Origin: Acidimicrobiales bacterium
GTDB taxonomy: Bacteria; Actinomycetota; Acidimicrobiia; Acidimicrobiales; MedAcidi-G1
Assembly (NCBI GenBank): GCA_022452145.1
Contig: JAKURY010000002.1
Coordinates: 124,001-188,000, forward strand
Direction of reading: 5' to 3'
DNA: 64,000 nt
Every line of letters begins with the position of its first letter. The first letter of the stretch is position 1. The notes under the pieces were generated by a model. That model worked only from the letters and a program-made list of their open reading frames with translations, searched no databases and had not been told where the DNA came from. The translations under genes were made by a program, and so were the position numbers. Shown here one piece after another: positions 1-64,000 of the stretch.

Positions 1-759
1 GGCCTGTTCCTGCCCCAGCCCGTCGCCGGGGGCCCGTGGAACCCGGAGCTCCTGCACGGTGGCCCGGTCTCCGGGCTCCTGGCCCACCTGGTGGAGTTGG
101 TGCCGAGGCCGACCCCCGTGCGCACCTGTCGGCACACCGTCGACCTGATGCGGGGTGCCCCGCTGGCTCCACTACGGCCGGAGGTGGAGGTCCTTCGGGC
201 CGGACGACGCATCCAGGTCGTGCGGGCGTCGCTGTTCGACGGCGCCGTAGAGGTGGCCCGGTCGACCAGTCTGCGCATGCGGGTGGCCGAGGTCCCCAAC
301 CCGCTGGATCCAGCCCGGACCGCTCACGCGGAGGACGAGCCCCACCCGAAGCCGGCCACGTCGATGCTCCTTTCCATGACCGACGTCGGCCTTCCGGCCT
401 TTCTCCGGGCGGTCGAGTTCCGCCGCGAGGAGGAGTACCGGAGCGGGGCACCCGGGCTGGCCTGGCTGCGTATGCACAACACGATGGTCGCCGGGCATCC
501 GACCAGCGCCTTCGTCCGCCTGGCCACCCTGGCCGACATGGCGTCGATGGCCGCCCAGTACCTCGACCATGAGGAGTGGACGACCATCAACGCCGACCTG
601 AACGTCACGGCCTTCCGGGACCCGCTGGGCGACTGGATCGGCATCCGGGGCCTCCACAAGAACCACGGCGACGGAATCGGGCTCTCTGAGGCCGTGCTCT
701 ACGACCTGGGGGGTCGGGTCGGCCGGGCCACGGCCAGCATCCTCATCGAACCCCGCTGA
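1..759 (+). CDS. Acyl-CoA thioesterase-like protein (5' end outside window)
   Basis: The reading frame is open from the first base, so the start lies upstream; 252 codons are visible. Near the left edge is a LHGGPVSGLLAH segment typical of the first hot-dog domain of TesB-like thioesterases, and the C-terminal part (AFVRLATLADMAS, then WTTINADLNVTAFRDP) matches the second hot-dog domain. Family knowledge suggests hydrolysis of acyl-CoA thioesters; the substrate cannot be read from the sequence. It ends 75 bp before the next gene on the same strand. The family call is fairly secure, the function only general. Confidence 0.7.
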   Translation, partial: GLFLPQPVAGGPWNPELLHGGPVSGLLAHLVELVPRPTPVRTCRHTVDLMRGAPLAPLRPEVEVLRAGRRIQVVRASLFDGAVEVARSTSLRMRVAEVPNPLDPARTAHAEDEPHPKPATSMLLSMTDVGLPAFLRAVEFRREEEYRSGAPGLAWLRMHNTMVAGHPTSAFVRLATLADMASMAAQYLDHEEWTTINADLNVTAFRDPLGDWIGIRGLHKNHGDGIGLSEAVLYDLGGRVGRATASILIEPR

Positions 760-823
760 CCGGTAGCCGCCGGTTTGCGCCAGGTCGTCGGTCGGCTCCA
801 CGCTGGGGTGGACCGCGCAGCCG

Positions 824-829
824 AGGAGG
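824..829 (+). promoter_or_regulatory. Shine-Dalgarno site deciding the start at 835
   Basis: AGGAGG lies 5 nt before the GTG at 835. It favours this start over the upstream TTG at 775 and the downstream ATG at 886. Confidence 0.55.
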
Positions 830-834
830 CCCCG

Positions 835-1656
835 GTGGCACCACCCGACGATCCGAATCCTGCCCATACCGTACGGGTCGGCAGCATGCTGTACACCCTC
901 GTGGACCCGGACCCGGGCCACGAGGTGGCCTACAACCGGTGGTACGAGCGGGACCACTTCTACGGCGGCTGCATGACCGGCCCGTGGTGCTTCGCAGGCA
1001 GCCGGTGGGTGGCCACCCGGGAGCTCAAGGACCTGCGGTTCCCCACCGTCGGCAACTCGGTCAACGACCCGGTAGACCGGGGCTCGTACCTGGCCGTCTA
1101 CTGGGTCGAGGACGGCCACCACGACGACCACTTCGCATGGGGGGCCGACCAGGTGGTGAGGCTCTACCGGGCCGGCCGGGGCTTCCAGGAGCGACGCCAC
1201 GCCCACACGGTGTTGTACATGCACCGCTCGAACCGGTACCGGGACGCCGATCCGGTGCCGGCCGACGTGGCACTCGACCACCACTACGCGGCGCTGGCCA
1301 CCGTGGTCGTCGAGCCGGGCGAGGGCACGTCGGCTGACGACCTGGCTGCCTGGGTGGATGCCGAGGGCCTGCCGGGAGTGTTCGCAGACGGACCGGTGGC
1401 CTTGTGCGCCCAGTGGACCGCCGTGCCCCGCGACGAGATGACGAAGAACGCCCCCATGGACCTCGGCTCGCCGCCCATCGGGCCTGACGCCACCATGCAG
1501 CTGTTCTTCCTGGAGGAGGATCCCCGGACCTGTTGGGACCGGTTCGTGGACTACGCGGCCCGACTGGAGGCGTCGGGCCTCGGCCGGGTCACGTCGGCCG
1601 CACCGTTCTTCCGCACGGTGGTCGGCACCGACCGCTACGCAGACGAACTCTGGTAG
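835..1656 (+). CDS. Conserved protein with dimeric alpha/beta-barrel (EthD-like) character
   Basis: This is a 273-aa soluble protein with no signal peptide or membrane segment. The N-terminal part (MLYTLVDPDPGHE, then YNRWYERDHFYGG) resembles ferredoxin-like dimeric-barrel proteins of the EthD/DUF type that act on small hydrophobic substrates. A second, similarly sized half follows from about residue 140, so the protein may hold two such folds. I cannot name a substrate. The start is the GTG preceded by a strong Shine-Dalgarno site. It follows the thioesterase and converges on the F420 oxidoreductase; together they may be a small lipid or polyketide-type unit, which is inference. Confidence 0.5.
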   Translation: MAPPDDPNPAHTVRVGSMLYTLVDPDPGHEVAYNRWYERDHFYGGCMTGPWCFAGSRWVATRELKDLRFPTVGNSVNDPVDRGSYLAVYWVEDGHHDDHFAWGADQVVRLYRAGRGFQERRHAHTVLYMHRSNRYRDADPVPADVALDHHYAALATVVVEPGEGTSADDLAAWVDAEGLPGVFADGPVALCAQWTAVPRDEMTKNAPMDLGSPPIGPDATMQLFFLEEDPRTCWDRFVDYAARLEASGLGRVTSAAPFFRTVVGTDRYADELW

Positions 1657-1710
1657 GTCCGACGGCTCCGGAACAGGGCCCGGACGGTGGATGGGACGCA
1701 GGCCAGGGAA

Positions 1711-2643
1711 TCAGACGCCGGCCAGGGCGTCGACGACGGGTGCGAACTCGACCATGGAGTCCTCGTTGAGGCCGATGTAGGTCAGGCCCCACCGTTCCCG
1801 CCAGGCCAGCAGGGTCTCCACGCACTGCCCGATCGAGCCGATCAGCACGTGTGGTGAGGCCAGGGCGGCCTCGGCGTCCAGGCCCAGCGCCGGCGCCATG
1901 AGTTCGGCCAGGCCCACGGGGTCGTCGGTGATCTGGGACATGTGGACCCGAGTCTGGAGCTCGATGTCGTCGAACCGGTCACCGGCGGCGTCGTGGATCC
2001 AGCCCATCTTCTCGTCGGTGGCCTCGACGGTGGCCGAGGCACCTGCTCGCTGGTCGATCACGCCGGCGGCCATGTTGGCGTTCACGCCGACGATGTCGGC
2101 CACGCTTGCAGCCAGCGTGAGCATCTTGCGGCCCCCGCCGGCCAGCAGGAACGGTGGGTGGGGAGACTGGATGCACGTGGGCTGCCCGTCGTGGCCGCGC
2201 ACCCTGTAGTACTCGCCGTCGAAGTCGAACGGGCCCTCGTCGAAGCAGCGCCTCAGGACCTCTACGGCCTCGGCCAGGCGGGCGATGCGCACGCTCGGAC
2301 GGTCCAACCCTATGCCCGACTGGTCGTAGTCGGTGGTCTTCCAGCCGGCGCCCAGGCCCAACTCCAGGCGGCCGTCGGACAGCAGGTCCAGCGTCGCGGC
2401 CTGCTTGGCAAGGAAGAGCGGGTGCCGGAAGTCGTTGCCCAGGACGAGGGTGGTGAGGCGCAGGTCGCGGGTGGCCTCGGCCGTCACGGCCAGGGCGATG
2501 AGCGGGGCCATCTCGGCATCCAGGTGGTCCGAGACCGAGAGGGCGGAGTAGCCGAGGTCCTCGGCCCGTCGGCCGATCTCGCGCCATTCGGCGGCCGGAC
2601 GCGGCGCCGAGGCCTGCACGCTGAACCGGAAGGAACGAACCAT
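1711..2643 (-). CDS. LLM-class F420-dependent oxidoreductase
   Basis: The 310-aa protein has the luciferase-like monooxygenase barrel: an N-terminal SVSDHL segment, a central LGLGAGWKTTDYDQSGI segment and a late LIGSIGQCVETL. This arrangement matches the actinobacterial F420-dependent subfamily (TIGR03621-like) rather than FMN luciferases. It probably performs a hydride transfer using reduced F420; the substrate is unknown. The ATG at 2643 is preferred to an upstream start at 2709, because a TATGGT -10 box lies 8 nt before it, giving a leaderless message. It is divergent from pcrA, with about 80 bp between the starts. Confidence 0.8.
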   Translation of the reverse strand: MVRSFRFSVQASAPRPAAEWREIGRRAEDLGYSALSVSDHLDAEMAPLIALAVTAEATRDLRLTTLVLGNDFRHPLFLAKQAATLDLLSDGRLELGLGAGWKTTDYDQSGIGLDRPSVRIARLAEAVEVLRRCFDEGPFDFDGEYYRVRGHDGQPTCIQSPHPPFLLAGGGRKMLTLAASVADIVGVNANMAAGVIDQRAGASATVEATDEKMGWIHDAAGDRFDDIELQTRVHMSQITDDPVGLAELMAPALGLDAEAALASPHVLIGSIGQCVETLLAWRERWGLTYIGLNEDSMVEFAPVVDALAGV

Positions 2644-2651
2644 GACCGGCC

Positions 2652-2657
2652 ACCATA
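2652..2657 (-). promoter_or_regulatory. -10 box TATGGT, leaderless promoter of the F420 oxidoreductase
   Basis: On the minus strand TATGGT ends 8 nt before the ATG at 2643, so transcription should begin at or next to the start codon. No consensus -35 is visible. Confidence 0.5.
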
Positions 2658-2712
2658 CGCCACGGCGGGGAACCGGTCCGACGCTGCCCCGGGGCCCGTC
2701 GTCGGCCACCGG

Positions 2713-2718
2713 TAGGGT
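2713..2718 (+). promoter_or_regulatory. -10 box TAGGGT, leaderless promoter of pcrA
   Basis: TAGGGT is followed by 7 nt and then the ATG at 2726. This spacing places the transcription start on the start codon. Confidence 0.55.
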
Positions 2719-2725
2719 GCGCCCG

Positions 2726-5077
2726 ATGGCTCCCTCAGACCCGGATCCCGTGCAGACCGACGTGTTCAGCGGCCCGGTCGACGGCCTGGAGGACGGCTTG
2801 AACCCCGCTCAGGTGGACGCCGTGACCCACCCCACGGGCCCCCTCCTGGTGGTGGCCGGTGCCGGGTCGGGCAAGACCCGGGTCCTGACCCGCCGGATCG
2901 CCCACCTGATCGCCGACCGGGGGGTCTCGCCGTTTGCCATCCTGGCCATCACCTTCACCAACAAGGCAGCCGGCGAGATGAAGGAACGGGTGGCGGCGCT
3001 CGTCGGCCCCGTCGCACACCGCATGTGGGTGTCCACCTTCCATTCGGCGTGCGTCCGGATCTTGCGCCGCGATGCCGGGCTCCTGGGGTTTCCGACCCGG
3101 TTCAGCATCTACGATCAGGCCGATGCGGTCCGCCTCACCGGCTACGTCGTCCGCGACCTGGACCTCGACGCCAAGCGGTTCCCGGCCAGGGCCGTGCACG
3201 CCTCGATATCCGCCGCCAAGAACGAGGGGCGGTCGGCCGCCGACTACGCCGAGCATGCCACTGGGCCTTTCGGGGAGCGCATTGGCCAGGTCTTCACCGA
3301 GTACCAGGCCCGCCTGCTGGGGGCCGGGGCGATGGACTTCGACGACCTGCTGGGCAACGCCGTACTCCTGTTCCGAAGGCACCCCGACGTTCTGGACGGC
3401 TACCGCCGACGCTTCCAGCACGTGCTGGTCGACGAGTACCAGGACACCAACCGGGTCCAGAACGACCTGGTGATGCAGTTGGGCGCAGCCCACCGGAACG
3501 TGTGCGTGGTCGGCGACAGCGACCAGTCGATCTACCGGTTCCGGGGCGCCGACATTCGCAACATCCTTGAGTTCGAGCGGACGTTCCCTGATGCCACGGT
3601 CGTGGTGCTGGACCAGAACTACCGGTCCACCCAGACCATCCTGGATGCGGCCAACGCCGTCATCACGAAGAACCCGGACCGCCAGCCGAAGGAGCTCTGG
3701 ACCGATGCCGGTCCGGGCGACCGGATCGTCCGCTTCCGTGCCGACGACGAGGTGGATGAGGCCCGCTGGGTCGTCGAACGGCTCCGGTCCCTGCACGGCG
3801 AGGGTCGTAGGTGGTCCGACCTGGCCGTCTTCTACCGGACCAATGCACAGAGTCGGGCCATCGAGGAGCAGTTGGTGCGCCTCGGCGTCCCGTACCGGGT
3901 GGTGGGCGGCACCCGCTTCTACGACCGGCGTGAGGTCCGTGACGCCATGGCCTACCTGAAGCTGGCCGCCAATCCGGCTGACGAGGTGGCGGCCAGGCGG
4001 ATCCTGAACGTGCCGAAGCGCGGCGTGGGCGACACCTCCGTGACGAGGGTCGACGAGCGGGCGGCGGCGGCGGGTATCGGCTTCGTGGACGCCCTCCGAC
4101 AGGCCGAGGAGTTCGGCGTGTCCGGTCGTGCCGCGGCCGGGATCCGGTCCTTCCTGGACCTCGTGGACCACCTGGCAACCATCGTGGACGACGGTCCGGC
4201 CACCGTGCTTGCGGCGGCCCTCGACCGCTCCGGCTACCTGGACGACCTGCGGGCCGAGCACACGATCGAGGCCGAGGGGCGGTTGGAGAACCTGGCGGAG
4301 CTGGTAGGCGCAGCCTCCGAGTTCGACTCGGTGGACGACTTCCTCGAGCGGGTCGGCCTCGTGGCCGACACCGACGAATTGCCCGACGAATCCGATGACG
4401 CCGGACAGGTGGTCCTCATGACCATGCACGCCGCCAAGGGCCTGGAGTATCCGGTGGTCTTCGTGGTCGGCATGGAGGACGGCGTGTTCCCCCACCTCCG
4501 TGCCCTCGGCGACCCCGAAGAGTTGGAAGAGGAGCGCCGGCTGGCCTACGTGGGGATCACCCGGGCCCGCGAGAGCCTGTTCCTCTGCCACGCATGGAGT
4601 CGGATGTTGCACGGCCAGACCCAGTACAACCCGCCCAGCCGGTTCCTGGACGAGATCCCGTCGGACCTCATGGTCGACGCCGAGGGCAGCCGGAAGGCCG
4701 GTCGCCGGGGCGACGGGTGGAGACCCGACGCCTGGGGTGGCGGCGGTCGTCGGTCCCCGGGTGGTTCGTCGTCGCGTGGCGACTGGTTCGACCCGGTTCC
4801 GCCGCGCCACGACGGGCCTTCGGGGTCCGGGGCCGAGCCGGAGGGCGTCGTGTTCGGCGGCGGTTCGCCCCGGACCCCGGGGCCGTCGTCGACGATGGCC
4901 CACGAACTCGGCCTGGAACCCGGCGATGACGTGGTCCACCGGGCATGGGGCGACGGGGTCGTGCTGTCGGTGACCGGCGATGGTGACCGGGCCGAGGCGG
5001 TGGTCCGCTTCGCCAGCAGGGGCGAGAAGCGGCTCCTGCTGGCCTGGGCTCCCCTGGAGCGACCCGAAGGTGCCTGA
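2726..5077 (+). CDS. pcrA: ATP-dependent DNA helicase PcrA/UvrD
   Basis: This 783-aa superfamily 1A helicase should unwind DNA 3'-to-5' in nucleotide excision repair, replication restart and removal of recombination filaments. Walker A GAGSGKT is at about residue 45, the VDEYQDTN Walker B/DEXQ box near 235, GDSDQSIYRFRGAD near 260, QNYRS near 297, MHAAKGLEYPVVF near 568 and GITRARESL near 610. A glycine/arginine-rich linker (about 655-730) precedes a C-terminal segment beginning with GDDVVHRAWGDGVV, the Tudor-like RNA-polymerase-binding module typical of PcrA. The start at 2726 fits the -10 box just upstream and removes 28 implausible residues of a longer frame. Confidence 0.95.
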   Translation: MAPSDPDPVQTDVFSGPVDGLEDGLNPAQVDAVTHPTGPLLVVAGAGSGKTRVLTRRIAHLIADRGVSPFAILAITFTNKAAGEMKERVAALVGPVAHRMWVSTFHSACVRILRRDAGLLGFPTRFSIYDQADAVRLTGYVVRDLDLDAKRFPARAVHASISAAKNEGRSAADYAEHATGPFGERIGQVFTEYQARLLGAGAMDFDDLLGNAVLLFRRHPDVLDGYRRRFQHVLVDEYQDTNRVQNDLVMQLGAAHRNVCVVGDSDQSIYRFRGADIRNILEFERTFPDATVVVLDQNYRSTQTILDAANAVITKNPDRQPKELWTDAGPGDRIVRFRADDEVDEARWVVERLRSLHGEGRRWSDLAVFYRTNAQSRAIEEQLVRLGVPYRVVGGTRFYDRREVRDAMAYLKLAANPADEVAARRILNVPKRGVGDTSVTRVDERAAAAGIGFVDALRQAEEFGVSGRAAAGIRSFLDLVDHLATIVDDGPATVLAAALDRSGYLDDLRAEHTIEAEGRLENLAELVGAASEFDSVDDFLERVGLVADTDELPDESDDAGQVVLMTMHAAKGLEYPVVFVVGMEDGVFPHLRALGDPEELEEERRLAYVGITRARESLFLCHAWSRMLHGQTQYNPPSRFLDEIPSDLMVDAEGSRKAGRRGDGWRPDAWGGGGRRSPGGSSSRGDWFDPVPPRHDGPSGSGAEPEGVVFGGGSPRTPGPSSTMAHELGLEPGDDVVHRAWGDGVVLSVTGDGDRAEAVVRFASRGEKRLLLAWAPLERPEGA

Positions 5078-5129
5078 ACGGCCCCCTGTTCGGCCCGGGT
5101 GGGCGGTCCGGTGCGCCGGTCGCGGCCGT

Positions 5130-5135
5130 TACGCT
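5130..5135 (+). promoter_or_regulatory. Possible -10 box (TACGCT) upstream of tRNA-Thr(CGT)
   Basis: TACGCT lies 33 nt before the mature tRNA 5' end and would start a short precursor leader. No convincing -35 element is present, so this is weak. Confidence 0.3.
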
Positions 5136-5145
5136 TCCCCGGTGG

Positions 5146-5163
5146 CCGGCCCCGTGGGGCCGG
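5146..5163 (+). terminator. Hairpin between pcrA and tRNA-Thr
   Basis: CCGGCCC and GGGCCGG form a perfect 7-bp stem around a CGTG loop, followed by only two T residues. It could end the pcrA transcript, but the short T-run and the tRNA 6 nt downstream leave its role uncertain. Confidence 0.35.
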
Positions 5164-5168
5164 TTCCG

Positions 5169-5241
5169 GCCCGTGTAGCTCAGTCGGAAGAGCGATTCAC
5201 TCGTAATGAATAGGTCCGGGGTTCGATTCCCCGCGCGGGCT
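5169..5241 (+). tRNA. tRNA-Thr (anticodon CGT)
   Basis: The 73 nt fold into a full cloverleaf. The acceptor stem pairs GCCCGTG with CGCGGGC, the D-arm is GCTC...GAGC, the anticodon stem pairs ATTCA with TGAAT around loop CTCGTAA (anticodon CGT), and the T-arm pairs CGGGG with CCCCG around TTCGATT. CCA is not encoded; the discriminator base is T. Confidence 0.95.
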
Positions 5242-5298
5242 CGCTCAGAGACCACCCGTTCCACACGGTTCCGTGCCGACGTGGGATGACCGACCCCC

Positions 5299-5304
5299 TA
5301 GGAT
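5299..5304 (+). promoter_or_regulatory. -10 box TAGGAT, leaderless promoter of the 44-aa gene
   Basis: TAGGAT is followed by 7 nt and the ATG at 5312. The match to the spacing of other leaderless genes here is the main evidence that the tiny reading frame is expressed. Confidence 0.5.
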
Positions 5305-5311
5305 CCCCCGC

Positions 5312-5446
5312 ATGAACGTGCTCGCAGGCGTCATCTGGCACTACTGGATGGCCGTACCGCTGGCGGTGGGCGGCGTCGCCCTCACCGTGGCGACCGTGGT
5401 CGGCTACTTCCAGAAGGTCTCGTCCACCCGCTACCCGAAGCGCTGA
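5312..5446 (+). CDS. Small single-pass membrane protein, 44 aa
   Basis: The reading frame starts MNVLAGVIWHYWMAVPLAVG, continues with a hydrophobic helix through about residue 32 and ends in a basic tail (KVSSTRYPKR). This is one membrane span with the positive charges probably cytoplasmic. It sits between tRNA-Thr and the metalloprotease gene and has a -10 box 7 nt before its ATG. I do not recognise a family. Similar tiny membrane proteins beside this metalloprotease may exist in related genomes, but I cannot verify that here. Confidence 0.55.
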   Translation: MNVLAGVIWHYWMAVPLAVGGVALTVATVVGYFQKVSSTRYPKR

Positions 5447-5477
5447 GCCCTCCGCCGGTGCCGTCAGGCGGCCGCGG

Positions 5478-6566
5478 ATGCACACGATGAACGAATCGTT
5501 CGTCGACTGGGATTTGGCCGAGAGGGTCGCCATCCGGGTAGCCGACCGGGCTCCGTTCGGTGGTGCCCACCACCTCGACGGTCTGACCGCCGAGTTCGAC
5601 GGCCACACGGCGCGCGCCGAGGACCTGGTCGCCGCCACCACGGGCCTCCGGGCGCTGACCGGTGATGCCCGGGCCCGTGTCGTCGGGCGGACCGACTGGA
5701 TCCGGGCCAACCTGGCTTCCCTGCAGCGCCTGCTGCGCCCGCTCATCGCAAGGATGGCCGAGGACCCCGACGAGGGGCCGTCGTCGGTCACCGCCCGGGT
5801 GGGTGCCGTCGAGCTGGGGGCCATGCTGGGCTGGATGTCCACCCGGGTACTGGGCCAGTACGACCTGCTGGTGCTGGAGGACGAGGCCGCTGAGGACCAG
5901 GACATCGTGTACTACGTCGGTCCCAACCTCGTGGCCCTCGAACGCCGCTACGCCTTCCACGCTCCCGACTTCCACCTATGGCTGGCCCTCCACGAGGTGA
6001 CCCACCGTGCCCAGTTCATGGGCGTGCCGTGGATGCGGGAGCACTACCTGGGCCTGGTGGGCTCGCTCCTGGACGGCGCCGAGTCGGAGTCGTTCGACCT
6101 GGTGGCCGCCCTGCGATCCATGGCCGCAAGGCGCCGGTCGGACGGTCAGGAGTCCGGCGGTGGGGTGTTGGGTGCCATCTCGTCCCCCGAGCAGCAGGCC
6201 ACCATGGATCGCATCGCGGGACTCATGAGCCTGCTGGAGGGCCACGGCGACGTCACCATGGGCAGGGCCGGTGATGGCGTAGTCACCGGTGCCGACCGGT
6301 TCGCCCGGGTGATGGCCGACCGCAGGCGTTCCGGCTCCGGGGTCACGAAGTTGTTCCAGCGCCTGGTCGGCCTGGAGGCCAAGCTGGCCCAGTACGCACA
6401 GGGCGAGGCGTTCATCGCCGCCGTGGAGGCCCATGGTGGCACTGGGCTCCTGGACCGGGTCTGGGAGGATCCGGGCCACCTGCCGGACCTGGCCGAGATC
6501 CGTGAGCCCGGCCTGTGGATCGGCCGGATGGCGCCGCGCCCGGTAGCCGAGCCGGCGGCCGGTTGA
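5478..6566 (+). CDS. Zinc-dependent metalloprotease family protein (F420-associated)
   Basis: The 362-aa protein carries the zincin signature LHEVTHRAQF around residue 171, giving an HExxH-type metal site, within the actinobacterial 'putative hydrolase / coenzyme F420 biosynthesis associated' family. An ATG start at 5478 gives MHTMNESFVDWDLAERVA, the usual family N-terminus. The substrate is not known; the link to F420 is a genome co-occurrence rather than a demonstrated role. Its stop overlaps the likely tilS start by 4 bp, and this order (metalloprotease-tilS-hpt) is common in actinobacteria. Confidence 0.8.
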   Translation: MHTMNESFVDWDLAERVAIRVADRAPFGGAHHLDGLTAEFDGHTARAEDLVAATTGLRALTGDARARVVGRTDWIRANLASLQRLLRPLIARMAEDPDEGPSSVTARVGAVELGAMLGWMSTRVLGQYDLLVLEDEAAEDQDIVYYVGPNLVALERRYAFHAPDFHLWLALHEVTHRAQFMGVPWMREHYLGLVGSLLDGAESESFDLVAALRSMAARRRSDGQESGGGVLGAISSPEQQATMDRIAGLMSLLEGHGDVTMGRAGDGVVTGADRFARVMADRRRSGSGVTKLFQRLVGLEAKLAQYAQGEAFIAAVEAHGGTGLLDRVWEDPGHLPDLAEIREPGLWIGRMAPRPVAEPAAG

Positions 6567-7477
6567 CGGCGGTCGTGGTGGCGTCGGAACAGACCTCTGC
6601 GGTCGGCGGTGTCCTACCCGTCGAATTGCTGGAGCGGTGCACGTTTCCCTCGCCCGGCACGGAGGTGGACTGTGCCGTCTCCGGCGGACCCGACTCCACG
6701 GCCCTGCTGGTGCTGGCCGTCGAGGCGGGGCTCGTGGTCACCGCCTGGCATGTGGACCACGGCCTGCGGTCCGGGTCGTCGGCCGAGGGCGCGCTGGTCG
6801 CCCGGATCGCGGACGACCTGGGAGCGACGGCGCTGTGCGTGGAGGCACCGGTGGCCGACGGCCCGAACCTCGAGGCCCGTGCCCGTGATGCCCGGCGGGC
6901 CGTCCTGCCCGTCGGGGTCCTGACCGGTCACACCGCCGACGACCAGGCCGAGACGGTGCTGGTGAACCTGCTCCGGGGTGCCGGCGTCCCCGGGGCCGCC
7001 GGAATCGGTGCACCGGATCGCCGGCCGCTGCTGGCGCTGCGGCGCCATGAGACCCGGGCCCTCTGCCGGGTCGTCGGCCTCGAACCCCTCTCGGACCCCA
7101 TGAACGACGACCCCCGGTTCGTCCGCAACCGCATCCGCCACGAGGTGCTGCCGCTGCTGGCCGACGTGTCGGGACGAGACCCCGTACCGTTGCTGGCACG
7201 TCATGCCATGCGTGCCACCGAGGCCACCGACCTGCTGGCCGGCCTGGTTGCCGACGTCGATCCGACCGACGTCCGGGCACTTGCCGACCTGCCCGACGAC
7301 CTGGTGCGCCTGGCCCTGCGTGGCTGGCTGACGCTCGAGGCCGGTGGTCGCCCGCCGGACGCCGCGTCGGTCGACAGGGTGCTCGACGTGGTGCGGGGCC
7401 GGATCCGGGCGACCCAGGTGGTCGGCGGGCATCGGGTGGCCCGTTCGGCGGGTCGTCTCTCACATGGGCACCGCTAG
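6563..7477 (+). CDS. tilS: tRNA(Ile)-lysidine synthetase
   Basis: The protein modifies C34 of the CAU-anticodon tRNA-Ile to lysidine using ATP and lysine. The N-type PP-loop motif SGGPDST is near residue 39, followed by AWHVDHGLR, GHTADDQAETVL and DDPRFVRNRIRHEVLPLL, all diagnostic of TilS. At about 304 aa it is short: the catalytic and helical domains are present, but the C-terminal tRNA-binding domains of the E. coli type are missing, as is usual in actinobacteria. The start is uncertain. TTG at 6563 overlaps the previous stop by 4 bp, while GTG at 6575 or 6578 is also possible. The coupling favours 6563. Confidence 0.88.
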   Translation: MTAVVVASEQTSAVGGVLPVELLERCTFPSPGTEVDCAVSGGPDSTALLVLAVEAGLVVTAWHVDHGLRSGSSAEGALVARIADDLGATALCVEAPVADGPNLEARARDARRAVLPVGVLTGHTADDQAETVLVNLLRGAGVPGAAGIGAPDRRPLLALRRHETRALCRVVGLEPLSDPMNDDPRFVRNRIRHEVLPLLADVSGRDPVPLLARHAMRATEATDLLAGLVADVDPTDVRALADLPDDLVRLALRGWLTLEAGGRPPDAASVDRVLDVVRGRIRATQVVGGHRVARSAGRLSHGHR

Positions 7478-7480
7478 GGT
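7475..7480 (+). promoter_or_regulatory. -10 box TAGGGT, leaderless promoter of hpt
   Basis: TAGGGT overlaps the tilS stop and is followed by 7 nt and the ATG at 7488. It supports that ATG over the in-frame ATG at 7464. Confidence 0.55.
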
Positions 7481-7487
7481 CGCGGCC

Positions 7488-8078
7488 ATGGCCAACGACC
7501 AACGCGCGTCCCTGTCGTCCGACGGGTACGCGGCCGGCCGGCTCCTCATATCCGAGGAGGACCTCCAGGCACGGATCCGGGCCCTAGGTCGGGAGATCAC
7601 CACCGACTACGCCGGCCGGGCCCCGCTGCTCGTCGGCGTGCTCAAGGGTGCGTTCATGTTCATGAGCGACCTGGCGAGGGCCATCGACCTCCCCGTGGAG
7701 TTCGACTTCATGGCCGTGTCGTCCTACGGGCACTCCACCCGTTCATCGGGGGTGGTCCGCATCGTCAAGGACCTGGATCTGGATCTTGCCGATCGCGATG
7801 TCATCATCGTTGAGGACATCATCGACAGCGGCCTGACGCTGAACTACCTCCGTCGCAACCTGCTGGCCCGCAACCCGGCCAGCCTCGAGGTCTGCGCCCT
7901 GCTGGTGCGCGAGAACCATCGGATGGACGGGTCGATCCTCCGCTACGAGGGCTTCAGGGTCCCGTCCGACTTCCTGGTCGGTTACGGGCTGGATGTCAAC
8001 GAGCGGTTCCGGAACCTGCCCGACATCCGGGTGGTGGCCAGCGCGCCCGACGCCGACGCCGACGGTGGGGCGTCGTGA
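7488..8078 (+). CDS. hpt: Hypoxanthine phosphoribosyltransferase
   Basis: The 196-aa purine-salvage enzyme transfers ribose-5-phosphate from PRPP to hypoxanthine or guanine. The PRPP-binding loop [13 protein letters not shown] is at about residues 105-117, preceded by [16 protein letters not shown] and the flexible-loop [11 protein letters not shown], all standard HPRT motifs. The ATG at 7488 is fixed by a -10 box 7 nt upstream. The stop overlaps the folE start by 4 bp. In many actinobacteria ftsH follows hpt, but here folE follows directly. Confidence 0.93.
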
Positions 8079-8683
8079 GCGGGCCGCCACCGGACGAGGC
8101 CGTGGACTTCACGGTCGACCTGGACCGGATCGAGGCCGCGGTGTCCGAGATCCTCGTGGCCATCGGCGAGGACCCGACCCGCGACGGGCTGCGGGATACA
8201 CCGACCCGGGTGGCCCGCATGTACTCCGAGGTGTGCAGTGGCCTCCACGAGGATCCGGCCGACCACCTCGTCAAGAAGTTCGACGTCGACCACGACGAGA
8301 TGGTCATGGTCCGCGACGTTCCCATCTACTCGCTCTGCGAGCACCACCTCCTGCCGTTCTTCGGTGTGGCCCACGTGGCCTACATACCGCAGAAGGGCGG
8401 CATGATCACCGGCCTCTCCAAGTTGACCCGCCTCGTCGAGGGCTACTCCCGACGCCTGCAGGTCCAGGAGCGCCTGACCTCGCAGGTGGCCAGTGCCATC
8501 CAGCGCACCCTCGACCCGCAGGGCACCCTGGTGGTGATCGAGGCGGAGCACCTCTGCATGTCGATGCGGGGCGTCAGAAAGCCAGGGGCGGTCACGGTCA
8601 CCTCGGCCGTCCACGGGGTGTTCCGCGACGAGGTATCCACACGCCTCGAGGCAATGAGGTTCATCGAAGGCCATCGACACTGA
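8075..8683 (+). CDS. folE: GTP cyclohydrolase I
   Basis: This 202-aa enzyme converts GTP to 7,8-dihydroneopterin triphosphate, the first step of folate synthesis. Visible motifs are the zinc-binding [10 protein letters not shown] near residue 88, the substrate loop [23 protein letters not shown], and the second zinc ligand in [12 protein letters not shown] near residue 160. The GTG start overlaps the hpt stop (GTGA), indicating translational coupling. It begins the folate block folE-folP-(phosphatase-like)-folB-folK. Confidence 0.95.
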
Positions 8684-8729
8684 TCCAGAGGTGCCGTCGG
8701 TTCTTCGAGGGCTGGTTTCCGGTCGCCGT

Positions 8730-8735
8730 TAGGGT
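8730..8735 (+). promoter_or_regulatory. -10 box TAGGGT, leaderless promoter of folP
   Basis: TAGGGT is followed by 6 nt and the ATG at 8742, so folP can be transcribed separately from folE. Confidence 0.5.
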
Positions 8736-8741
8736 CGGTCC

Positions 8742-9611
8742 ATGTCCGTCCCGACCGTCGACACCGGGACCGTCGACCCGGCTGGGGGACGGCCCACGGG
8801 CCTTGTCATGGGCGTCCTGAACGTCACGCCGGACTCCTTCTCCGACGGCGGCCGCTTCGACGACCAGGATGCGGCGATCGCCCACGGTCGGCGCATGCTC
8901 GACGAGGGGGCGGCGATCCTCGACGTCGGCGGCGAGTCGACGCGCCCGGGTGCCGAGCCCGTCGGGGTGGACGAGGAGCTGGCGCGGGTGGTGCCGGTCG
9001 TCGAGGTCCTGGCGGACCTCGACGACGTGGTCGCCGGATCGGTCCGAATCTCGATCGACACCCGCCACGCCGAGGTGGCCCGTGGCGCCGTGGCCGCCGG
9101 CGCAAGCATCGTCAACGACGTCAGCTCTACGCTGGACGGCGTGGCGGCCGAGTTGGGGGTCGGCTGGGTGGCCATGCACATGCGGGGTGACCCCCGGACC
9201 ATGCAGCATGAACCCTCCTACGAGGACGTGGTGGGCGAGGTGCGGGACTTCCTGGTCCTGCGGGCCGAGCGGGCCGCGGCCCTGGGAGTCGGCGAGGTTT
9301 GGATAGACCCGGGCATCGGGTTCGGCAAGACCACGGCCCACAACCTGGCCATCCTGGCTCGGCTCGACGAGCTGGTCGCCACCGGCTGGCCAGTGGTCCT
9401 CGGGGTCAGCCGCAAGCGGTTCCTGGGAGACCTGACGGCCCGGAGTGACCTGCGTGCCGTGCGGGGGACCGGCCCCCCGGGTCTCACACCACCGGACGAC
9501 CGTCGGGAGGCGTCGGTGGCCATGGCCACCTGGGCATTCCACCAGGGCGTGGCGGTGGTCCGGGCCCACGACGTGCAGTCGACGCTCCAGGCGGCAAGGG
9601 TGGTCGTATGA
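8742..9611 (+). CDS. folP: Dihydropteroate synthase
   Basis: The 289-aa TIM-barrel enzyme joins p-aminobenzoate to 6-hydroxymethyl-dihydropterin diphosphate and is the sulfonamide target. Signatures are VLNVTPDSFSDGG at about residues 26-38, GGESTRPGAEPV near 65, the D-x-N-type VNDVSS, MHMRGDPRTMQ, the IDPGIGFGKT segment and LGVSRKRFLG. Length and motif order are canonical. The start is the ATG 6 nt after a -10 box. The following gene begins 67 bp downstream. Confidence 0.95.
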   Translation: MSVPTVDTGTVDPAGGRPTGLVMGVLNVTPDSFSDGGRFDDQDAAIAHGRRMLDEGAAILDVGGESTRPGAEPVGVDEELARVVPVVEVLADLDDVVAGSVRISIDTRHAEVARGAVAAGASIVNDVSSTLDGVAAELGVGWVAMHMRGDPRTMQHEPSYEDVVGEVRDFLVLRAERAAALGVGEVWIDPGIGFGKTTAHNLAILARLDELVATGWPVVLGVSRKRFLGDLTARSDLRAVRGTGPPGLTPPDDRREASVAMATWAFHQGVAVVRAHDVQSTLQAARVVV

Positions 9612-9678
9612 GCCGGATCTCGGGCACGATGCCCGCCATGGATGGTCCAGCTCACTGCGGGAACCTGGCGGTGGCCCG

Positions 9679-10191
9679 GTGAGGGGCAAGTGGGCCCGGG
9701 GGATCGTGCCCCGGTCGTTCATCTGGATCATCAAGGACCGCATCGCGGTAAGCGAGCGCCCCGGTGGCTGTGGGGACGGCCATCGACGGGTCCGGCGCCA
9801 GGAGGAGATCATCTGGATCCGGGAGAACGGCTTCGACTCCGTGCTCTCGCTGCTGGCCAGCGACCACAACCTGCACAACTACGACGAGCTCGGGATGGCT
9901 TGGTCGCACCTCCCCTTCGGCGGTGCCACCGACGGCGTGCGGCGCCTCGAGGAGGTGTTCCGCCGGCTCGACGAGCTGACGGCGGACGGGCGTCGTGTGC
10001 TGGTGCACCGCGAGGAACTCAACGACGTGGTCTGCGGGCTCATGGGGGCATACCTGTTGAGGTCCGGGCTGGCGCCTACGGGCCCCCGGGCCATGTCGAT
10101 CGCCGAGCAGCTGACCGGTCGACCTCTGGGGTCCCCCGGTAGGGAGATCGTGGGGCTGGTGGCCCCACCGGACGGCGAGGGTCCCGAGTGA
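9679..10191 (+). CDS. Dual-specificity-phosphatase-like protein with a degenerate active site
   Basis: This 170-aa protein looks like a small tyrosine/dual-specificity phosphatase. It has SVLSLLASDHN, then MAWSHLPFGGATDGV in the position of the general-acid loop, and VLVHREELNDVVCGLMGAYLL where the P-loop should be. The canonical HCX5R is not present: the catalytic cysteine position is arginine and the arginine position is not conserved. It is therefore probably catalytically dead or has a different chemistry. The GTG at 9679 is the only start that avoids overlap with folP. Its stop overlaps the folB start, so it is translated with the folate enzymes. Confidence 0.6.
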   Translation: MRGKWARGIVPRSFIWIIKDRIAVSERPGGCGDGHRRVRRQEEIIWIRENGFDSVLSLLASDHNLHNYDELGMAWSHLPFGGATDGVRRLEEVFRRLDELTADGRRVLVHREELNDVVCGLMGAYLLRSGLAPTGPRAMSIAEQLTGRPLGSPGREIVGLVAPPDGEGPE

Positions 10192-10547
10192 GCGACCGGA
10201 TCGAGTTGCGGGGACTGCGGGTCACGGCGACCTGCGGGGTACTGCCCGAGGAGAAGGCACGTCGGCAGCCGTTCGAGGTGGACCTCGACGTGCACGTGGA
10301 CCTGGGAGCGCCATCGCTCAGCGACGACCTGGCCGACACGGTTGACTACGGCGCCCTATGCGCCCTTGTCGCCGGAATCGCCGAGGGCGAGGCCTTCAAC
10401 CTGTTGGAGCGGTTCGCCGGCCGGGTGGCCGAAGCCGTGCTGGCCGTCCCCGGCGTCGACGCGGTGACGGTGGCGGTGCGCAAGCTGCGTCCCCCGGTGC
10501 CCGAGGACCTCGCCACCAGCGGGGTGCGGATCCACCGCACGACATGA
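10188..10547 (+). CDS. folB: Dihydroneopterin aldolase
   Basis: The 119-aa enzyme cleaves 7,8-dihydroneopterin to 6-hydroxymethyl-dihydropterin and glycolaldehyde. IELRGLRVTATCGVLPEE at the start, the TVDYGALC segment, and FNLLERFAGRVAEAVL followed by VTVAVRKLRPPVPE are family hallmarks, and the length is canonical. The GTG start and stop both overlap their neighbours by 4 bp, giving coupling in both directions. Confidence 0.93.
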   Translation: MSDRIELRGLRVTATCGVLPEEKARRQPFEVDLDVHVDLGAPSLSDDLADTVDYGALCALVAGIAEGEAFNLLERFAGRVAEAVLAVPGVDAVTVAVRKLRPPVPEDLATSGVRIHRTT

Positions 10548-11017
10548 GCCACCGGGCCCTCCTGGCGCTGGGCTCGAACCTTGGCGACCGGTGGGCGAAC
10601 CTGTGCGATGCCGTTGCCGGCCTCCCCGACGTGGTGGCGGTATCGGAGGTGTACGAGACGGCGCCGGTCGGGGGACCGGACCAGGGGCCGTACCTGAACT
10701 GCGTGGTCCGCTTGGAGACCGAGCTGGATGCGAGGGCCCTCCTGGAGGCCGCTCGGGAACGCGAACAGGCAGCGGCACGCCACCGAGCCGTCCGCTGGGG
10801 TCCGCGCACGCTGGACGTGGACGTGCTCTGGGTCGACGGGCAGACGGTCCACGAACCGGACCTGGAGGTGCCACACCCCCGGATGTTCGAACGCGCCTTC
10901 GTGCTGGTTCCGCTGCGCGACGTGGCCCCGGACCTGGTGGGTGAGGTCCCCGACGGCCAGGGTGCGATCCTCGCCGTCGGTTCGCTGGATCCGGCGACCG
11001 GGAGCCGGGGGAGCTGA
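10544..11017 (+). CDS. folK: 2-amino-4-hydroxy-6-hydroxymethyldihydropteridine pyrophosphokinase
   Basis: This 157-aa enzyme pyrophosphorylates the pterin made by FolB, giving the FolP substrate. ALGSNLGDRWANL at the start, VYETAPVGGPDQGPYLNCVV, RWGPRTLDVDVLWVDG and PHPRMFERAFVLVPL are diagnostic; the RTLDVDVLW segment supplies the Mg-ATP aspartates. The ATG at 10544 overlaps the folB stop (ATGA). Confidence 0.94.
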   Translation: MSHRALLALGSNLGDRWANLCDAVAGLPDVVAVSEVYETAPVGGPDQGPYLNCVVRLETELDARALLEAAREREQAAARHRAVRWGPRTLDVDVLWVDGQTVHEPDLEVPHPRMFERAFVLVPLRDVAPDLVGEVPDGQGAILAVGSLDPATGSRGS

Positions 11018-11020
11018 GGG

Positions 11021-11164
11021 GTGCCGTCCTTCAGGGTCGTGGGGCCGGGCCAGGCCGGCGGGTCGCTGGTCGTCGCCCTGACCGCGGCGGCAGCCGGCGT
11101 AGACCTCGACGACAGGCGCTGCCGACGGATCCTCACCCGGCCGGGGCAGGCTTCCGGCTCGTGA
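11021..11164 (+). pseudogene. 47-codon Rossmann-like remnant between folK and nadC
   Basis: The frame reads MPSFRVVGPGQAGGSLVVAL and then a short, unrelated arginine-rich tail before a stop. The first 20 residues match the N-terminal dinucleotide-binding strand and glycine motif of the DUF2520 Rossmann-like proteins that commonly sit between folK and panC in actinobacteria. The rest of that gene, and panC, are absent. Its TGA overlaps the nadC GTG by 4 bp, so it may still be translated and serve as a coupling leader. Read as a deletion scar; a genuine small protein is the alternative. Confidence 0.45.
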
Positions 11165-12099
11165 ACCTTCCCATTCCCACCGACATGGTCCCTGTGATGG
11201 CCGCCTACTTGGCGAGCCAGGTCGGGGTGGCCACCCCGCCGGCAACGGCGGTGGTCGAGGCCGTGCGCCGGGCCCTCCACGAGGACCTCGACTCGGACGG
11301 CGACCTCAGCGCGGCCCTGGTGCCCGACGGGGCGATGGCCGTGGGCGCCATCGTTGCCCGGTCCGGGGGCGTCCTGGCCGGTTCGGCGTGCGCTACGGAG
11401 GCCTTCCGGCAGGTGGATCCGTCCATCGAGGTCTCGTGGCGGCGATCCGACGGTGGACGGCTGGTAGCCGGAGAGGTGCTGGCCGACCTCATCGGACCCC
11501 TGGCACCGGTCCTCACGGCCGAACGCACCGCCCTCAACTTCCTCGGCCGCCTGTCGGGAATAGCCACCGAGACGGCCCGCTGGGTGGAGGCGGCCGACGG
11601 TGGTGCACGTATCTGGGACACCCGCAAGACCACGCCGGGCCTCCGGGTCCTGGAGAAGGCCGCGGTGCGCGCCGGTGGCGGAGCCAACCACCGGCTGAAC
11701 CTCAGCCACTGGGTGATGCTGAAGGACAACCACCTCACGGGCACCGACATCGCCGGAGCGGTGGCGGCTTCCCGAAGACGCTGGGCGGGGCGTACCGTGC
11801 ACGTCGAGTGCGAGACTCTCTACCAGGTCCGTGAATCGCTGGAGGCGGGCGCCGATGCGCTACTGCTCGACAACATGACCCCTGCCCAGGTCACCGCGTG
11901 CATCGTCGAGGTCCGGGACCACGCGTCCCGACACGGTGTCAGGCCGCTGGTCGAGGCCTCTGGTGGCATCACGCTGGCCGTGGTGGCCGACTACGCGGCG
12001 ACCGGCGTCGACTGCATCTCGAGCAGTGCCCTCACGGGCTCGGCCCCGGCCCTCGACGTGGGCCTCGACCTCGGGGAGCTGGATTCACCATGCTGCTGA
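11161..12099 (+). CDS. nadC: Nicotinate-nucleotide pyrophosphorylase (carboxylating)
   Basis: The 312-aa enzyme converts quinolinate and PRPP to nicotinate mononucleotide in de novo NAD synthesis. Motifs include HEDLDSDGDLS, ERTALNFLGRLSGIATET, the DTRKTTPGLRVLEKAAVRAGGG loop, HWVMLKDNH, HVECETL and EASGGITL. The GTG at 11161 is coupled to the upstream remnant; internal ATGs at 11185 and 11197 are alternatives giving a more typical N-terminus. nadA and nadB are not in the window. The end overlaps coaX by 10 bp. Confidence 0.93.
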   Translation: MNLPIPTDMVPVMAAYLASQVGVATPPATAVVEAVRRALHEDLDSDGDLSAALVPDGAMAVGAIVARSGGVLAGSACATEAFRQVDPSIEVSWRRSDGGRLVAGEVLADLIGPLAPVLTAERTALNFLGRLSGIATETARWVEAADGGARIWDTRKTTPGLRVLEKAAVRAGGGANHRLNLSHWVMLKDNHLTGTDIAGAVAASRRRWAGRTVHVECETLYQVRESLEAGADALLLDNMTPAQVTACIVEVRDHASRHGVRPLVEASGGITLAVVADYAATGVDCISSSALTGSAPALDVGLDLGELDSPCC

Positions 12100-12878
12100 C
12101 CATCGACGTGGGCAACACCCAGACCGTCCTGGGCCTCTACGAGTCCGGCGCGACCATGTCCTCGGCCGATGCCGGGCTTGTCGACAACTGGAGGATCCGC
12201 ACCGACCACGAGCGCACGTCGGACGAGCACGCGGTCCTGATCCGCAACCTGTTGCGCCAGTCCGGCTACGACCTGGAGGGCACGGTCACCGGGGTGGCCA
12301 TCTGCGCCGGCGTGCCCCGGGTCCTGGCCAGCCTCCGCCAGATGATCGGTCGCTACGCCGACTTCGACGCGGTGGTGATCGAGCCCGGGGTGAAGACCGG
12401 CATGCCGATCCTCTACGACAACCCCCGGGAGGTGGGCGCCGACCGCATAGCCAACGCCGTCGGGGCCTATGACCTCTACGGCGGCCCCACGGTCGTCGTG
12501 GACTTCGGTACCGGCAACAACTTCGACGTCATCTCCGAGAACGGCGAGTTCCTGGGCGGTGCCATCGCCCCCGGCATTGAGATAAGCCTCGATGCACTGT
12601 TCGGCCGGGCGGCCGCGCTGCGGGCCGTGGAGTTGGTCGAGCCGCGCTGCGTCATTGGCAAGAGCACGGTGGAGTCGCTGCAGTCAGGTGCCGTCTACGG
12701 CTTCGCCGCCCAGATCGACGGGATGGTTGAGCGCTTCCGGACCGAGTTGGGGGGGTGCACGGTGGTGGCCACCGGCGGCCTGGTCGACGTGATCGCCCCG
12801 GTGACGTCCACCATCGAGCACGTCGAGCCCTTCCTGACCCTCCACGGGCTACGGCTCGTACACGATCGAAACCGGTGA
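12090..12878 (+). CDS. coaX: Type III pantothenate kinase
   Basis: This 262-aa ASKHA-fold kinase phosphorylates pantothenate, the first step of CoA synthesis. It starts MLLTIDVGNTQTVLGLY (phosphate-1 motif); the PREVGADRIANAVGAY segment and GGAIAPGIEISLDALF are diagnostic. The phosphate-2 motif reads DFGTGNNFD, whereas most CoaX proteins have a DFGTATTFD-like sequence, so the two motif positions after GT are unusual. Its stop overlaps the lysS GTG by 4 bp. Confidence 0.92.
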   Translation: MLLTIDVGNTQTVLGLYESGATMSSADAGLVDNWRIRTDHERTSDEHAVLIRNLLRQSGYDLEGTVTGVAICAGVPRVLASLRQMIGRYADFDAVVIEPGVKTGMPILYDNPREVGADRIANAVGAYDLYGGPTVVVDFGTGNNFDVISENGEFLGGAIAPGIEISLDALFGRAAALRAVELVEPRCVIGKSTVESLQSGAVYGFAAQIDGMVERFRTELGGCTVVATGGLVDVIAPVTSTIEHVEPFLTLHGLRLVHDRNR

Positions 12879-14323
12879 GCGACGTGACCGAGCCGGCGGC
12901 GGCCGAGCCTGACGGCGGGCGATCCGGCGTGCCGTACCGCTTCGATCCGACGACCACCGCGGCGGCCATCACCGCGGGGTATTCGGACCTGGCCGACGGT
13001 GGGGAGACCGGGGTGGTTGTCACCGTGGCCGGTCGCCTGATGTTGCGTCGGGACCAGGGCAGGCTGGCATTCGGCGACCTGCAGGACTCCACCGGGCGGA
13101 TCCAGTTGTTCGCGACGCAGAAGTCGACGACCGACTTCGAGGGGTTCACAGGGCTGCACCTGGGTGACTGGATCGGCGTGACCGGCGAGGTGATCCGGAC
13201 CCGTCGGGGGGAGTTGAGCGTGCGTGTCGACTCCTGGGTGCGCCTCGCCGAGGCCCGACGGTCGTTCCCCGACAAGTGGCACGGCATCACCGACGTGGAC
13301 ATCCGGTTCCGACAGCGCTACGTCGACCTGTGGGTCTCCGACGGGGCCAGGGAGGCGTTCGTGGCCCGCAGTCGGATCTTCTCGGCGACCCGTCGCTGGC
13401 TGGAGGACCGCGGCTTTCTCGAGGTCGAGACGCCGGTGTTCCACCCCATTCCTGGTGGTGCCCTGGCCCGGCCGTTCACCACCCACCACAATGCCCTGGA
13501 CCTGGACCTCTACCTCAGGATCGCTCCCGAGCTTTACCTCAAGCGCCTGACCGTGGGCGGTTTCGAGCGGGTGTTCGAGATCGCACGGGTGTTCCGCAAC
13601 GAGGGCCTGTCGACCCGCCACAATCCCGAGTTCACGATGCTCGAGCTGTACCAGGCCTACGCCGACTACACCGACATCATGGTCCTCGTGGAGGAGCTGG
13701 TGGCCCACCTGGCCATGGACCTCCACGGCACCACGACCCTGGCCTACGACGGGCGGGAGCTGGACCTGGCGGTGCCCTGGCGACGGGCCACCATGCTGGA
13801 ACTGCTCGAGGAGCACGGCGGCATCGTCGTCGACCTTGACACCGACCTGGACGAGCTGGTCGGACTGTGCGCGGAGCGGGACATTCCCGTGGAGGACCAC
13901 TACGGCCCGGGAAAGCTCATCCTTGAGTTGTACGAGAAGGTGGCGGAGTCGGAGCTCTGGGGGCCGGTGTTCGTGACCGACTACCCGAAGGAGGTCTCGC
14001 CACTGTCCCGGGACCACCGGGACCAGCCGGGCTGGGTGGAGCGCTTCGAGGGCATCGTGGCAGGCCGCGAGATATGCAACGCCTTCACGGAACTGGTCGA
14101 CCCCGACGAGCAGCGGGCCCGGTTCGAGGCCCAGGAGGCGGCGACGGCGGCCGGCGACGCCGAGGCCATGGCCGTCGACGAGGACTACCTGCGTGCCCTC
14201 GACTACGGCCTACCGCCGACCGGTGGTCTGGGGATAGGAATGGACCGACTGGTGATGCTGCTGACCGGCACCACGACCATCAGGGACGTGATCCTCTTCC
14301 CGACGCTCCGCCCCGAGCAGTAG
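12875..14323 (+). CDS. lysS: Lysyl-tRNA synthetase, class II
   Basis: The 482-aa enzyme charges tRNA-Lys. The N-terminal OB-fold anticodon domain spans about residues 40-145 (VTVAGRLMLRRDQGRLAFGDLQD). The class II core shows motif 1 around FLEVETPVFHPIPGGA, motif 2 VFRNEGLSTRHNPEFTMLELYQAY, and motif 3 GLGIGMDRLVMLL. The PPTGG segment before motif 3 is typical of LysS. The GTG start overlaps the coaX stop. Confidence 0.95.
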   Translation: MSDVTEPAAAEPDGGRSGVPYRFDPTTTAAAITAGYSDLADGGETGVVVTVAGRLMLRRDQGRLAFGDLQDSTGRIQLFATQKSTTDFEGFTGLHLGDWIGVTGEVIRTRRGELSVRVDSWVRLAEARRSFPDKWHGITDVDIRFRQRYVDLWVSDGAREAFVARSRIFSATRRWLEDRGFLEVETPVFHPIPGGALARPFTTHHNALDLDLYLRIAPELYLKRLTVGGFERVFEIARVFRNEGLSTRHNPEFTMLELYQAYADYTDIMVLVEELVAHLAMDLHGTTTLAYDGRELDLAVPWRRATMLELLEEHGGIVVDLDTDLDELVGLCAERDIPVEDHYGPGKLILELYEKVAESELWGPVFVTDYPKEVSPLSRDHRDQPGWVERFEGIVAGREICNAFTELVDPDEQRARFEAQEAATAAGDAEAMAVDEDYLRALDYGLPPTGGLGIGMDRLVMLLTGTTTIRDVILFPTLRPEQ

Positions 14324-14349
14324 GCCTGTCCGGGGCTGCGACTGGCCGG

Positions 14350-15339
14350 TCAGCCGACCGGGTCCAGGCGCCCCAGCAGCAGGCCGCAGGTCGCCAGCAT
14401 TGCCTCCACCGCCGGGTTGGTCGGAAGCCCGTCCACCGCCGAACGGGCGGCTGACAGGTACCCGATGGCAGTCTCCCGGGTCGCGGCGATGGCCTCGTCG
14501 GACCGGACCAGGACCCGCGCCCGATCCCTGGTGGCGGCGTCGATCGGGCCGCCGAGCAGGTCGCGCAGTTCGGCACCCGCCGGGCCGCAGAGGGCCCGGA
14601 TGACCGGCAGGGTGTAGGTACCCTCCACGAGGTCGTTGCCAGCCGGCTTTCCCAGCTGCTCGTCGGTGGCCGTCACGTCCAGGAGGTCGTCGACCACCTG
14701 GAAGGCCATGCCGTACCGGTGGCCGAAGTCGGTGACGGCCTCGACGATGTCGCGGGGGTGGTCGGCGACGATGGCGCCGATTCGGGCCGCGGTGGCCAGC
14801 AGCGAGGCCGTCTTGCCGGCGATCGAGGCCAGGTAGGCGTCCTCGGAGCGGTCCACGTCGAAGGCGTGGCGCAGCTCGCGGATCTGGCCCTCGCAGAGGG
14901 CCGCGATGGTTGACGCCAGCAGCCCGGCCACCTCGGTGCCGAGGTCGGCGGCGATCTCCGAGGCCCGGGCCAGCAGGTAGTCGCCGGCCAGGATGGCCTC
15001 GAGGTTGCCCCAGCGGGCGTTCACGCTCTGGACCTTCCGGCGGGTCTCGGCACCGTCCATGACGTCGTCGTGGTAGAGCGAGCCCTGGTGGACCAGCTCC
15101 ACGGCCACCCCACCCCGGATCACGTCGGTGGTGGCCACCCCGGCGGTCCGGTCCACGACCAGAGAGGCGGTTATGGCCAGCGCCGGTCGGACCCGCTTGC
15201 CACCCGCGTCGATGAGGTGCCTCGCGACCTGGGTCAGGAAGGGATCGTCGGATTCGACGACCCTGCGGAGCTCGGCCTCTGTCCGGCCGAGGCCGTCGGC
15301 CATGCCGGGAAGGTCGAGGTGGAGGGTGGGGTTCGCCAC
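14350..15339 (-). CDS. Long-chain polyprenyl diphosphate synthase
   Basis: This 329-aa all-alpha trans-prenyltransferase elongates isoprenoid diphosphates, probably for the menaquinone side chain. The first aspartate-rich motif is in [14 protein letters not shown] and the second in [28 protein letters not shown], with GGKRVRPAL upstream. Small residues before the first motif suggest a long product, but chain length cannot be fixed by eye. The GTG at 15339 has a TATCCT -10 box 6 nt upstream. It converges with lysS and is divergent from clpC. Confidence 0.88.
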
Positions 15340-15345
15340 CCGCCG

Positions 15346-15351
15346 AGGATA
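15346..15351 (-). promoter_or_regulatory. -10 box TATCCT, leaderless promoter of the polyprenyl synthase
   Basis: On the minus strand TATCCT is 6 nt before the GTG start at 15339. Confidence 0.45.
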
Positions 15352-15437
15352 CGACCAGGAACCGGGTGGTCGAAACAGCCACCCGGTGGCACCTCGGGCC
15401 GGCCGGTCGACACCGATGGCCCGTCACGGGCCACGGG

Positions 15438-15443
15438 TACACT
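15438..15443 (+). promoter_or_regulatory. Candidate -10 box (TACACT) for clpC
   Basis: TACACT lies 41 nt before the TTG start of clpC and would give a leader containing the strong ribosome-binding site. No -35 at the right distance is convincing. Confidence 0.3.
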
Positions 15444-15471
15444 CGATGGTGACGGGGGACATCGATGACGC

Positions 15472-15477
15472 AGGAGG
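15472..15477 (+). promoter_or_regulatory. Ribosome-binding site that fixes the TTG start of clpC
   Basis: A perfect AGGAGG sits 7 nt before the TTG at 15485. The upstream in-frame ATG at about 15447 has no such site and would add residues unlike ClpC. Confidence 0.7.
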
Positions 15478-15484
15478 CAACCCG

Positions 15485-18022
<2,538 letters not shown>

Positions 18023-18069
18023 CCCGACCGCCCTGCTCCGGGTTCCCCAAGGCCGTCCTGGAGTCCCGC

Positions 18070-19569
18070 GTGCAACCGATTGTCCGTCGTGTGGTCGGAC
18101 GACTGCTCCTGCTGGCCGCCCTGGTGGGCATGCCGGCTGCCTGCCGAGTGGATGCCACGGTCACCCTGGAGGTGGCCGGGGACGGTACGGGAACCGTGGC
18201 CGTGGCCCTGGAGCTGGATGCTGCGGCCGTCGACGCTCTGGGTGGCCTGGACGATCGGGTACGCGTCGACGACCTCCTGTCCGCCGGCTGGGAGGTCTCC
18301 GGACCGACCACCGACGGCGCCGGTGTGGGTCGGATCTCGGCGGTCAAGCCGTTCGGCTCGCCCGAGCGCCTGGCCGGGGTCCTCGCCGAGGTGGCCGGAC
18401 CCACGGCGTTCCGTGACGTCTCGCTGGTGCGTGAGCGTTCGTTCGCCCGGACCACCTGGCGCCTGACCGGCATCGTCGACCTCTCCGAGGGCCTGGACCT
18501 GCTGGCCGACCCGGATCTGGCCGAGGTCCTGGACGGGCTGCCGTTCGCCCGGACGGAAGGCGAGCTGGCCCTTCTGGCCAGGTGCGTGGAGGCGTCCTGC
18601 ACCGCGGCCGACTCCTTCAACCTGGTGCTGGTGGCGGCCATGCCGACTACGGAGGCCGACGGCGGGTCCGATGCCCCCGGGGTGGTCGACAACTGGACCG
18701 TGGCTCTGGGCGACCGGACGCCGACCCTGTTCCACGCCACCGGGGTCCTCGAGGACCGGGCACCGAGGACGTGGCTGGCCATCTCGATGATCGCCGCTGG
18801 CCTCCTCCTGCTGGTGGTGGTCTTCCAGGCGCTGCGCCTGCTCAGGGCCCGACGACGTGCACGGACCGGCGTCGACCGCCGGCCGGCGCTGGCCCGGCCG
18901 CCGGCCGAGATCCTCGAGGAACCGTCGGATCTCACCAGGGCGGCCCGGCGGGAGCTGCGGCTGGTGGTCCTCGGCGGGATCGGGGTGGTCTGGGATGCCG
19001 GTGGCGATCCGGAGGGGCTCCTGGTGCCGTTCGTGAGGGAGCAGGGCGGCGTCGTGGATCCCCGCGAGGTGGCCGACCGCTACCGGGCGGTCAGCCTGGG
19101 CCAGATGTCCAGCGAGGACTTCTGGGCATCGGTCGGAGTGTCCGGTTCCGTGGAGGCCCTCGATGCCGGGTACCTCTCCAGGGTCCGGATGCGGGCCGAC
19201 GTGCTGCCGTTCCTGGATCGGATGGAACAGCGGTCGATGCCCGTGGCGTGCCTGACCAACGCGGTGCTGGCCTGGTCGGAGCAGCTGCGACGGCGATTCG
19301 GCCTGGAGGGGAGGATCGAGCCGTGGGTCGCATCCGGCGGGGTCGGGGCCCGCAAGCCCAGCCAGGCCATGTTCGAGGCGTTGCGCCGCATGTCCGGGGT
19401 GGCGTTCGGCGACATGCTGCTGATCGACTCCGACCCCGCGACGCTGGAGGCGGCCCGGGGCCTCGGGATGTCGACGGTGCTGCTGCGTGGCGCCGCCCTG
19501 GTGCCGGCCGACTTCGGTCACCCGGTGATCGACGGGTTCGCCGACCTGTTCCGCACCCGGGAGGCCTGA
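18070..19569 (+). CDS. Membrane protein fusing an LppM-like domain to an inactive HAD-like domain
   Basis: The 499-aa protein has a signal sequence with a weak lipobox (MPAAC near residue 25). A beta-rich extracytoplasmic domain follows, like the LppM family (VDATVTLEVAGDGTGTVAVAL). A membrane helix at about 236-258 is followed by basic residues, then a cytoplasmic HAD-hydrolase fold at about 296-499. HAD motif II (CLTNAV), III (ARKPSQAMFEAL) and IV (LLIDSDPATLEAARGLG) are recognisable. The motif I nucleophile position reads VVLGGIGVV instead of VVFDxGGV, so the catalytic aspartate is missing. The GTG start has GGAG 6 nt upstream. It probably senses or scaffolds rather than catalyses. Confidence 0.6.
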   Translation: MQPIVRRVVGRLLLLAALVGMPAACRVDATVTLEVAGDGTGTVAVALELDAAAVDALGGLDDRVRVDDLLSAGWEVSGPTTDGAGVGRISAVKPFGSPERLAGVLAEVAGPTAFRDVSLVRERSFARTTWRLTGIVDLSEGLDLLADPDLAEVLDGLPFARTEGELALLARCVEASCTAADSFNLVLVAAMPTTEADGGSDAPGVVDNWTVALGDRTPTLFHATGVLEDRAPRTWLAISMIAAGLLLLVVVFQALRLLRARRRARTGVDRRPALARPPAEILEEPSDLTRAARRELRLVVLGGIGVVWDAGGDPEGLLVPFVREQGGVVDPREVADRYRAVSLGQMSSEDFWASVGVSGSVEALDAGYLSRVRMRADVLPFLDRMEQRSMPVACLTNAVLAWSEQLRRRFGLEGRIEPWVASGGVGARKPSQAMFEALRRMSGVAFGDMLLIDSDPATLEAARGLGMSTVLLRGAALVPADFGHPVIDGFADLFRTREA

Positions 19570-19617
19570 GCGTCCGTCGACCGGCGGGGACCATCGGCTC
19601 CTGTCACACCCGGTCCG

Positions 19618-19623
19618 TAGCGT
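19618..19623 (+). promoter_or_regulatory. -10 box TAGCGT, leaderless promoter of radA
   Basis: TAGCGT is followed by 7 nt and the ATG at 19631. Confidence 0.45.
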
Positions 19624-19630
19624 CCGACCC

Positions 19631-20992
19631 ATGCCGACGCCGACTTCTGCTCGCTCCCACCCGTTCACCTGCGGTTCGTGTGCCGTGCCCCACTCGAAGT
19701 GGGTGGGGCGCTGTACCTCCTGTTCGGCATGGAACTCGCTGGTCGAGGCCCGTGCGCATGGTGCCCGTGTAACACCGCCGGGCGAGGCGCAGCCCATGTC
19801 GGCCCTGGTCTCCGATTCGGAGGCCATCGTGCCGACCGGCATGGCAGAGGCCGACCGCTGCCTGGGCGGTGGCCTGGTACCGGGCTCTGTGACGCTCCTG
19901 GGCGGTGAGCCCGGGGTGGGCAAGTCCACGCTCACGATGCTGCTGGCTGCCGCCCGGGTCCGTGCCGGCGGGCGGGTACTGCTGGTCAGTGCCGAGGAGT
20001 CGTCCTCCCAGGTCCGGCTCCGGGCGGAGCGCCTGGGTGCCGTCCTGGACGAGCTCTGGCTGGCCGGCGACGCGTCGGTGGAGGCGATCGTGGCCCACGT
20101 CGATCGCCTACAGCCTGACCTCCTCATCGTGGACTCCGTCCAGACGGTGCACCTGACGAGCGACGGGGGAGCTCCGGGGTCGGTGGGCCAGGTCCGGGGA
20201 TGCGCCCAGCGCCTGGTGACCGAGGCCAAGGCGCGCGGCCTGGCCACGCTCCTGGTCGGCCACGTCACCAAGGATGGTTCCCTCGCGGGGCCGAAGCTCC
20301 TGGAGCACGTGGTGGACACGGTGGTCGAGCTGACCGGCGACCGGCACCATGCGCTGCGCATGCTGCGGGTGGTCAAGCACCGGTTCGGTCCCAGCGACGA
20401 GACCGGCCTGTTCGAGATGCGTTGCGATGGGTTGTGGTCGGTCGAGGACCCCAGCCGGTTGTTCCTTGCCGACAGGGCCACCGGCGTGGCCGGCTCGGTC
20501 GTGCTGCCGACCATGGAGGGCCACCGCCCCCTGCTGGTCGAGATCCAGGCGCTGGTTGTACGGGCCGCCACGCAGCATCCCCGCCGATCACCCCAGGGAC
20601 TGGACGCCCGGCGCCTGGCCCTCCTGCTGGCAGTTCTGGAGCGTCGGGCCGACGTGGACCTGAGCGCTATCGACGTCTACGCCACGGTGGTCGGGGGTGT
20701 GCAGGTGACCGAACCTGCCGCCGACCTTCCGCTGGCCCTCGCCGTGGTATCGGCCACCACCGGCCGGCGCCTGGGGGACGACACCGTCGTCGTCGGTGAG
20801 GTGGGCCTGGGTGGGGAGGTCCGCCAGGTCGCCGGCATGGAGCGACGCCTCCAGGAGTCCCACCGCCTGGGGTTCCGGAGGGCCGTCGTCCCGGCCTCGG
20901 CCCCCGATCCGCCTCCCGGTCTAGAGGTCGTCCGCGTGGGCACGGTCGTCGAGGCGGCGGTCTCCGCCGGCCTGTTGTCTGCGGCTGCCTGA
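19631..20992 (+). CDS. radA: DNA repair protein RadA/Sms
   Basis: The 453-aa RecA-related branch-migration helicase acts in recombinational repair. A zinc finger has cysteines at 14, 17, 28 and 31 (CGSC...CTSC). The RecA-like core has Walker A GGEPGVGKST near 90 and LLIVDSVQTVHL as Walker B. The Lon-like C-terminal domain follows (VYATVVGGVQVTEPAADLPLALAV). The RadA signature usually written KNRFG reads KHRFG near residue 249, a change at a normally conserved asparagine. The ATG at 19631 is fixed by the -10 box 7 nt upstream. Confidence 0.94.
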   Translation: MPTPTSARSHPFTCGSCAVPHSKWVGRCTSCSAWNSLVEARAHGARVTPPGEAQPMSALVSDSEAIVPTGMAEADRCLGGGLVPGSVTLLGGEPGVGKSTLTMLLAAARVRAGGRVLLVSAEESSSQVRLRAERLGAVLDELWLAGDASVEAIVAHVDRLQPDLLIVDSVQTVHLTSDGGAPGSVGQVRGCAQRLVTEAKARGLATLLVGHVTKDGSLAGPKLLEHVVDTVVELTGDRHHALRMLRVVKHRFGPSDETGLFEMRCDGLWSVEDPSRLFLADRATGVAGSVVLPTMEGHRPLLVEIQALVVRAATQHPRRSPQGLDARRLALLLAVLERRADVDLSAIDVYATVVGGVQVTEPAADLPLALAVVSATTGRRLGDDTVVVGEVGLGGEVRQVAGMERRLQESHRLGFRRAVVPASAPDPPPGLEVVRVGTVVEAAVSAGLLSAAA

Positions 20993-21058
20993 CAGGGCAC
21001 GCGGGGCTCCGGCTGGAGCGTCTGAGCGCGCGTGCGATCCGTGCGCTAGGCAGGGAGC

Positions 21059-21715
21059 ATGCGAACCGAGCTTCCCTCCGGGACCGCCGCCGAGCTGGTC
21101 CATCCGCCGACCGGCCCGTCGTCCATGGGGCTGGTCGTCATTCCCGACGTCATGGGAATGCGCCCGCTGTTCGACGACCTGGTGGCCCGCCTGGCCACCG
21201 GGCAGAACTGGTCCGTGGCCGCCTTCGAGCTCTACCCCGGCCGGGAGGGCCTCGATGTTGCCGAGCGCCTCGCCGCCGCCTCCTCTCTGCAGGACGACCG
21301 CGTGCTGGGTGACGCTGTGGCTGCCGCGGACCTGACCGGCGGGGACACGGTCGGGGTCCTGGGCTTCTGCATGGGTGGCATGTACGTCCTGAAGGCCGTC
21401 GCAACCGGCCGGTTCGATTCCCACTGCCCCTTCTACGGGATGATCCGGGTACCCGAGCAGTGGCGGGGCGCTGGCCAGGGCGAGCCCCTGGATGCCATGG
21501 CCGCCGGTGACGCGGCTTCGGTGCTGGCCGTCATCGGAACGGATGACGCCTGGACTCCGCCCAAGCATGTGGAGGAGCTGGAGGCTACCGGCGCCACGGT
21601 GCTGCGGTATGTGGGCGCCGACCACGGCTTCGTCCACGATGCGAGCCGACCGGCCCACCGGGCCGATGACGCGGCCGATGCCTGGCGTCGGGTGGTCGAC
21701 TGGCTGGGGGCCTGA
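21059..21715 (+). CDS. Dienelactone hydrolase family protein
   Basis: This 218-aa alpha/beta hydrolase has the cysteine nucleophile elbow GFCMGGMY (Cys near residue 104), an acid in IGTDDAWTP and a histidine in GADHGFVHDAS. These three form the Cys-Asp-His triad of dienelactone hydrolases. Such proteins open cyclic esters from aromatic degradation or act on other small esters; the true substrate here is unknown. The ATG at 21059 follows GGGAG only two bases away and a TAGGCA box, so the initiation mode is unclear. It converges on the Crp-type gene. Confidence 0.85.
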   Translation: MRTELPSGTAAELVHPPTGPSSMGLVVIPDVMGMRPLFDDLVARLATGQNWSVAAFELYPGREGLDVAERLAAASSLQDDRVLGDAVAAADLTGGDTVGVLGFCMGGMYVLKAVATGRFDSHCPFYGMIRVPEQWRGAGQGEPLDAMAAGDAASVLAVIGTDDAWTPPKHVEELEATGATVLRYVGADHGFVHDASRPAHRADDAADAWRRVVDWLGA

Positions 21716-21718
21716 GCC

Positions 21719-21780
21719 GGAGCGCCGACTCCGGTCGCCTCAGCGTGCCCGGATGGTCAGCTGTTCGCGGTTTGTGATGC
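21719..21780. repeat. Tandem repeat copy 1 (62 bp)
   Basis: This copy matches 21781-21842 base for base except one C/G change and abuts it directly. It carries a second, detached copy of the last 13 codons and stop of the Crp-type gene, so it arose by tandem duplication across that gene's 3' end. Confidence 0.95.
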
Positions 21781-21842
21781 GGAGCGCCGACTCCGGTCGG
21801 CTCAGCGTGCCCGGATGGTCAGCTGTTCGCGGTTTGTGATGC
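21781..21842. repeat. Tandem repeat copy 2 (62 bp), containing the true 3' end of the Crp-type gene
   Basis: This copy contains the minus-strand codons for ITNREQLTIRAR and the stop at 21802-21804, plus 21 bp downstream. Because the unit lies at the end of the gene, the reading frame is not damaged by the duplication. Confidence 0.95.
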
Positions 21843-22461
21843 GGTAGGTCCGGTCGATCTGTTCGATCCAGCCCAGGCGGATGAACGAGGCGATCGCCTT
21901 GTTGACCCGCTCCCGTGAGGCGCCGACCATGCCCGCCAACTCCTCCTGGGTGATGGGCAGCGAGAACTCCTCCTCCTCGCCGGCCAGGTCCAGGAGCCGC
22001 TTGGCCGTCCGGCCGGTCACGTCCAGGAACACCGAGTCGGCCAGGGCCGCGTCCATGGTGCGGAGGCGACCGGTCAGCATGGCCACCACACGCCAGAGCA
22101 GGGTGGGGTCGTCCTGGTACAGGCTGCGTACCGGGCCGTAGGGCACCGCTGTGACGACCGACGACTCGAGTGCCCTGGCCTCGGCCGATCGGCCCCGGCC
22201 GTCGAACAGGCCCATCTCCCCGAACAGGTCGCCCTCCTCCATGAGGGCCACCATCGACTCCCGGCCGTCTATCGACTTGTTGGCGATGGCGATGCGGCCC
22301 GACACGACCACGAACAGCTCGTCGGGATCCTCGCCCTCCCTGAATAGCACGTCGCCACGGCGCAATTCGAGGTCCTGCCCGGCTTCGACGACCTTGGCCA
22401 GGGCGTCGTCACCCAGCCCGGCGAACAGGATGGTCTCGCTCAAGAGTGTGGTGTCCGGCAT
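21802..22461 (-). CDS. Crp/Fnr family transcriptional regulator
   Basis: The 219-aa regulator has an N-terminal cyclic-nucleotide-binding barrel (LELRRGDVLFREGEDPDELFVVVSGRIAI, GDLFGEMGLFDGRGRSAEARA), a dimerisation helix and a C-terminal winged helix-turn-helix (ITQEELAGMVGASRERVNKAIASFIRLGWIE). GEMGLFD...RSAEARA matches the phosphate-binding cassette of cAMP-responsive members such as GlxR and mycobacterial Crp, so cAMP binding is likely. No iron-sulfur cysteines are seen, which argues against an Fnr-type sensor. It is divergent from ispD, and its 3' end is duplicated. Confidence 0.88.
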   Translation of the reverse strand: MPDTTLLSETILFAGLGDDALAKVVEAGQDLELRRGDVLFREGEDPDELFVVVSGRIAIANKSIDGRESMVALMEEGDLFGEMGLFDGRGRSAEARALESSVVTAVPYGPVRSLYQDDPTLLWRVVAMLTGRLRTMDAALADSVFLDVTGRTAKRLLDLAGEEEEFSLPITQEELAGMVGASRERVNKAIASFIRLGWIEQIDRTYRITNREQLTIRAR

Positions 22462-22472
22462 GTCGAATGGCC

Positions 22473-22478
22473 ATGCTA
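22473..22478 (-). promoter_or_regulatory. -10 box TAGCAT for the Crp-type gene
   Basis: On the minus strand TAGCAT lies 11 nt before the ATG at 22461, giving a leader of only a few bases. Confidence 0.35.
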
Positions 22479-22560
22479 GTGAGATGTGGTACCCCGCAGG
22501 GTTATCGACACCACCGCGCTCCGGCGCAGGTTGCGGTCACCGCCGACCCGGGAGCGGCCG

Positions 22561-23223
22561 GTGAGCATCTGGACTGTGGTGGTCGCCGCCGGGGCAGGAG
22601 AGCGCTTCGGTGGCGACAAGCAGGCCGCCGACCTGGCCGGTCGGGCGGTGGTGGCCCGTTCGGTCGCCGCCGCTTCGTCGGTCTCCGATGGGGTTGTCGT
22701 CGTGGTGTCGGCCGAGCGTCGGGAGGCGGTCGCCGACCTGGTGTCCGGGGTCGATGGCGTGGAGGCGATCGTCGACGGTGGGGCCACCCGATCGGCATCC
22801 GTGCGGTGCGGCCTGGCCGTCGTACCCGCCGCTGCCAAGGTGGTGCTGGTCCACGACGGGGCACGTCCCCTGGCCACACCCGAGCTGTTCCGCCGGGTCG
22901 TGGAAGCGGTGCTGGCTGGTGCCGATGCCGTGGTCCCGGGGGTGCCGGTGGCCGATTCGCTGCGGACGACCGACGGCCGCGTCATGGGACGCGATGGCGT
23001 CATCGCCGTCCAGACCCCCCAGGGCTTCAGTGCCGAATGCCTCCGGGCGGCCCATGCCGGTGGCGACGAGGCCTCCGACGACGCCACCCTGGTCGAGGCA
23101 TCGGGTGGCACAGTGGTGGTCGTGGAGGGCGATCCGGCGAACCTGAAGATCACACGCCCGATCGACCTTGAGCTGGCCGTGCTGGAGTTGGACCGGGCAA
23201 CGGGGGGCTCGTCGCATGCCTGA
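22561..23223 (+). CDS. ispD: 2-C-methyl-D-erythritol 4-phosphate cytidylyltransferase
   Basis: This 220-aa enzyme makes CDP-ME in the non-mevalonate isoprenoid pathway. The nucleotide loop VVVAAGAGERFGGDKQ at the start, VLVHDGARPLATPELF, VPVADSLRTT, VQTPQGFSAECLRAAH and the late VVEGDPANLKITRPIDLELA are canonical. GTG at 22561 gives the standard MSIWTVVVAAG start. The coding end overlaps ispF by 8 bp. In many actinobacteria carD precedes ispD; here a Crp-type regulator is divergent instead. Confidence 0.94.
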   Translation: MSIWTVVVAAGAGERFGGDKQAADLAGRAVVARSVAAASSVSDGVVVVVSAERREAVADLVSGVDGVEAIVDGGATRSASVRCGLAVVPAAAKVVLVHDGARPLATPELFRRVVEAVLAGADAVVPGVPVADSLRTTDGRVMGRDGVIAVQTPQGFSAECLRAAHAGGDEASDDATLVEASGGTVVVVEGDPANLKITRPIDLELAVLELDRATGGSSHA

Positions 23224-23704
23224 GATCCGGGTCGGCCAGGGGTTCGACATCCATCCGTTCAGCGATGACCCGCACCGCCGCCTGGTGCTGGGAGGGGTCG
23301 CGTTCGATGGCCCGGGCCTCGTCGGGCACAGCGATGCAGACGCGGTGGCCCACGCCGTCATCGACGCCCTGCTGGGTGCGTCAGGCCTCGGCGACATCGG
23401 GCAGCGCTATCCGGACACCGATCCGATGCATGCCGGTGCCGACAGCATGGCCATGCTGGCCGACACGGTTGCCGCCGTCCTGGCCGAGGGTTGGGAGGTG
23501 GCCAACGTGGACTGCACGGTGGTGCTCGAGGCGCCGCGCCTGGCGCCGCGTCGCGACGAGATGCAGGACGCCCTCACCGCGGTGGTCGGGGCGCAGGTGT
23601 CGGTGAAGGGACGGCGGGCCGAGGGCCTGGGTGCCCTCGGCCGTCGGGAGGGCGTGGCCTGCTTCGCCGTGGCCCTCCTGCAGCGGGATGGTCGGCAGGC
23701 ATGA
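23216..23704 (+). CDS. ispF: 2-C-methyl-D-erythritol 2,4-cyclodiphosphate synthase
   Basis: The 162-aa trimeric zinc enzyme cyclises CDP-ME 2-phosphate to MEcPP. GQGFDIHPF supplies metal ligands, and LVGHSDADAVAHAVIDALLGA, DIGQRYPDTDP and KGRRAEGLGALGRREGVACFAVALL are diagnostic. It overlaps ispD by 8 bp and rlmB by 4 bp. The usual ispF-cysS order is broken: cysS is not present between ispF and rlmB. Confidence 0.95.
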   Translation: MPEIRVGQGFDIHPFSDDPHRRLVLGGVAFDGPGLVGHSDADAVAHAVIDALLGASGLGDIGQRYPDTDPMHAGADSMAMLADTVAAVLAEGWEVANVDCTVVLEAPRLAPRRDEMQDALTAVVGAQVSVKGRRAEGLGALGRREGVACFAVALLQRDGRQA

Positions 23705-24717
23705 GTGGACCGAACGCAGGTGGGCGCGGCGGGTCGGGTGGCTCGGGTGGACCGAAGCGCGGCGGCCCGAAGGGTCCGAAGCGCAGTGGGTCGGCAGGCC
23801 CGAAGGGCGGCGGACGCTCCGGTCGGGGTTCGGATGGTGGACGGTCCGGTCCACGACGGCGTGGCAGCACTGCAGGCCGGCCCGGTGGTCCACGCGGAGG
23901 TCGTCCAGGGGCCAGGGGCCCCGGGCAGCGGGGGAGCACTCCTATGGGCAACCGGTCCGACGGCTCGCCGAAGGGCCTGGGTGGCGATCAGGTGGAGGGC
24001 CGCCAGGCCGTGCGGGAACTGCTGCTGGCAGGGACCCGGCGGACCCGGGAGGTTCTGCTGGCCGGCGACCTGGATCCGGCTCCGATCCTGGACGACATCA
24101 TCGACCTCGCCGACGAGGCCAGGGTCACGATCCGCGAGGTCTCCCGATCCAAGTTCGAGTCGGTGGCACGTACCGAAGCTCCACAGGGCGTGCTGGCCAT
24201 GGCCCAGCCTCTGCACGAACACGACCTGGAGGACCTCATCGGTCCCGACGCCCGGGGAAGGGATCCGTTCCTGCTCCTCCTGGACGGCGTGACCGACCCG
24301 GGAAACCTGGGGGCGATCCTGCGGTCGGCCGAGTGCGCCGGGGTGACCGGCGTGGTGCTGCCCCGCCACCGTGCCGCCGGGGTGACGGCCGCCGTGACCA
24401 AGTCGGCGGCGGGGGCCATAGAGCACCTCCGCATGACCCGGGTGGCCGGCCTGCCCAAGGCCATGGGCCGGATGGCGGATGCGGGGGTGTGGTCGGTCGG
24501 CCTGGATGCGGGCGGCGAGACGGCTATCCACGAACTGAAGGTCGCCGACCAGCCGGTGGCGCTCGTGATGGGAGCCGAGGGTTCGGGCCTCTCGCGCCTC
24601 GTGCGGGAGCGTTGCGACACCATCGCCCACATTCCCCTCGGTGGGGTGCTCGGATCGCTCAACGTGTCGGCCGCCGCCGCCATCGCCCTGTTCGAGGTGG
24701 CCCGGCACCGCCGGTGA
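23701..24717 (+). CDS. rlmB: 23S rRNA 2'-O-ribose methyltransferase RlmB/TrmH family
   Basis: The 338-aa SPOUT methyltransferase probably methylates G2251 of 23S rRNA. Residues 1-95 form a low-complexity Gly/Arg/Lys/Pro-rich basic tail likely to bind RNA. The substrate-binding L30e-like domain follows (EGRQAVRELLLAG), then the SPOUT core with LDGVTDPGNLGAILRSAECAG, VMGAEGSGLSRLVRERCD and IPLGGVLGSLNVSAAAAIAL. ATG at 23701 overlaps the ispF stop. A start at 23944 would drop the tail and is a possible alternative. The stop abuts the tRNA gene on the other strand. Confidence 0.88.
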   Translation: MSGPNAGGRGGSGGSGGPKRGGPKGPKRSGSAGPKGGGRSGRGSDGGRSGPRRRGSTAGRPGGPRGGRPGARGPGQRGSTPMGNRSDGSPKGLGGDQVEGRQAVRELLLAGTRRTREVLLAGDLDPAPILDDIIDLADEARVTIREVSRSKFESVARTEAPQGVLAMAQPLHEHDLEDLIGPDARGRDPFLLLLDGVTDPGNLGAILRSAECAGVTGVVLPRHRAAGVTAAVTKSAAGAIEHLRMTRVAGLPKAMGRMADAGVWSVGLDAGGETAIHELKVADQPVALVMGAEGSGLSRLVRERCDTIAHIPLGGVLGSLNVSAAAAIALFEVARHRR

Positions 24718-24790
24718 GCCCGAGGTCGGATTCGAACCGACGACCTGACGCTTACAAGGCGCCTGCTCTGACCAACTGAGCTACTCGGGC
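24717..24790 (-). tRNA. tRNA-Thr (anticodon TGT)
   Basis: On the minus strand 74 nt form a cloverleaf. The acceptor GCCCGAG pairs with CTCGGGC, the D-arm is GCTC...GAGC, the anticodon stem GGCGC/GCGTC encloses CTTGTAA (anticodon TGT), and the T-arm GTCGG/CCGAC encloses TTCGAAT. The discriminator is T, as in the other tRNA-Thr at 5169. It overlaps the rlmB stop codon by one base on the opposite strand. Confidence 0.95.
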
Positions 24791-24837
24791 GGGATGGCGC
24801 TGGTGGCGCCGCAGTACCCGCCTGAGGCTACTGAGAC

Positions 24838-24860
24838 GGGCCGGGCACGTCGCCCGGCCC
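24838..24860 (-). terminator. Strong hairpin after the DUF4386-like membrane gene
   Basis: A 9-bp perfect GC stem (GGGCCGGGC with GCCCGGCCC) encloses a 5-nt loop, 10 bp beyond the stop at 24871. It lacks a T-run, so it may act in an actinobacterial, T-poor manner and also shield the tRNA gene. Confidence 0.45.
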
Positions 24861-24870
24861 GCCTATGCCG

Positions 24871-25500
24871 TCATGCCTGGGCGGCTTCCGAGCCGGCGCC
24901 CCGGAAAAGCACGATGCTGGTGACCAGCAGCCAGAGCATGGAGAGCATGACCCCGATGAGGGCGACCTCGTGCGGGATCAGCGCCACGACGGCCAGCACG
25001 TAGCCGGCCACGGCCAGCCACGACGGGATGAGGCCGGTCTGCTTGGCGCTGGCTCCCAGGCTGATCATGAGCAGTACCAGGCCAGCGACGTAGGGAATGA
25101 ACAGATATTCGGTGATGGCGCTGATGGCGACCACCGATTCGGCGGGGAGGCTGGCCGCCGCGTCCCCGAGGGTGAGAGTGATGGAGCCGTCGATCGAGCT
25201 CCCGATCGCGATGAAGAAGGCGCCGATTTCGGCCGTCGTGGCCAGGACGGTGGCCCCCCGGTCGCGCATCGCCGAACCTAGCCATGCCCCGAACAGGGCC
25301 ATGAGGATGACGCCCAGCAGCACCAGCCAGCCGGCCCAGCGCCCCGTGTCACCGAGGTCGGTCCAGAAGTCCACCACCTCGGCGGTCGACGACGTCGCGA
25401 CCTCAGGCGGCATACCGGCAACCGCCATCCAGCCGACGAACCCGAGGATCATGGACGCGGCACCGGACAACGGTCCGAAGCGATTGAGGAAACGGTTCAC
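24871..25500 (-). CDS. Multi-pass membrane protein (DUF4386-like)
   Basis: The 209-aa protein has about six hydrophobic helices: near residues 10-30, 50-75, 85-110, 125-150, 155-175 and 180-200. The pattern resembles the DUF4386 family of unknown function. GTG at 25500, giving MNRFLNRFGPLSG, is chosen because GGAAG lies a few bases upstream; a longer reading from 25536 adds a charged, unlikely leader. No catalytic motif is visible, and function is unknown. Neighbours give no clear hint. Confidence 0.6.
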   Translation of the reverse strand: MNRFLNRFGPLSGAASMILGFVGWMAVAGMPPEVATSSTAEVVDFWTDLGDTGRWAGWLVLLGVILMALFGAWLGSAMRDRGATVLATTAEIGAFFIAIGSSIDGSITLTLGDAAASLPAESVVAISAITEYLFIPYVAGLVLLMISLGASAKQTGLIPSWLAVAGYVLAVVALIPHEVALIGVMLSMLWLLVTSIVLFRGAGSEAAQA

Positions 25501-25645
25501 AGGGGGACTTCCTTCTCGCCGGTGGCGAAATCCCACACCCCGCCGCGCTCGCGCGCGCTCCCCGCAGCGACAAGGTGTTCCCGGATCGGGCGCTCCGGCG
25601 CCGGGGGTACTTGAACGGCCCCCCGCGGTGGAGGATCATCACCAT

Positions 25646-25906
25646 GTGGCATTAACCCGGCGAGACCGCGACATCCTGGACTTCGAGCGTTCCTGGTGGA
25701 CGGCTACCTCGCCGAAGGACGTCCAGATCCGTGAACGGTTCGAGCTCTCGGCCACCCGCTACTACCAGTTGTTGGGTGAGTTGCTGGAGGACGGCGAGGC
25801 CATGGCCTACGACCCGCTGGTCGTGAGGCGCCTCCGGCGTCAGCGTGATCGTCGCCGCAGGGCACGCCTCGAACCTCGGGTGGTCGAAGACGACGGCGGC
25901 CGATGA
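25646..25906 (+). CDS. DUF3263 protein
   Basis: This 86-aa basic protein matches the actinobacterial DUF3263 family: LTRRDRDILDFERSWW, then RERFELSATRYYQLLGELL, which has a helix-turn-helix look, and an arginine-rich tail. Family members are short putative DNA-binding proteins of unknown role, often beside LytR_C genes, as here. The GTG at 25646 is preferred because GGAGG lies just upstream. Its stop overlaps the next start by 4 bp. Confidence 0.8.
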   Translation: MALTRRDRDILDFERSWWTATSPKDVQIRERFELSATRYYQLLGELLEDGEAMAYDPLVVRRLRRQRDRRRRARLEPRVVEDDGGR

Positions 25907-26535
25907 ACGTCGGCCGCCGCAGCGGGGGGCTCGGACCGAGCAACGCCGCCGCTACGCCTCGTGCCCTCCTGATCGTCGGCGTGGCCGTGGCGATCGGCCT
26001 GCTCATGCTCTGGAAGGGACTGGACAGCTCGCCGGTGGCGGCCGACAGGCAGACTCCCGCCCTCACCGATGACGTTCCGGTTGCCGATCCGGTGCCGGGA
26101 GCGACGGGCTCTGCCATCACGACCGAACCGCCGACCGAGCTGCCTGACGCCGTGGTGCCGACCTCGACGGTCCCGACGACCACCGAGGCCCTGTTCCCGA
26201 CCCCGACGCACGCTCCCAACGAGGTGAAGGTCCTGGTGGCCAACGGTTCCGGGGTCTCGGGCGCTGCCGGCAAGGTCACCGACATGCTCAGCCCGTTGGG
26301 TTGGGCGATGGAGTCGCCGTCGAACGCCGACAAGACCGGCACCACGCGGGTCTACTACCGCACCGCCTACCTCGCCGATGCCAGGAAGATCGTGGACCAC
26401 TTCGGCGAGATCCCCTCCCTGCTAGAGAAGATGCCGACGGGTGGGCCGGCGGTTCCGGCCAAGGCCGAGGACCGTGTGGCGAACGCCGACATCGTGGTGG
26501 TCCTGGGCTCGGACCAGCGCATCCAGTCCAACTGA
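25903..26535 (+). CDS. LytR C-terminal-domain membrane-anchored protein
   Basis: The 210-aa protein has a short cytoplasmic N-terminus, one membrane helix at about residues 22-41 (ALLIVGVAVAIGLLMLW), a Pro/Thr-rich extracellular linker (about 45-105) and a LytR_C domain (VKVLVANGSGVSGAAGKVTDML...). The domain is found alone or attached to LCP ligases that join polymers to the cell wall; alone its job is unknown. It is translated together with the DUF3263 gene (ATGA overlap). Confidence 0.82.
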   Translation: MNVGRRSGGLGPSNAAATPRALLIVGVAVAIGLLMLWKGLDSSPVAADRQTPALTDDVPVADPVPGATGSAITTEPPTELPDAVVPTSTVPTTTEALFPTPTHAPNEVKVLVANGSGVSGAAGKVTDMLSPLGWAMESPSNADKTGTTRVYYRTAYLADARKIVDHFGEIPSLLEKMPTGGPAVPAKAEDRVANADIVVVLGSDQRIQSN

Positions 26536-26544
26536 GGTCGACCG

Positions 26545-27531
26545 GTGCGGGTGGTCGCCGCGCCGGACAAGTTCCGGGGCACCGTATCGGCGACCGAGGC
26601 CGCATCTGCGATAGCCCGGGCCGTGGCCTCGGCGGGGGGGACCACCCTCGAGGTGCCGATGGCCGACGGTGGGGAGGGCCTGCTCGAGGTCCTGGGTGGT
26701 CCGGACCGAACCACCCAGGTGACCGGCCCCCTGGGTTCTCCCATCAAGGCGGGCTGGCGGCTCTCGGGCGGTACGGCGGTGGTCGAGATGGCCCGGGCCT
26801 CGGGCCTGGCCCTGGCCGGCGGCGCCGAAGGGAACCGACCGCTTGATGCCACCACGACAGGGGTGGGGGAGTTGCTCCGCCATGCCGTCGAGCTGGGGGC
26901 GCGGCGGATCATCGTCGGGATGGGGGGTTCGGCGACCACCGATGGTGGGTTGGGGGCGCTCGACGCCATGGGCTCGCCGTCCCGCTATCGGGGGGTCGAG
27001 CTGCTGGTGGCCTGTGACGTGCGGACACGATTCACCGAGGCGGCCGAGGTGTTCGGGCCCCAGAAGGGCGCTACCGACGCCCAGGTGCGGCTGTTGACCG
27101 GTCGCCTCGAGCGCCTGGTCCAGGTGTACGGGGAGCGCTTTGGTTCGGATGTCTCGGAACTCGACCGGGCCGGGGCGGCCGGCGGCCTGGCGGGCGGCCT
27201 GGCGGCGATGGGTGCCGAGCTGGTCGACGGGGTCGATCTGGTGGCCGAGGAACTCCGCCTGGACGAGCTCGTGGCCGGGGTCGACCTGGTGGTGACCGGT
27301 GAGGGATGGCTGGATGCCACCTCGTTCCAGGGCAAGGTCGTCGGCGGGGTGGCGGCCTATGCCGCGGCTGCCGGCGTGCCGCTCCTCGTGGTGGTCGGAG
27401 GCGCCGAGCACGAGGCCGCGACTCGGGCCGATGTCATCTCGCTGGTCGACCGGTTCGGCGCGGACCGGGCCCTCGCCGACACGGCGGCGTGCATCACCGA
27501 GGCCCTAGCCGAGCGCCTCGCCCTGCTCTGA
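26545..27531 (+). CDS. Glycerate kinase
   Basis: The 328-aa protein belongs to the GckA/GarK family that phosphorylates glycerate. VVAAPDKFRGTVSATEAA at the start, ADGGEGLLEVL, GMGGSATTDGGLGAL, FGPQKGA and VTGEGWLDATSFQGKVVGGVA are all family motifs. It is somewhat shorter than the usual 370-380 aa, with a reduced central insertion. The GTG start lies 9 bp after the LytR_C stop, so co-transcription is likely. Whether 2- or 3-phosphoglycerate is made cannot be told from sequence alone. Confidence 0.9.
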   Translation: MRVVAAPDKFRGTVSATEAASAIARAVASAGGTTLEVPMADGGEGLLEVLGGPDRTTQVTGPLGSPIKAGWRLSGGTAVVEMARASGLALAGGAEGNRPLDATTTGVGELLRHAVELGARRIIVGMGGSATTDGGLGALDAMGSPSRYRGVELLVACDVRTRFTEAAEVFGPQKGATDAQVRLLTGRLERLVQVYGERFGSDVSELDRAGAAGGLAGGLAAMGAELVDGVDLVAEELRLDELVAGVDLVVTGEGWLDATSFQGKVVGGVAAYAAAAGVPLLVVVGGAEHEAATRADVISLVDRFGADRALADTAACITEALAERLALL

Positions 27532-27572
27532 ACCAGCCCGGCCGAGGGGTGTGTGATTCCCGACCGCGTGGC

Positions 27573-27578
27573 TAGGGT
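27573..27578 (+). promoter_or_regulatory. -10 box TAGGGT, leaderless promoter of the MoaD-like gene
   Basis: TAGGGT ends 8 nt before the ATG at 27587. Confidence 0.5.
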
Positions 27579-27586
27579 TTCCGCCC

Positions 27587-27862
27587 ATGGCCGTCATCAT
27601 CCGCATCCCCACCACGCTCCGTCCGCTGACCGCCGGTCAGGCCGAGGTCGAGGTCGAGGCCGGTACGGTCGGCGAGGCGCTCAACGCGCTGGACACCGCA
27701 CATCCCGGCTTCACCGACCGGCTCCTCGACGAGGCGGGCGCGTTGCGCCGCTTCGTGAACGTGTTCGTGAGCGACGACGACGTGCGCTTCCTGGACGGCA
27801 TGGACACCGCCGTTCCCGAGGGTGCCACTGTCGCCATCGTGCCGGCCGTCGCCGGGGGCTGA
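27587..27862 (+). CDS. MoaD/ThiS-family sulfur-carrier protein
   Basis: This 91-aa beta-grasp protein ends in VAIVPAVAGG; the terminal Gly-Gly is the site adenylated and thiocarboxylated in sulfur carriers. FVNVFVSDDDVRFLDGMDTAV is typical of the MoaD-like (CysO-related) branch. It could serve molybdopterin, cysteine or another sulfur transfer. No moaE, moeB or cysM lies nearby, so the partner is unknown. It is transcribed on its own from a leaderless promoter, 143 bp before groL. Confidence 0.82.
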   Translation: MAVIIRIPTTLRPLTAGQAEVEVEAGTVGEALNALDTAHPGFTDRLLDEAGALRRFVNVFVSDDDVRFLDGMDTAVPEGATVAIVPAVAGG

Positions 27863-27927
27863 ACGCCCGTCACCGATCCACCCATGGAGCCTCGGGACGT
27901 TGGAAAACCGCCGATCCGCTGATTGGA

Positions 27928-29622
<1,695 letters not shown>

Positions 29623-29671
29623 GAGCCGCGAGAGCTGACCGATCCACGGATCTGAGCTGACCCTGACGGTC

Positions 29672-29696
29672 CGGGCGCCCTTCGGGGCGCCCGTTT
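29672..29696 (+). terminator. Rho-independent terminator of groL
   Basis: CGGGCGCCC and GGGCGCCCG pair perfectly (9 bp) around a TTCG tetraloop, followed by TTT. It is located 50 bp after the groL stop. Confidence 0.85.
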
Positions 29697-29775
29697 CGCG
29701 TCCGGCGTCCGGTCCGGCCGCGTACGGGTGTTCACTGGTGTCCGTGGACGTACGAACGAATGGGGAGACGGACCT

Positions 29776-30561
29776 GTGAGCCGGGGTCGGACGGCGAGGG
29801 TGTTCACCCGACGCGTCGACGCCGACGGCATCCGACGGGTGCCCGACGAGCTGATCGTCGAGGAGCCGATGTCGATACGCCTGGACGGCGAGCTGGTCGC
29901 CACGACCATGCGGACCCCGGGGGACGACTTCGAGTTGGCCGTCGGCTTCTGCGTCACCGAGGGCGTGTTGCACGACGCACCGGTACGGACCGTTCGCTAC
30001 TGCGGGCAGGGTTCCGCCGCGGAGTCCGAGTACAACGACGTCACGGTCGACACCGGCGGGCTGGCCCCGGCGCCCACCCCGAGGCTGGGTCCGGCCTCTT
30101 CGTCATGTGGCGTGTGCGGCACGGTGGCGATCAGCGAGCTGCTGGATCGGCTCCGGCCGCTGGACGTGGCCCCGTTCGACGTCGCGGTACTGGCCGGCAT
30201 GGCCGACCGGATCGACGGCCAGGCCCTCTTTACGACCACCGGAGCGGTGCACGCAGCGGTGGCCTTTGACCGGACCGGCCAGCCCCTCCTGATACGCGAG
30301 GACATTGGCCGGCACAATGCCGTGGACAAGGTGGTGGGTCGCCTGCAGATGGACGGTCGCCTGCCGGCCGGCGACCTCGGCCTCTGGGTGAGCGGTCGGG
30401 CGTCCTTCGAGATGGCACAGAAGGCCTGGGCCGCCGGCTTCGCCTGCCTGGTGGCTGTCAGCGGCCCGTCGGCCCTTGCCGTGGAGACGGCCCGGGTGGC
30501 CAACCTGCAGCTGGCCGGGTTCGCCCGTGGCGATCGCCTCAACCTCTATACCGGCGACTGA
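29776..30561 (+). CDS. fdhD: Formate dehydrogenase accessory sulfurtransferase FdhD
   Basis: The 261-aa protein passes sulfur from cysteine desulfurase to the molybdenum cofactor of formate dehydrogenase. The essential CxxC is in SSCGVCG (Cys 111 and 114), and DDFELAVGFCVTEGV, IREDIGRHNAVDKVVG and VSGRASFEMAQKA are family motifs. GTG at 29776 has GGGGAG upstream. Formate dehydrogenase itself is not in the window. Formaldehyde produced by TMAO demethylation would ultimately yield formate, so a link is possible but only inferred. Confidence 0.93.
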   Translation: MSRGRTARVFTRRVDADGIRRVPDELIVEEPMSIRLDGELVATTMRTPGDDFELAVGFCVTEGVLHDAPVRTVRYCGQGSAAESEYNDVTVDTGGLAPAPTPRLGPASSSCGVCGTVAISELLDRLRPLDVAPFDVAVLAGMADRIDGQALFTTTGAVHAAVAFDRTGQPLLIREDIGRHNAVDKVVGRLQMDGRLPAGDLGLWVSGRASFEMAQKAWAAGFACLVAVSGPSALAVETARVANLQLAGFARGDRLNLYTGD

Positions 30562-30630
30562 GCGTCCGTGATTCCCCGGCGGTTCGCGGTGGGTGCGGGC
30601 GCCGCTGGGTGCCCTGTGCCGGCGGTTCCG

Positions 30631-30636
30631 TAGAAT
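30631..30636 (+). promoter_or_regulatory. -10 box TAGAAT, leaderless promoter of hemQ
   Basis: TAGAAT is followed by 7 nt and the ATG at 30644. Confidence 0.55.
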
Positions 30637-30643
30637 CCGTCCG

Positions 30644-31348
30644 ATGAGCGAACCGGTCACCCCCGCCGAGGGCCTCGGCGTCCTCCACCTCTTCTGCAAG
30701 CTCCGCCGGAAGATCCCGGCCTTCGGCCGGCCGGTCGACCGCCGGGCGGTCCGGGCCGCCGTCACGGCCGCGACCGATGCCGGTGACCAGGTGATCACGG
30801 TTGCCATCCTGGGCCACAAGGCCGACCTGGCCTTCATGGTCCTGAGCGAGGACCTCTGGCGCCTCCGGGACGTCCAGACCAGCCTGGTGGCCGCGGGCCT
30901 CGACGTGGTCGACAGCTATGTCTCGATGACCGAGTTGTCCGAGTACTCCCAGGGCCTGCCCGATGAGATGCGACGGGCCCGGCTCCATCCGGTGCTTCCT
31001 CCCGAGGACAAGCCGGCCTGGTGCTTCTACCCGATGTCCAAGCGTCGCAACGTGGACGCCAACTGGTTCACCCTGCCCTACGACGACCGGCACGAGCTGA
31101 TGATGGAGCACGGCACCTCGGGCCGGAAGTTCGCCGGCCGGATCCTCCAGGTGGTCACCGGCTCCACTGGAGTAGACGACTTCGAGTGGGGGGTCACCCT
31201 GTTCGGCCAGCGTCCTGACGACCTCAAGGACGTCGTCTACAACATGCGGTACGACAGGGCCTCGGCCGTATACGGCGAGTTCGGCGAGTTCTATTTCGGC
31301 ATGGTCGACGACCTGGACACCGTCCTGGCCCGGGTGGGCCTGCGCTGA
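30644..31348 (+). CDS. hemQ: Coproheme decarboxylase HemQ (chlorite dismutase family)
   Basis: This 234-aa protein belongs to the chlorite-dismutase-like family; the actinobacterial clade decarboxylates coproheme III to heme b. Characteristic stretches are VAILGHKADLAFMVLSEDL, YVSMTELSEYSQ, WCFYPMSKRRNVDANWFTLPYDDR and GVTLFGQRPDDLKDVVYNMRYD. The YPMSK...NW segment is the family signature, and the tyrosine of that motif is the catalytic one in HemQ. The proximal histidine is likely in the GTSGRKFAG region. Other heme genes are not nearby. Confidence 0.9.
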   Translation: MSEPVTPAEGLGVLHLFCKLRRKIPAFGRPVDRRAVRAAVTAATDAGDQVITVAILGHKADLAFMVLSEDLWRLRDVQTSLVAAGLDVVDSYVSMTELSEYSQGLPDEMRRARLHPVLPPEDKPAWCFYPMSKRRNVDANWFTLPYDDRHELMMEHGTSGRKFAGRILQVVTGSTGVDDFEWGVTLFGQRPDDLKDVVYNMRYDRASAVYGEFGEFYFGMVDDLDTVLARVGLR

Positions 31349-31350
31349 CC

Positions 31351-32187
31351 GTGGCAGCCACCACCGAGGTGACCGGGCCGGGCCTCGACGCCCTTCGCCG
31401 GGCGTTGCAGGACCTGGGGAGGGTGGTGGTGGCGTTCTCCGGGGGTGCCGACTCGGCCTTCCTGGCCCGTGTCGCCCACGACACCCTCGGTGTCGACCGG
31501 GTCCACGTCGTGACCGCCGTCTCGCCCTCGCTGGCAGGCGACGAGCGGGCTGACGCCGCTGCCCTCGCCGACGAGTGGGGGCTCCGGTGGTCGGCGGTCG
31601 AGACCCACGAGATGGCCGACGCCGCCTACCGGGTCAACGACGGCGACCGCTGTGGCCGCTGCAAGGTGGCCCTCATGGACGTGCTGGACCCGATCGCCGC
31701 CGATGAGTTGGCCACCGTGGTCCTCGGTGTCAACATCGACGACCTCGCCGACCACAGGCCCGGCCAGACCGTGGCTGCCGACCGGGGTGCCCGCTTCCCG
31801 CTGGTGGAGGCCGGCCTGACCAAGGCCGACGTTCGCCACCATTCCCGGGCCATGGGGCTCCGAACCGCCGACAAACCCGCCGCAGCCTGTCTGGCATCGA
31901 GGGTTCCCTACGGGACCGAGGTGACCGTTGCGGTCCTCTCGGCCGTGGAGCGGGCGGAGGGCGCCCTGCGACGCCTGGGCTTCGACGACCTCCGGGTCCG
32001 CCACCTGGACGACACCGCCCGGATCGAGGTTCCGACCGATCGGTTGGCCGAGGTCGTGGAGCGGCGTGCAGAGGTGGTGGCCGCCGTGGCCGCTGCCGGC
32101 TACGCCTACGTCACGCTCGACCTGGAGGGTCTGAGGTCGGGCAACCTGAACCGGACCCTGGAGGGTGGGAAACGGGTCGGTGGATGA
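31351..32187 (+). CDS. larE: ATP-dependent sacrificial sulfur transferase LarE, three-cysteine type
   Basis: The 278-aa PP-loop enzyme donates sulfur to pyridinium-carboxylate mononucleotide when the nickel-pincer cofactor is built. The PP-loop is FSGGADSAFLA near residue 29, and DKPAAACLASRVPYGTEV matches the active-site stretch. It has Cys101 and Cys104 (CGRC) plus Cys180. Three cysteines in these places define LarE proteins that hold a [4Fe-4S] cluster and act catalytically, rather than sacrificing one cysteine. GTG at 31351 starts 2 bp after hemQ. larA, larB and larC are absent here. Confidence 0.85.
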   Translation: MAATTEVTGPGLDALRRALQDLGRVVVAFSGGADSAFLARVAHDTLGVDRVHVVTAVSPSLAGDERADAAALADEWGLRWSAVETHEMADAAYRVNDGDRCGRCKVALMDVLDPIAADELATVVLGVNIDDLADHRPGQTVAADRGARFPLVEAGLTKADVRHHSRAMGLRTADKPAAACLASRVPYGTEVTVAVLSAVERAEGALRRLGFDDLRVRHLDDTARIEVPTDRLAEVVERRAEVVAAVAAAGYAYVTLDLEGLRSGNLNRTLEGGKRVGG

Positions 32188-32674
32188 GTCGACCCCTACG
32201 CGGACCGACGACGAGGCCCGCCTGGCCGAGCTGGCAGAGGGGCTGGCGGATGGGATCGTCGCAGCCCTGCCGGGCTGGGTCGCCCGATGCATCGCGGCCA
32301 GGTCGGTCGGGGTGACGGTCGACGATGCGGTGGTGGCCGCTGCCGGTCGACGTGCCGCCGCCGACGTGGGCCCTCGGGTCCGGCGCCTGCTGGCGGCCGA
32401 CATCGACGAGCAACGCACCGGTCCGCTGGCGCTGGTACGCCACGCGGTCGCCTACCCCGCCTCGGTGCTGTCCGCTGCCGGGGTCGCGCCGGTTGAGCGG
32501 GATGCCGACGCGGTTCGCCTGTTTCCGGACGACGCCTACGACCTCTCGCCGGCGTCGTTCGCGGAGCTGCACCCCGACCTGCGCGGTCCGGGCCTGGAGT
32601 GGGGGGCGGCCAAGGCACACGTCCACCGCCGCAGGCACGGTGCCCACCCGGGGTTCCCGGATTCCGGGGGCTGA
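32180..32674 (+). CDS. Conserved actinobacterial protein of unknown function
   Basis: The 164-aa soluble, mostly helical protein has no motif I recognise. A conserved-looking core is WVARCIAARSVGVTVDDAVV, and a later segment reads ALVRHAVAYPASVLSAAGVAPVERD, then DLSPASFAELHPDLRGPGLEWGAAKAHVHRRRH. The GTG at 32180 overlaps the larE stop by 8 bp, so it is co-translated with larE; GTG at 32165 is an alternative. Comparable proteins occur beside glnD in related genomes as far as I recall, but no function is known. Confidence 0.55.
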   Translation: MDESTPTRTDDEARLAELAEGLADGIVAALPGWVARCIAARSVGVTVDDAVVAAAGRRAAADVGPRVRRLLAADIDEQRTGPLALVRHAVAYPASVLSAAGVAPVERDADAVRLFPDDAYDLSPASFAELHPDLRGPGLEWGAAKAHVHRRRHGAHPGFPDSGG

Positions 32675-32685
32675 GGCGTCCCCGC

Positions 32686-32691
32686 TACCGT
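32686..32691 (+). promoter_or_regulatory. -10 box TACCGT, leaderless promoter of glnD
   Basis: TACCGT is followed by 7 nt and the GTG at 32699. Confidence 0.45.
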
Positions 32692-32698
32692 CGGGCCG

Positions 32699-34999
32699 GT
32701 GAACCCGCTGGAGATGACCGACCTTCTGGAGGACCGGACGCTCCGGGGGCCGGATTTCTGTCGGGCACTGACAGAACGCATCGACGGGTTCCTGGCCGAG
32801 GTATTCGCCGCGGCCGACCCGCCGACCGGTACCGCCCTGGTGGCAGTGGGTGGCTACGGCCGTCGGGAGCAGTGTCCGGGCAGCGACGTGGACGTGGTGC
32901 TGGTGCATCCGCCGGGCGTCGACATCGCCGACGTCGCAGAGCGGGTCTGGTACCCGCTGTGGGACGCGGGCCTGAAGCTCGGCCACCAGGTAGGCACGCT
33001 GCCCCAGCTCCTCGAGGTGGCATCCGAGCACCTGGACACCGCCACCAGCCTGCTGGCCGCCCGCCCGGTGGCCGGCGATCCGGCGGTGGCCGAACGGCTG
33101 GCCGCCGAGGCACTCGAACAGTGGTCCGGCAGGTCGCGTCGCCACCTCGACGACCTCCAGGCCTCGGTCGCCGAGCGCCATGCCCGATACGGGGAGGTGG
33201 CCTTCCTGCTCGAACCGGATCTCAAGGAGTCCCGGGGTGGCCTGCGCGACGTCCACAACCTGCTCTGGGTGGAACAGGCCACCGTGCCCATACTCCGGGA
33301 GGTCGAGTCGGCGGGCCTGGTCGCCGCGGCCGAGACGCTGCTGGCCGTCCGCGTCGAGCTCCACCGCCTCACCGGACAGCGGGCCGATCGCCTCCTGCTG
33401 GAACTCCAGGATGACGTGGCGGCGGCACTCGACCTGGCCGATGCCGACGTCCTGATGGCTGAGGTGGCCGCCGCGGCGCGCACCATCGCCTGGACCGGCG
33501 AGGGAGCGGCGCGCCGCACCCGGCGGGCCGCCCGTCGGCGCGGACCGCTCAGGGCCCTCGGCAACCTGCGCCGTCGGGAGGTGGCCCCCGGCCTGGTGCT
33601 CGACGACGGGCGCCTGGAGCTCACGGCCGAGGCCGACCTGGGCGATCCGCTCCTCGTGCTGAGGTGCGCGAGGGTGGCCGCCGAGCACGATGCCTACCTG
33701 CAGCGCGGGTCCCTGGAGCGACTGGCCGACAACGCCCTGCCGCTGCCCGTGCCGTGGCCTGACGAGGCCCGTGAGATGTTCGTGGCGCTGCTCGCAGCCG
33801 GACCATCGGCCATCCCGGTCATCGAGGACCTCGATCACGTGGGGTTGTTCGTGCTCATGGTCCCTGAGTGGGAGCCGTGCCGATCCCGGCCCCAGCGCAA
33901 CGCCTACCACCGCTTCACCGTCGACCGGCACCTGATGGAGACGGCCGCGGAGGCGTCCCGTCTCGTCGACAGGGTGGACCGGCCCGACCTGCTGCTGGTG
34001 GGCGCGCTGTTCCACGACATCGGCAAGGGCTACCCGGGTGACCACACCGAGGTCGGGGTCGACCTGTTGCGGACCATCGCCAGCCGCATGGGGTTCGACG
34101 ATGGTGACGTCGACATCCTGGTGGCGATGGTCCGGCACCACCTCCTGCTCCCCGACGTGGCCACCCGCCGGGACCTGGACGACGACGGCACCATCGCCTC
34201 GGTGGCCGACGCCCTGCAGAGCGGCCGTCTGCTCCACCTGCTGGGTGCCCTCACCGAGGCCGACTCGATCGCCACGGGGCCCTCGGCGTGGAGCGACTGG
34301 AAGGGTGGTCTGGTGCGCGAGCTGGTCAGCAGGGTGTCGCACGTGCTGGGCGGCGGCGACGTCGGCGAGGTGGTGGGCGGGTTGTTCCCGAATGCCGAAC
34401 AGCAGGCGCTCCTGGACGAGGGTGGGTTCGTGGCGCGCGGCGAGGGTCGGACCCTGACCGTGGTCGCCGCCGACCGCCCGGGCACGTTCTCAAAGGTGGC
34501 CGGCGTCCTCTCGCTGAACGGTGCCGACGTCCAGGGTGCCTCGGCCCATTCGGAGAACGGTCGGGCGCTCTCGGTGTTCCGGGTCGGTTCGGTGCTGGGC
34601 GGCGACCCGGACTGGGTCCGGATCGCCGCCCAGATAGAGCAGGCGCTGGCCGGTCGCCTGGCCCTGGCCGCCCGACTGGGGGACAGGTCACGGACGTACC
34701 GGCCGATCCGACTGGCCGCCCGTCCCGCCCGGCCACGGGTGACGGTGGACAACCGGACCTCGGCAACGGCCACGGTTCTGGAGGTGACCTGCCCGGACGG
34801 CGTGGGCGTGCTGTACCGGATCACCCGTGCGTTCGCCGAGCTGGACCTGGACATAGTGCGGGCGCACGTCCAGACGTTGGGTTCGGACATCGTCGACGCC
34901 TTCTACGTGCGGGACGCCTCCGGCGCCAAGATCCTGGACGAGGACCATCTGGCCGAGATCGAGCTCTCGGTCCTCCGGTGGGTGGCGGTCGACTTCTGA
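32699..34999 (+). CDS. glnD: [Protein-PII] uridylyltransferase / uridylyl-removing enzyme
   Basis: This 766-aa nitrogen sensor modifies PII according to glutamine level. The nucleotidyltransferase domain has GGYGRREQCPGSDVDVVLV near residue 52, the HD domain has LFHDIGKGYPGDHTEVG near 439, and two ACT domains lie at about 585-650 and 690-765 (TVVAADRPGTFSKVAGVLS and LEVTCPDGVGVLYRITRAF). The length is slightly below the usual 850-900 aa. glnB and amtB are not adjacent. Since glutamine and glutamate are central to the N-methylglutamate route, GlnD may help balance that pathway; this is inference. Confidence 0.93.
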   Translation: MNPLEMTDLLEDRTLRGPDFCRALTERIDGFLAEVFAAADPPTGTALVAVGGYGRREQCPGSDVDVVLVHPPGVDIADVAERVWYPLWDAGLKLGHQVGTLPQLLEVASEHLDTATSLLAARPVAGDPAVAERLAAEALEQWSGRSRRHLDDLQASVAERHARYGEVAFLLEPDLKESRGGLRDVHNLLWVEQATVPILREVESAGLVAAAETLLAVRVELHRLTGQRADRLLLELQDDVAAALDLADADVLMAEVAAAARTIAWTGEGAARRTRRAARRRGPLRALGNLRRREVAPGLVLDDGRLELTAEADLGDPLLVLRCARVAAEHDAYLQRGSLERLADNALPLPVPWPDEAREMFVALLAAGPSAIPVIEDLDHVGLFVLMVPEWEPCRSRPQRNAYHRFTVDRHLMETAAEASRLVDRVDRPDLLLVGALFHDIGKGYPGDHTEVGVDLLRTIASRMGFDDGDVDILVAMVRHHLLLPDVATRRDLDDDGTIASVADALQSGRLLHLLGALTEADSIATGPSAWSDWKGGLVRELVSRVSHVLGGGDVGEVVGGLFPNAEQQALLDEGGFVARGEGRTLTVVAADRPGTFSKVAGVLSLNGADVQGASAHSENGRALSVFRVGSVLGGDPDWVRIAAQIEQALAGRLALAARLGDRSRTYRPIRLAARPARPRVTVDNRTSATATVLEVTCPDGVGVLYRITRAFAELDLDIVRAHVQTLGSDIVDAFYVRDASGAKILDEDHLAEIELSVLRWVAVDF

Positions 35000-35031
35000 C
35001 CTGCCGGAGCGGATGGGTGGACCCGAGCGCC

Positions 35032-35037
35032 TACGGT
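35032..35037 (+). promoter_or_regulatory. -10 box TACGGT, leaderless promoter of the Nudix gene
   Basis: TACGGT is followed by 6 nt and the ATG at 35044. Confidence 0.45.
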
Positions 35038-35043
35038 TCAGCC

Positions 35044-35748
35044 ATGTCCGATCCCAGCGTCGACCCGCCGTCGCAGCTGGACCTCCTGCGCTGGGCCGAG
35101 GCGTTGGCCGGCTCGGCCCGTACCGGCCTCGGGTTCACGGAGTCGCTGTACGAGCGGGAACGCTACGAGGAGGTTCTCCACGTGGCGGCGGAGATCCGGG
35201 CCCGGGCCGACGCCCTGTCCGGTCGGCCGTTCGACGTCGACACCCTGGTCAGGGACTGGTTGGGCTCGGTGGGGCGGGGCGTACCCGGCTACGTGACGCC
35301 CAAGGTGACCATAGGGGCGGTCGTGGGCAACGACGCCGGTGAGCTCCTGCTGGTGCAGCGGGCCGACTCCGGAGTGTGGCTCTATCCGACCGGCTGGGCC
35401 GACGTCGGCTACTCGGCCGCCGAGGTCGTGGTCAAGGAGGTCTTCGAGGAGACGGGCATCCGGTGCGAGGTGGTGCGTCCCATCGCCATCCTGGACGGGA
35501 TGAGGCTCGGCATCACCGGCATCCCCCTCTACTCGCTGGTGTTCCACTGTCGGATGACCGGTGGCGAGTTGTCCGCCCACCCGCTGGAGTGCTCCGACGT
35601 CGGGTTCTTCGAAGAGGGCGGGTTGCCGGAGGGCTCGGCGCTTCCCGAAGAGTGGGCCACGGAGGCGTTCGCCGCGATCCGGGGCGAAGAGCTCGATGTG
35701 CGGTTCGACCGGCCCCGGGTTCCCCCCTGGCTGGCCGGGGAGGCCTGA
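35044..35748 (+). CDS. Nudix hydrolase with N-terminal helical domain
   Basis: The 234-aa protein has a helical N-terminal domain (about 10-80) followed by a Nudix fold: KVTIGAVVGNDAGELLLVQRADSGVWLYPTGWADVG, then the Nudix box and VFEETGIRCEV. In the box, the arginine of the REUXEE core is lysine (VKEVFEETG) and the upstream conserved glutamate is tyrosine (GYSAAE). The metal-binding EE pair is kept. The two-domain layout resembles ADP-ribose or nucleotide-sugar pyrophosphatases; the substrate is unknown. It converges with the PAC2 gene with a 4-bp gap. Confidence 0.82.
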   Translation: MSDPSVDPPSQLDLLRWAEALAGSARTGLGFTESLYERERYEEVLHVAAEIRARADALSGRPFDVDTLVRDWLGSVGRGVPGYVTPKVTIGAVVGNDAGELLLVQRADSGVWLYPTGWADVGYSAAEVVVKEVFEETGIRCEVVRPIAILDGMRLGITGIPLYSLVFHCRMTGGELSAHPLECSDVGFFEEGGLPEGSALPEEWATEAFAAIRGEELDVRFDRPRVPPWLAGEA

Positions 35749-35752
35749 CCGA

Positions 35753-36622
35753 TCAGGTGCCTGGCTGGTTACGTAAGAAGTCCTCGACCTCGGCGACCAG
35801 GCTGTCGGGGTCGTCGGCGGTCTCCTCGTCGAAGTCGGCTTCCAACTGCTCGACGTACTCCATGGTGCCGTCGTCCTCGGCGACCAGCTCGGTGACCTGG
35901 CGCACGTAGGCCGCAGCCGCGATCTCGAGGTCGGTGCGCGGTACGTCGACCTCCAGGACCTGGCAGAGGCGTTCGACCAGGGCGAGGGCCGCCTTGGGCG
36001 ACGGTACGTTGGACACGTAGGCGGGGACGCTGGCCCAGAACGAGGCCGTGCTGACCCCACGGTCCCGTAGCCCTGCTGCCAGCACGCCCACGATGCCCGT
36101 AGGACCCTCGTAGGTCGAGGGCGACAGGTCCAGACGCCGGGCCAGGGCAGCGTCGTCGGTGCCGCCGTACACCTGGGTGGGCCGGCTGTGGGGCACGTCG
36201 GTGAGCAGGGCGCCAAGCGTGCAGACCATGGTGGCGCCGAAGGCCTCGGCGGTGATCGCCAGGTGGTCGACGAAGGTCCGCCAGCGCAGCTGGGGCTCGT
36301 GGCCGATTGCGCACACCAGGTCGTGGGCACTCCCCGGGATGCGGGCCACGTGGATGCCGGTGGACGGCCACACGATCTGGCGGGCGTCGTTGTCGTCGAT
36401 GCACACGTTGGGTCTGGCCACGGTGAAGTCGAAGAAGTCCTCGGCGTCGATCGTGGCCACATGCTCGGCTTCGAAGTGGTCGCGTACGTAGCGGGCGGCC
36501 GTGGAGCTGGCCTCGCCGGCGTCGTTCCAGCCCTCGAAGGCGGCTATGAGGATGGGCGACCGCAGGTCGGTCGGCATCTCGTCGACGTTCCAGATGAGGT
36601 GCGGAGCGGGGTCGGCGGTCAT
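35753..36622 (-). CDS. PAC2 family protein (proteasome-assembly-chaperone-like)
   Basis: The 289-aa protein shows the PAC2 start PILIAAFEGWNDAGEASSTAARYV, then FYDF-like DAEDFFDFTVARPNV, LVCAIGHEPQLRWRTFVDHL, TLGALLTDVPHSRPTQVYG and PTGIVGVLAAGLRDRG. These occur in the actinobacterial and archaeal PAC2 family; the C-terminal quarter is a charged helical region rich in Glu and Asp. Actinobacterial members have been linked to the proteasome region by fold only. The function is not established. The ATG at 36622 has a TAGCCT box 9 nt upstream. Confidence 0.88.
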   Translation of the reverse strand: MTADPAPHLIWNVDEMPTDLRSPILIAAFEGWNDAGEASSTAARYVRDHFEAEHVATIDAEDFFDFTVARPNVCIDDNDARQIVWPSTGIHVARIPGSAHDLVCAIGHEPQLRWRTFVDHLAITAEAFGATMVCTLGALLTDVPHSRPTQVYGGTDDAALARRLDLSPSTYEGPTGIVGVLAAGLRDRGVSTASFWASVPAYVSNVPSPKAALALVERLCQVLEVDVPRTDLEIAAAAYVRQVTELVAEDDGTMEYVEQLEADFDEETADDPDSLVAEVEDFLRNQPGT

Positions 36623-36631
36623 TGCTGACGG

Positions 36632-36637
36632 AGGCTA
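36632..36637 (-). promoter_or_regulatory. -10 box TAGCCT for the PAC2 gene
   Basis: On the minus strand TAGCCT ends 9 nt before the ATG at 36622, giving a near-leaderless message. Confidence 0.45.
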
Positions 36638-36683
36638 GCCAGACGCGTTCGTACGCGCGCCCGGAGGCGCCACCGTCGGGTCC

Positions 36684-36689
36684 TAGGCT
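36684..36689 (+). promoter_or_regulatory. -10 box TAGGCT, leaderless promoter of the GNAT gene
   Basis: TAGGCT ends 8 nt before the ATG at 36698. Confidence 0.45.
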
Positions 36690-36697
36690 CACCCACC

Positions 36698-37165
36698 ATG
36701 GTTGGAGAGGCTCGGGAAGGGACGTTCACCGTTCGTGAGGTCACCGAGGTGGACGACGTCATGGTGGCGGCCATGGCCAGGCTGATTCCACAGTTGTCCA
36801 ACTCCAGCCCCGCGCCCGACGCCGACGCCCTGGAGGCCATCGTGGGATCCGAGGCGTCGATCCTGCTGGTGGCCGAGGATCCCGGCGTCGAAGGCGAGTC
36901 GGCCATCCTCGGGAGCCTGACGCTGGCCATCTTCCGGATCCCGACGGGCCTGCGGGCCTGGATCGAGGACGTGGTCGTCGACGGGTCGGCCAGGGGTAGG
37001 GGTGTGGGCGAGGCCCTCAACCGGGCTGCCATGGACAGGGCCCGGGAAGTCGGCGCCACTACCGTCGACCTGACGTCGAGGCCGTCGCGGGAAGCCGCCA
37101 ACCGCCTCTACCGGCGCCTCGGCTTCGAACAGCGGGCCACCAACGTCTACCGTCTCGGCCTCTGA
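36698..37165 (+). CDS. GNAT family N-acetyltransferase
   Basis: This 155-aa acetyltransferase has the acetyl-CoA pyrophosphate loop in WIEDVVVDGSARGRGVGEALNRAAM (R/Q-x-x-G-x-G/A) and the closing ANRLYRRLGFEQRATNVYRL. The substrate cannot be told. It is divergent from the PAC2 gene and converges with the Mrp operon. The 70-bp gap before mnhG shows only a weak hairpin. Confidence 0.85.
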   Translation: MVGEAREGTFTVREVTEVDDVMVAAMARLIPQLSNSSPAPDADALEAIVGSEASILLVAEDPGVEGESAILGSLTLAIFRIPTGLRAWIEDVVVDGSARGRGVGEALNRAAMDRAREVGATTVDLTSRPSREAANRLYRRLGFEQRATNVYRLGL

Positions 37166-37234
37166 CCGGCGGGTTCGTCGGCCAGAGGCCTGGCGGTCGG
37201 GTCCGCCTGACGACAGCGCCGACCGATGTCGGTG

Positions 37235-37585
37235 CTACCGGTCCGGGTCGGCCGCCTGATCCTCGGCCAACTCGTCGGACAGCGTCAGCTCCCACTGCTC
37301 CAGTCCGGCGGCGTGCGCGCTCCTGGCCAGGATGTGGGAGCCCACCGGAGCGGCTACGAAGGTGAACACCAGCGTCAGGACCGCCTTGGAGAGGGCTGCG
37401 GCGGTTCCGATGTGCACCACGGCGCCGAGCAGCAGCCCGAGCAGCCCTAGCGTCGAGCATTTGGAGGCCGCGTGCAGCCGGTGGTAGGCGTCGGGCAGGC
37501 GGACGGTGCCCCATGCGCCGATGAGCATGAACGAGAGGCCGGACACCAGCAGGACGACCGTCGCCACGTCGCGTAGCCCGTCCAC
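37235..37585 (-). CDS. mnhG: Mrp/Mnh antiporter subunit G
   Basis: The 116-aa membrane protein has three helices and the subunit G signature GAWGTVRLPDAYHRLHAASKCSTLG. It is the last subunit of the seven-part Na+/H+ antiporter in the cytoplasmic membrane. The GTG start is directly after the mnhF stop. The C-terminal tail is acidic and polar. Confidence 0.93.
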   Translation of the reverse strand: MDGLRDVATVVLLVSGLSFMLIGAWGTVRLPDAYHRLHAASKCSTLGLLGLLLGAVVHIGTAAALSKAVLTLVFTFVAAPVGSHILARSAHAAGLEQWELTLSDELAEDQAADPDR

Positions 37586-37882
37586 CTACGTCCCCTCTCC
37601 ATCGTCCGGCGGTCGGGGGCCGGTCCTGACCGCTCCGATGTACTGGGCGAAGGCCAGCGTGGAGGCGAACCCGACGATGGCCACCAGCAGGGCCACGTCC
37701 AGCGAGACGGCCCGCCGCTGGTCGACGGCCAGGAGGACGACCAGGGCTACCACCTGCAGCGACAGCACGTCGCCGGCCAGCACCCGGTCGGCCAGGTGTG
37801 GTCCCTTCACCATGCGGTACATGGCCAGGCCGATCCCGACGACCACGGCGACGATGCCCGCCTCGACGACCACGCCTACCAC
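37586..37882 (-). CDS. mnhF: Mrp/Mnh antiporter subunit F
   Basis: The 98-aa protein has three helices with YRMVKGPHLADRVLAGDVLSLQVV, typical of MrpF. The GTG at 37882 is chosen because longer readings run deep into mnhE in another frame. It overlaps mnhE by 7 bp. Confidence 0.92.
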   Translation of the reverse strand: MVGVVVEAGIVAVVVGIGLAMYRMVKGPHLADRVLAGDVLSLQVVALVVLLAVDQRRAVSLDVALLVAIVGFASTLAFAQYIGAVRTGPRPPDDGEGT

Positions 37883-38355
37883 GAGAAGACCTCCCGCCGG
37901 AGTCGTTCGTCGAGCCTCCGGAGGCCGGCGATGGCCTCGGAGCGGTCGCGGGCGTACATGCAGTGCACATACAGCCAGCGGTCGTCGTCGGAGACGTCCA
38001 CGACCAGCGTCCCGGGGGTGAGGGTTATGCAGTTGGCCAGGACGGTCGTCTGCACGTCGTCCAGGTCGTCGACCGGGTACCGGAGGATGCGCGGTGTCTG
38101 GCTGAACCCGGGCGTCATGATCTCGCGGGCGATCTGCAGGTTGGCCCTGACGAGGATGGCCAGGAAGTACGCCCCGAACCGCAGCATCCGGAGAGCGCGA
38201 CGACCGTGGTTCGGATGCGCCGTGGCGAGGTCGTAGACGGAGACCACGACGAAGCCCAGGGTGAGGCCGACCAGCAGGCCGAACCCGGTCCGGTTCCCAG
38301 ACCAGAGCACGTAGAGCCCCGCCAGCGCCGCGTCGAACCCCACCCTGCGGATCAT
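37876..38355 (-). CDS. mnhE: Mrp/Mnh antiporter subunit E
   Basis: The 159-aa protein has N-terminal helices and the MrpE region ANLQIAREIMTPGFSQTPRILRYP, followed by ITLTPGTLVVDVSDDDRWLYVHCMYA. These match MrpE. Its ATG overlaps the mnhD stop by 4 bp. Confidence 0.93.
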   Translation of the reverse strand: MIRRVGFDAALAGLYVLWSGNRTGFGLLVGLTLGFVVVSVYDLATAHPNHGRRALRMLRFGAYFLAILVRANLQIAREIMTPGFSQTPRILRYPVDDLDDVQTTVLANCITLTPGTLVVDVSDDDRWLYVHCMYARDRSEAIAGLRRLDERLRREVFSW

Positions 38356-39905
38356 CCGCCACCTCCGGTCGCGGCCACCACGGAGTCGGGAGCCAGCGGG
38401 CTCACTGCCTGGATGTAGGCGGACGGATCCGTGAGCTGCTCCCCGGCGTGGAAGGCGATGTCGTAGATGGGCTCTGCGGCCAGGCCGATTGACACCGCTG
38501 CCACCACCAGGATCCCGATGCCGACGTGGGCTGGGCGGAGGCTGGCGGTGGTGGCGCCGCCCCGGGCCGGAGCCGGCCCCGACTCCGGTGACCAGAATCC
38601 CTCGGTCCAGATCTTCAGCATGGACAGCAGGGTCAGCGCACCGGTCGCCAGGCCGATGGCCGAGAGCCACCAGTGCATGGTCCAGCCCTCCCGGATGATC
38701 ACCAGCTTGCCGAAGAAGCCGCTCAGCGGGGGCAGCCCGACCAGGCTCATGGCCGCCACGAAGAAGGCCACCCCCAGCCAACGGTGGCGCTTCAGGAGCC
38801 CACCCATCCCGTCGAGGTCGTCCGAGCCGGCGTGGCGTTCCATCACCCCGCAGCACAGGAACAGGGAGCTCTTCACAACCATGTGCTGGATCATGTAGTA
38901 CAGCGCCCCGGCCAGGCCGACCGTGGTCATCATCGACATGCCGAACACCATGTAGCCCACCTGGCTGATCACGTGTATGGCGAGGATCCGCCGGACGTCG
39001 TGCTGCGATACCGCACCCAGCACCCCGAGGAGCATGGTCACCCCCGCCGATACGGCGATGATCGGCAGCACGACGTCGCGGGCTTCTCCCGCGGCGAAGA
39101 CCAGCGGAAACGTACGCAGGACGGCGTACACGCCGACCTTGGTCAGCAGCCCGCTGAACAGCGCGGCGATCGAAACCGGGCACGTGTGGTACGTGTCCGG
39201 CAGCCAGAACCAGAGCGGGAAGAACGCCCCCTTCAGGCCGAAGACCACCAGCAGCATGACCGACAGGCCGGTGAACCCCGTCGGGAGGGGCACGCCCGCG
39301 GCGGACCGGTCGGCGACGAACCGGGCCAGGTCGGCGATGTTCAGCGTGCCGGTCATCCCGTAGACGAGGCCGGCGGTGATCACGAACACCGTCGAGGCGA
39401 CCAGGTTCAACAGCAGGTACTTGTAGGCCTGCGTCATCTGCCGACGGGTACGCCCGATGGCCAGCAGCCCGTAGGACGCCATCAGCATGATCTCGAAGGC
39501 CACGAAGAGGTTGAAGAGGTCCCCGGTCAGGAAGCTCTGGTTCACCCCCACCAGCAGGAGCTGCATGAGCGGATGGAAGTAGCGCCGTTCGGTGAGGGGC
39601 TCGACCATCGAGAAGCCGTGGACGTAGCAGGCGGTGGCCACCAGCAGTCCGGCGCACAGCAGCAGGCCGGAGAGGCTGTCGAAGACCAGCGTGATCCCGA
39701 ACGGCGCCGGCCATGCACCCATCTGCGACACCATCACCTCGCCGTGCCGGATCCGGACCAGCCACGTCAGGGCCAGCACCAGCATCGAGCAGAGGCTGGC
39801 CAGGCCCAGGACCCGCTGGGGGACCGGTCGGCGGACCAGGGCGACCGTCGCCAGGCTGGTGACCAGCGGGATCACCACGAACAGGCCGAGTAGGTCGTTG
39901 GTCAC
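38352..39905 (-). CDS. mnhD: Mrp/Mnh antiporter subunit D
   Basis: This 517-aa subunit resembles complex I NuoN/NuoM with about 14 helices. GLLLCAGLLVATACYVHGFS and the proton-channel region GVNQSFLTGDLFNLFVAFEIMLMASYGLLA carry the conserved glutamate, and LKGAFFPLWFWLPDTYHTCP carries the conserved lysine and the LPDTY loop. MrpD and MrpA are thought to move the ions. Overlaps with both neighbours indicate one operon. Confidence 0.95.
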   Translation of the reverse strand: MTNDLLGLFVVIPLVTSLATVALVRRPVPQRVLGLASLCSMLVLALTWLVRIRHGEVMVSQMGAWPAPFGITLVFDSLSGLLLCAGLLVATACYVHGFSMVEPLTERRYFHPLMQLLLVGVNQSFLTGDLFNLFVAFEIMLMASYGLLAIGRTRRQMTQAYKYLLLNLVASTVFVITAGLVYGMTGTLNIADLARFVADRSAAGVPLPTGFTGLSVMLLVVFGLKGAFFPLWFWLPDTYHTCPVSIAALFSGLLTKVGVYAVLRTFPLVFAAGEARDVVLPIIAVSAGVTMLLGVLGAVSQHDVRRILAIHVISQVGYMVFGMSMMTTVGLAGALYYMIQHMVVKSSLFLCCGVMERHAGSDDLDGMGGLLKRHRWLGVAFFVAAMSLVGLPPLSGFFGKLVIIREGWTMHWWLSAIGLATGALTLLSMLKIWTEGFWSPESGPAPARGGATTASLRPAHVGIGILVVAAVSIGLAAEPIYDIAFHAGEQLTDPSAYIQAVSPLAPDSVVAATGGGG

Positions 39906-40279
39906 CGGTCGTCTCCCGTCCGCCCACGGGTCGGGCGGTCCTCGGTCGCCAACTCGTCCACGTTGAGCGTGCCGGTGCGCTTCGCCGTGAGTATCAGGAG
40001 AGTCAGGAGGAAGCCCATGACGGCGAAGTTGATGACGATGGCCGTCAGGATCAGCGCCTGGGGGAGGGGATCCACGAGGCCGACCGCGCCCAGGATCGGA
40101 GGGTTCCGCAGCCCGCCGTCCGCCAGGACCGGTGATCCGCTCATGGCGATTATGGACAGGTTGGCGCCGTGGCCGAGGGCGAACACACCCATGGCGACCG
40201 ACTTCAGCTCGCGGGAGAGCATCAGGTAGACGCTGACCGTCACGAGGACCGCCACGCAGATGGCCAGGACGGTGGTCAC
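39902..40279 (-). CDS. mnhC: Mrp/Mnh antiporter subunit C
   Basis: The 125-aa NuoK-like protein has three helices, with GVFALGHGANLSIIAMSG and DPLPQALILTAIVINFAVMGFLLTL, the MrpC hallmark. The GTG at 40279 overlaps the mnhB stop by 4 bp. A polar tail follows residue 100. Confidence 0.93.
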   Translation of the reverse strand: MTTVLAICVAVLVTVSVYLMLSRELKSVAMGVFALGHGANLSIIAMSGSPVLADGGLRNPPILGAVGLVDPLPQALILTAIVINFAVMGFLLTLLILTAKRTGTLNVDELATEDRPTRGRTGDDR

Positions 40280-40697
40280 CGATCCAGCTCCTCGCCCAGG
40301 CGACTGATCATCCCCACGGCCACCCCGACGACCACCAGCAGGACGCCCAGGTCGAACGCCGTGGCCGAGACCAGGTGGACGTCGGCGCCACCCAGGTGCA
40401 GGGTGGTCGAAGCGGAGCGCAGGAGTGGCTGGCCGAACAGCAGCGGCAGGGCGGCGACCCCCGCGGCCAGGCCCAGCCCGACGAACACGAGCCACCGGGG
40501 GTGGATGGGCAGGAGCCGGTGGAATGCCCGGTCGCCGTATGACATCCGGTAGGTGCACAGGCCCACGGAGGCGATGAGCCCTGCGATGAAGCCCCCGCCG
40601 GGCCCGTTGTGCCCCTTCAGCGCCGCATAGGCGGCGTACAGGAAGGTCAGGGGGAGGATGAACCGGACCGCGGTCCGCAGGATCACCGACGACATCC

Positions 40698-40701
<4 letters not shown>
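40276..40701 (-). CDS. mnhB: Mrp/Mnh antiporter subunit B
   Basis: The 141-aa protein has four helices; FLYAAYAALKGHNGPGGGFIAGLIAS is the MrpB signature and SATAFDLGVLLVVVGVAVGMI the C-terminal one. The ATG overlaps the mnhA stop by 4 bp. It is a separate subunit in addition to the MrpB-like tail of MnhA. Confidence 0.93.
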
Positions 40702-43172
<2,471 letters not shown>

Positions 43173-43260
43173 TCTGGACGCTGGGCCGTTGAATCGGTGG
43201 CAACCTCAGGTTGCTCCTGATGGGAGGCCGTCCGCCAAGGTCGGCGTTCGAGGCCCATGG

Positions 43261-43266
43261 TACGTT
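43261..43266 (+). promoter_or_regulatory. -10 box TACGTT, leaderless promoter of the M20 hydrolase
   Basis: TACGTT is followed by 6 nt and the ATG at 43273, supporting this start over an upstream in-frame one. Confidence 0.4.
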
Positions 43267-43272
43267 CGACCG

Positions 43273-44433
43273 ATGTCGCAGGGACCGGTGTCGCAGAAGC
43301 AGGTGGCTGAACGTTCGTTCACGGTGGTGGAGGACGAGCTCTGCTCGCTCTCCCAGTGGATGTACGAGAACCCCGAGTTGGGCTTCGAGGAGTTCGAGGC
43401 GTCAGAGCGCCTCAGTTCGTTTCTGTCCCGACAGGGCTTCGACGTCACCTATCCGAGCCATGGCCTGGACACTGCCTTCGAGGCAACGGTGGGAACCAGC
43501 GGCCCCCGCGTGGTCATCTGCTGCGAGTACGACGCCCTGCCCGGGATCGGACATGCCTGTGGGCACAACATCATCGCTACCGCCGCGGCGGGGGCCGGGG
43601 TGGCGATGGCTGGCCTGGCCGAGGACCTGGGGATCCGGGTGACCGTCCTCGGTACGCCGGCCGAGGAGGGCGGCGGGGGGAAGGTCGAGTTGATCAACGC
43701 AGGCGCCTTCGAGGACGCCGTGGCGTCGATGATGGTGCACCCGGGTCCGTTCGACCAGTTGGACCCCTCGTTCCAGGCCTGTCAGCACTACGACGTTGAG
43801 TTCTTCGGCAAGGAGTCGCACGCGGCGTTCGCTCCGGAGGAGGGGATCAACGCCCTGGACGCGTTCGTGCAGGCATACATGAACGTCGCCACGCTTCGTC
43901 AGGCCATGCTCTCCGGTGACCGTGTGCACTGCATCATCAGCCACGGTGGTGACGCGGCGAACATCATCCCGGCCTACACGAAGTCGGTCTGGCTGATCCG
44001 CTCGGCCAGCGTCGAGCGCCTGGCGGAGCTGGTCCCGAAGGTGAGGGCCTGCTTCGAGGGTGCGGCCACGGCCACCGGCTGCCGCCTCGGCTGGGAGGCC
44101 AAGGACCATCCCTACGAGAACATGGTCAACCATCCGGTCATCACCGACCTCTACAGGGCGAACTCGGTGGCGATGGACCGCCCGATGCCCACCGAGGAGG
44201 AGACCGGGTTCAGCGGTGGCTCGTCCGACATGGGCAACGTCAGCCAGGTCGTTCCCTCCATCCACCCGATGCTGGGCATCGAGTCAGGCGATGCCGTCAA
44301 CCACCAGGTGGAGTTCGCCGACCACACCGTCACGGCCGACGGCATGAAGGCCATCAGGGACGGCGCCCTGTCCATGGCCTACACCATCATCGACATGGCC
44401 GACCAGGATGTCTGGGACAGACTCCGGGGATGA
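43273..44433 (+). CDS. M20 family amidohydrolase (AbgB-like)
   Basis: This 386-aa metal-dependent amidohydrolase has the binuclear-site motifs CEYDALPGIGHACGHN near residue 83 and LGTPAEEGGGGKVEL, a dimerisation insert starting VEFFGKESHAAFAPEEG, and late GGSSDMGNVSQVVP. These resemble the AbgB/AbgA branch that cleaves p-aminobenzoyl-glutamate or related N-acyl amino acids. The substrate is not certain. The gene lies 11 bp before an OppD-like ATPase, so an imported peptide-like compound may be its substrate. Confidence 0.85.
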   Translation: MSQGPVSQKQVAERSFTVVEDELCSLSQWMYENPELGFEEFEASERLSSFLSRQGFDVTYPSHGLDTAFEATVGTSGPRVVICCEYDALPGIGHACGHNIIATAAAGAGVAMAGLAEDLGIRVTVLGTPAEEGGGGKVELINAGAFEDAVASMMVHPGPFDQLDPSFQACQHYDVEFFGKESHAAFAPEEGINALDAFVQAYMNVATLRQAMLSGDRVHCIISHGGDAANIIPAYTKSVWLIRSASVERLAELVPKVRACFEGAATATGCRLGWEAKDHPYENMVNHPVITDLYRANSVAMDRPMPTEEETGFSGGSSDMGNVSQVVPSIHPMLGIESGDAVNHQVEFADHTVTADGMKAIRDGALSMAYTIIDMADQDVWDRLRG

Positions 44434-44444
44434 ACCCTGCGTAG

Positions 44445-45482
44445 GTGACCAGTAACCAGCTGGCCCACGGGGTCACCGAGGTGACGGATGCCCAGCCGGT
44501 CCTCAGGGTCACCGACCTGACAACCCAGTTCGACACCCAGGACGGGATGGTGCACGCCGTGAACGGCGTGTCGTTCGAGTTGGCCGACGGCGAGGTCCTC
44601 GGCGTCGTCGGCGAGAGCGGCTCGGGCAAGAGCGTGACGATGATGTCGCTGCTCCGCCTCATACCCATGCCGCCGGGGGAGATAGTCGCGGGCGAGGCGA
44701 TCTTCGAGGGTCGGGACCTACTGGCCATGGACCTCGACGAACTGCGGCTGGTACGGGGCGGGAAGGTCGGGTTCATATTCCAGGATCCGATGACGTCGCT
44801 GAACCCCGTCCTGACCGTCGGCTACCAGATCATGGAGTCCCTCCGGATCCACCAGCCCGGTCGGTCGACCGAACTCGGTCGACAGGCCCTGGAACTGCTG
44901 CAGCTGGTCGGGATCCCTTCGCCCGAGGAGCGCCTTCGCAGCTTCCCGCACGAGCTTTCGGGGGGCATGCGCCAGCGGGTGATGATCGCCGTCGCCCTGG
45001 CGTGTCGACCGAGGATCCTCGTGGCCGACGAGCCGACCACGGCGTTGGACGTGACCATCCAGGCCCAGATCCTGGAACTGGTCAAGAGGCTCCGCCGGGA
45101 GTTGGGGATGGCGGTCATCTGGATCACTCACGACCTCGGGGTGGTGGCCGGCCTCGTGGACCGGGTGGTGGTCATGTACGCCGGTCGGATCGTCGAGGAC
45201 GCGCCGGTGGACGAGTTCTACGCATCGCCACAGCACCCCTACTCGCGCGGTCTCCTGGCCTCGTTGCCGTCCGCCGCGGTGAGGGGGCAGAAGCTGGTCA
45301 ACATCGAGGGCCAGCCACCGGACATGCGCAACCGTCCGACCAGCTGTTCGTTCGCTCCCCGTTGTCCACACGTCCATGACCGGTGCCACCGGGAGGATCC
45401 GGCCCTGGTGGCGATATCCGGGACCCGTCGGCTGGCCTGCTGGTGGGACATCGACGAGGACGGTCCACGTGTCCACCGCTAG
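44445..45482 (+). CDS. Oligopeptide-type ABC transporter ATPase (OppD/DppD-like)
   Basis: The 345-aa ATPase has Walker [12 protein letters not shown], the Q-loop [12 protein letters not shown], signature [12 protein letters not shown], Walker [14 protein letters not shown] and the switch histidine ITHDL. The OppD/F-specific C-terminal segment has cysteines typical of an iron-sulfur site ([14 protein letters not shown]). Homologues power oligopeptide or nickel uptake with permeases and a binding protein, but none of these is adjacent. GTG at 44445 has a weak ribosome site; GTG at 44480 is a possible alternative start. Confidence 0.85.
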
Positions 45483-46494
45483 CTCGCACGGCGTCACGAC
45501 CGCCGCGGAGGCGCCCGGATCCGACGTGTTCGTCAGCGTCAGGGGCCTGAAGAAGCACTTCCCGGTCACCAAGGGCATGTTCCGTCGCCAGGTCGGAGCC
45601 GTGCGGGCCGTCGACGGGGTGTCGTTCGACATCCGTCGTGGCGAGACCCTCGCGCTGGTCGGGGAGTCCGGGTCCGGCAAGTCCACCATCGGCCGCACCA
45701 TCCTCCAACTCGAGAAGGCCACCGAGGGCAGCGTGGTGTTCGACGGCGTCGAGTTGGTCGGCCTGGCCGCAGGCGAGCTGCGCCGCACACGGCCCCGCAT
45801 GCAGATGGTGTTCCAGGATCCGCACGCCTCGCTGAACCCCCGGATGACCGTCAGCTCGATCATCGGCGAGCCCCTCCTGGAGCACAGAACGTCGTCGTCC
45901 AGGGAGCGCCAGGAGAGGGTGGAGGAATTGCTGGGTCTGGTCGGCCTCGACCCGTCGCACGCCAACCGCTACCCACATGAGTTCTCGGGCGGGCAGCGGC
46001 AGCGGATCGGCATCGCCAGGGCCATCGCGCTGAACCCCGACTTCATCGTCTGTGACGAGCCGATCGCTGCCCTGGACGTCTCCATCCAGGCCCAGGTCGT
46101 CAACCTCATGGAGGAGCTGCAGGACCTGCTGGGCCTCACCTACCTGTTCATCTCCCATGACCTGGGCATGGTCCGCCACATAGCCGATCGGGTGGCGGTG
46201 ATGTACCTCGGCAAGATCATGGAGCTCGCCGACGTCGACTCCCTGTACGCCGAACCGCTTCATCCCTATACCCGGGCGCTGCAGTCGTCGGCTCCGGTTC
46301 CGGATCCGGTCGTGGAGGCGACCCGGGTGAAGATCATCCTCGAGGGGGACATTCCCAGCCCGTCTCACCCACCACCCGGCTGCCCGTTCAGCACCCGCTG
46401 TCCGGAGGCCGTGGAACGCTGCCGCAGCGAGGTGCCGGCGTGGCGGGAGGTCGCTCCGGGGCACGGGGTCGCCTGCCATCTGGTCGGCGGTTAA
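45469..46494 (+). CDS. Oligopeptide-type ABC transporter ATPase (OppF/DppF-like)
   Basis: This 341-aa partner ATPase has [20 protein letters not shown] at the start, Walker [13 protein letters not shown]-loop [14 protein letters not shown], signature [14 protein letters not shown], Walker [13 protein letters not shown] and [25 protein letters not shown]. The C-terminal cysteine pattern ([14 protein letters not shown]) is kept. The GTG at 45469 overlaps the OppD-like gene by 14 bp, so the two are co-translated and presumably form a heterodimer. Permease and binding-protein genes are missing on both sides. Confidence 0.86.
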
Positions 46495-46517
46495 CCCGTC
46501 GACATGCGTACTCGAGT

Positions 46518-46546
46518 TTGTGTCTTGCGTCACAGGCTCTTAGGGT
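46518..46546 (+). promoter_or_regulatory. Promoter of the TMAO/betaine binding-protein gene
   Basis: TTGTGT (46518-46523) and TAGGGT (46541-46546) are separated by 17 nt, a good -35/-10 pair. It gives a leader of about 60 nt before the GTG at 46612, unlike the leaderless genes nearby. Confidence 0.6.
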
Positions 46547-46611
46547 CCGAAGAGTTCAACAATGTGATCGGGCGCGCCGGCAGGGCGATCCGGTCGGAGG
46601 GAGACAGGAAA

Positions 46612-48573
46612 GTGACCAGGAAACGAATGAGGTTCATTGCGGTGCTGGCTGCGCTAGCGCTCGTCGTGTCCGCGTGTGGCAGCGACGACGCTGACGACGC
46701 GGCTCCGGCTACCACGGCCGCTCCGGCTACGACGGCTGCTCCGGCTACCACGGCGGCACCGGCTGCTACCGAGGCTCCCGCTGCGGCGGATTCGTCTGAT
46801 CCGATCAAGTTGCCGATCCACAACTGGTCGTCCCAGATCGCCGGCGTTTACGCCGTTGGTGCGATCCTGGAAGCCACTGGCAACTCGGTCGAGTACATCT
46901 CGGCTGACTCCACGCTCGTTTACACGTCAATGTGTGAGGGCGACATGGACCTCGTTCATGAGGTCTGGGAGGGCGCCTTCGGCGTTGCCTTCATGGAGCA
47001 GGTCGACGCTGGCTGTGTGATCGATGCGGCCACGCACGACGCCAAGACCCGTGAAGAGTGGTGGTACCCGTCCTACGTTGAGGACGTGTGCCCGGGTCTC
47101 CCGGACTGGGAGGCGCTCAACGGCTGCGCTTCGATGTTCGCCACGCCCGATTCGGGTGGCAAGGGCCGCTTCCTTGGTGGTCCGGTGGACTGGTTGAAGG
47201 GTGACCAGGAGCGTGTCGAGGGTCTCGAGATGGACTTCATTGTCGAGAACGCCGGTACGGCTGGTGCCCTGTGGGCAGCCCTGGAGGCAGCTTCTGCCAA
47301 CCAGGAGCCGATCGTGTTGTTCAACTGGACCCCGAACTTCATCGAGGCCATGTACGACGGCAAGTTCATCGAGTTCCCGACGTTTGCTGACGAGTGCCGG
47401 ACCGATGCCTCATGGGGCCTCAACCCGGAGACGACTCACGACTGTGGCAACCCGAAGGACGGCTACCTCAAGCTCGGCGTCTGGTCCGGATTCCCGGACA
47501 AGTGGCCGAACGCGTATGCCGCGGTTCAGAAGATGAACTTCACGAACCTGGACATCGCCCAGTTGGCCATGTACGTCGACATCGACGGCATGGAGCCCGA
47601 GGATGCGGCAGCCTTGTGGCTCGCCGACAACTGCGCCCGCTGGACCGGATGGGCCAGCGCGGATGCCAGCGTCTGCCCGGAGGCTCCCGCTGCGGCGGCG
47701 GATTCGTCTGATGCGATCAAGTTGCCGATCCACAACTGGTCGTCCCAGATCGCCGGCGTTTACGCCGTTGGTGCGATCCTGGAAGCCACTGGCAACTCGG
47801 TCGAGTACATCTCGGCTGACTCCACGCTCGTTTACACGTCAATGTGTGAGGGCGACATGGACCTCGTTCATGAGGTCTGGGAAGGCGCCTTCGGCGTTGC
47901 CTTCATGGAGCAGGTCGACGCTGGCTGTGTGATCGATGCGGCCACGCATGACGCCAAGACCCGTGAGGACTGGTGGTACCCGTCCTACGTTGAGGACGTC
48001 TGCCCGGGTCTGCCGGACTGGGAGGCGCTCAACGACTGCGCTTCGATGTTCGCCACGCCCGATTCGGGTGGCAAGGGCCGCTTCCTTGGTGGCCCGGTGG
48101 ACTGGTTGAAGGGTGACCAGGAGCGTGTCGAGGGTCTCGAGATGGACTTCATTGTCGAGAACGCCGGCACCGCCGGTGCCCTGTGGGCAGCGCTGGATGC
48201 AGCTTCTGCCAACCAGGAACCCGTCGTGATCTTCAACTGGACCCCGAACTTCGTCGAGGCCATGTACGACGGCAAGTTCATCGAGTTCCCGGAGTTCGCC
48301 GACGAGTGTCGGACCGACGCTTCGTGGGGCCTCAACCCCGAGACCACGCACGATTGTGGCAACCCGAAGGACGGGTACCTCAAGCTCGGTGTGTGGTCCG
48401 GCTTCCCGGACAAGTGGCCGAACGCGTACAAGGTCGTCCAGAGGATGAACTTCACCAACCTGGACGTGGCCCAGTTCGCCATGTACGTCGACATCGACGG
48501 CATGGAGCCCGAGGACGCGGCAGCGAAGTGGCTGGCCGACAACGCCGACCGGGTGGACGCCTGGGTCGGCTAG
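46612..48573 (+). CDS. tmoX: ABC transporter substrate-binding lipoprotein with two tandem OpuAC domains (TMAO/betaine type)
   Basis: The 653-aa lipoprotein has a signal with lipobox VSAC (Cys22), an Ala/Pro/Thr linker (about 31-58) and two near-copies of an OpuAC-type domain at about 60-355 and 364-653. Both start DSSD-IKLPIHNWSSQIAGV and carry the same cysteines and aromatic residues. Single-domain relatives bind glycine betaine, choline or TMAO. The order binding protein, ATPase, permease, tmm matches tmoXWV-tmm of marine proteobacteria, so TMAO is the best guess, by context. Codons use more T-ending forms than the neighbours do. GTG at 46612 follows a purine-rich site. Confidence 0.75.
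   Translation: MTRKRMRFIAVLAALALVVSACGSDDADDAAPATTAAPATTAAPATTAAPAATEAPAAADSSDPIKLPIHNWSSQIAGVYAVGAILEATGNSVEYISADSTLVYTSMCEGDMDLVHEVWEGAFGVAFMEQVDAGCVIDAATHDAKTREEWWYPSYVEDVCPGLPDWEALNGCASMFATPDSGGKGRFLGGPVDWLKGDQERVEGLEMDFIVENAGTAGALWAALEAASANQEPIVLFNWTPNFIEAMYDGKFIEFPTFADECRTDASWGLNPETTHDCGNPKDGYLKLGVWSGFPDKWPNAYAAVQKMNFTNLDIAQLAMYVDIDGMEPEDAAALWLADNCARWTGWASADASVCPEAPAAAADSSDAIKLPIHNWSSQIAGVYAVGAILEATGNSVEYISADSTLVYTSMCEGDMDLVHEVWEGAFGVAFMEQVDAGCVIDAATHDAKTREDWWYPSYVEDVCPGLPDWEALNDCASMFATPDSGGKGRFLGGPVDWLKGDQERVEGLEMDFIVENAGTAGALWAALDAASANQEPVVIFNWTPNFVEAMYDGKFIEFPEFADECRTDASWGLNPETTHDCGNPKDGYLKLGVWSGFPDKWPNAYKVVQRMNFTNLDVAQFAMYVDIDGMEPEDAAAKWLADNADRVDAWVG
46702..46773. repeat. 18-bp codon repeats in the lipoprotein linker (4 units)
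   Basis: Three units code APATTA and a fourth, degenerate one codes APAATE. It is a flexible linker between the lipid anchor and the first binding domain, prone to slippage. Confidence 0.85.
46771..47661. repeat. Tandem domain duplication, copy 1
   Basis: This roughly 0.9-kb in-frame unit recurs at 47680. After a 3-bp indel the offset is 912 bp. The first 180 bases or so differ at only a couple of positions, and differences accumulate toward the 3' end. Confidence 0.95.
47680..48570. repeat. Tandem domain duplication, copy 2
   Basis: Copy 2 of the duplicated ligand-binding domain. Most changes relative to copy 1 are synonymous or conservative in the last two-thirds, for example threonine to glutamate in the FADECRT stretch and valine for isoleucine in the NWTPNF stretch. 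Confidence 0.95.
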
Positions 48574-48610
48574 TCGTAAACGGACACGGCATCTGATGGT
48601 GCCGTAATCT

Positions 48611-48661
48611 CGGGCCGGTTGCCGGGGCCCACCCCCTCGGCAGCCGGCCCGTTACCGTTTT
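48611..48661 (+). terminator. Large hairpin between the binding-protein and ATPase genes
   Basis: GGGCCGGTTGCCG (48612-48624) pairs over 13 bp, with one G-T pair, with CGGCAGCCGGCCC (48638-48650), followed by a broken T-run. It probably stops much of the tmoX transcript, giving more binding protein than ATPase or permease, as is common in ABC operons. Confidence 0.65.
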
Positions 48662-48666
48662 GCCAC

Positions 48667-48672
48667 TAGGGT
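48667..48672 (+). promoter_or_regulatory. Candidate -10 box TAGGGT upstream of the ATPase gene
   Basis: TAGGGT lies 45 nt before the ATG at 48718, just after the hairpin. It could restart transcription for the ATPase, permease and tmm genes. No clear -35 is present. Confidence 0.35.
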
Positions 48673-48717
48673 GCTTCGACCACGGGGCCACCAGTTCCCC
48701 CAGCGAGGCCTAACACG

Positions 48718-49728
48718 ATGAACCAACCCAAGATGGCCTGCCGGAACGTCTGGAAGCTCTACGGGCCCGATCCTGACAAGTTTCTGGCCGCCCACGATGG
48801 CGATCCCGACCTGGACACCATCAAGGAGGGCGGCTACATCCCCGCAGTTCGGGACGCCTCGCTGGAGGTCTATGAGGGCGAGCTCGTAGTCCTGATGGGC
48901 CTGAGCGGCTCAGGCAAGTCCACCCTTGTCCGCTGCATGTCTCGCCTCATCGAACCAACAGCCGGCGAGATCGAATTCGACGGTGAGGACCTGCGTGCCG
49001 CCTCCGAGCGGGAGCTGGTCGAGCTTCGCCGACACAAGATGGGCATGGTGTTCCAGCACTTCGCCCTGTTCCCGCATCGCACGGTGCTCGATAACGTGGC
49101 CTTCCCGCTCGAAGTCCAGGGTGTCGACCTTGCCACCCGGAACGCCCGGGCCCTCGAGATCATCGATCTCGTAGGGCTGCACGGACGTGGCAACTACTAC
49201 CCCAGGGAGCTCTCCGGCGGACAGCAACAGCGCGTCGGTATTGGTCGTTCCCTGGCCGTGGAGCCCGACGTCTGGTTCCTCGACGAGCCGTTCTCCGCCC
49301 TCGACGCCCTCATTCGGCGCGACATGCAGGACGAATTCCTCCGACTCCAGTCCACCTTGCAGAAGACGATCATCTTCATCACGCACGACTTCGACGAGGC
49401 CATCCGTCTCGCCGACCGAATCGCGATCATGCGCGACGGGGTGATCGACCAAATGGGCACCGCCGAGGAGTTGATCACCAACCCGGGTTCCGACTACGTC
49501 GCCGCGTTCACCAAGAACGTCTCCAGGGCCAAGTTGCTTCGAGTCCACACCCTGATGGGTCCACCATCGGATGACGCCCAGGACGACGTCGACGGGCGCG
49601 TGTTCGTGGCGTCGGTGGCCAGTCAGATCCTCAGTTCTGCGATCCCACTGAGGGTGGTCGAAGATGGGGAGGTTGTCGGCTCGATCACCGCGGCGCAGGT
49701 GACCGAGGCACTCTTCGAGGCTGAGTGA
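48718..49728 (+). CDS. tmoW: ABC transporter ATPase, ProV/TmoW type
   Basis: The 336-aa ATPase starts with a ProV-like region (VWKLYGPDPDKFLAAHDG). Walker A GLSGSGKSTLV is near residue 60, the Q-loop has MGMVFQHFALFPHRTVLDNVAF, signature LSGGQQQRVGIGRSL is near 165, Walker B WFLDEPFSALDALIR near 185 and THDFDEAIRLADRIA contains the switch histidine. A short C-terminal CBS-like half domain follows (IPLRVVEDGEVVGSITAAQV). It should energise the double permease as a homodimer. The TMAO assignment rests on gene order. Confidence 0.85.
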   Translation: MNQPKMACRNVWKLYGPDPDKFLAAHDGDPDLDTIKEGGYIPAVRDASLEVYEGELVVLMGLSGSGKSTLVRCMSRLIEPTAGEIEFDGEDLRAASERELVELRRHKMGMVFQHFALFPHRTVLDNVAFPLEVQGVDLATRNARALEIIDLVGLHGRGNYYPRELSGGQQQRVGIGRSLAVEPDVWFLDEPFSALDALIRRDMQDEFLRLQSTLQKTIIFITHDFDEAIRLADRIAIMRDGVIDQMGTAEELITNPGSDYVAAFTKNVSRAKLLRVHTLMGPPSDDAQDDVDGRVFVASVASQILSSAIPLRVVEDGEVVGSITAAQVTEALFEAE

Positions 49729-49738
49729 TCACCAGGTC

Positions 49739-52700
49739 ATGACCGATCAGACCACGTCCGAACCCATCGACACCTCCGACGCCGCGTCGGTAGATGGACC
49801 AGCGAAACAACTCTCCGGTCGCCAGAAGGCGACGATCGCCTTAGGACCATTCCTGATCCTGTGGTTCGCCTGGTGGCGGCTCGGGTCACACTCCATCTCC
49901 CGAACCGGCAAGTACGAAGGGGAGTCTGCTGCGCTTGAATGGCTGTACCGGGTTCCGCGGACCTGGACCGTCGACTGGTTCAACTTTGCGGGCCGGGACG
50001 GCTTCGCGAGCGTCAGCTACAAGGCCACGGGGTGGGTGAACATCTGGTTCGACCACCTCCGCTACGAGGAGTTCTTCCAGTTCACCGTGGCGTGGCACCT
50101 CTCCAAGGGACCGTGGCTGTTGGTTCTCCTGGCCTGCCTCGGGGCGACTGGCTGGATGGCCTGGCGCACTCGGAGCAACCGCTGGCTGGCTGCCATCGTG
50201 GCCGTGGCCTGGATGGGCTGGTCCGTCGACCTGTTCGACTTCCTGCACGTTCCCACGACGCCGTGGGTCTACGTCTTCGTGGTGGTCGGCATCGCCTCTG
50301 TAGCCCGAGCCGTGCAGGATCGGACGTTCGAATGGACGGCCGCCGCCACGGCCATCGCCATCGTCGGTTGGGTGACCCTGCAGACCAACGAGGAATCCTT
50401 CAACGTCAAGGCCTTCTTCCGTCAGGTCGCACGATGGCTGGAGTTCCCCCTGGACGTCACCGAGGGACTCCTGATCAGCGGCTACGGGCCCTGGCATCTT
50501 CCCGACATGCCGTGGCTGTTCATCTTCGCCCTCCTCGTCGGTGGAGCGGGCTGGATGGCCTGGCAACGCCGGAGCACCGCGTGGACGATTGCGACCGCGT
50601 TCGTGGGCTGGATGGCCGTGGTGAGCCTCTATGAGCCGTGGCATATTCCCGCCCTGCCGTGGATCGTGATCGCCGGCCTCTTCGGTGTCGTCGGTTGGAA
50701 GCTGGGTGGCTGGCGCCTCGCCCTCCTGTCGGTCGGGTTCATCCTCTACGCCTCCTTCGTTGGTGAACCTGCGGAGCAGGCCGGAGCGGAGACCCGCTGG
50801 GACAAGACGATGATCACGCTGTCCGCTGTCCTGGTGGCCGTTCCGATCGCCGCCCTGCTCGGAGCCGTCATCGGCCTGGTGGCTGCCAAGCGACGTCGGG
50901 TCGAACAGTTCCTGATCCCGATCATGAACCTGACACAGGCCTTCCCGCACTTCACCTTCCTCATCCCGATCGGCGTGTTCATCGGCCTCTCGCACAAGGC
51001 CGGTGTCATCGCCACGATCGCCTATGCCATCCCACCGATGGCCCGGGTGACGATCCTCGGCATCCAGGGGATCTCAAGTGAGGTCATCGAGGCGGGGATC
51101 ATGGGCGGCTGCACACGCCGGCAGATGCTGTGGAAGGTGGAGTTGCCCGCCGCCCGCCAGTCCCTGCTGGTCGGAATCAACCAGGTGGTCATGGAATGCC
51201 TTGCCATGGTGGTCATCGCCTCGTTCGTCGGCACCGCCGGCCTGGGACAGGACCTCCTGTTCCGCCTCACGGGACTCCACATCGGCGCCGGAACTGAGAT
51301 CGGGATCGCCATCGTCGTCATGGCCATCACCCTGGACCGCCTCAGCCAGGGGCTGGGTCGGCTCCAGCCAACCCACTACCCAGAGGGCGCGCCCTTCTGG
51401 AAACGCCACCCGTACCTCCTGGCCTCGGGAGCCGTGATGGTGGGCGGCCTCCTCCTGGCCCAGGCCTGGGATGCGGCCTTCCGCGTACCCAACTCGTGGA
51501 TGCGGGGCCATGAGGGCTTCTGGGAATTCCTCGTGGACAACGGCAAGAGCGACGTGGCGTGGTGGCACCTGTCCGGTGGTCGGTGGCTAGTGCTCTTCCT
51601 GGCCGCCATCGCAGTCGCCGGATGGAGGGCCTGGGACACCCGGCGCTACCGCTGGCTCATCACCGCGGCCGCCCTGGCCTTGGCGGGATGGTCCGTCGAC
51701 CTGTTCGACTTCCTGCACCTGTCCACCAAGCCGTGGATCTACGTCTTCGTGGCGGCCGGCGTCGCCGCCTTGGCGTACGGCTCATCGGTGCGAACCCGGC
51801 TACTGGCCCAGGCCTCCGGGGATGTCGGCTCCCACGGCGAGGCGGCCACCCAAGCCCAACAGTCGCTGCGCTTCACCTGGACGGCGGCCATGACGGTGAT
51901 CGTGACGCTCGGCTGGGTGACCCTCCGAACCATCGACGAGTCCTTCACATTCAACCTCCGCGACTACACCATCACCTTCCGGGACGCCCTCGAGTCCGCG
52001 ATCCTGCTGCCCATGCGCGACGCCTACCTCACCATTCCATGGGTGGGCCTCGTCCTGCTCTTCGGTGTGGTCGGATACTTCATCAACGGTCGCCGACCCG
52101 CCCTGTTGGCCGCAGGCATGATCGCCTTCATCTCCCTCGCCGGGTTCTGGTGGCAGGCCATGTGGAACTTCTACCAGCTGACCTTCGCCGTGTTACTGGC
52201 CATCATCTTCGGTGTTCCGTTCGGGATCTGGGCAGCGACCACGGCGCGACGCAACGCGGTGGTGCAGGTGCTCCTCGACTTCTTCCAGACCTTCCCGTCG
52301 TTCGTCTACCTGTTCCCAGCCATCATGTTCTTCGGCGTCTCCGAAACGGCGATCATCGTCGCCGTGGTCCTCTCCGCATCCGTGCCGGCCATCCGATACA
52401 CGATCTTCGGCATCCAGAACGTGCCGAAGCCGCTGATCGAAGCGTCCACGATGGCTGGCTGCACCCGGCGGCAGACCCTCTGGAAGGTGAAGTTGCCCAT
52501 GGCAGTACCGGAGATCATGCTCGGCATCAACCAGACGATCATGTTCGGCCTCTTCATGGTGATGATCGCCGGACTCATCAAGACCACCGGACTGGCCCGG
52601 GAGCTCATCGAGGCCCAGCCCAACATCGACAGCGGCCGGGCCATAGTCGCCGGCATCGCCGTGGCCTGCATCGGCATGTCAATCGACCTGCTCATCTCCG

Positions 52701-52747
52701 AGTGGTCCGACAAGCGCAAGAAGCAACTCGGCCTGATCGAGGCCTAG
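49739..52747 (+). CDS. tmoV: Double-length ABC permease, ProW/TmoV type
   Basis: The 1002-aa membrane protein contains two tandem permease units. Each has a Trp-rich N-terminal helical region ([21 protein letters not shown] near residue 160, [21 protein letters not shown] near 651) and a binding-protein-dependent transport domain. Those domains carry the EAA loop ([23 protein letters not shown] near 450, [23 protein letters not shown] near 900). One chain could thus supply both transmembrane halves of the importer. ATG at 49739 is 10 bp after the ATPase. The two halves are clearly diverged, unlike the binding-protein copies. I do not know whether this length is normal for TmoV. Confidence 0.82.
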
Positions 52748-52809
52748 ACAGCCACGCTCCGCTTCGCCAGCCAACCCCGACCGACCAGCCGACCAACCGG
52801 AGCACCACA

Positions 52810-54168
52810 ATGACCCGCGTCGCCATCATCGGAGCCGGACCCAGCGGCCTGGCCCAGTTGCGGGCCTTCGCCTCGGCGGCGACCGACGGTACCGAGGTCC
52901 CCGAACTCGTCTGCTACGAGAAGCAGGAGGACTGGGGCGGCCTGTGGAACTACACCTGGCGCACCGGGGTCGACGAGTACGGCGAGTCCGTCCACGGCTC
53001 GATGTACAGGTACCTGTGGTCAAACGGTCCGAAGGAGTGCCTGGAGTTCGCCGACTACGGCTTCGAGGAGCACTTCGGGAAGCCCATCGCCTCCTATCCC
53101 CCACGCGAGGTCCTCTGGGACTACATCAAGGGTCGCGTGGAGAAGAGCGACGTGAGGCAGTACATCAGGTTCCGGACCGTGGTCCGCGAGGTCTCCTACG
53201 ACGAACCCACCGAGCTCTTCACCGTCACCAGCCACGACCTCGTGAACGGCCACACCTCGTCCGAGGAGTTCGACTTCGTGGTAGTGGCATCGGGCCACTT
53301 CTCGGTTCCGAACGTGCCGCACTACCCGGGCTTCGAGCGGTTCCTGGGCCGCATCCTCCACGCCCACGACTTCCGCGATGCCGTGGAATTCTCCGGCAAG
53401 GACATCCTCGTTGTGGGAGCTAGCTACTCGGCCGAGGACATCGGCTCCCAGTGCCACAAGTACGGCGCCGGACGCATCTACTGCACATCGCGTGCCGGCA
53501 CGATGGGCTACGACTGGCCGGACAACTGGGAAGAGCTTCCGATCCTGACCCACGTGGACGGCAACACCGTCCACTTCGCCGACGGCCAGACCCGGGACGT
53601 ACACGCCATCATCCTGTGCACCGGCTACCAGCACTTCTTCCCGTTCCTGCCCGACGAGTTGCGCCTTGAGACGAAGAACCGCCTCTGGGCGCCCGGGCTC
53701 TACAAGGGAGTGGTCTGGGAGCGGAACCCAAAGCTCTTCTACTTGGGAATGCAGGACCAGTACTACACGTTCAACATGTTCGACGCTCAGGCCTGGTGGG
53801 CCCGCGATGTGATGCTCGGACGCATCGAGTTGCCGTCGGCTGCCGAGATGGCGGCCGACAGCGCCGGCTGGCTCGAGCGCGAGGAGGCCCTGGAGACCGC
53901 CTACGAGGAGATCGACTTCCAGGGCGACTCCACGCAGGAGCTGGTTGACGCCACCGACTACCCCGACTTCAACATCGGTGAGGTCAACCGGATGTTCAAG
54001 CAGTGGAAGGCCGACAAGAACGCCGACATCATGAACTACCGCGACAAGGGCTTCCAGTCGACGCTCACCGGCACGATGGCACCCGTCCACCACACCCCGT
54101 GGATGGAGGCGATGGACGACTCCATGGCGACCTACCTGCTCGATGAGGCGCCGGAGGGCGGCGGCTGA
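52810..54168 (+). CDS. tmm: Trimethylamine monooxygenase
   Basis: The 452-aa flavin monooxygenase oxidises trimethylamine to TMAO with NADPH and oxygen. The FAD motif [12 protein letters not shown] is at residues 6-17, the FMO signature reads [13 protein letters not shown] near 178 (F-x-G-x-x-x-H), and the NADPH motif [19 protein letters not shown] is near 203. The SYSAEDIG and HAHDFRDA forms are those of bacterial Tmm rather than generic FMOs. ATG at 52810 has GGAG 7 nt upstream. It follows the transporter by 62 bp and is probably co-transcribed. The call is supported by both motifs and locus. Confidence 0.9.
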
Positions 54169-54190
54169 GCGGACGGGACCCGGACGCGAC

Positions 54191-54216
54191 GGTGGCCGGG
54201 CACGGGCCCGACCACC
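54191..54216. terminator. Hairpin between the converging tmm and FAD-oxidoreductase genes
   Basis: GGTGGCCGGGC pairs with GCCCGACCACC (one mismatch) around a 4-nt loop. A further small stem CGGCCC/GGGCCG lies at about 54231. Without T-runs, these may act as bidirectional terminators. Confidence 0.4.
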
Positions 54217-54253
54217 GGTCGACGTTCGATCGGCCCCGTAGGGCCGCTGCGGT

Positions 54254-55591
54254 CTAACTCCAGGGGTACGGCGAGTTGCTCACCGGGTGCAGCCGGCCCT
54301 CGGCGTAGCGGGAATAGCGGAACGGCTCTAGCAGTGCCTGGGTCTCGCCGACTAGTTCCTTTGCCACCAGGGCACCCACGCCGATCATCTTGAACCCGTG
54401 GTTCGAGTCTGCGACCACGTAGACGTTCTCGCGGAAGGTGTCGAACACTGGGAAGTTGTCGGGGGTGAAGGCCCCGATGCCACCCGATGGGGCGTGGCTC
54501 ATCAGGCTGGCCTTACCCTCAAAACGCTCCTGGCAGTGAGACAGCGCAGCCGCCCACACCTGGCGGAAGTCCGTGCCGACCACGAAGTCGGGGCTGGCCG
54601 GACCGTACGGGTCGATCGCCACGTCACGCCAGGGGCGCTTCACCGGATACGGCATGTAGCCGCCCTGCACGCCGCCAAAGTTGAAGTCGGGCTTGTAGTA
54701 AACGCCCCACTTGCCATCGACGAGCAGGTTGTTGTCCTCGTCGTACAGCGGCACATCGGCGTCGACGTGAACGACTGGTGGCATGTTTCCCTCGTTGTTC
54801 ATGAGGTAGCCGGGATCGACGTCCAGGGTGCCCTCCTGGAGGGCCCAAAACTCCCAGGTTGGGACCTCGAAGATCTCGCCTTCCAAGAGAATCTTGGTGG
54901 TCTCCGGCAGGTCCAGCATCTCCCACAGCTTGGGCACCCAGGGGCCCGCAGCCGCCACGACATGGTCGACCTGGATCAATCCCCTGTTGGTGACGACGTG
55001 GGAGACCGCTCCTCCGTTAAGGGCCAACTCGGTCACGAGGGTGTCGGTGACGACGTTGACTCCCTCGGCCTGGGCTTTGGCCAGGAGGCCATTGACGGTC
55101 GCCATGTTGTGCGCGTAGCCGCCCTTCTTCTCGTGGAGGACGCTGGTCACCCCGGTGCAGCGCCAGTCATCGAAGATGCCCTTCATGTAGTTGAAGGTCT
55201 CCTGTTCGCCTTCGACAAATACGGACTCGTAGCCGATGGCCGCCTGCTGCTCGGCGATCGTCGCTACATCGGCGCGCATCTCGTCGTAGGAGATCTGGAG
55301 GTAGCCGACCGGGTGGTACTCGAACGCCTCCGGATCTGACTCCCACACCTGGACCGAATGGGCCATGAGTTCACGCATGGCGGGTTGGAAGTAGTTGTTT
55401 CGGACCACGCCGCAGGCGATGCCGGAGGGCCCGGAACCGGCGTGGGACTTCTCGACGACGAGGATGTCGCTGCCGTCACCGCTGCCACGGGCCTTGAGTT
55501 CGCGTGCCAGGTGCCACGCGGTCGACAAGCCGTGGATTCCGGCGCCGATGATGCAGTACCGAACGGACTCGGGTACCTGCGATGCGTTCAC
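54254..55591 (-). CDS. DAO-family FAD-dependent oxidoreductase (sarcosine/N-methylglutamate oxidoreductase-like)
   Basis: This 445-aa flavoprotein begins with a nucleotide-binding fold (YCIIGAGIHGLSTAWHLA) and ends FRENVYVVADSNHGFKMIGVGALVAKEL, the DAO pattern of sarcosine and dimethylglycine oxidoreductases. GSGPSGIACGVVRNNYFQP matches the flavin-attachment region of that group. In the N-methylglutamate pathway an oxidoreductase of this fold converts N-methylglutamate to glutamate, methyl carbon leaving as formaldehyde or methylene-THF, so this is a candidate. The four-subunit MgdABCD set is not seen. GTG at 55591 has AGGAG 8 nt upstream. Confidence 0.7.
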   Translation of the reverse strand: MNASQVPESVRYCIIGAGIHGLSTAWHLARELKARGSGDGSDILVVEKSHAGSGPSGIACGVVRNNYFQPAMRELMAHSVQVWESDPEAFEYHPVGYLQISYDEMRADVATIAEQQAAIGYESVFVEGEQETFNYMKGIFDDWRCTGVTSVLHEKKGGYAHNMATVNGLLAKAQAEGVNVVTDTLVTELALNGGAVSHVVTNRGLIQVDHVVAAAGPWVPKLWEMLDLPETTKILLEGEIFEVPTWEFWALQEGTLDVDPGYLMNNEGNMPPVVHVDADVPLYDEDNNLLVDGKWGVYYKPDFNFGGVQGGYMPYPVKRPWRDVAIDPYGPASPDFVVGTDFRQVWAAALSHCQERFEGKASLMSHAPSGGIGAFTPDNFPVFDTFRENVYVVADSNHGFKMIGVGALVAKELVGETQALLEPFRYSRYAEGRLHPVSNSPYPWS

Positions 55592-55673
55592 TGACGAGGC
55601 TCCTCGTGGGGAACACCCCGCCAACCGCGTGGGCCGACGGGACAGATTGATGGGTCGGTGTGGCGCAAGTCGC

Positions 55674-56096
55674 TCAGTGGGCGGGAGGCTCCCAGCCCTC
55701 AAGGGTCGGCGGCCGCCAGTTGTCGCCCACCGACTTGGAGTCGGCGACCCAGGGGCCAAGTTCTACCTGATGGAACTTACAGTGCTTCTCCTTCAGCTGG
55801 ATGCCATAGGAGTTGCCCGAGATGAGGTGCTTCATCAGCACCTTGCGTGCCAGCTCGTCCTCGCGACCCTCCGGGATGTCGAAGTAGATCTTGAGGAACG
55901 AGTTGGAGTACCGGTCGAACACGGCGGGCGTGCCGTCCTCCTCGAGCAGGTGGATGTCCTCCAGCCAGTTGAGGTCCCTGCCCGGCGTCAACTCCATCAG
56001 GTCGAGGTCCTCTACCAAAGAGATGTCCTCCTGGTACTCGAACCGGCGACCGGCGAGGGTCTCTGCGTCGATGGCGGTGGTGTGCTTCACAGCCAT
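55674..56096 (-). CDS. Unknown 140-aa protein coupled to mgsC
   Basis: The soluble, acidic protein starts MAVKHTTAIDAETLAGRRFE and includes LEDIHLLEEDGTPAVFDRYSNSFLKIYFDIPEGRE, then SGNSYGIQLKEKHCKFHQVELGPW and a tryptophan/proline-rich end. I do not recognise a family. It has a single cysteine, so no Zn or Fe-S site of the SoxD kind. It lies 5 bp after mgsC and 82 bp before the FAD oxidoreductase, in the same direction. Its position suggests an accessory subunit of the synthase or the oxidoreductase; that is inference. Confidence 0.7.
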   Translation of the reverse strand: MAVKHTTAIDAETLAGRRFEYQEDISLVEDLDLMELTPGRDLNWLEDIHLLEEDGTPAVFDRYSNSFLKIYFDIPEGREDELARKVLMKHLISGNSYGIQLKEKHCKFHQVELGPWVADSKSVGDNWRPPTLEGWEPPAH

Positions 56097-56101
56097 GGTC
56101 C

Positions 56102-57535
56102 TCAGCCCCCACTTCCGATGATCTGCTTGGCCATCAGGTCCTTCATCTCCTGCAACGCCCGCTCTTCGCTGACACCGGGGATGTAGGTGGTGCCGGCCAG
56201 CGGCACCTTGGCCATGGCGGATGCCTCGTGGGTGAGGGCAGCCAGGTCCTCCGGCTCGAGGCTGTGGATGTTGGTCTTTCCGCAGGCCCGGGCCAGCAAC
56301 TGGACCTCCATGGTCAATGTGTGGAGGAAGTTGTAGACCCGCAGAGCCGCCTCGTCGACATCGAGTCGCGCCCGCAGTTCCACGTCCTGTGTGGCGATGC
56401 CCACCGGGCAGCGACCGGTGTGGCAGTGGTAGCACTCGCCGGCCGGCACGCCGATGGTGCCCTCGTAGTCGGTCACACCATCGATGTGCTTGTTGCAGTT
56501 CAGCGCCATCAGCGCCGAGGTGCCCAGAGCCACTGCCTTGGCGCCCAGGGCCAGGCACTTGGCCACGTCACCACCGTTGCGGATGCCACCGGCCACCACG
56601 AGGTCGACCTCGTCGACCAGGCCCACGTCCTCCAGGGCCCGTCGGGCCTCAGGGATGGCGGCCATCAACGGAATGCCGGTCTCCTCGGTGGCGAGGTGCG
56701 GACCGGCGCCGGTGCCACCCTCCGCCCCGTCCAGGTAGATGGTGTCCGGACCACACTTGGCAGCCATACGCACGTCGTCGTACACCCGGGCCGAACCCAA
56801 CTTGAGCTGGATCGGGATCTGGTAGCTGGTGGCCTCCCGTATCTCCTGGATCTTCAGCGACAGGTCGTCTGGACCGATCCAGTCCGGGTGACGCGCAGGC
56901 GACCTCTGGTCGATCCCCGCGGGCAGCGAGCGCATCTCGGCCACCTGCTCGGTGACCTTCTGGCCCATGAGGTGCCCTCCCAGGCCGACCTTGCAACCCT
57001 GTCCGATGAAGAACTCAACGGCGTCGGCCAACATGAGGTGGTGCGGATTGAAGCCGTAACGGCTCTGGATCACCTGGTAGAACCACTTGGTCGAGAGGTC
57101 CCGCTCGGGCGGAATCATGCCACCCTCGCCGGAACAGGTCGCCGTACCGGCCATCGAGGCTCCCTTGGCCAGGGCCATCTTCGCCTCGAGCGACAGGGCG
57201 CCGAAGCTCATGCCGGTGATATAGACGGGGATGTCCAACTCCAAGGGGTTGTTGGCGAAGCGACCGCCGAGGACGGTCTTGGTCTCGCACTTCTCCCGAT
57301 AGCCCTCGATCACAAACCGGGTGAGCGTTCCGGGCAGGAACACCAACTCGTCCCAGTGCGGGATCTTCTTGAAGATGGAGAACCCACGCATCCGATAGCG
57401 GCCCAACTCGGCCTTCACGTGGATGTCGTTGATGACCTCCGGCGTGAAGATCTTGCTCTTGCCGAGTACGTCGGTGGCGGCGTTGGTGTCGACCTTCGGG
57501 GTGTCCACTCCCTTGATGTCGTTCGCTTCTGGCAT
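56102..57535 (-). CDS. mgsC: N-methylglutamate synthase subunit C (FMN glutamate-synthase-like)
   Basis: The 477-aa protein is homologous to the FMN-binding, central part of glutamate synthase. PVYITGMSFGALSLEAKMALAKGASMAGTATCSGEGGM, IQLKLGSARVYDDVRMAAKCGPDTIYLDGAEGGTGAGP and VAGGIRNGGDVAKCLALGAKAVALGT form the flavin barrel. Cysteines in CYHCHTGRCPVGIATQ (near 365-376) bind an Fe-S cluster. With MgsA and MgsB it transfers methylamine from gamma-glutamylmethylamide to give N-methylglutamate. GltB-like alternatives are possible; context favours this. The ATG has AGGAGGAG upstream, overlapping the mgsB stop. Confidence 0.85.
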   Translation of the reverse strand: MPEANDIKGVDTPKVDTNAATDVLGKSKIFTPEVINDIHVKAELGRYRMRGFSIFKKIPHWDELVFLPGTLTRFVIEGYREKCETKTVLGGRFANNPLELDIPVYITGMSFGALSLEAKMALAKGASMAGTATCSGEGGMIPPERDLSTKWFYQVIQSRYGFNPHHLMLADAVEFFIGQGCKVGLGGHLMGQKVTEQVAEMRSLPAGIDQRSPARHPDWIGPDDLSLKIQEIREATSYQIPIQLKLGSARVYDDVRMAAKCGPDTIYLDGAEGGTGAGPHLATEETGIPLMAAIPEARRALEDVGLVDEVDLVVAGGIRNGGDVAKCLALGAKAVALGTSALMALNCNKHIDGVTDYEGTIGVPAGECYHCHTGRCPVGIATQDVELRARLDVDEAALRVYNFLHTLTMEVQLLARACGKTNIHSLEPEDLAALTHEASAMAKVPLAGTTYIPGVSEERALQEMKDLMAKQIIGSGG

Positions 57536-57540
57536 CGTCT

Positions 57541-57549
57541 ACTCCTCCT
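57541..57549 (-). promoter_or_regulatory. Ribosome-binding site of mgsC overlapping the mgsB stop
   Basis: On the minus strand AGGAGGAGT starts inside the mgsB TAG stop and sits a few bases before the mgsC ATG. It should couple translation of the two subunits. Confidence 0.6.
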
Positions 57550-58339
57550 AAAGCACGAGCTTGCGCTCAGAGGGCTCCAGCGCGTCGTAGTTGTGGAGCA
57601 CCTTGCCGCACTCGAACTTCTGCACGTCCGGTGGGGTGCCGAGGTCGTAGATATCGAACTTACGATTGATGAACTCGTGGTCGTCGTCGGTCATCTCGGC
57701 AGGCACACAGTCCACGCCGAGCGAGGCGATCTTTCCGCCGACGTAGATCGCGCCGTCATACATCGAGTCGCCCAGGCCGTCGTTGGCGTCACCACAGATG
57801 ATCTGGCGGCCACGCTGCATCATGAAGCCGGTGTTGATGCCGGCGCTACCCAGGGTGATGATCGTGCCACCCTTCTGGTCGATGCCGGTCCGAGCACCCA
57901 CGTTGCCCTTGATTACCAGGTCCCCACCGCGTAGGGCGGCACCAGTCAGCGAGCCCGCCGGACCGTCGACCACGATGGATCCGGACATCATGTTCTCCGC
58001 CAGTGACCAACCGACCCGGCCGTTGATCTGGACCTCCGGCCCGTCGATCAGGCCACAGGCGTACCAGCCTGGGCTGCCCTCGAAGGTCAACCTGCAGCGC
58101 TTCAGGATTCCAACGCCCAGGGAGTGCTTGGACCCCGGGTTGACGATGGTGACCTCGTTCACGCCCTCGTCGTAGACGATGCGCTTGAGTTCCAGGTTGA
58201 TCTTGCGGGTGGTGAGGTCGGTGGCGTCTATGACCGCTCGGTCACCGTCGATCTCCGCCGTCATGGGCGGTTCAGGATCTGGTTCTACGAGACCCCGGGC
58301 GTCGTAGACGACGCCGCTCTTGGTGCTCAGACCTGCCAC
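57548..58339 (-). CDS. mgsB: N-methylglutamate synthase subunit B (glutamate-synthase GXGXG domain-like)
   Basis: The 263-aa protein matches the right-handed beta-helix domain at the C-terminus of glutamate synthase. It has repeated short strands with glycine turns (NGRVGWSLAENMMSGSIVVDG, RGGDLVIKGNVGARTGIDQKGGTIITLGSAGINTGFMMQRGRQIICGDANDGLGDSMYDGAIYVGG). It is a stand-alone subunit as in MgsB/GlxC. GTG at 58339 overlaps mgsA by 13 bp. The predicted complex is MgsA (ammonia/methylamine channel), MgsB (structural) and MgsC (FMN). Confidence 0.84.
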   Translation of the reverse strand: MAGLSTKSGVVYDARGLVEPDPEPPMTAEIDGDRAVIDATDLTTRKINLELKRIVYDEGVNEVTIVNPGSKHSLGVGILKRCRLTFEGSPGWYACGLIDGPEVQINGRVGWSLAENMMSGSIVVDGPAGSLTGAALRGGDLVIKGNVGARTGIDQKGGTIITLGSAGINTGFMMQRGRQIICGDANDGLGDSMYDGAIYVGGKIASLGVDCVPAEMTDDDHEFINRKFDIYDLGTPPDVQKFECGKVLHNYDALEPSERKLVL

Positions 58340-59256
58340 GTCAACACCTCCCGCTCGAACGGATCCCTGGTCTCCACCTCGGTTCCGACGAGTGCCCGGA
58401 TGGCTATCTCCTCGGAGGCCATCGCCACCAGGTTGTCGGACTCCATGAGCACCAGCGGCTTGGCCGCCATCTCGTCCTTGGCGATGCCCAACTCGCTGCC
58501 GGTGGCAACCAGGTAGGTGAAGACGCCGTCGAAATCGTCGAGGCTGTGCTTCATGGCCGTCTCGAGCGGCAGGCCGTCCTCGAGCTGCTGGGCCAGGTAG
58601 ACGGCGATGATCTCCGAATCGCACTCGGACTGGAACCGGTGGCCCATCCGCTCGAGGCGGCGACGCCATTGGTGGTAGTTGGTGAGCTGGCCGTTATGCA
58701 CAACCGCCACGTCGGCGAACGGGTACGCCCAGTAAGGGTGGGCGCTGGCCAGGTCCACGTCGGACTCGGTTGCCATGCGCACGTGCCCGATCCCGTGCGT
58801 ACCCGACATGTTCGCCAGCCCGTACTGCTCGTGCACCGTGTTGGCGTCGCCCAGGTCCTTGACTATCTCGAGGGAGTTGCCCAACGACAGCACCTTGCAG
58901 CCGTCGATGTCCTCCAGGTAGTCGGCGAGAGGCTTGAGGTCGCCGCCGTAACGGATGGTGGCCCGGAATGCGTATCCGGTCTCGTTGTGAATGGTCGCCA
59001 GGTCGGCACCCACCTTGGCAAGGCGGGCCTCGACCTCGGCCCGGTTGCGTTCCAGCCTCTCATCCATGCCGAAGCCGCCGTACTCGTTGGGCTCGGCCAA
59101 CATGAACCGCACGACGACCAGGTCGTCCGGTTGTCCGTACATGGCGTAGCCGGTGGAGTCCGGGCCACGGTGCTTCATGGAATTGAGCATCGCCGTGAGC
59201 TCGTCGCCGATGTCGGCGGCCCCGTCACGATGGATGATGCCGGCAATGCCGCACAT
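58327..59256 (-). CDS. mgsA: N-methylglutamate synthase subunit A (class II amidotransferase-like)
   Basis: The 309-aa Ntn-type glutaminase-like protein starts MCGIAGIIHRDG with the catalytic Cys2. KHRGPDSTGYAMYG, GIGHVRMATESDVDLASAHPYWA, VVHNGQLTNYHQWRRRLERMGHRFQSECDSEIIAVYLA and FDGVFTYLVAT are class II amidotransferase motifs. In this setting it should hydrolyse gamma-glutamylmethylamide and pass methylamine on. AGGAGA lies 6 nt before the ATG. A glutamine amidotransferase role in ordinary glutamate synthesis is the alternative, but the Tmm/Tdm context argues against it. Confidence 0.85.
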   Translation of the reverse strand: MCGIAGIIHRDGAADIGDELTAMLNSMKHRGPDSTGYAMYGQPDDLVVVRFMLAEPNEYGGFGMDERLERNRAEVEARLAKVGADLATIHNETGYAFRATIRYGGDLKPLADYLEDIDGCKVLSLGNSLEIVKDLGDANTVHEQYGLANMSGTHGIGHVRMATESDVDLASAHPYWAYPFADVAVVHNGQLTNYHQWRRRLERMGHRFQSECDSEIIAVYLAQQLEDGLPLETAMKHSLDDFDGVFTYLVATGSELGIAKDEMAAKPLVLMESDNLVAMASEEIAIRALVGTEVETRDPFEREVLTWQV

Positions 59257-59366
59257 GTCGTATCTCCTGGTCTCTACGTCTTTCAGGTCTCTGGGGCTCC
59301 AGGTTCGTCACCGGAGGTTGGCAACCGGGCCTTCAGGCCCCGGGGCGTGGCCCTGGGAACCGCGCC

Positions 59367-60776
59367 CTACGGGAGGATGTCTAGGTACTCCTCGACGTCC
59401 CAGTCGGTAACCGTGGCCATGAAGCGCTCCCACTCGTCGCGCTTGTAGTGCTCGAAGACCCTGTACATGTCGCCGGGGAGGGCGCTCTTGACGACCTCGT
59501 CCTTGTCGAGGGCGATGAGTGCCTCGCCGAGCGACATCGGGATCTTCTTGACGTCCTTGCCCTGGTCCATGGCCTCGTAGATGTTGCGCTCCTCGGGCGG
59601 TCCCGGGTCCAGGTCGTTGTCCAGGCCGTCCTCCATGGACTTGATGAGTGCGGCCATTGTCAGGTACGGGTTGACCGCCGAGTCCACCGAGCGGTACTCG
59701 AAGCGCCCCGGCGCACTGATGCGCAGGGCGGTGGTGCGGTTCTGGAAGCCCCAGTCGGCGAACACCGGAGCCCAGAAGCCGGTGTCCCAGAGGCGCCGGT
59801 AGGAGTTGACGGTCGGTGAACCCAGGCAGGTCAACGCATCCAGGTGCTTCATGATCCCGCCGATGGCCTTCATGCCGATCGCGCCGGGGATCTGCGGGTC
59901 GTCGCCCTCGGGCATGAACTTGTTCTCGCCACCCTCGTCGGGCTCGCCGGTCCAGAGGGAGATGTTGTGGTGGCAGCCGTTGGCCGACACGCCCATGAAC
60001 GGCTTGGGCATGAAGCACGGGAAGGCGCCCAACTCCCGGCCCACCTGCTTGCAGATCTGGCGGTAGGTGGTGAGCCTGTCGGCCGTCAGCTCGGCACGGT
60101 CGAAGTTGAAGTTCAGCTCGAGTTGGCCCGGAGCGTCCTCGTGATCGCCCTGGATCATGTCCAGGCCCATGGCCTCGCCGTACTCCACCACCCGGTGGAT
60201 GAGCGGCTGCAGCTCTGCGAACTGGTCGATGTGGTAGCAGTTCGGCTTGGTGAGGCCCTCCACGGTGGGCTTGCCGTTCTCGTCGGCCTTGAGCCACATC
60301 ATCTCGGGCTCGGTGCCAGCACGCAGGTGGAGGCCGGTCTTCTCCTCAAAGGCCTTGTGGATGCGCTGCAGGTTGCCGCGACAGTCCGACGTGAGGAACG
60401 CGCCACCGTCGACCTCCTCCTCACGCCCCCGGAACAGGGTGCAGAAGACGCGGGCGGTCTTGGGGTCCCAGGGAAGCTTGCAGAAGGTCTCGACCTCGGC
60501 CACGCCGACCAGCTCGCGTGACTCGGCGCCGTAGCCGATGTAGTGGCCGTGACGGTCGACGAACAGGTTGGCCGTGGAGCCGTAGACCAGCTGGAAGCCC
60601 TTGTTGGCGATGGTCCCGAAGTGCTTTGCCGGGATTCCCTTGCCCATGATGCGTCCGGTGACAGACACGAACTGGCAGTAGAGGTACTGGATTCCCTCGG
60701 CCTCGATCTGCTTCTGGACCTCGGCGACCTGTTCGGCCCGTCCCTCTGCCTCTATGAAGGCCTGGACATCAGTCAT
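59367..60776 (-). CDS. gmaS: Gamma-glutamylmethylamide synthetase (glutamine synthetase type III-like)
   Basis: The 469-aa enzyme ligates methylamine to glutamate with ATP. The glutamine-synthetase fold is clear: GDHEDAPGQLELNFNFD near 212, SANGCHHNISLWTGE near 264, and RFEYRSVDSAVNPYLTMAALI near 358. Sequence style (QYLYCQFVSVTGRIMGKGIPAKH at the start) is that of GlnT/GmaS, which lack the full E. coli GlnA adenylylation region. ATG at 60776 has GGAGAAG upstream. With mgsABC downstream in the same direction it completes the methylamine to N-methylglutamate steps. It is first in its operon. Confidence 0.88.
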   Translation of the reverse strand: MTDVQAFIEAEGRAEQVAEVQKQIEAEGIQYLYCQFVSVTGRIMGKGIPAKHFGTIANKGFQLVYGSTANLFVDRHGHYIGYGAESRELVGVAEVETFCKLPWDPKTARVFCTLFRGREEEVDGGAFLTSDCRGNLQRIHKAFEEKTGLHLRAGTEPEMMWLKADENGKPTVEGLTKPNCYHIDQFAELQPLIHRVVEYGEAMGLDMIQGDHEDAPGQLELNFNFDRAELTADRLTTYRQICKQVGRELGAFPCFMPKPFMGVSANGCHHNISLWTGEPDEGGENKFMPEGDDPQIPGAIGMKAIGGIMKHLDALTCLGSPTVNSYRRLWDTGFWAPVFADWGFQNRTTALRISAPGRFEYRSVDSAVNPYLTMAALIKSMEDGLDNDLDPGPPEERNIYEAMDQGKDVKKIPMSLGEALIALDKDEVVKSALPGDMYRVFEHYKRDEWERFMATVTDWDVEEYLDILP

Positions 60777-61037
60777 TTTCTTCTCCCCCTCACGCCCACT
60801 GGACGCGTTGCCCGTGACGGCGCTTGTAACTGTGGTGTCCGGCGTCACTATTTCCCAGACCCGCGTACCATACCAATCAACTACACGCACTACCAGTGAA
60901 ATCTTCCGTCATAGGAAACTCTCTCTACACACACGGGTGATTGTGCGCGGTTACTCTGGTCAACGATCTGCTCCGACGCGGCTACCTGAGGCGCTGTGGA
61001 ACCGACCGGCCCTACTACGGGCAACAGGGGGACGACT
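60777..61037. promoter_or_regulatory. Divergent regulatory region between gmaS and tdm
   Basis: About 260 bp without a gene separates the two divergent starts and is less GC-rich than the surroundings. It contains a TTCC-6-GGAA inverted repeat (60904-60917), a CT/AC run at about 60919-60935, a candidate -10 box TACTCT (60952-60957) toward tdm, and a TATGGT box on the minus strand near 60869-60874 toward gmaS. It is the likely control point of the locus. Confidence 0.5.
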
Positions 61038-63383
61038 ATGACGATCACTGAAGCCGGAAGCCCCCGCCTGCTGCTGCCTGGCATGGCCAACTTCCAGCCG
61101 GGCGTGGAGCGGTACCGGGTGAACGGCGGGGCCGTAACCGCTGTGCTCCTCGGAGCCGGTGACCGCCTCGAGGTCATCGACCCCGAGGGCTGCCAGCCGG
61201 TCGAGGTGGCGGCCTTCGACCGCGACGGCCGGTCCGACCCTGGGCTCCTGGGCGAACCGTCGGGTGCCCCGGCCACCGGCATCGCCGCGATCCTGGCAGC
61301 CGACCAGCACGACGCACGCCGGGTCGCCGATGCCCTGGCAGACAAGGGCATCGACCTCGGCGCAGCGACCGCCGTCCACCTGTTCGCCCCTGACTCGCCG
61401 GCCGACGAAACGGCATGGCTGACCGCGTCGGCCGACGTGGTCTGCGTCATCGGCGTGACCGGCGGCGACATGTCCCCCGAGGACCAGAACACCCCCACCG
61501 ACATCGTCGCCTTCATCCACCGGACCGCGCCTCCGGCCCCCGGCCTCGAGATTCTCCCCACCCCGCTGGCCGACCAGAACCAAGACGTCCGCATCCGGGC
61601 CGCCACGGCACGGGCCTACGAGGTGAAGGCCGGCGAGTTCATCCAGGTCATCGACGTGGAGGGCAGGGAATGCTCTGACTTCCAGTGCTTCGACGCCGCC
61701 CGGCTGGATGGCGGCGTGGAGGCGGCGCTGGACGCAACCATCACCCGCAGCCTCATGGGTGCCAGCTACCCGATGCCCGGCCTCTATTCCAAGTACTTCA
61801 CGCACGATTTCCAGCCGATGGTGGAGATCATCCACGACACCGTGGGCCGCCACGACACCTTCAACACGGCCTGCAACGCCAAGTACTACGAGGACATGGG
61901 CTACCCGGGTCACATCAACTGCAGCGACAACTTCAATGCCGTCCTGGCCCCCTACAGCATCGCCCCCCGCCGCGGTTGGGGAGCCATCAACTTCTTCTAC
62001 AACACCAACCTGGACGACGCGAACCAGCTGTTCTTCGAGGAGCCGTGGTCTCGTCCCGGCGACTACGTCCTACTCGAGGCGCTGACTGACCTGGTCTGCG
62101 TATCGTCGGCCTGCCCGTGCGACATCGACGCCGCCAACGGCTGGCAACCCACCGACATCCATGTCCGCGTCTACCCGGCGACCAACACCTTCAAGAAAGC
62201 GACGGCCTTTCGTATGTCTACCGATGCCGACCCCGAGTTGACCAAGGAGACCGGCTTCCACTCCCGGACCTCCGCGCTGACCCGGAACTTCACCGAGTAC
62301 AACGGCTACTGGCTGGCCAACAGCTACACCAACCACGGACCGATAGAGGAGTACTGGGCCACCCGGGAGAAGGCCGGGATCATCGACCTCTCGCCACTGC
62401 GCAAGTTCGAGGTCGTCGGCCCGGACGCCGAGCTGCTGCTCCAGACCTGCGTGACGCGCAACATCCGGAAGCTGGCCGTCTGGCAGGTCGTCTACACGGC
62501 CATGTGCTACGACACCGGCGGCATGATCGACGATGGGACGGTGTTCCGCCTCGGTCCCGACAACTTCCGGTGGATCGGCGGCTCGGACGCCAGCGGCCTG
62601 TGGCTGCGCAAGCAGGCGAAGGAACTCGGCCTCCACGCCTGGGTTCGGGACTCCACCGACCAGCTCCACAACGTGCAGGTCCAGGGACCTCTCAGCCGGG
62701 AGATCCTCTCCGAGGTCGTCTGGACTCGACCCGACCAGTCCACCGTCGAGGAGCTGGGCTGGTTCCGGTTCTCGGTGGGTCGGATCGGCCACGCCGACGG
62801 AATACCGATCGTCCTGTCGCGCACCGGCTACACCGGTGAGCTGGGTTTCGAGGTGTTCTGCCACCCGAAGATGGCCCCCGAGGTGTGGGACGCCATCTGG
62901 GAGGCCGGCGAGCCGAAGGGCCTCTTGCCGCTCGGCTTCGAGGCGCTGGACATGCTGCGCGTCGAAGCCGGTCTCATCTACTCCGGCGCCGAATTCTGCG
63001 ACCAGACCAACCCGTTCGAGGCAGGCATCGGCTTCACCGTGCCGCTCAAGACCAAGGAGGACGACTTCATCGGTCGCGATGCCCTGGTCCGGGGCAAGGA
63101 ACACCCGCAGCGCATGCTGGTCGGCCTGGACCTCGTCGGCGACGACCTCGTCGGCACAGGTGACCCGGTCATGGTGGGTCGACAGCAGGTGGGCACCATC
63201 ACCAGCGGATCCCGATCGCCGATCCTGGGCAAGAACATCGCCCTGTGCCGGATGGCCGTGGAGCACGCTGAGATCGGCACCGACGTGGAGGTCGGGAAGA
63301 TGGACGGCCACCAGAAGCGCCTCCCGGCCACCGTGGTGCGGTTCCCGCACTACGACCCGGACAAGGAGCGGGTGAAGAGCTAG
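61038..63383 (+). CDS. tdm: Trimethylamine-N-oxide demethylase
   Basis: The 781-aa protein splits TMAO to dimethylamine and formaldehyde. It has the two-part architecture of Tdm: an N-terminal DUF1989-type region (about 15-390), and a C-terminal GcvT/aminomethyltransferase domain (about 400-781) expected to bind tetrahydrofolate and capture formaldehyde. The barrel seems duplicated, with similar strands at VIDPEGCQPVEVAAFD and VIDVEGRECSDFQCFD. CPC in SSACPCDIDAANGW (Cys359, Cys361) fits the zinc site. ATG at 61038 has AGGGGG upstream and is preferred to GTG at 60996. It is divergent from gmaS. Confidence 0.88.
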   Translation: MTITEAGSPRLLLPGMANFQPGVERYRVNGGAVTAVLLGAGDRLEVIDPEGCQPVEVAAFDRDGRSDPGLLGEPSGAPATGIAAILAADQHDARRVADALADKGIDLGAATAVHLFAPDSPADETAWLTASADVVCVIGVTGGDMSPEDQNTPTDIVAFIHRTAPPAPGLEILPTPLADQNQDVRIRAATARAYEVKAGEFIQVIDVEGRECSDFQCFDAARLDGGVEAALDATITRSLMGASYPMPGLYSKYFTHDFQPMVEIIHDTVGRHDTFNTACNAKYYEDMGYPGHINCSDNFNAVLAPYSIAPRRGWGAINFFYNTNLDDANQLFFEEPWSRPGDYVLLEALTDLVCVSSACPCDIDAANGWQPTDIHVRVYPATNTFKKATAFRMSTDADPELTKETGFHSRTSALTRNFTEYNGYWLANSYTNHGPIEEYWATREKAGIIDLSPLRKFEVVGPDAELLLQTCVTRNIRKLAVWQVVYTAMCYDTGGMIDDGTVFRLGPDNFRWIGGSDASGLWLRKQAKELGLHAWVRDSTDQLHNVQVQGPLSREILSEVVWTRPDQSTVEELGWFRFSVGRIGHADGIPIVLSRTGYTGELGFEVFCHPKMAPEVWDAIWEAGEPKGLLPLGFEALDMLRVEAGLIYSGAEFCDQTNPFEAGIGFTVPLKTKEDDFIGRDALVRGKEHPQRMLVGLDLVGDDLVGTGDPVMVGRQQVGTITSGSRSPILGKNIALCRMAVEHAEIGTDVEVGKMDGHQKRLPATVVRFPHYDPDKERVKS

Positions 63384-63416
63384 TCCACAGGACTGGCCCA
63401 TGGGACTCAAGGGGAC

Positions 63417-64000
63417 TCAACGGGCAGACGCCGCCCGGAACAGGCCCCGGTCGACCTCTGTTGGCCACGGTTGGTCGAGCAGCATCCCTGCAGCCAACTC
63501 GCCGAGGGCCGGTGCGCACTTGGCGGCGTAGCCGTTGCCCCCGATGCAACACGCGATCCGCCCGGCACCGGCGTCGACCCAGTCGATGGCCGGGTGGCCG
63601 CTGGGCGTGTAGGTGGTGACGCACGAGCCCGTCCACCGGGCGAGGTCGGCGAGGTCGGGTATCAGGCCCGCCAGGATCCCTTCCAGCCGGTCGGCTACTA
63701 CAGGATCACCATCGGTCCGGAACCACGCGGTTAGCCGATCGGACGCCACCCGTACGTGGTTGTCCTGCGGAGTGCCGATCTTGAACACCGTCCTGCCCTG
63801 CGGGTCGACCACCGGCGGTGTCAGGTAGAGGTCGTCGAGCGGATCCGGGAACTTGGCGATGATGCTGGGCATCCCGGACAGCCGGTCTGCCTCGTCATCG
63901 GGGAGCTCGACGTACAGCTGGGTGTGGAGGGCGTACTCGAGGTCCAACCCGGCAACCGGCGTGTCACCGTGGCCCGAGAAGGCACCTGTGGCCAGCAGTA
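63417..64000 (-). CDS. DAO-family FAD-dependent oxidoreductase, C-terminal part (5' end outside window)
   Basis: The frame is open to the right edge; 194 codons of the C-terminal part are visible. LATGAFSGHGDTPVAGLDLEYALHTQLYVEL, TYTPSGHPAIDWVDAGAGRIACCIGGNGYAAKCAPALGELAAGML and FKIGTPQDNHVRVA fit the sarcosine-oxidase/N-methylamino-acid-oxidase group, where GGNGYAAKCAPALG is the late FAD-binding segment. It could be a second demethylating oxidoreductase of the locus, for N-methylglutamate, sarcosine or dimethylglycine. It converges on tdm with a 33-bp gap. Confidence 0.6.
   Translation of the reverse strand, partial: LLATGAFSGHGDTPVAGLDLEYALHTQLYVELPDDEADRLSGMPSIIAKFPDPLDDLYLTPPVVDPQGRTVFKIGTPQDNHVRVASDRLTAWFRTDGDPVVADRLEGILAGLIPDLADLARWTGSCVTTYTPSGHPAIDWVDAGAGRIACCIGGNGYAAKCAPALGELAAGMLLDQPWPTEVDRGLFRAASAR

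Follow-up and report, generated by a model that had tools for sequence, protein, structure and literature searches.

ABC import is usually viewed as relying on one binding protein per substrate, or on substrate-binding domains (SBDs) carried by the system's own permease. The closest described relative of the protein analyzed here is TmoX, known from Ruegeria pomeroyi DSS-3 (PDB 4XZ6) and Pelagibacter HTCC1062, which has one domain, is encoded upstream of tmoV and tmoW, and has a TMAO pocket lined by residues W55, W102, F106, E131, W177, F220, and W222 (PMC8918994). Tandem binding domains are found in GlnPQ, in which two complete domains, SBD1 and SBD2, lie in a single chain fused to the permease (PMC8025302), and two binding domains per transporter are also present in OpuA, where a single OpuAC-family domain is covalently attached to each permease chain (PMC11065425). 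Several binding proteins can serve one transporter as well, as is the case for the separate, single-domain DppA1-A5 of Pseudomonas aeruginosa (PMC4206461). In the literature we searched on multi-domain or fused binding lipoproteins and on transport in marine Acidimicrobiia (subscription papers were mostly outside its scope), the precedents were of the GlnPQ and OpuA type only, and no description of lipoproteins uniting several binding-protein superfamilies was found.

We analyzed a window of 64,000 nucleotides from the metagenome-assembled genome (MAG) of an Acidimicrobiales bacterium (contig JAKURY010000002.1), in which one lipoprotein gene encodes two OpuAC domains, D1 and D2. Unlike in TmoX, there are two domains instead of one, and the first is shared with other operons. 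The arrangement in one chain recalls GlnPQ, but the domains lie on a lipoprotein separate from the permease (gene at 49739-52747), and the modules of such proteins may derive from different superfamilies; heterologous modules are absent from OpuA. The features referred to below are the following:

43273..44433, + strand: M20 amidohydrolase, first gene of an opp-type operon, syntenic with loci L195, L196, and L199
44445..46494, + strand: OppD and OppF ATPases, followed in relatives by an SBP_bac_5 fusion and then OppB-OppC
46612..48573, + strand: tandem OpuAC lipoprotein gene, one open reading frame (ORF) of 653 codons with two Pfam OpuAC matches
46612..46677, + strand: signal peptide and lipobox VSA-C, read from the sequence, with the Cys codon at 46675-46677
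46678..46791, + strand: low-complexity Ala/Pro/Thr linker, (ATTAAP)n, read from the sequence
46792..47652, + strand: D1, internal-type OpuAC module with a TMAO pocket, from alignment and pocket residues
46802..46970 (D1), + strand: 169-nt exact repeat of 47714..47882 (D2), the sole repeat of at least 77 nt in the gene
47653..47703, + strand: inter-domain linker 3' of the NCARWTGW motif (...ADASVCPEAPAAAAD), a junction type matching loci L028, L105, and L099
47698..47774, + strand: 77 nt shared exactly with the end of contig C20 from the same genome, where another gene enters the module
47704..48570, + strand: D2, terminal-type OpuAC (TmoX) with C-terminal NADRVDAWVG, matching 4XZ6 and 99.6% identical to the D2 of L028
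48718..49728, + strand: TmoV-like ATPase of the ProV family (TIGR01186, 328.9 bits, cut-off 326.6)
49739..52747, + strand: TmoW-like double permease, 1002 aa, with two BPD_transp_1 domains
52810..54168, + strand: Tmm-like flavin monooxygenase (PF00743)

The frame ending at 48573 is free of stops from 46504 on, and the GTG at 46612, behind a GGAG, is the likely start codon. The original prediction had placed the feature at 46771-48573, an interval that contains both domains but leaves the signal peptide, and the greater part of the first linker, outside. A lipobox of the same type was present in 41 of the 41 leaders compared, and comparable linkers occur in other module lipoproteins, with approximately 78-91% DNA identity among contigs of the window's own genome (G000). 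The Pfam search returned the two OpuAC matches with E=9.5e-81 and gave no match in the ORF to a transmembrane permease domain. D1 and D2 align without gaps at an offset of 912 nt, and an AlphaFold2 model (mean pLDDT 82) has both of them folded and complete, which bears out, for the given sequence, the claim that one lipoprotein holds two OpuAC domains.

Both domains align with 4XZ6 from end to end (D2 with E=5.2e-106, the next-best structure reaching 5.7e-10), and the seven pocket residues are intact in both D1 and D2. Characterized TmoX proteins do have one domain, as had been stated, and so do all the proteobacterial relatives found; the assembled ORF departs from this single-domain form (about 310-360 aa). 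The Tmm-like protein matched structures 6kbw, a trimethylamine monooxygenase, and 5gsn with E-values of 3.6e-181 and 2.7e-197, respectively, and the ATPase, doubled permease, and Tmm-like genes 3' of the tandem gene read as the layout of a tmo locus. By fold, pocket, and operon, the tandem protein can be classed as TmoX-type, with TMAO as its predicted ligand. We also considered the doubled TmoW as an oddity of the locus and dropped it, as proteobacterial tmo loci carry a doubled permease too, of about 660-740 aa. The one in the window is some 300 aa longer than these relatives, and its gene contains a 77% identical internal repeat (50092-50296 and 51562-51766). In a record of Piscirickettsia salmonis (L064:6899-8835), two single-domain TmoX-like genes are neighbors, that is, the tandem exists there as separate genes.

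OpuAC modules were surveyed in 17 genomes of the window's genus plus sister genera, the own genome being read in the stretches around matches. Judged from these comparisons of sequence, D1 is a shared N-terminal module: several different operons use it, and it is found fused to domains of other binding-protein superfamilies. Within the genus, near-identical modules of four kinds, namely OpuAC, Peripla_BP_6, TauA-like (so labeled from a match to the taurine-binding protein 6ssy, E=4e-19), and BMP+SBP_bac_3, are set before unrelated C-terminal binding domains. Behind leaders other than that of the window, the OpuAC module is fused with SBP_bac_5 in a DppA-like fusion (L107) and with Peripla_BP_6 (L103, L029), is C-terminal to BMP+SBP_bac_3 (L096, L098) and to TauA-like + Peripla_BP_6 (L101), and stands twice ahead of Peripla_BP_6 in a sister genus (L097). 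The BMP+SBP_bac_3 combination occurs in ten genomes, and OpuAC-OpuAC junctions in seven assemblies. A second set is built on a Peripla_BP_6 module, BP6a, which is fused to SBP_bac_5, NMT1, and a PF00144 beta-lactamase-family domain; its junction with SBP5 is conserved and alignable across six genomes of two genera, and BP6a tandems (Peripla_BP_6 + Peripla_BP_6) occur as lipoproteins in a different family within the order (L249:3242-5884, L250:3828-6554). The longest case is a closed lipoprotein ORF of 1471 aa in a sister genus (L246:1637-6049, on G029:C34), which unites Peripla_BP_6, OpuAC, Bmp, and Phosphonate-bd domains and lies upstream of genes for an ABC ATPase and a permease. Where checked, the terminal domain fits the next transporter: SBP5 precedes OppB/OppC, Peripla_BP_6 a LivF-like ATPase, and Phosphonate-bd its ATPase and permease. 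Every OpuAC copy that extends over the seven residues of the TMAO pocket has them intact, fusions to other binding proteins included, and dN/dS is about 0.02-0.19 for most close module copies. In a module tree, the grouping of fully assembled copies follows the fusion partner in part, and not the genome, a biased test in that near-identical copies fail assembly. A scan of IMG/VR with the junction peptide found no relatives. The locus L029 (PBOU01000064.1), whose OpuAC + Peripla_BP_6 lipoprotein is syntenic with Acidimicrobiales loci, bears a Planctomycetaceae label that is probably wrong. The Peripla_BP_6 module with the PF00144 (serine hydrolase) domain was seen in three species (L192:5418-8087, L198:4183-7173, L206:6066-8579).

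Modules of this kind also bear on how far the assemblies can be trusted. In the own genome, 6 of the 8 copies of shared modules are located at the end of a contig (a rough 1-kb model gives p=2e-7), and the contig-end overlaps are exactly 77 nt wherever the partner contig is present. In other MAGs the overlaps measure 77 nt (G002), 55 nt (G003, four ends), 119 and 132 nt (G011), and 102 nt (G001), lengths that would correspond to the assemblers' k-mer sizes, with k = 77 in the window's MAG. The contigs of five MAGs thus break inside modules with exact overlaps to another place, and therefore identical module copies exist within those genomes. Fusions whose unique flanks show two-sided synteny between independent MAGs can be taken as secure, and so can the BP6a-SBP5 junction; examples are M20-OppD-OppF-(TauA-like+SBP5)-OppB-OppC in G002, G003, and G014 and (TauA-like+BP6b)-LivF in G001 and G013. 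Long-range linkage through near-identical modules in short-read MAGs, the window included, is unsafe, so transporter counts and operon structures of the lineage are unreliable at genes whose modules break or may mis-join the assembly.

This has a direct consequence for the window. The own-genome OppB-OppC genes sit on contig C26, whose end carries just the 3'-terminal 26 codons of the orthologous SBP5 (G000:C26:22190-23463 runs from the OppB gene to a contig end within the tail of the SBP_bac_5 gene), and no SBP_bac_5 domain was found in the window's MAG. By synteny, this suggests that the 5' half of the locus (M20-OppD-OppF-leader-OpuAC) belongs in one operon with the C26 half (SBP5 tail-OppB-OppC), so that the join to tmoV-tmoW may be chimeric. 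In that event, leader and D1 would come from an opp-type OpuAC + SBP_bac_5 protein, the assembler would have crossed over in OpuAC, and tmoX would lie elsewhere with a leader of its own. The gene order in G002, G003, and G014 argues for this, as does the similar case of G003:C66, where the upstream genes and leader of an apparent single-domain TmoX belong, in G001 and G013, to a locus of Liv type; moreover, the 169-nt repeat is longer than the inferred k. Nevertheless, it is the single repeat in the gene to exceed k and could be spanned by read pairs, a second exit from D1 should have broken the contig there while the contig is unbroken, and the order D1 end-linker-D2-tmoV recurs in L028, L105, and L099, which back the short-range junction. 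We consider a chimeric contig a serious possibility, if a somewhat doubtful one. Either module recombination truly rearranges operons or assemblers crossed over within modules, and whether the join, with its two copies, is correct as assembled is about evenly balanced. Locus L028 (JAKUSA010000007.1, G020:C170), whose contig begins within D1, matches the window at 99.6% identity across 6.5 kb; its MAG is assigned to another genus, and it is probably mis-binned.

The reading toward which we lean, by a little, is a TmoX-type TMAO-binding lipoprotein with an extra N-terminal TMAO module, drawn from a set of shared modules found ahead of unrelated lipoproteins in this genus and in sister genera. 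At the level of sequence it is established that the modules are fused, keep their pockets, and evolve under purifying selection, and that the C-terminal domain matches the transporter encoded downstream; with pockets kept under such selection, the modules probably retain ligand binding. The C-terminal domain would dock on the permease of its own operon, and the N-terminal modules would raise the number of capture sites per lipid anchor, possibly passing ligand in trans to their own transporters encoded elsewhere; in the window, D1 and D2 may both supply TmoW. Homologous recombination between modules and between Ala/Pro/Thr linkers could spread the modules and keep the copies alike. The window's MAG has 12 BPD_transp_2 permease domains, the permease type of Liv and BMP systems. 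As assembled, the doubled TMAO-binding protein is one case of a habit of these marine Acidimicrobiales, that of placing two to four different nutrient-binding domains on one membrane-anchored protein and of using near-identical domains again in a number of transport operons. More tentatively, and stopping just short of a preference, we propose that interchangeable modules are a genome-wide property of these marine Acidimicrobiales: a few near-identical domains would be copied ahead of the binding proteins of many ABC operons and homogenized by recombination, with two to four sites of differing specificity per anchor and operons that share capture. If true, up to four superfamilies per lipoprotein and a reused module would amount to a different organization of nutrient capture in oligotrophic seawater, and would raise the questions of whether a single lipoprotein serves several transporters and whether tandem capture gains affinity or flux.

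The shared module ahead of a beta-lactamase-family domain is a misfit with a role in transport only, and is among the points that would speak for the modules having arisen incidentally when repetitive linkers recombined, and being tolerated without benefit. The linkers are indeed similar repeats at the DNA level, and module partners differ between species. However, fused copies keep intact pockets and a low dN/dS, and several fusions are conserved between species or genera, so we regard this explanation as unlikely.

D1 and D2 are identical at 803 of 870 aligned nt (93% DNA identity), and the original prediction of near-identical first 180 bases followed by third-position differences was accurate: 178 of the first 180 nt are identical, against 48-55 in each 60 nt toward the 3' end, and 41 of the 67 differences fall on third codon positions. 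At fourfold sites, 0/48 differ in codons 1-96 and 23/85 beyond (Fisher p=1.7e-5). From 5' to 3', dS by thirds is 0.048, 0.154, and 0.579, a climb of about twelvefold, while dN/dS holds at 0.15-0.19 in all thirds. The 3' end of D1 clusters with module ends of internal type from other species (NCARWTGW...CPEAP) and that of D2 with terminal TmoX ends (DRV.AWVG); unlike these type-specific ends, the 5' part of the domain is homogenized. Since the 3' ends sort by internal and terminal type across species, the duplication behind D1 and D2 predates the species, and the original prediction was right that the gradient does not reflect one recent event. The 5' near-identity points to a recent conversion of the 5' part or to assembler collapse, and both stand because the 169-nt stretch is longer than the inferred k of 77 and three D2 differences between L028, a contig of the same species from an ALOHA MAG, and the window fall inside it. 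A plain recent tandem duplication of tmoX, limited to this locus, would account for the overall identity of 93%, but is very improbable given the separation of the two types of 3' ends across species, the 3'-end dS of 0.58, and relatives that carry the module in other operons too. Uneven selection along the domain, which the original prediction had offered as an option, is scarcely credible, as selection would leave dS unchanged whereas dS itself shifts at constant dN/dS, and D2 compared with the G003 copy has no such gradient at fourfold sites.

Elsewhere in the window, a 65-nt unit is present in two tandem copies, 98% identical, at 21718-21844.
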